Positions 1-10,431 of a DNA stretch of 10,431 bases are shown here, piece after piece. The stretch covers positions 1 through 10,431 of the forward strand of contig JAAYAO010000129.1 in the NCBI GenBank assembly GCA_012719335.1, written 5' to 3'. The notes beneath the pieces are model-generated. The model was not told the DNA's origin and searched no databases. It was given only the letters and a program-made list of their open reading frames with translations. Position 1 is the stretch's first letter. Every line of letters starts with the position of its first letter. Both the position numbers and the translations under genes were made by a program. This stretch comes from Propionibacterium sp. (GTDB taxonomy: Bacteria; Actinomycetota; Actinomycetes; Propionibacteriales; Propionibacteriaceae).

Positions 1-32
1 CAGGCACGGCGGAGGTCGGGGGGAATCACGTC

Positions 33-67
33 GGTTGAGCGGGGCCCGTTGGGCCTGTGTTGAAACC
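33..67 (-). repeat. R2 interspersed repeat, inverted copy
   Basis: This 35-bp unit read on the minus strand starts GGTTTCAACACAGGCCC and ends GCTCAACC. It matches the units at 2120-2154 and 2217-2251 in length and in its fixed ends. The ends (GGTT...AACC) and the central GGGCC/GGCCC blocks are complementary, so the unit can fold as an imperfect hairpin. It lies 43 bp beyond an R1 copy, in the same relative order as at 2016-2154. Confidence 0.75.
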
Positions 68-110
68 AGTGGGGCGATGAGGGCGAAGTCGTCCATTGTG
101 GTGACCGTCG

Positions 111-185
111 TGACTGAAGCCTCAAGGATGACGGCCACCGCGACCACTATGGCTTCGACAGCGTCCAGGCTTGCGGGTTCAGTCA
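111..185 (-). repeat. R1 75-bp palindromic-ended repeat, copy A (inverted)
   Basis: Exactly 75 bp, bounded by TGACTGAA and its perfect inverted copy TTCAGTCA. The inverted ends extend imperfectly to about 16 bp (TGACTGAAnCCnCAAG). Aligned without gaps to copy D (2277-2351), it differs at only about seven positions, which is strong evidence for a repeat family. It is the only R1 copy in this orientation. Homology to copy D continues into the spacer before R2 (a GTCAC..ATGG..TTCGC pattern). Confidence 0.85.
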
Positions 186-298
186 TTGGTCGGCAGGTGC
201 CGCACTCGACGTTTCCGGGTGCACCGCCGGGGACGGTGATGCCGATGGGAGTGCGTCAGGCGCTGAAGCCCGGGTCACGGTGCAGGAATGGGCGTGAG

Positions 299-337
299 TC
301 ATCCACAGGAAGAAGGGGACGGCGAGAGTTCTCCACA
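299..337 (+). promoter_or_regulatory. Two DnaA-box-like sites upstream of the AbiEi-like gene
   Basis: TCATCCACA (299-307) and TTCTCCACA (329-337) each differ by one base from known DnaA-box forms (TTATCCACA or TTGTCCACA). They are on the same strand, 30 bp apart, and end 47 bases before the start codon at 384. The first site is identical to one arm of the palindrome at 2651-2670 upstream of the deaminase gene. Binding by DnaA is inference from sequence similarity only. Confidence 0.3.
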
Positions 338-383
338 ATTGCCTCGGTTCCGGGGGAAGTTTCGTGGCTGGGTGCCCACCGTC

Positions 384-1241
384 ATGGGTATGAGGATCGT
401 TGACTTGAGAATCCCGGCCCGGGACCAGTTGGGCAATGTGGTGTGCACGTCGGTGCTGCAGGCCAACGGCGCAACCCCCGCCGACATCCGCACCTGGGTG
501 CGCCGGGGCGAGATCACGCGGTTGCGACAGGGCTGGTATGCCTTGGCGGAGGCCGATCCGGACGTGGTGCGGGCGGTGCGGGCCGGGGGAGTGCTGGGCT
601 GTGCCTCGGCGCTCACCTTCTACGGCGGCTGGGATCTGCACGACAACCGGTTGCACAGCTATCGCACCGGCTGGGCGCAACGGGAGCCCCTACCCAGGCT
701 GCCGTCCTGTCCCGCCCCATTTCCGCGCCGTCGGATGAACCGGGCCGTGGTGCCGCTGGAGCTGGCCGTCGCCCAGGCCCGGCTGTGCCTGACGACCGAG
801 CAATTGGTCACCCAGGTGGAGTCGTTGATGACCGGCCGCTGGATCACCCCCTCGAAAGCCGCCGAGTTGCTCGGCAACCTCGCGCACAAGCTGGACATCT
901 CCGACTCCGGCACCGAAACGATGGTGCGGATGCGCCTTCGAGGCCGGGGTATCAAGCTGCGGCCGCAGGTGCACATCCCGGGCGTGGGGCCGGTGGACTT
1001 CCTGATCGGCGACCGACTGGTGCTCGAAATCGACTCACAGGCACACCATCGCAGCGCGTCGGCCTATCACCGCGACCGGCAGCGAGACCAGCGTCTCGCG
1101 GCGATGGGGTACCTCGTGATCCGGGTGACCTGGGAGCAGGTGTTCTTTCAGTGGGGTGAAGTGGACGCGGTGCTAACCACGTTGATCGCCGGGCGGCGGC
1201 ATCTGGACCGCCGCTCCCGCGCCCGAAGCGCCGCTGCCTGA
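384..1241 (+). CDS. AbiEi-like winged-helix / DUF559 endonuclease-fold protein
   Basis: A 285-aa protein of a type common in actinobacteria. Residues about 20-55 resemble the N-terminal winged-helix of AbiEi-type antitoxins (TPADIRTWVRRGEITRLRQG, followed by WYAL). Residues about 175-270 match the DUF559/Vsr-like PD-(D/E)XK nuclease fold: E178 in SGTE, D205 in PVDFLIG, then 215-217 in VLEID, a histidine pair at 221-222, and YHRDRQRDQRLAAMGY followed by the VIRVTW strand. The third catalytic position reads ExD rather than ExK, so cleavage activity is uncertain. No AbiEii-type nucleotidyltransferase toxin is adjacent, so it is not shown to be half of a toxin-antitoxin pair. The start could be ATG 384, ATG 390 or GTG 372; the last has a purine-rich GGGGGAAG 13 bases upstream. 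The reading frame remains open to 288, but that extension does not resemble the family. The last 69 bases overlap the convergent DUF3592-type gene. The exact cellular role is unknown. Confidence 0.8.
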   Translation: MGMRIVDLRIPARDQLGNVVCTSVLQANGATPADIRTWVRRGEITRLRQGWYALAEADPDVVRAVRAGGVLGCASALTFYGGWDLHDNRLHSYRTGWAQREPLPRLPSCPAPFPRRRMNRAVVPLELAVAQARLCLTTEQLVTQVESLMTGRWITPSKAAELLGNLAHKLDISDSGTETMVRMRLRGRGIKLRPQVHIPGVGPVDFLIGDRLVLEIDSQAHHRSASAYHRDRQRDQRLAAMGYLVIRVTWEQVFFQWGEVDAVLTTLIAGRRHLDRRSRARSAAA

Positions 1242-1676
1242 GCGTCCTCGGGGGAGTCGGGGCCCGGGCGGTTTGAACGAGACGGTGACGATGATCGCGA
1301 TGGCCAGAAACACGATGCCCATGCCGCCGAGCAGCACCACCACGAACCATCGGTCCCAGAAGGTGTCGACGTAAGCGCTGCCCGGGTCTCCGGGCGGGTA
1401 GGCCACGGGCACGTCAGCGCCGATCGGCTTCGGATTCGAGGATGCAACGCCGCTGCGGATCTCGAATCGCCGGCCGTCCTCGGCCTGAAACTCGATGATG
1501 ACGTAGGCGGTGTCCCCGTCATTGCTCCACCGGTGTTCCACCACGACACCCATCGTCCGAACGTGGTCCTGGGTGCCGGTCTGCCGCAGCGCGAAAAGGC
1601 CCGCGAGCACCAAGAGAATCAGTGCCACCCCACCGAAGATGTAGAAGAACAGGTTGCTCGACCTACCCGCTGCCAT
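1173..1676 (-). CDS. DUF3592-type two-helix membrane protein
   Basis: A 167-aa protein with one membrane helix near the N-terminus (LFFYIFGGVALILLVLAGLF) and a second near residues 110-134 (WFVVVLLGGMGIVFLAIAII). The extracytoplasmic stretch of about 75 residues between them includes VVEHRW, YVIIEFQAEDGRRFEI, VPVAYPPGDPGSAYVDTF and W. This helix-beta-helix plan, with the V-x-Y-x-P-x-P/D and A-x-V/I-D-x-F-W segments, is typical of DUF3592 proteins, whose function is unknown. The tail is Gly/Ala/Pro-rich and cytoplasmic. ATG 1676 is preferred because a TACAGT box ends 7 nt before it; ATG 1682 and an upstream start at 1715 are possible. The 3' 69 bases run antisense to the end of the AbiEi-like gene. 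Confidence 0.72.
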   Translation of the reverse strand: MAAGRSSNLFFYIFGGVALILLVLAGLFALRQTGTQDHVRTMGVVVEHRWSNDGDTAYVIIEFQAEDGRRFEIRSGVASSNPKPIGADVPVAYPPGDPGSAYVDTFWDRWFVVVLLGGMGIVFLAIAIIVTVSFKPPGPRLPRGRSGSGASGAGAAVQMPPPGDQRG

Positions 1677-1682
1677 GGGCAT

Positions 1683-1688
1683 ACTGTA
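1683..1688 (-). promoter_or_regulatory. Candidate -10 box for leaderless transcription of the DUF3592 gene
   Basis: TACAGT on the minus strand fits the actinobacterial TAnnnT -10 consensus. Its last T lies 7 nt before ATG 1676, which places the transcription start on or next to the start codon. No -35 hexamer is evident. The same geometry recurs at three other genes in this window. Confidence 0.4.
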
Positions 1689-1866
1689 CGGCCCGGGTTC
1701 CCTGCGGGGGTGCACTTCGCGCCGGAACCAGAGAAGAGCCCGCGAAGCCCGTCACCTCGCTGAGGGTTGCCTGCCGGCGAGTCCGGGTCCCGGTGTTCCG
1801 CTCAACCGCGGTACACGGGCTGCGATCGTGATGCCGACGAGCTAGGGCCACCCCGAGCACTCGTAA

Positions 1867-1941
1867 TGACTAAGACCGCAAGCCTGATCGCTGCCGAAGC
1901 CGTATTGGTTGCGATGAGCGTCATTCTTGAGGGTTCAGTCA
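1867..1941 (+). repeat. R1 75-bp repeat, copy B
   Basis: Aligns over all 75 bp without gaps to the other R1 copies. Its left end is the most diverged (TGACTAAG), while the right end keeps TTCAGTCA. It shares GAAGCCGTATTGGTTGCG with copy C, whereas A and D share GCCATAGTGGTCGCGG, so the four copies fall into two subfamilies. No R2 unit follows before copy C. Confidence 0.8.
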
Positions 1942-2015
1942 TCACAGTGGGCGCCGGGGGCTGGACCGAGTGGCGGCGGCAAGGTGTTCGCTCTTGACCT
2001 CCGCATCTTCGTTGG

Positions 2016-2090
2016 TGACTGAAACCGCGAGCCTCAGCGCTGTCGAAGCCGTATTGGTTGCGGCGGCCGCCATTCTTGAGGTGTCAGTCA
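2016..2090 (+). repeat. R1 75-bp repeat, copy C
   Basis: Full-length R1 with left end TGACTGAA and a diverged right end (GTGTCAGTCA). It belongs with copy B by the shared GCCGTATTGGTTGCG core. An R2 unit begins 29 bp downstream, giving an R1-spacer-R2 cassette. Confidence 0.8.
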
Positions 2091-2119
2091 TAGTGGTCGA
2101 GTTGGCTTGGCTTCCTGCT

Positions 2120-2154
2120 GGTTTCGACACGGGCCCTACGGGCCCTGCTCAACC
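2120..2154 (+). repeat. R2 interspersed repeat
   Basis: A 35-bp unit beginning GGTTTCGACACGGGCCC and ending GCTCAACC, with a second GGGCCC block giving an internal hairpin around the TAC. It is the cleanest R2 copy. Similar short palindromic intergenic units are widespread in actinobacterial genomes. Confidence 0.75.
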
Positions 2155-2216
2155 GGCGGATTGAATGGTACGGATTGCATCCTTGAGGGCACAGTGGGCG
2201 CTCTCATTGTCGTGGT

Positions 2217-2251
2217 GGTTTGGACACGGGAACTACGGGCCCTGCTCGGCC
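2217..2251 (+). repeat. R2 interspersed repeat, diverged copy
   Basis: Same 35-bp length and order as 2120-2154, but with GGTTTGGACACGGGAAC at the start and GCTCGGCC at the end. The first GGGCCC block is broken, so pairing is weaker. It lies 25 bp before R1 copy D. Confidence 0.65.
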
Positions 2252-2276
2252 GGCGTGATTGCCCCGTTCTACGCCG

Positions 2277-2351
2277 TGACTGAAAACGCAAGCCTCGACA
2301 CTGTCGAGGCCATAGTGGTCGCGGTGGCCGTCATTCTTGAGGGTTCAGTCA
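2277..2351 (+). repeat. R1 75-bp repeat, copy D
   Basis: Full-length R1 with perfect TGACTGAA/TTCAGTCA ends, closest to copy A. An internal GGCCA...TGGCC pair adds to a possible long imperfect hairpin. An R2-like unit follows 50 bp downstream. Confidence 0.85.
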
Positions 2352-2366
2352 TTCTTGGGGCTTCAG
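2331..2366 (+). repeat. 18-bp tandem duplication of the R1 right end
   Basis: TCATTCTTGAGGGTTCAG (2331-2348) is followed directly by TCATTCTTGGGGCTTCAG (2349-2366) and then TCA. Sixteen of 18 positions are identical. The second half extends copy D with an extra terminal motif, so copy D effectively has two right ends. Confidence 0.8.
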
Positions 2367-2401
2367 TCACAACCATGGGCGGTTCGCTCTCAACGTCCCG
2401 A

Positions 2402-2459
2402 GGTTTCACTTCGACAGGCTCAGTACGAGCGACATGGGCCCTGGGCGCCCTGCTCAACC
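2402..2459 (+). repeat. R2-like longer unit
   Basis: Starts GGTTTCAC and ends GCCCTGCTCAACC like R2, but carries an insertion containing TTCGACAGGCTCAGTACG, another common bacterial intergenic hairpin motif. It follows R1 copy D as R2 follows copies A and C. Confidence 0.55.
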
Positions 2460-2609
2460 GGCGTACTGGCCTCGACTGTCACCTTCTTGAGGGTTCAGTT
2501 TTCTGGGTGGGTGCCGGGGTCGGGTGTCGGCGGACGTGGCCGACTTGGGTTGCGGGCGGGCGCGCCGGAACCGAATGCTGCTGATGCGGGTGGCCAGCGA
2601 CAGGTAAGT

Positions 2610-2647
2610 TACTGGGCAGTAGAACTCGCGGGTAGTTACACCGGTGT
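2610..2647. promoter_or_regulatory. Two palindromes, candidate operators
   Basis: TACTGGGCAGTA (2610-2621) is an inverted repeat with 5-bp arms around GG. ACACCGGTGT (2638-2647) is a perfect 10-bp palindrome with further partial symmetry (T/A) outside. Dyads of this size are typical of TetR- or GntR-type operators, but no regulator gene is present, so the binding protein is unknown. They lie 66-104 bases before the deaminase start. Confidence 0.35.
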
Positions 2648-2650
2648 GAT

Positions 2651-2670
2651 TCATCCACATCTGTGGATAA
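2651..2670. promoter_or_regulatory. Inverted pair of DnaA-box-like sites
   Basis: TCATCCACA (2651-2659) and TGTGGATAA (2662-2670) face each other across two bases. The right arm is the complement of TTATCCACA, the canonical DnaA box, and the left arm differs by one base. With only one pair and no dnaA, dnaN or AT-rich unwinding region nearby, this is not an origin. A DnaA-responsive regulatory site or a chance dyad both remain possible. Confidence 0.4.
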
Positions 2671-2701
2671 CTCTGTGAAAAGGGTGCGAAGAAGTCCCGG
2701 C

Positions 2702-2707
2702 TAGGGT
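2702..2707 (+). promoter_or_regulatory. Candidate -10 box for the deaminase gene
   Basis: TAGGGT fits TAnnnT and its last T is 7 nt before ATG 2714, which suggests leaderless transcription. The same bases could be read as a weak AGGGTGG ribosome-binding site, so the two explanations compete. No clear -35 is seen at the expected place. Confidence 0.45.
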
Positions 2708-2713
2708 GGCGCC

Positions 2714-3202
2714 ATGATCACCGACGTTGACTTTGGCCACTTGGAGCGGGCGGTCGATTTGGCCGAGGCAGCGCTCACGGCGGGGGACGAGCCCTTCGGG
2801 TCGGTGCTGGTCTCGGCGACCGGCGAGGTACTTTTCACCGACCACAACCGGGTCTCCGGTGGAGACCGCACCAGGCACCCGGAGTTCGCGATCGCTCGCT
2901 GGGCCGCCGAACACCTCACTCCGCAGCAACGGGTGACCAGCACCGTGTACACCTCCGGCGAGCACTGCCCGATGTGCGCAGCGGCCCACGCCTGGGTTGG
3001 GCTGGGGCGCATCGTGTACGCGTCGTCGTCCGAGCAGCTCACCGCTTGGCGTGCCGAGATCGGCGCCCCGGATTCCCCGGTCGCTCCGTTGCCGATTCAG
3101 CAGGTGGCTCCGGGGCTGACCGTGCACGGCCCCGAGCCTCGGCTCGCCCAGCGGGTCCGCGGATTGCATGAACGACGCCGGCGGGAGTCGCCGCATGACT
3201 GA
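2714..3202 (+). CDS. Nucleoside/cytidine deaminase-family zinc enzyme
   Basis: A 162-aa protein of the cytidine/deoxycytidylate deaminase superfamily, which hydrolytically deaminates a base, nucleoside or nucleotide using a zinc-activated water. Visible motifs are DEPFGSVLV (residues 25-33), the zinc/proton-shuttle motif H55-P-E57 in RHPEFAIARWAAEHL, and the second zinc motif C85-P-M-C88 in TVYTSGEHCPMCAAAHAWVG. The HPE form and the GEHCPMC context fit the group annotated simply as nucleoside deaminases, near guanine deaminase and TadA, so the substrate cannot be fixed; it is too unlike TadA to call it tRNA-specific. The length is normal. The start is set by ATG just after TAGGGT. The last 88 bases belong to a 96-bp direct repeat whose second copy lies beyond the stop codon. 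Confidence 0.85.
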   Translation: MITDVDFGHLERAVDLAEAALTAGDEPFGSVLVSATGEVLFTDHNRVSGGDRTRHPEFAIARWAAEHLTPQQRVTSTVYTSGEHCPMCAAAHAWVGLGRIVYASSSEQLTAWRAEIGAPDSPVAPLPIQQVAPGLTVHGPEPRLAQRVRGLHERRRRESPHD

Positions 3203-3306
3203 ACTGCACGGCTGACCGTGCACGGCCCCGAGCCTCGGCTCGCCGAACGGCTTCGCGGATTGCATGAGCGCCGCCGGCGGGAGTCACTGCGCGACTGAAC
3301 CGTACG
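3115..3306 (+). repeat. 96-bp tandem duplication of the deaminase 3' end
   Basis: Unit 1 is 3115-3210 and unit 2 is 3211-3306; a third unit appears to begin (GCTGAACCG) at 3307. By direct comparison 84 of 96 bases match, with the first 34 identical. The period is 32 codons, so the second unit keeps the deaminase frame: after the TGA at 3200 it would encode LTVHGPEPRLAERLRGLHER and RRRESLRD before another TGA at 3296. Unit 2 is therefore an untranslated fossil of the C-terminus, unless readthrough occurs. Confidence 0.9.
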
Positions 3307-3399
3307 GCTGAACCGCGGGACGGGCCCCGGTCGAGCCCCGAATCGATCCCCGAGGATGCAGCCGCAAAGAAAACCCGCGAAGAACGATCCGCGAAGGCC

Positions 3400-3936
3400 T
3401 CAGAGGCCGGCGGTCACCGTCACCCGTACTGGGTCGGCCAGCTTCAGCGCCCCCAGCATCGCGCTGAACGGCTTGATGCCGAAGTCGCTCTGCACGATGG
3501 TGCCAGTGAGCACGAACTGCTCGCCGTCCCGGGCGATCTCGAGCGGCAGCGGCCCGGAGCGTCCGTTCAGGGTCAATGTGCCCTCGACCCGGGCGGCCTC
3601 CCAGGTGCCGGTGACCGACTGCGCGGTGTACTCGGCCCTCGGGTGCTTGCCGGTGTTCAGCGACTTGGCCGCGTTCTTGATGATCTCGCGGCGATCCTTG
3701 TCCGACAGGGGTTTGGCCCCACCGGAGCCGTCCACCACGGTCAGCGAGGTGAGGTCGATCTCGGCGGTCACCGCACAATCGGCGACGTCTTCGCCGACGG
3801 CGACGGTGGCCGACCACGTGCCGACCTCGATGGTCAGATCATGGCCGAGCATGCCGGCCACGCCCTCGCGGGCGGTGTGCAGGAGCATCCGCCCATTGGC
3901 GGCGGTGAGTGTGTACGTGCCTGGTTCGGGTTTCAC
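3400..3936 (-). CDS. YceI-family lipocalin-like protein
   Basis: A 178-aa protein matching the YceI family, a beta-barrel fold that in characterised members binds polyisoprenoid-type lipids in the periplasm. Visible segments in order are PGTYTLTAANGRMLLHTARE, GHDLTIEVGTWSATV, AEIDLTSLTVVDGSGG, the helix-rich DKDRREIIKNAAKSLNTGKH preceding PRAEYTAQSV, GTLTLNGRSGPLPLEI, and the terminal SDFGIKPFSAMLGALKLADP. There is no signal peptide, so this version is probably cytoplasmic, as in many actinobacterial YceI proteins. GTG 3936 is chosen because the homologous region begins there; the frame continues open to 4215 but that part would overlap the divergent gene and has no family resemblance. GGAGG lies too close to the GTG (2 nt) to be a normal ribosome site, whereas CACACT 7 nt upstream suits leaderless transcription. 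The ligand is unknown. Confidence 0.85.
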   Translation of the reverse strand: MKPEPGTYTLTAANGRMLLHTAREGVAGMLGHDLTIEVGTWSATVAVGEDVADCAVTAEIDLTSLTVVDGSGGAKPLSDKDRREIIKNAAKSLNTGKHPRAEYTAQSVTGTWEAARVEGTLTLNGRSGPLPLEIARDGEQFVLTGTIVQSDFGIKPFSAMLGALKLADPVRVTVTAGL

Positions 3937-3942
3937 CCCTCC

Positions 3943-3948
3943 AGTGTG
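3943..3948 (-). promoter_or_regulatory. Candidate -10 box for the YceI gene
   Basis: CACACT (form xAxxxT) on the minus strand, with its last T 7 nt before GTG 3936. It is weak alone, but it has the same spacing as the boxes before 1676, 2714 and 4036. Confidence 0.3.
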
Positions 3949-3999
3949 CGGCACGGCCCGGACGCCCGCCCGCCGAGGTTCGGTCCACCGGGAACCCGC

Positions 4000-4029
4000 T
4001 TGCCAACCGGACGGCCCGCCCGCCATCGT
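4000..4029 (+). promoter_or_regulatory. Candidate promoter of the SnoaL-like gene
   Basis: TTGCCA (4000-4005, five of six matches to TTGACA) and CATCGT (4024-4029, xAxxxT) are separated by 18 bp. The -10 ends 7 nt before ATG 4036, consistent with a leaderless transcript. It lies in the 99-bp divergent gap shared with the YceI gene. Confidence 0.35.
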
Positions 4030-4035
4030 CCGATC

Positions 4036-4473
4036 ATGGGAACCCCAGCAGAAGTACAGATCACCAACCTGATCCACCGCTACGCCCACTACATCGACAC
4101 CGCGCGCTTCGAGGATGCGGCCGACCTGTTTCGACGGGCCGTGGTGGTGATGGGCAACCGTGAGCTCGACGCCGACGGCGCGCTGGAAGGCTGGCGCCGA
4201 ACCATCGTCCTGCACGACGGGCTACCGCGCACCCACCACCTGATGCACAACGTGATCATCGACTTCGATGCCGACGGCACCTCGGCGGTGGTGGAGACCA
4301 AGTACACCGTCTTCCAGGGGCTGGACGGGACGATCCAGCCGGTGATCACCGGCGGCTACCACGACCGGTTCGGCTCCGAGAACGGCGAATGGTTCTTCAC
4401 CCGCCGCGAGTACTGGATGGGCCTGACCGGTGACCTGTCCCGGCACGTCAGCTACGAGCTCCCCCGGGAATAG
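4036..4473 (+). CDS. NTF2/SnoaL-like alpha+beta barrel protein
   Basis: A 145-aa protein with the plan of the SnoaL_4/NTF2-like superfamily. It has an N-terminal helical pair VQITNLIHRYAHYIDTARFE, then DAADLF, the helix LEGWRRTIV, then THHLMHNVIIDFDADGTSAV, VETKYTVFQGLDGTIQPVIT, GGYHDRFGSENGEWFFTRRE, and a final YW. Members range from polyketide cyclases and dehydratases to non-enzymatic proteins; the tyrosine, aspartate and histidine pair that line the pocket (Y16, D21, H67-H68) are compatible with catalysis but do not identify a substrate. The length is typical. ATG 4036 is the only start that matches the family; the frame continues open to 3643 through the divergent YceI gene and should not be used. 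It is divergent from YceI and convergent with the operon at 4631. Confidence 0.8.
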   Translation: MGTPAEVQITNLIHRYAHYIDTARFEDAADLFRRAVVVMGNRELDADGALEGWRRTIVLHDGLPRTHHLMHNVIIDFDADGTSAVVETKYTVFQGLDGTIQPVITGGYHDRFGSENGEWFFTRREYWMGLTGDLSRHVSYELPRE

Positions 4474-4582
4474 CCCGGACGGCGAGGGCTGACCGCGCAC
4501 CTGATGCCCGTGGCCGGCCTCGCACGCCCGCAGAGGTCATCCGAACCTCATGCGAACCTGGGTTGGACGGCCCACAGCCCCC

Positions 4583-4617
4583 GATGCCGAGCACCCCCCC
4601 CGGGGGCAACCGGCATC
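4583..4617. terminator. Hairpin between convergent transcription units
   Basis: GATGCCG (4583-4589) pairs perfectly with CGGCATC (4611-4617), and inside it CCCCC (4597-4601) abuts GGGGG (4602-4606). This strong two-part stem lies in the 157-bp gap between the SnoaL-like gene and the end of the YibE/F gene, and could serve both strands. No T-run follows on either side, as is common for actinobacterial terminators, so the termination function is inference. Confidence 0.5.
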
Positions 4618-4630
4618 CCGGACGGGGCGC

Positions 4631-5896
4631 TCAGTCCAGGTCGACGAGTTTGTCGTTGCCGGAGGTGACGATCGGCTTGAGCGACTCCGACTTCTTGGAC
4701 GCCCCGACGACCGCGGCGCCGATCGCGGTGGTCAGCGGGATGGCGAGCACCAGGCCGATCGAGCCGACCAGGGTGCGCAGGATCTCGACGGCGAATTCCT
4801 CCGATTCGATCACCTGCAGCAGCGGCCGGTTGTAGATCGAGATCAGCAGCAGCACCGACAGGCTGGCACCGGCGGTGGCGAACACCAGGGTGTACACCGA
4901 CGAGGCGATGTGGTCACGGCCGATCCGCATCGCCCGACGGAAGATGTTGCCGCCCTCGGGATCGGTTTCGGCGAGCTCCCAGACCGCGGACGCCTGGGTG
5001 ATCGTCACGTCGTTCAGTGCACCCAACCCGGCCAGGATCATGCCGCAGATCACCACCGAGGTGAGCTGCATGTCGGGGGCCGAGGCGAGCAGCACGAAAT
5101 CGTCCTCACCACTGACACCGGTCAGGTGCCCCCACGAGGTCGCCACCCAGCCGAGCAACGCCGACAACCCCAGGCCGAAGAGGGTGCCGACCAGTGCGGT
5201 GGTCGTTCTGGTGCTGAACCCATGGGCGGCGTACAGCACCACGAACATGATCGCCGACGAGCCGATCAGGCCGACCAGAATCGGATTCGCCCCGGAGATC
5301 AGGGCCGGGAACATGAACTTCACCATGATGAAGCCGGCGAACCCCAACCCGATCATCGAGATGAAGCCCCGCAGCCGGGCGACCGCGACAACGGCCACCA
5401 TGAAGGCCAGACCGTAGATGATCAGCGGAATCGAGCGGGAGAAGTCGGAGAACTGGTAGGAGGCCGGCCCACCCTCGACCGGGATCCGGAAGATGCGCAC
5501 CTTCTGGTCGACCTCGGCACCCGATTGATAGTGCGCCGCGGTCAACTGCAACTGCACCTGCTCGCCGGTTTCGGGCCCGCTGGTCACCTCGACGGTCAGG
5601 TCGGCGCAGGGCGCTTCCCGGCTGCCCGAGCCACCGCCCTCCACCCCCGAACAGTCGACCTCGGCGACCCCGACGATCCGTCCGTCCTCGATGGTGACGC
5701 CGTCGACGGTGTAGGCGGACGCCTCCTGCTGGATGTGTTCCTCGACGTTGCCGGGCCACATCACGATCAGCCCGACCAAGGTCCACACCCCGATCGGAAT
5801 CAGGATCACCATCATGATCCGCAGGGCCTTGCGCTGCCGGGCGAGGGTTTCCTCGCTCAGCTCGCCCTTCGGAATATGTGAATGTGAATGAGCCAT
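4631..5896 (-). CDS. YibE/F-family polytopic membrane protein
   Basis: A 421-aa protein, the last gene of the minus-strand operon. It begins with a His-rich cytoplasmic tail (MAHSHSHIPKG), seen in many actinobacterial YibE/F proteins. One membrane helix follows at about 26-47, then an extracytoplasmic domain of about 100 residues (50-155) with two cysteines (C82, C97) flanking a Gly/Ser-rich loop. Seven further helices lie near 156-173, 179-200, 206-224, 233-254, 278-296, 332-355 and 371-399. The segments MFVVLYAAHGFSTRTTTALV, DDFVLLAS, LAGLGALNDVTITQASAVWE and GRDHIASSVYTLVFATAG are the characteristic YibE/F core. The family is inferred to be a transporter or permease-like, but no substrate is established. 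The start at 5896 has GAGG about 9 nt upstream, and the gene begins 45 bp after the sensor kinase stop, so it may be under control of that kinase. Confidence 0.88.
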   Translation of the reverse strand: MAHSHSHIPKGELSEETLARQRKALRIMMVILIPIGVWTLVGLIVMWPGNVEEHIQQEASAYTVDGVTIEDGRIVGVAEVDCSGVEGGGSGSREAPCADLTVEVTSGPETGEQVQLQLTAAHYQSGAEVDQKVRIFRIPVEGGPASYQFSDFSRSIPLIIYGLAFMVAVVAVARLRGFISMIGLGFAGFIMVKFMFPALISGANPILVGLIGSSAIMFVVLYAAHGFSTRTTTALVGTLFGLGLSALLGWVATSWGHLTGVSGEDDFVLLASAPDMQLTSVVICGMILAGLGALNDVTITQASAVWELAETDPEGGNIFRRAMRIGRDHIASSVYTLVFATAGASLSVLLLISIYNRPLLQVIESEEFAVEILRTLVGSIGLVLAIPLTTAIGAAVVGASKKSESLKPIVTSGNDKLVDLD

Positions 5897-5941
5897 CGGT
5901 TAAGCCTCGGTCTCGACTTCGGGGATGCAGACACGCTACCC

Positions 5942-7362
5942 CTACCCGAGAGTTGTGTCGTCGGCTGCCTCGAGTTGGTGCGGCAACTCCATCGAGAACT
6001 CCGCCCCACCCTCGGGCCGGTTCCGGGCCCGCACGGTGCCGCCGTGGCGGGCCACGGTCTGGGCGACGATCGACAGACCCAACCCGGTGCCGGGGGTGTT
6101 GCGGGCGGTTTCGGCCCGGAAGAAACGGTCGAAGACCTTGGTCAGATCGTCCTCGGGGATGCCCGGCCCGTCGTCGCACACGCACAGCCGGCCGTCCCGC
6201 AGTTGCACGCAGATGGTGCCGCCCTCGGGGCTGAACTTCACCGCATTGTCGAGCAGGTTCAACACCGCCCGCTCCAGCGAGTCGGGCTCGCCCATCAGCC
6301 GGTAGGGCTCGAGGGACACGTTGAAGTTCAGCCCGGGCCCGCGCAGCCGCACCCGGTCGAGGGCTTGTTCGACCACGTCGGCCAGGTCGATCGGTTCGGG
6401 TTCGGGGGCCATCCCGTCCTCGCGGGTGAGCAGCACCAGGTCGCCGATCAGTGAGGTGAACTCGGCCAACTGGGCGGCGATGTCCTTGAGGATCTCCCCG
6501 CGGGCACCCTCGGGCAGCATCCCGGCTTTCTCGTCGGCGACCAGCAGTTCGATGTTGGTGCGCAGGCTGGTCAGCGGGGTGCGCAGCTCGTGGCCGGCGT
6601 CGGCGATCAGTTGCCGTTGCCGGTCGCGGGAGTCGGCCAGGGTGCGCAACATGGTGTTGAACGAATGGGTCAGCGAGCCGAGCTCGTCCTGATCGCGGAC
6701 GGTGATCGGACGCAGGTCGTCGGTCTCGGTCACCCGGGCCACCGCGGCCGACAACCTCCGCAACGGACGCAGGCTGGAGCGCGCCACCCGGTTACCGATG
6801 ATGCTGGCCGCCGAAATACCGATCAGCCAGGACACGAAGAGCACCACCAGCAGGGTGCGCAGAATGCTGTCGTAGGGGGCGAGCGGGCGGCCGACGACCA
6901 GCGCGTAACGGCCGTCCAGACCGTCCAGCGGGACGGCGGCGATGCGTTGTCGCTCACCGGTGACGGTGAAGCCGCTGCGGGTGGACGAGCCGGCCTGCAG
7001 GCGGGCGATCGCGATGTCCTCGTCGCTGATCATCAGTTCGCCGGCCGGCCCGGAGGAGGACAGTGCGACCGAACCATCGGCCCGCACCAGCGAGACCAGC
7101 ACGTTGATGCTGCGCACGTTGTCCTTGCGCAGCCCGCCCATCGTCCGGTAGTCCTCGACGATCGGTGCGGCGGCCTGGTTCGCCGCCTGCAGCAACTCCC
7201 GGTCGAGCTGTTGGTAGATCGCGATTCGGGCAACGACGTATCCGGCGATGGCGGTGATCGCCACCGCCGCCATCACGGCGACCGCGGTGAGTTGAAAGAC
7301 CCGGCGTTGCAGCGGCGCTGTGCTACCCCGGTTGCGCCGGCGCTCACCCGCCGGGCGGTTGA

Positions 7363-7366
<4 letters not shown>
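5942..7366 (-). CDS. MprB-like two-component sensor histidine kinase
   Basis: A 474-aa membrane kinase. Helices at about 26-48 and 170-192 enclose an extracytoplasmic sensor region of about 120 residues ([20 protein letters not shown] to [13 protein letters not shown]). A HAMP linker follows (190-245; [20 protein letters not shown]), then the dimerisation helix with phospho-acceptor H259 in [20 protein letters not shown]. The ATPase domain has the N box [11 protein letters not shown] (N374), G1 DDGPGIP, F box FDRFFRAE and G2 GTGLGLSIV; all key residues are intact. The architecture and H-box match MprB of mycobacteria, an envelope-stress sensor, although the sensed signal here is unknown. It overlaps the response regulator gene by 4 bp (ATGA), indicating translational coupling. 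The mycobacterial neighbour pepD is absent and a YibE/F gene takes its place. Confidence 0.93.
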
Positions 7367-8058
<692 letters not shown>

Positions 8059-8067
8059 ACCCGAACC

Positions 8068-8574
8068 CTAATCTCGTGTTGTGGCGTCGTCGTCGCCGGC
8101 GGCGGCGCGTTGCCTGAGAAGATCATCAACATGGGCCATGATGCCCGGCATCGCCGCCTCCAGGGCGGCAAGAGTGTCGTCGAAGCCCGCTTCCTCGCCG
8201 TACCACGGATCCGGCACGCCGGAGCCCGGTTCGGCTTGCGGGTCGAAGTCGGTGAGCAGCGCCAGTTTGTCGTCGTCGGCCCCCAGCTTGCGCAGGTGGA
8301 CGAGGTGGCGGTTCTCCATCGCGATCAGCAGGTCGGCATCGAGGTCGTCGGGGGTGACCTGCCGGGACACGTGGTCGACGCAGCGGTAACCGGAGCGTTC
8401 GAGGCGGCGGGCGGCGCGGAAGTCCATCCCGGCGCCCTGGTTCTCACGGGTGACGGCCACCGACGACCATTCGACCGGCCGATCACCGGCGTGACGTTCG
8501 GCGATCCGTTCGGCCATCGGGGAGCGGCAGATGTTGCCGAGGCAGACGAAGACCACCTTGACCGGGGCCGTCAT
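8068..8574 (-). CDS. Low-molecular-weight protein tyrosine phosphatase
   Basis: A 168-aa cytoplasmic phosphatase of the LMW-PTP family. The P-loop C11-L-G-N-I-C-R17-S18 (CX5RS) lies near the N-terminus in VVFVCLGNICRSPMAERIAE, and the general acid aspartate D122 is in VPDPWYG with the aromatic pair W124-Y125. AGMDFRAARRLERSGYRCVD, VTPDDLDADLLIAMENRHLV and LLTDFDP fill the conserved positions. The last approximately ten residues are an acidic, disordered tail. Such enzymes remove phosphate from protein tyrosines and in some actinobacteria are secreted or paired with tyrosine kinases; no kinase of that kind is in view. The start overlaps the preceding membrane-protein gene by 4 bp (ATGA), indicating coupling. 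Why it sits with a two-component system is unresolved. Confidence 0.93.
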   Translation of the reverse strand: MTAPVKVVFVCLGNICRSPMAERIAERHAGDRPVEWSSVAVTRENQGAGMDFRAARRLERSGYRCVDHVSRQVTPDDLDADLLIAMENRHLVHLRKLGADDDKLALLTDFDPQAEPGSGVPDPWYGEEAGFDDTLAALEAAMPGIMAHVDDLLRQRAAAGDDDATTRD

Positions 8575-8963
8575 CGGCGCGCCTTCTTCTTGTCGTCACC
8601 GAACACCTTGAGCGCCACCATCGACACCAGGGACACCACGACCGAGCCTCCAATAGCGTTGAGCAGGTCCTCGACGTGCCAGCTTACGCCAAGGACGCCG
8701 GCCAGCCAGGAGGTCAGCAGCATCACCACGGCGTTCACGATCAGCAGGAACAGACCCAGGGTGAGCAGGATCAGCGGCAGGCTGAGCAGCTTCAGGACGG
8801 GTTTGGCCAGAGCGGTGACCAGGGTGAAGATCACCGCCACCAGGGCCAGGGTGATGGCTTGTTCGGTCAGGGTTCCGTCGGCCATCGTGATGCCGGGCAG
8901 CAGCCAGGTGGCGGCGGCGAGGCCCAGCAGGGCGGCCAGGTAACGCGCGATCATGTCACCCAT
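8571..8963 (-). CDS. Phage-holin-4-like (mycobacterial four-helix) membrane protein
   Basis: A 130-aa hydrophobic protein, the first gene of the operon. It has four predicted helices: IARYLAALLGLAAATWLL, ITLALVAVIFTLVTALA, LLSLPLILLTLGLFLLIVNA (running on through VVMLL) and NAIGGSVVVSLVSMVALKVF. Between the second and third is the signature VTALAKPVLKLLSLPLILLT, and after the third SWLAG. The tail is basic (DDKKKARR). This pattern fits the holin-like family (Pfam Phage_holin_4_2), which is common in chromosomes and generally not phage-derived; its function is unknown. Starts at 8963, ATG 8954 or GTG 8978 are all possible; 8963 is a compromise, and 8954 places the helix at residue 2. No strong ribosome-binding site distinguishes them. 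Confidence 0.8.
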   Translation of the reverse strand: MGDMIARYLAALLGLAAATWLLPGITMADGTLTEQAITLALVAVIFTLVTALAKPVLKLLSLPLILLTLGLFLLIVNAVVMLLTSWLAGVLGVSWHVEDLLNAIGGSVVVSLVSMVALKVFGDDKKKARR

Positions 8964-9095
8964 CGTGCCCGGGCCCACCGACAGTCACATCGGGGGTCAC
9001 CCCGAGCGCACCCGGGGGTTGCCCATGGCCCGGCACGTCGGTCGAGCCCGGGCACGTCGGTTGAGCCCGGAACCGGGGCACGATGCTTCTATGTT
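8964..9095. promoter_or_regulatory. Gap that should hold the operon promoter
   Basis: About 130 bases separate the holin-like gene from the transposase stop. TCGGGG (8990-8995) and CCCCGA (9000-9005) form a perfect 6-bp stem around GTCA. No convincing -35/-10 pair is visible on the minus strand, so the operon promoter is not located. The IS insertion may have shortened or altered the original upstream region. Confidence 0.25.
9032..9069. repeat. Tandem 19-bp repeat beside the IS
   Basis: GGCACGTCGGTCGAGCCCG (9032-9050) is followed directly by GGCACGTCGGTTGAGCCCG (9051-9069), 18 of 19 identical. CACGTCGGTTGAGC also occurs at 28-41, at the edge of the R2 copy, so this appears to be a degenerate R2-type unit. 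Confidence 0.75.
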
Positions 9096-9101
9096 TGTCA
9101 A
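9096..9101 (-). promoter_or_regulatory. TTGACA -35-like element in the IS end
   Basis: A perfect TTGACA on the minus strand spans the transposase stop codon. No -10 is found at 16-18 bp, so it is unlikely to drive the neighbouring operon. In characterised IS110 elements a promoter is formed when the two ends join in the circular intermediate; an end-located -35 facing outward fits that arrangement. Confidence 0.35.
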
Positions 9102-10192
9102 GCGGCGATGAGCATGGGTTCGGGTTGGTTGTGTGGGGTGTTGCTTGCCGCGGGGTGGGCTTGGTTCAGGGTTCGCCAGATAGTGCGGGCGAGATAGGTT
9201 TTCAGGGCTCGGTAAGCGCGTTTCTTGTTCTTGCCGTCGGGGCAGCGTCGGGTGATGTAGTCCTGGGTTTCGGGGAGCCGGCAGCGGCTGATCATGATGG
9301 AGTGCAGGGCCCGGTTGAGGCGTCTGTCGCCGCCGCGGTTGAGTCGGTGGGCGTGGGTGTTACCGGAGTGGACCGGGATCGGGCTGGTCCCGGCGATCGC
9401 GGCGAATGCCGCGGCGGTACGGATCCGGCCGGGGTGGGACCACACGGTGTAGATGATCGCGGCGTTGATGATCCCGACCCCGAACAGTGTGAGGAGTTCG
9501 GGGACGTGGCGGGTGACGAACCCGCGGAGGTGTTTCTCGTTGGTCTTGAGCTGGTGGTCGATGGTGCCGATCTCGCGGGCGTAGTCGATCGCGAGGGTGC
9601 GGATCGTGGCCATGTGGTCGGGTTCGTGACGGGCCCGCCAGGCCGCGATTTGGCGGATCGTGGCCCGGCTCAGCCCGTGTCGGGCGTCGATGCCCAGGTC
9701 GTGGACCCGCAGCAGAGCGAGTAGGGCGTTGAGGGTCGCGGTGCGGGCGGTGGTGAGTTGATCGCGGCGGGTCAGGAGTGCTTGGACCGCGGCCCGGTCC
9801 CCGTCGGCACGGCGATCACGCAGCGCGGTGAGGGGTTGGGCCGCGGTGGTGCGCGCAGCCAGGATCGCGTCGGCGGGGTCGGTTTTGCCGGTGCCGCGGA
9901 TCCGGGCCACCGAGGGGGTGGGGGCCTCGACCACCCGGTATCCCGCCGCGGACGCGGCCCGGGCCAGACCGGCGCCGTAGGAGCCGGTGCCCTCGGCACT
10001 GATCACCACCGACTGGTCCCCGGTGTGGTGGGTGATCCAGGCCAGGGCCCGGGTGATCCCGGTGATCGTGGTCGGCAACGTGATCTGGGCCACCACCGCG
10101 CCGGTCGCGGTGCTGATCACCCCATAGGAATGGGTACGGGCGTGGGTATCGACCCCCACGACGAACCTGTACGCATCTGCCACGATGGTCAT
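9098..10192 (-). CDS. IS110-family DEDD transposase
   Basis: A 364-aa transposase (recombinase). The N-terminal RuvC-like domain carries D15 in VVGVDTHARTHSYGV, E68 in ISAEGTGSYG, and D105 with D108 in GTGKTDPADAILAART, giving the DEDD set. A helical linker (about 120-225) precedes the C-terminal Tnp domain: PELLTLFGVGIINAAIIYTV, then AAAFAAIAGTSPIPVHSGNT with the putative catalytic serine S276 in HSGN, then RLNRGGDRRLNRALHSIMIS. The frame is intact, so the element may be active. The start ATG 10192 has AGGAG 9 nt upstream; a longer frame to 10285 is not family-like. The short 3' sequence after the stop and the longer upstream region match the IS110 (rather than IS1111) subgroup, in which the guide RNA is encoded upstream of the gene. 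Confidence 0.95.
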   Translation of the reverse strand: MTIVADAYRFVVGVDTHARTHSYGVISTATGAVVAQITLPTTITGITRALAWITHHTGDQSVVISAEGTGSYGAGLARAASAAGYRVVEAPTPSVARIRGTGKTDPADAILAARTTAAQPLTALRDRRADGDRAAVQALLTRRDQLTTARTATLNALLALLRVHDLGIDARHGLSRATIRQIAAWRARHEPDHMATIRTLAIDYAREIGTIDHQLKTNEKHLRGFVTRHVPELLTLFGVGIINAAIIYTVWSHPGRIRTAAAFAAIAGTSPIPVHSGNTHAHRLNRGGDRRLNRALHSIMISRCRLPETQDYITRRCPDGKNKKRAYRALKTYLARTIWRTLNQAHPAASNTPHNQPEPMLIAA

Positions 10193-10204
10193 GGCGTTGT
10201 TCTC

Positions 10205-10365
10205 CTGTTCTGGTGGACGAACGGCGTCAGCCGGTGTCGGCCCGGGACAGCGGAAACACCACGAGGCAGGACTGTAATGAGTCACACCCCCTCTGCGGGG
10301 GTGGACAGGCTTCTGATCAAGCCACCGTGGTGGGTGCCCAGGGCCGGCACCGGCACCCCATCGAT
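10205..10365 (-). ncRNA. Candidate IS110 bridge RNA
   Basis: Upstream of the transposase start, on the same strand, is a non-coding stretch with several stems: CACCCCC/GGGGGTG (10285-10291 and 10297-10303, 5-nt loop), GGGTGCC/GGCACCC (10332-10338 and 10352-10358, 13-nt loop, with an alternative inner pairing), and GGTGT/ACACC (10233-10237 and 10256-10260). IS110-group elements encode a structured bridge RNA of roughly this size at this position, whose internal loops pair with donor and target DNA. The RNA's ends and loop pairings cannot be assigned from the sequence alone, so this is a positional and structural inference. Confidence 0.4.
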
Positions 10366-10389
10366 AAACCCTCAGATCGCGTCCAAGAC

Positions 10390-10402
10390 ACCCCGCAGGG
10401 GT
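10390..10402. repeat. Short hairpin near the window edge
   Basis: ACCCC (10390-10394) and GGGGT (10398-10402) form a 5-bp stem around GCA. It is either the 5' stem-loop of the IS upstream end or part of the flanking DNA, depending on where the IS ends. Confidence 0.4.
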
Positions 10403-10431
10403 CAGTCGGTTGACGAGAAAGATCCATCAAC

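What the first reader, a model, noticed from the sequence alone, without database searches (positions are those of the whole stretch)
111..2351. Four copies of an exactly 75-bp repeat (R1) with inverted ends
Copies at 111-185 (inverted), 1867-1941, 2016-2090 and 2277-2351 align without a single gap and share TGACTGAA/TTCAGTCA ends extending imperfectly to about 16 bp. They split into two subfamilies (A/D and B/C) by their core sequences. Fixed length, inverted ends and several intergenic copies suggest a small non-autonomous mobile or REP-like element that I cannot match to a named family.
Basis: partly seen in the sequence, partly recalled or inferred. Interest (0 to 1): 0.72.

Follow-up and report, generated by a model that had tools for sequence, protein, structure and literature searches.

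The report
77-bp mobile palindrome scattered between genes
A 77-base, nearly mirror-image DNA sequence occurs about 70 times in one bacterial genome, almost always outside predicted genes, and a second genus of the same family appears to carry its own version with mostly different letters but the same length and layout, so it is likely a tiny mobile element that would be moved by a still unknown enzyme.

Summary
The repeat is real and larger than reported. The unit is 77 bp (RTGAC...GTCAY). The window's genome (2.83 Mb, 536 contigs) holds 67 good copies, 57 of them exactly 77 bp, plus a few weaker ones. Of 72 hits, 69 lie outside predicted ORFs. Most similar non-clustered copies have unrelated flanks (10 of 14 pairs). 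One other genome of the family (G138, another genus) has at least 19 copies of a 77-bp repeat of the same layout but mostly different sequence. Conservation mirrors between the arms, but arm pairing is not above shuffled arms, unlike REPINs. No RAYT-type Y1 transposase was found in either genome, no clear target duplication, and no larger element with these ends. Best reading: a non-autonomous interspersed element, dispersed anew in each genus, whose inverted halves are probably read as duplex DNA by an unidentified enzyme. It is REPIN/MITE-like but fails tested defining features of both. Mobility is inferred; enzyme and host function are unknown.

The parts
110..186 (-). 77-bp dyad repeat, copy A
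   Evidence: 91% identical to copy D over 75 bp, flanks unrelated
1866..1942 (+). 77-bp dyad repeat, copy B
2015..2091 (+). 77-bp dyad repeat, copy C; B and C form a pair 149 bp apart, and their surroundings resemble the pair on contig C109 (141 bp apart)
2276..2352 (+). 77-bp dyad repeat, copy D
2352..2370 (-). solo outer end of the repeat directly next to copy D (weak match)
   Evidence: (E 0.5 on its own), read directly
2484..2499 (-). further solo outer end, TTCTTGAGGGTTCAGT (weak match)
   Evidence: E 0.82 on its own

Best explanation
The 77-bp sequence is likely a non-autonomous interspersed element whose two inverted 38-bp halves abut, and which was probably dispersed between genes by an unidentified transposase or recombinase that would read the two halves as duplex DNA. 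Shown: about 70 copies of nearly constant length, almost all outside predicted ORFs; homology that stops at the unit's ends in 10 of 14 pairs of similar non-clustered copies; mirrored conservation of both halves without compensatory pairing above shuffles; a second genus with a dispersed 77-bp repeat of the same layout. Inferred: that the two genera's repeats are related, that dispersal was by an enzyme acting in trans, that each genus amplified its own master sequence, and that some copies later multiplied locally by tandem duplication. Unknown: the enzyme, and whether the host uses the sites. No pair of non-clustered exact-length copies reaches 95% identity, so recent spread is not seen.
For: Copy number and length: 139 strand matches at about 70 places with model R1 (150 of 2653 first-look candidates scored, so a lower bound); 67 of 72 profile hits are good copies (57 of 77 bp, 9 of 78, 1 of 74). 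Place: 69 of 72 hits outside predicted ORFs. Unit-level dispersal: of 14 pairs of exact-length copies at least 400 bp apart or on other contigs and at least 85% identical, 10 have both 30-bp flanks at 50% identity or less, for example C282/C258 92% inside and 33/40% outside, and window copies A/D 88% inside and 37/30% outside. Complete units: of 130 half-site matches in the genome only 4 stand outside a complete copy (150 of 3227 candidates scored). Duplex-type dyad: per-site conservation is far from uniform (chi-square 735 on 76 df; 8 sites unchanged in 57 copies) and mirrors left to right (rho 0.66; G138 0.84), while arm pairing is not above shuffled arms (own, 28 of the 41 copies then in hand, 82.9% against 84.6%; G138, 17 copies, 85.2% against 85.7%). 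Second genus: G138 has 17 aligned copies and 2 more places; the half profiles match best in register, permutation P 0.0015. The own model hits only own and G138 among 147 genomes, the G138 model only G138 among 194.
Against: No transposase or recombinase was linked to the repeat. No clear target-site duplication: 72 combinations of size and border per genome, largest z 2.6. No precise empty site: the genus has no second genome in the set; joined flanks gave 12 alignments across the junction, 2 to the copy's own contig and 10 of 39-54 bp at 78-82%, which I do not take as empty sites; the gaps of relatives at the SCO1664-like/mshC-like site differ by more than one insertion, and a dyad score alone does not set this copy (23 of 38) apart from relatives' gaps (14-22). 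Uneven conservation with no near-identical dispersed copies (1 of 1581 pairs at 90% or more, none at 95%) could also mean copies held by selection for a host function. 31 of 67 copies lie within 300 bp of another, and neighbours are more alike (0.83 against 0.71), so local duplication made part of the number. The G000-G138 link rests on one weak hit (38.5 bits) plus equal length and layout; that copy was found by similarity, per-pair profiles correlate only weakly (rho 0.25, P 0.13), and R2 did not hit G000 (24 of 5421 candidates scored). One G138 copy folds into a strong ssDNA hairpin (-40 kcal/mol), so a hairpin role there is not excluded.
Confidence: 0.5

Rival explanations
1. REPIN-like element: the single strand folds into a long hairpin that a Y1 (RAYT/TnpA-REP) transposase copies; the gene was lost or missed.
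For: Layout of two inverted conserved blocks around a spacer, nearly always complete, as passages on REPINs describe (PMC3116915). Inner mismatches A.G and A.C kept in 43 of 57 copies each (copies were turned by these same letters, which inflates the count; turned by the central letters instead, A.G or its mirror C.T stood in 28 of 36). The four window copies and one G138 copy fold better than the mean of their shuffles (z -1.7 to -11). A relative with GGGGACGGTTCC palindromes (G007) has two Y1 transposase genes.
Against: No Y1_Tnp hit in G000 (90.5% complete) or in G138 (estimated 100% complete). Compensatory changes, called common in REPINs, are not above shuffled arms here. No GTAG within 6 bases outside the unit (0 of 133 flanks).
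Confidence: 0.2
2. Host sites: the repeats are binding sites of a chromosome-organising or regulatory protein and are kept by selection, not by mobility.
For: Eight sites unchanged in 57 otherwise diverged copies, conservation mirrored left and right; no recent dispersed copies; no arm covariation.
Against: The arm letters of the copies differ between the two genera while the layout stays, which, if the repeats are related, needs either re-amplification or lock-step change of many sites. Not found under these models in the other sampled relatives, few candidates scored per genome. Most similar non-clustered copies lie in unrelated flanks.
Confidence: 0.17
3. Transcribed RNA element or bidirectional terminator.
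For: Palindrome; 21 of 50 copies with two called neighbours lie between convergent genes.
Against: Convergent excess not significant (21 of 50 against 43 of 148 gaps, Fisher P 0.12), 10 of 50 called as divergent (crude gene calls, which missed the DUF3592 gene beside copies B-D). No covariation; no Rfam match in the window; G.U pairs not above shuffled arms.
Confidence: 0.08
4. MITE: internally deleted remnant of an insertion sequence whose ends are the 77-bp unit's ends.
For: Terminal inverted repeats of about 20 bp; nearly fixed length.
Against: No clear target duplication; of 130 half-unit matches in the genome only 4 are not part of a complete copy (a parent sharing only the outer 20 bp could be missed); the IS110-type transposase in the window belongs to a family without such ends (recalled).
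Confidence: 0.05

Closest known systems
REPINs / REP elements mobilised by RAYT (TnpA-REP); passages read in PMC3116915
   Same: Two inverted conserved blocks around a variable spacer, intergenic, many copies, mostly complete doublets
   Different: No Y1 transposase hit in either host, no compensatory arm changes above shuffles, no GTAG tag near the ends, dyad continues through the centre
CGTC-tagged REPs (passages read in PMC3733652; its Table 1 marks them as not associated with transposase genes)
   Same: Palindromic, no associated transposase
   Different: Those have 8-9 bp stems and 4-5 bp loops with a CGTC end; here a 77-bp unit with RTGAC or GTGCAC ends, CGTC within 6 bases outside only 10 of 133 ends
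ERIC / RU-1 and RU-2 (search listing only: 127-bp and 168-bp intergenic small mobile sequences, PMC2759123) and YPAL (recalled)
   Same: Dispersed intergenic palindromes without own enzyme (recalled in part)
   Different: Other size and other hosts (enterobacteria); sequence relation not tested
MIRU of mycobacteria (recalled only)
   Same: Short intergenic repeats; a 77-bp type exists (recalled)
   Different: Recalled as lacking dyad symmetry; not tested here

Membership tests
REPIN/REP with RAYT | inverted pair of conserved blocks around a spacer | tested here: met
REPIN/REP with RAYT | Y1 (RAYT) transposase in the genome | tested here: not met
   0 hits for PF01797 in G000 and G138; of 15 genomes only G007 has hits (2); G000 is 90.5% complete
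REPIN/REP with RAYT | compensatory changes across the stem | tested here: not met
   not above shuffled arms
REPIN/REP with RAYT | GTAG-type tag at the ends | tested here: not met
   0 of 133 flanks within 6 bases outside the unit; element ends read RTGAC
CGTC-REP | CGTC tag with 8-9 bp stem and 4-5 bp loop | tested here: not met
   10 of 133 ends have CGTC within 6 bases outside; unit is 77 bp
MITE of an IS | terminal inverted repeats | tested here: met
MITE of an IS | target-site duplication | tested here: not met
   66 own and 17 G138 copies, sizes 2-9, nine border shifts, largest z 2.6 of 72 tests per genome
MITE of an IS | autonomous element with matching ends | tested here: not met
   4 of 130 half-unit matches outside complete copies, three of them read as truncated copies; draft genome, 90.5% complete
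Rfam RNA element | match to a curated family | tested here: not met
   whole window, 0 matches at gathering scores
ERIC / YPAL | sequence and length of the family | not tested
   listed length of RU-1/RU-2 differs (127/168 bp); no sequence comparison run
MIRU | sequence, lack of dyad symmetry | not tested
   recalled only; search listed no paper describing it in the terms needed

The most novel reading that the evidence does not exclude
A class of 77-bp duplex-read dyad repeats that keep length and layout between genera but rewrite their letters in lock-step with a genus-specific DNA-binding enzyme: a mobile or chromosome-marking system without RAYT, without hairpin pairing constraint and without any larger parent element.
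Probability: 0.2. Interest if true: 0.7.

Novelty: new variant of a known kind. Interest (0 to 1): 0.42.

Why it matters
The best-explained short palindromic repeats of bacteria, REPINs, are tied to RAYT transposases acting on hairpins. Here a repeat of similar outline occurs in two genera, one genome being estimated complete, with no hit for that enzyme and no co-variation of the arms, so some other enzyme or function would have to spread and keep it. The same length with different letters in two genera makes the search for a co-varying protein gene a defined task.

Tried and rejected
Small ORF: the 75 bp are open in one frame in the window copies, but 10 of 67 copies have other lengths and the invariant sites follow the dyad, not the codons (read); rejected. 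RNA hairpin from G.U excess: an apparent excess of G.U over A.C in one orientation (94 against 53) is what shuffled arms also give (131 against 131.6). Helical phasing of cluster spacings (141-260 bp) looked suggestive, but many clusters are local duplicates; not tested. Plasmids: no match to either version; the phage and E. coli collections were not searched with the repeat. Viral contigs: 13 stretches with the exact 16-mer end, none with a full unit. Named genomes: an exact 25-mer pattern gave none (the own genome may be left out there); the second scan, with the deaminase of 2714-3199, hit many phyla and did not name the organism. Family scan with copy D as DNA: 4 of 197 genomes, the 3 others with short partial matches. 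A dyad scan of sampled stretches of 14 relatives plus G138 gave many chance hits (115 in the own contigs outside copies at the same threshold) and a few strong palindromes of other sequence; the output was cut and no further family could be established. Literature: searches returned no paper; one listed four papers, none opened; two listed known REP/ERIC papers, of which passages were read in PMC3733652, PMC2267715 and PMC3116915. This repeat was not seen in those passages, but most papers are not held and none was read whole.

Full report
Observation. The conserved unit is 77 bp, two bases longer than reported, mostly with a purine at the left and a pyrimidine at the right end. The whole genome (G000, 2,832,586 bases in 536 contigs, 90.5% complete) holds about 70 copies. 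Model R1, built from 28 of the 41 copies then in hand, gives 139 strand matches, with 150 of 2653 candidates scored, so this is a lower bound. A profile search of the 46 contigs that hold them (438,535 bases, window included, two contigs cut at 20,000 bases) gives 72 hits, of which 67 score at least 25 bits: 57 are 77 bp, 9 are 78 and 1 is 74.

Anatomy. Oriented consensus: gTGACtgAAacCgCAAGcaTg.gcg.cgcCGAAGCCATA.TGGtCgcgGc.cgcccCAtgCTtGcGgtTTCaGTCA.. Two outer 20-bp blocks, a variable spacer on each side and an inner imperfect palindrome make a dyad over the full length. Conservation is uneven (chi-square 735 on 76 df), 8 sites are unchanged in 57 copies, and left and right sites mirror each other (rho 0.66, P 6e-6). 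An inner A.G and A.C mismatch stands in 43 of 57 copies each, a count inflated because copies were turned by these letters; with the central letters as guide, A.G or its mirror stood in 28 of 36. Arm pairing is not higher than after shuffling one arm (82.9% against 84.6%, 499 of 500 shuffles at least as high), so pairing between the arms is not what is conserved; each half is conserved on its own. This is what a dyad read by a protein dimer on duplex DNA would give (inference). As single strands the window copies fold modestly better than shuffles (z -1.7 to -3.8).

Distribution in the genome. 69 of 72 hits are outside ORFs called by a simple codon score; of the 50 with two called neighbours, 21 are convergent, 19 tandem and 10 divergent, not significantly different from all gaps for convergent sites (P 0.12). 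The caller missed the DUF3592 gene at 1176-1715 that Pfam supports, so the classes are rough. 31 of 67 copies lie within 300 bp of another; neighbours are more alike (0.83) than others (0.71), so local duplication adds copies. Among 14 pairs of non-clustered copies with at least 85% identity, 10 have both flanks at 50% identity or less; one of these ten (C289/C113) looks related in its right flank by eye if a gap is allowed, and four pairs of the C351/C113/C289 group share flank sequence. Homology thus mostly ends at the unit's ends. There is no clear target duplication (largest z 2.6 in 72 tests per genome). No dispersed pair among the exact-length copies reaches 95% identity, so recent movement is not seen.

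Occupied and less occupied site. One copy lies between a SCO1664-like gene and an mshC-like gene (names recalled; the second has a class I tRNA synthetase-type domain, the first no Pfam match). The protein search covered 77 genomes and hit 45. Of 29 relative loci held, 6 did not contain the second gene and 23 could be measured: 20 have a gap of 10-172 bp, 3 read 947-1344 bp, while G000 has 296 bp, which includes the 77-bp unit and what reads as a second repeat. The start of the second gene was set by alignment. This fits insertion but is not a precise empty site, and a joined-flank search in the sequence at hand found none.

Second genus. R1 hit one of 146 other family genomes, G138, weakly (38.5 bits, E 5.7e-6; at most 32 candidates scored per listed genome). 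Searching G138 with that copy showed a dispersed repeat of its own. 17 copies were aligned, consensus GTGCACGAAgGGGGCC...GGCCCC.TTCGtGcaC; model R2 built from them adds two places, and all 24 of its rows span 77 bases. Half profiles of the two genera are more alike in register than after permutation (P 0.0015) and than at any shift tried, with the caveat that the first G138 copy was found by similarity; per-pair profiles alone correlate only weakly (rho 0.25, P 0.13). Arms do not co-vary in G138 either. R2 found nothing in 193 other genomes, G000 among them, with 24 candidates scored in each genome listed, so distant versions would be missed.

Enzyme. PF01797 (Y1 transposase) has no hit in G000 or G138; of 15 genomes only G007 has it, the genome whose sampled stretches carry GGGGACGGTTCC palindromes, which serves as a positive case. 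Half-unit model R3, built from 40 of 114 halves, gave 130 matches (150 of 3227 candidates scored), 4 of which (C518, C337, C350, C259) lie outside complete copies; C518, C337 and C259 read as truncated copies, and C350 is a short end match beside a complete copy. There is no sign of a longer element with these ends, though one sharing only the outermost bases could be missed. The IS110-type transposase at 9101-10285 of the window has no shown link. Other transposase families were not searched.

Verdict. A family of interspersed 77-bp dyad repeats, likely non-autonomous mobile DNA dispersed separately in at least two genera. It works like REPINs or MITEs in outline but fails tested features of both. 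The mobilising enzyme and any function remain unknown. 

Noticed in passing
window 2113-2158, 2210-2255, 2418-2463, 29-69 (-): A second interspersed repeat, GGTTTCGACACGGGCCC...GCTCAACCGGCG, lies between copies of the 77-bp unit; similar sequence stands in the SCO1664-like/mshC-like gap, on C518 and on C259.
   Followed up: partly
window 3114-3305: A 96-bp tandem duplication (88% identical) over the 3' end of the deaminase-like gene 2714-3202.
   Followed up: no
window 9098-10285 (-): IS110-type transposase gene (PF01548, PF02371).
   Followed up: no
L289 3886, 11639, 14465 (G007); L307, L308: Long palindromes with GGGGACGGTTCC-like ends in a relative that also has two Y1 transposase genes, a likely REP/RAYT pair.
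   Followed up: partly
L297 15056, L298 3893 (G020): Two similar palindromes around CTGCGCGAAGTCGCAGGATC / CTACGTGGAGTCGCAGAATC in a relative with no Y1 transposase hit.
   Followed up: no
L101 1-3060 (G000 C71): Two adjacent paralogous genes (ends KTHCVFEPQYARNA and KTHCVFEPDYARNT), each followed by one copy of the 77-bp unit, as if gene and repeat were duplicated together.
   Followed up: no
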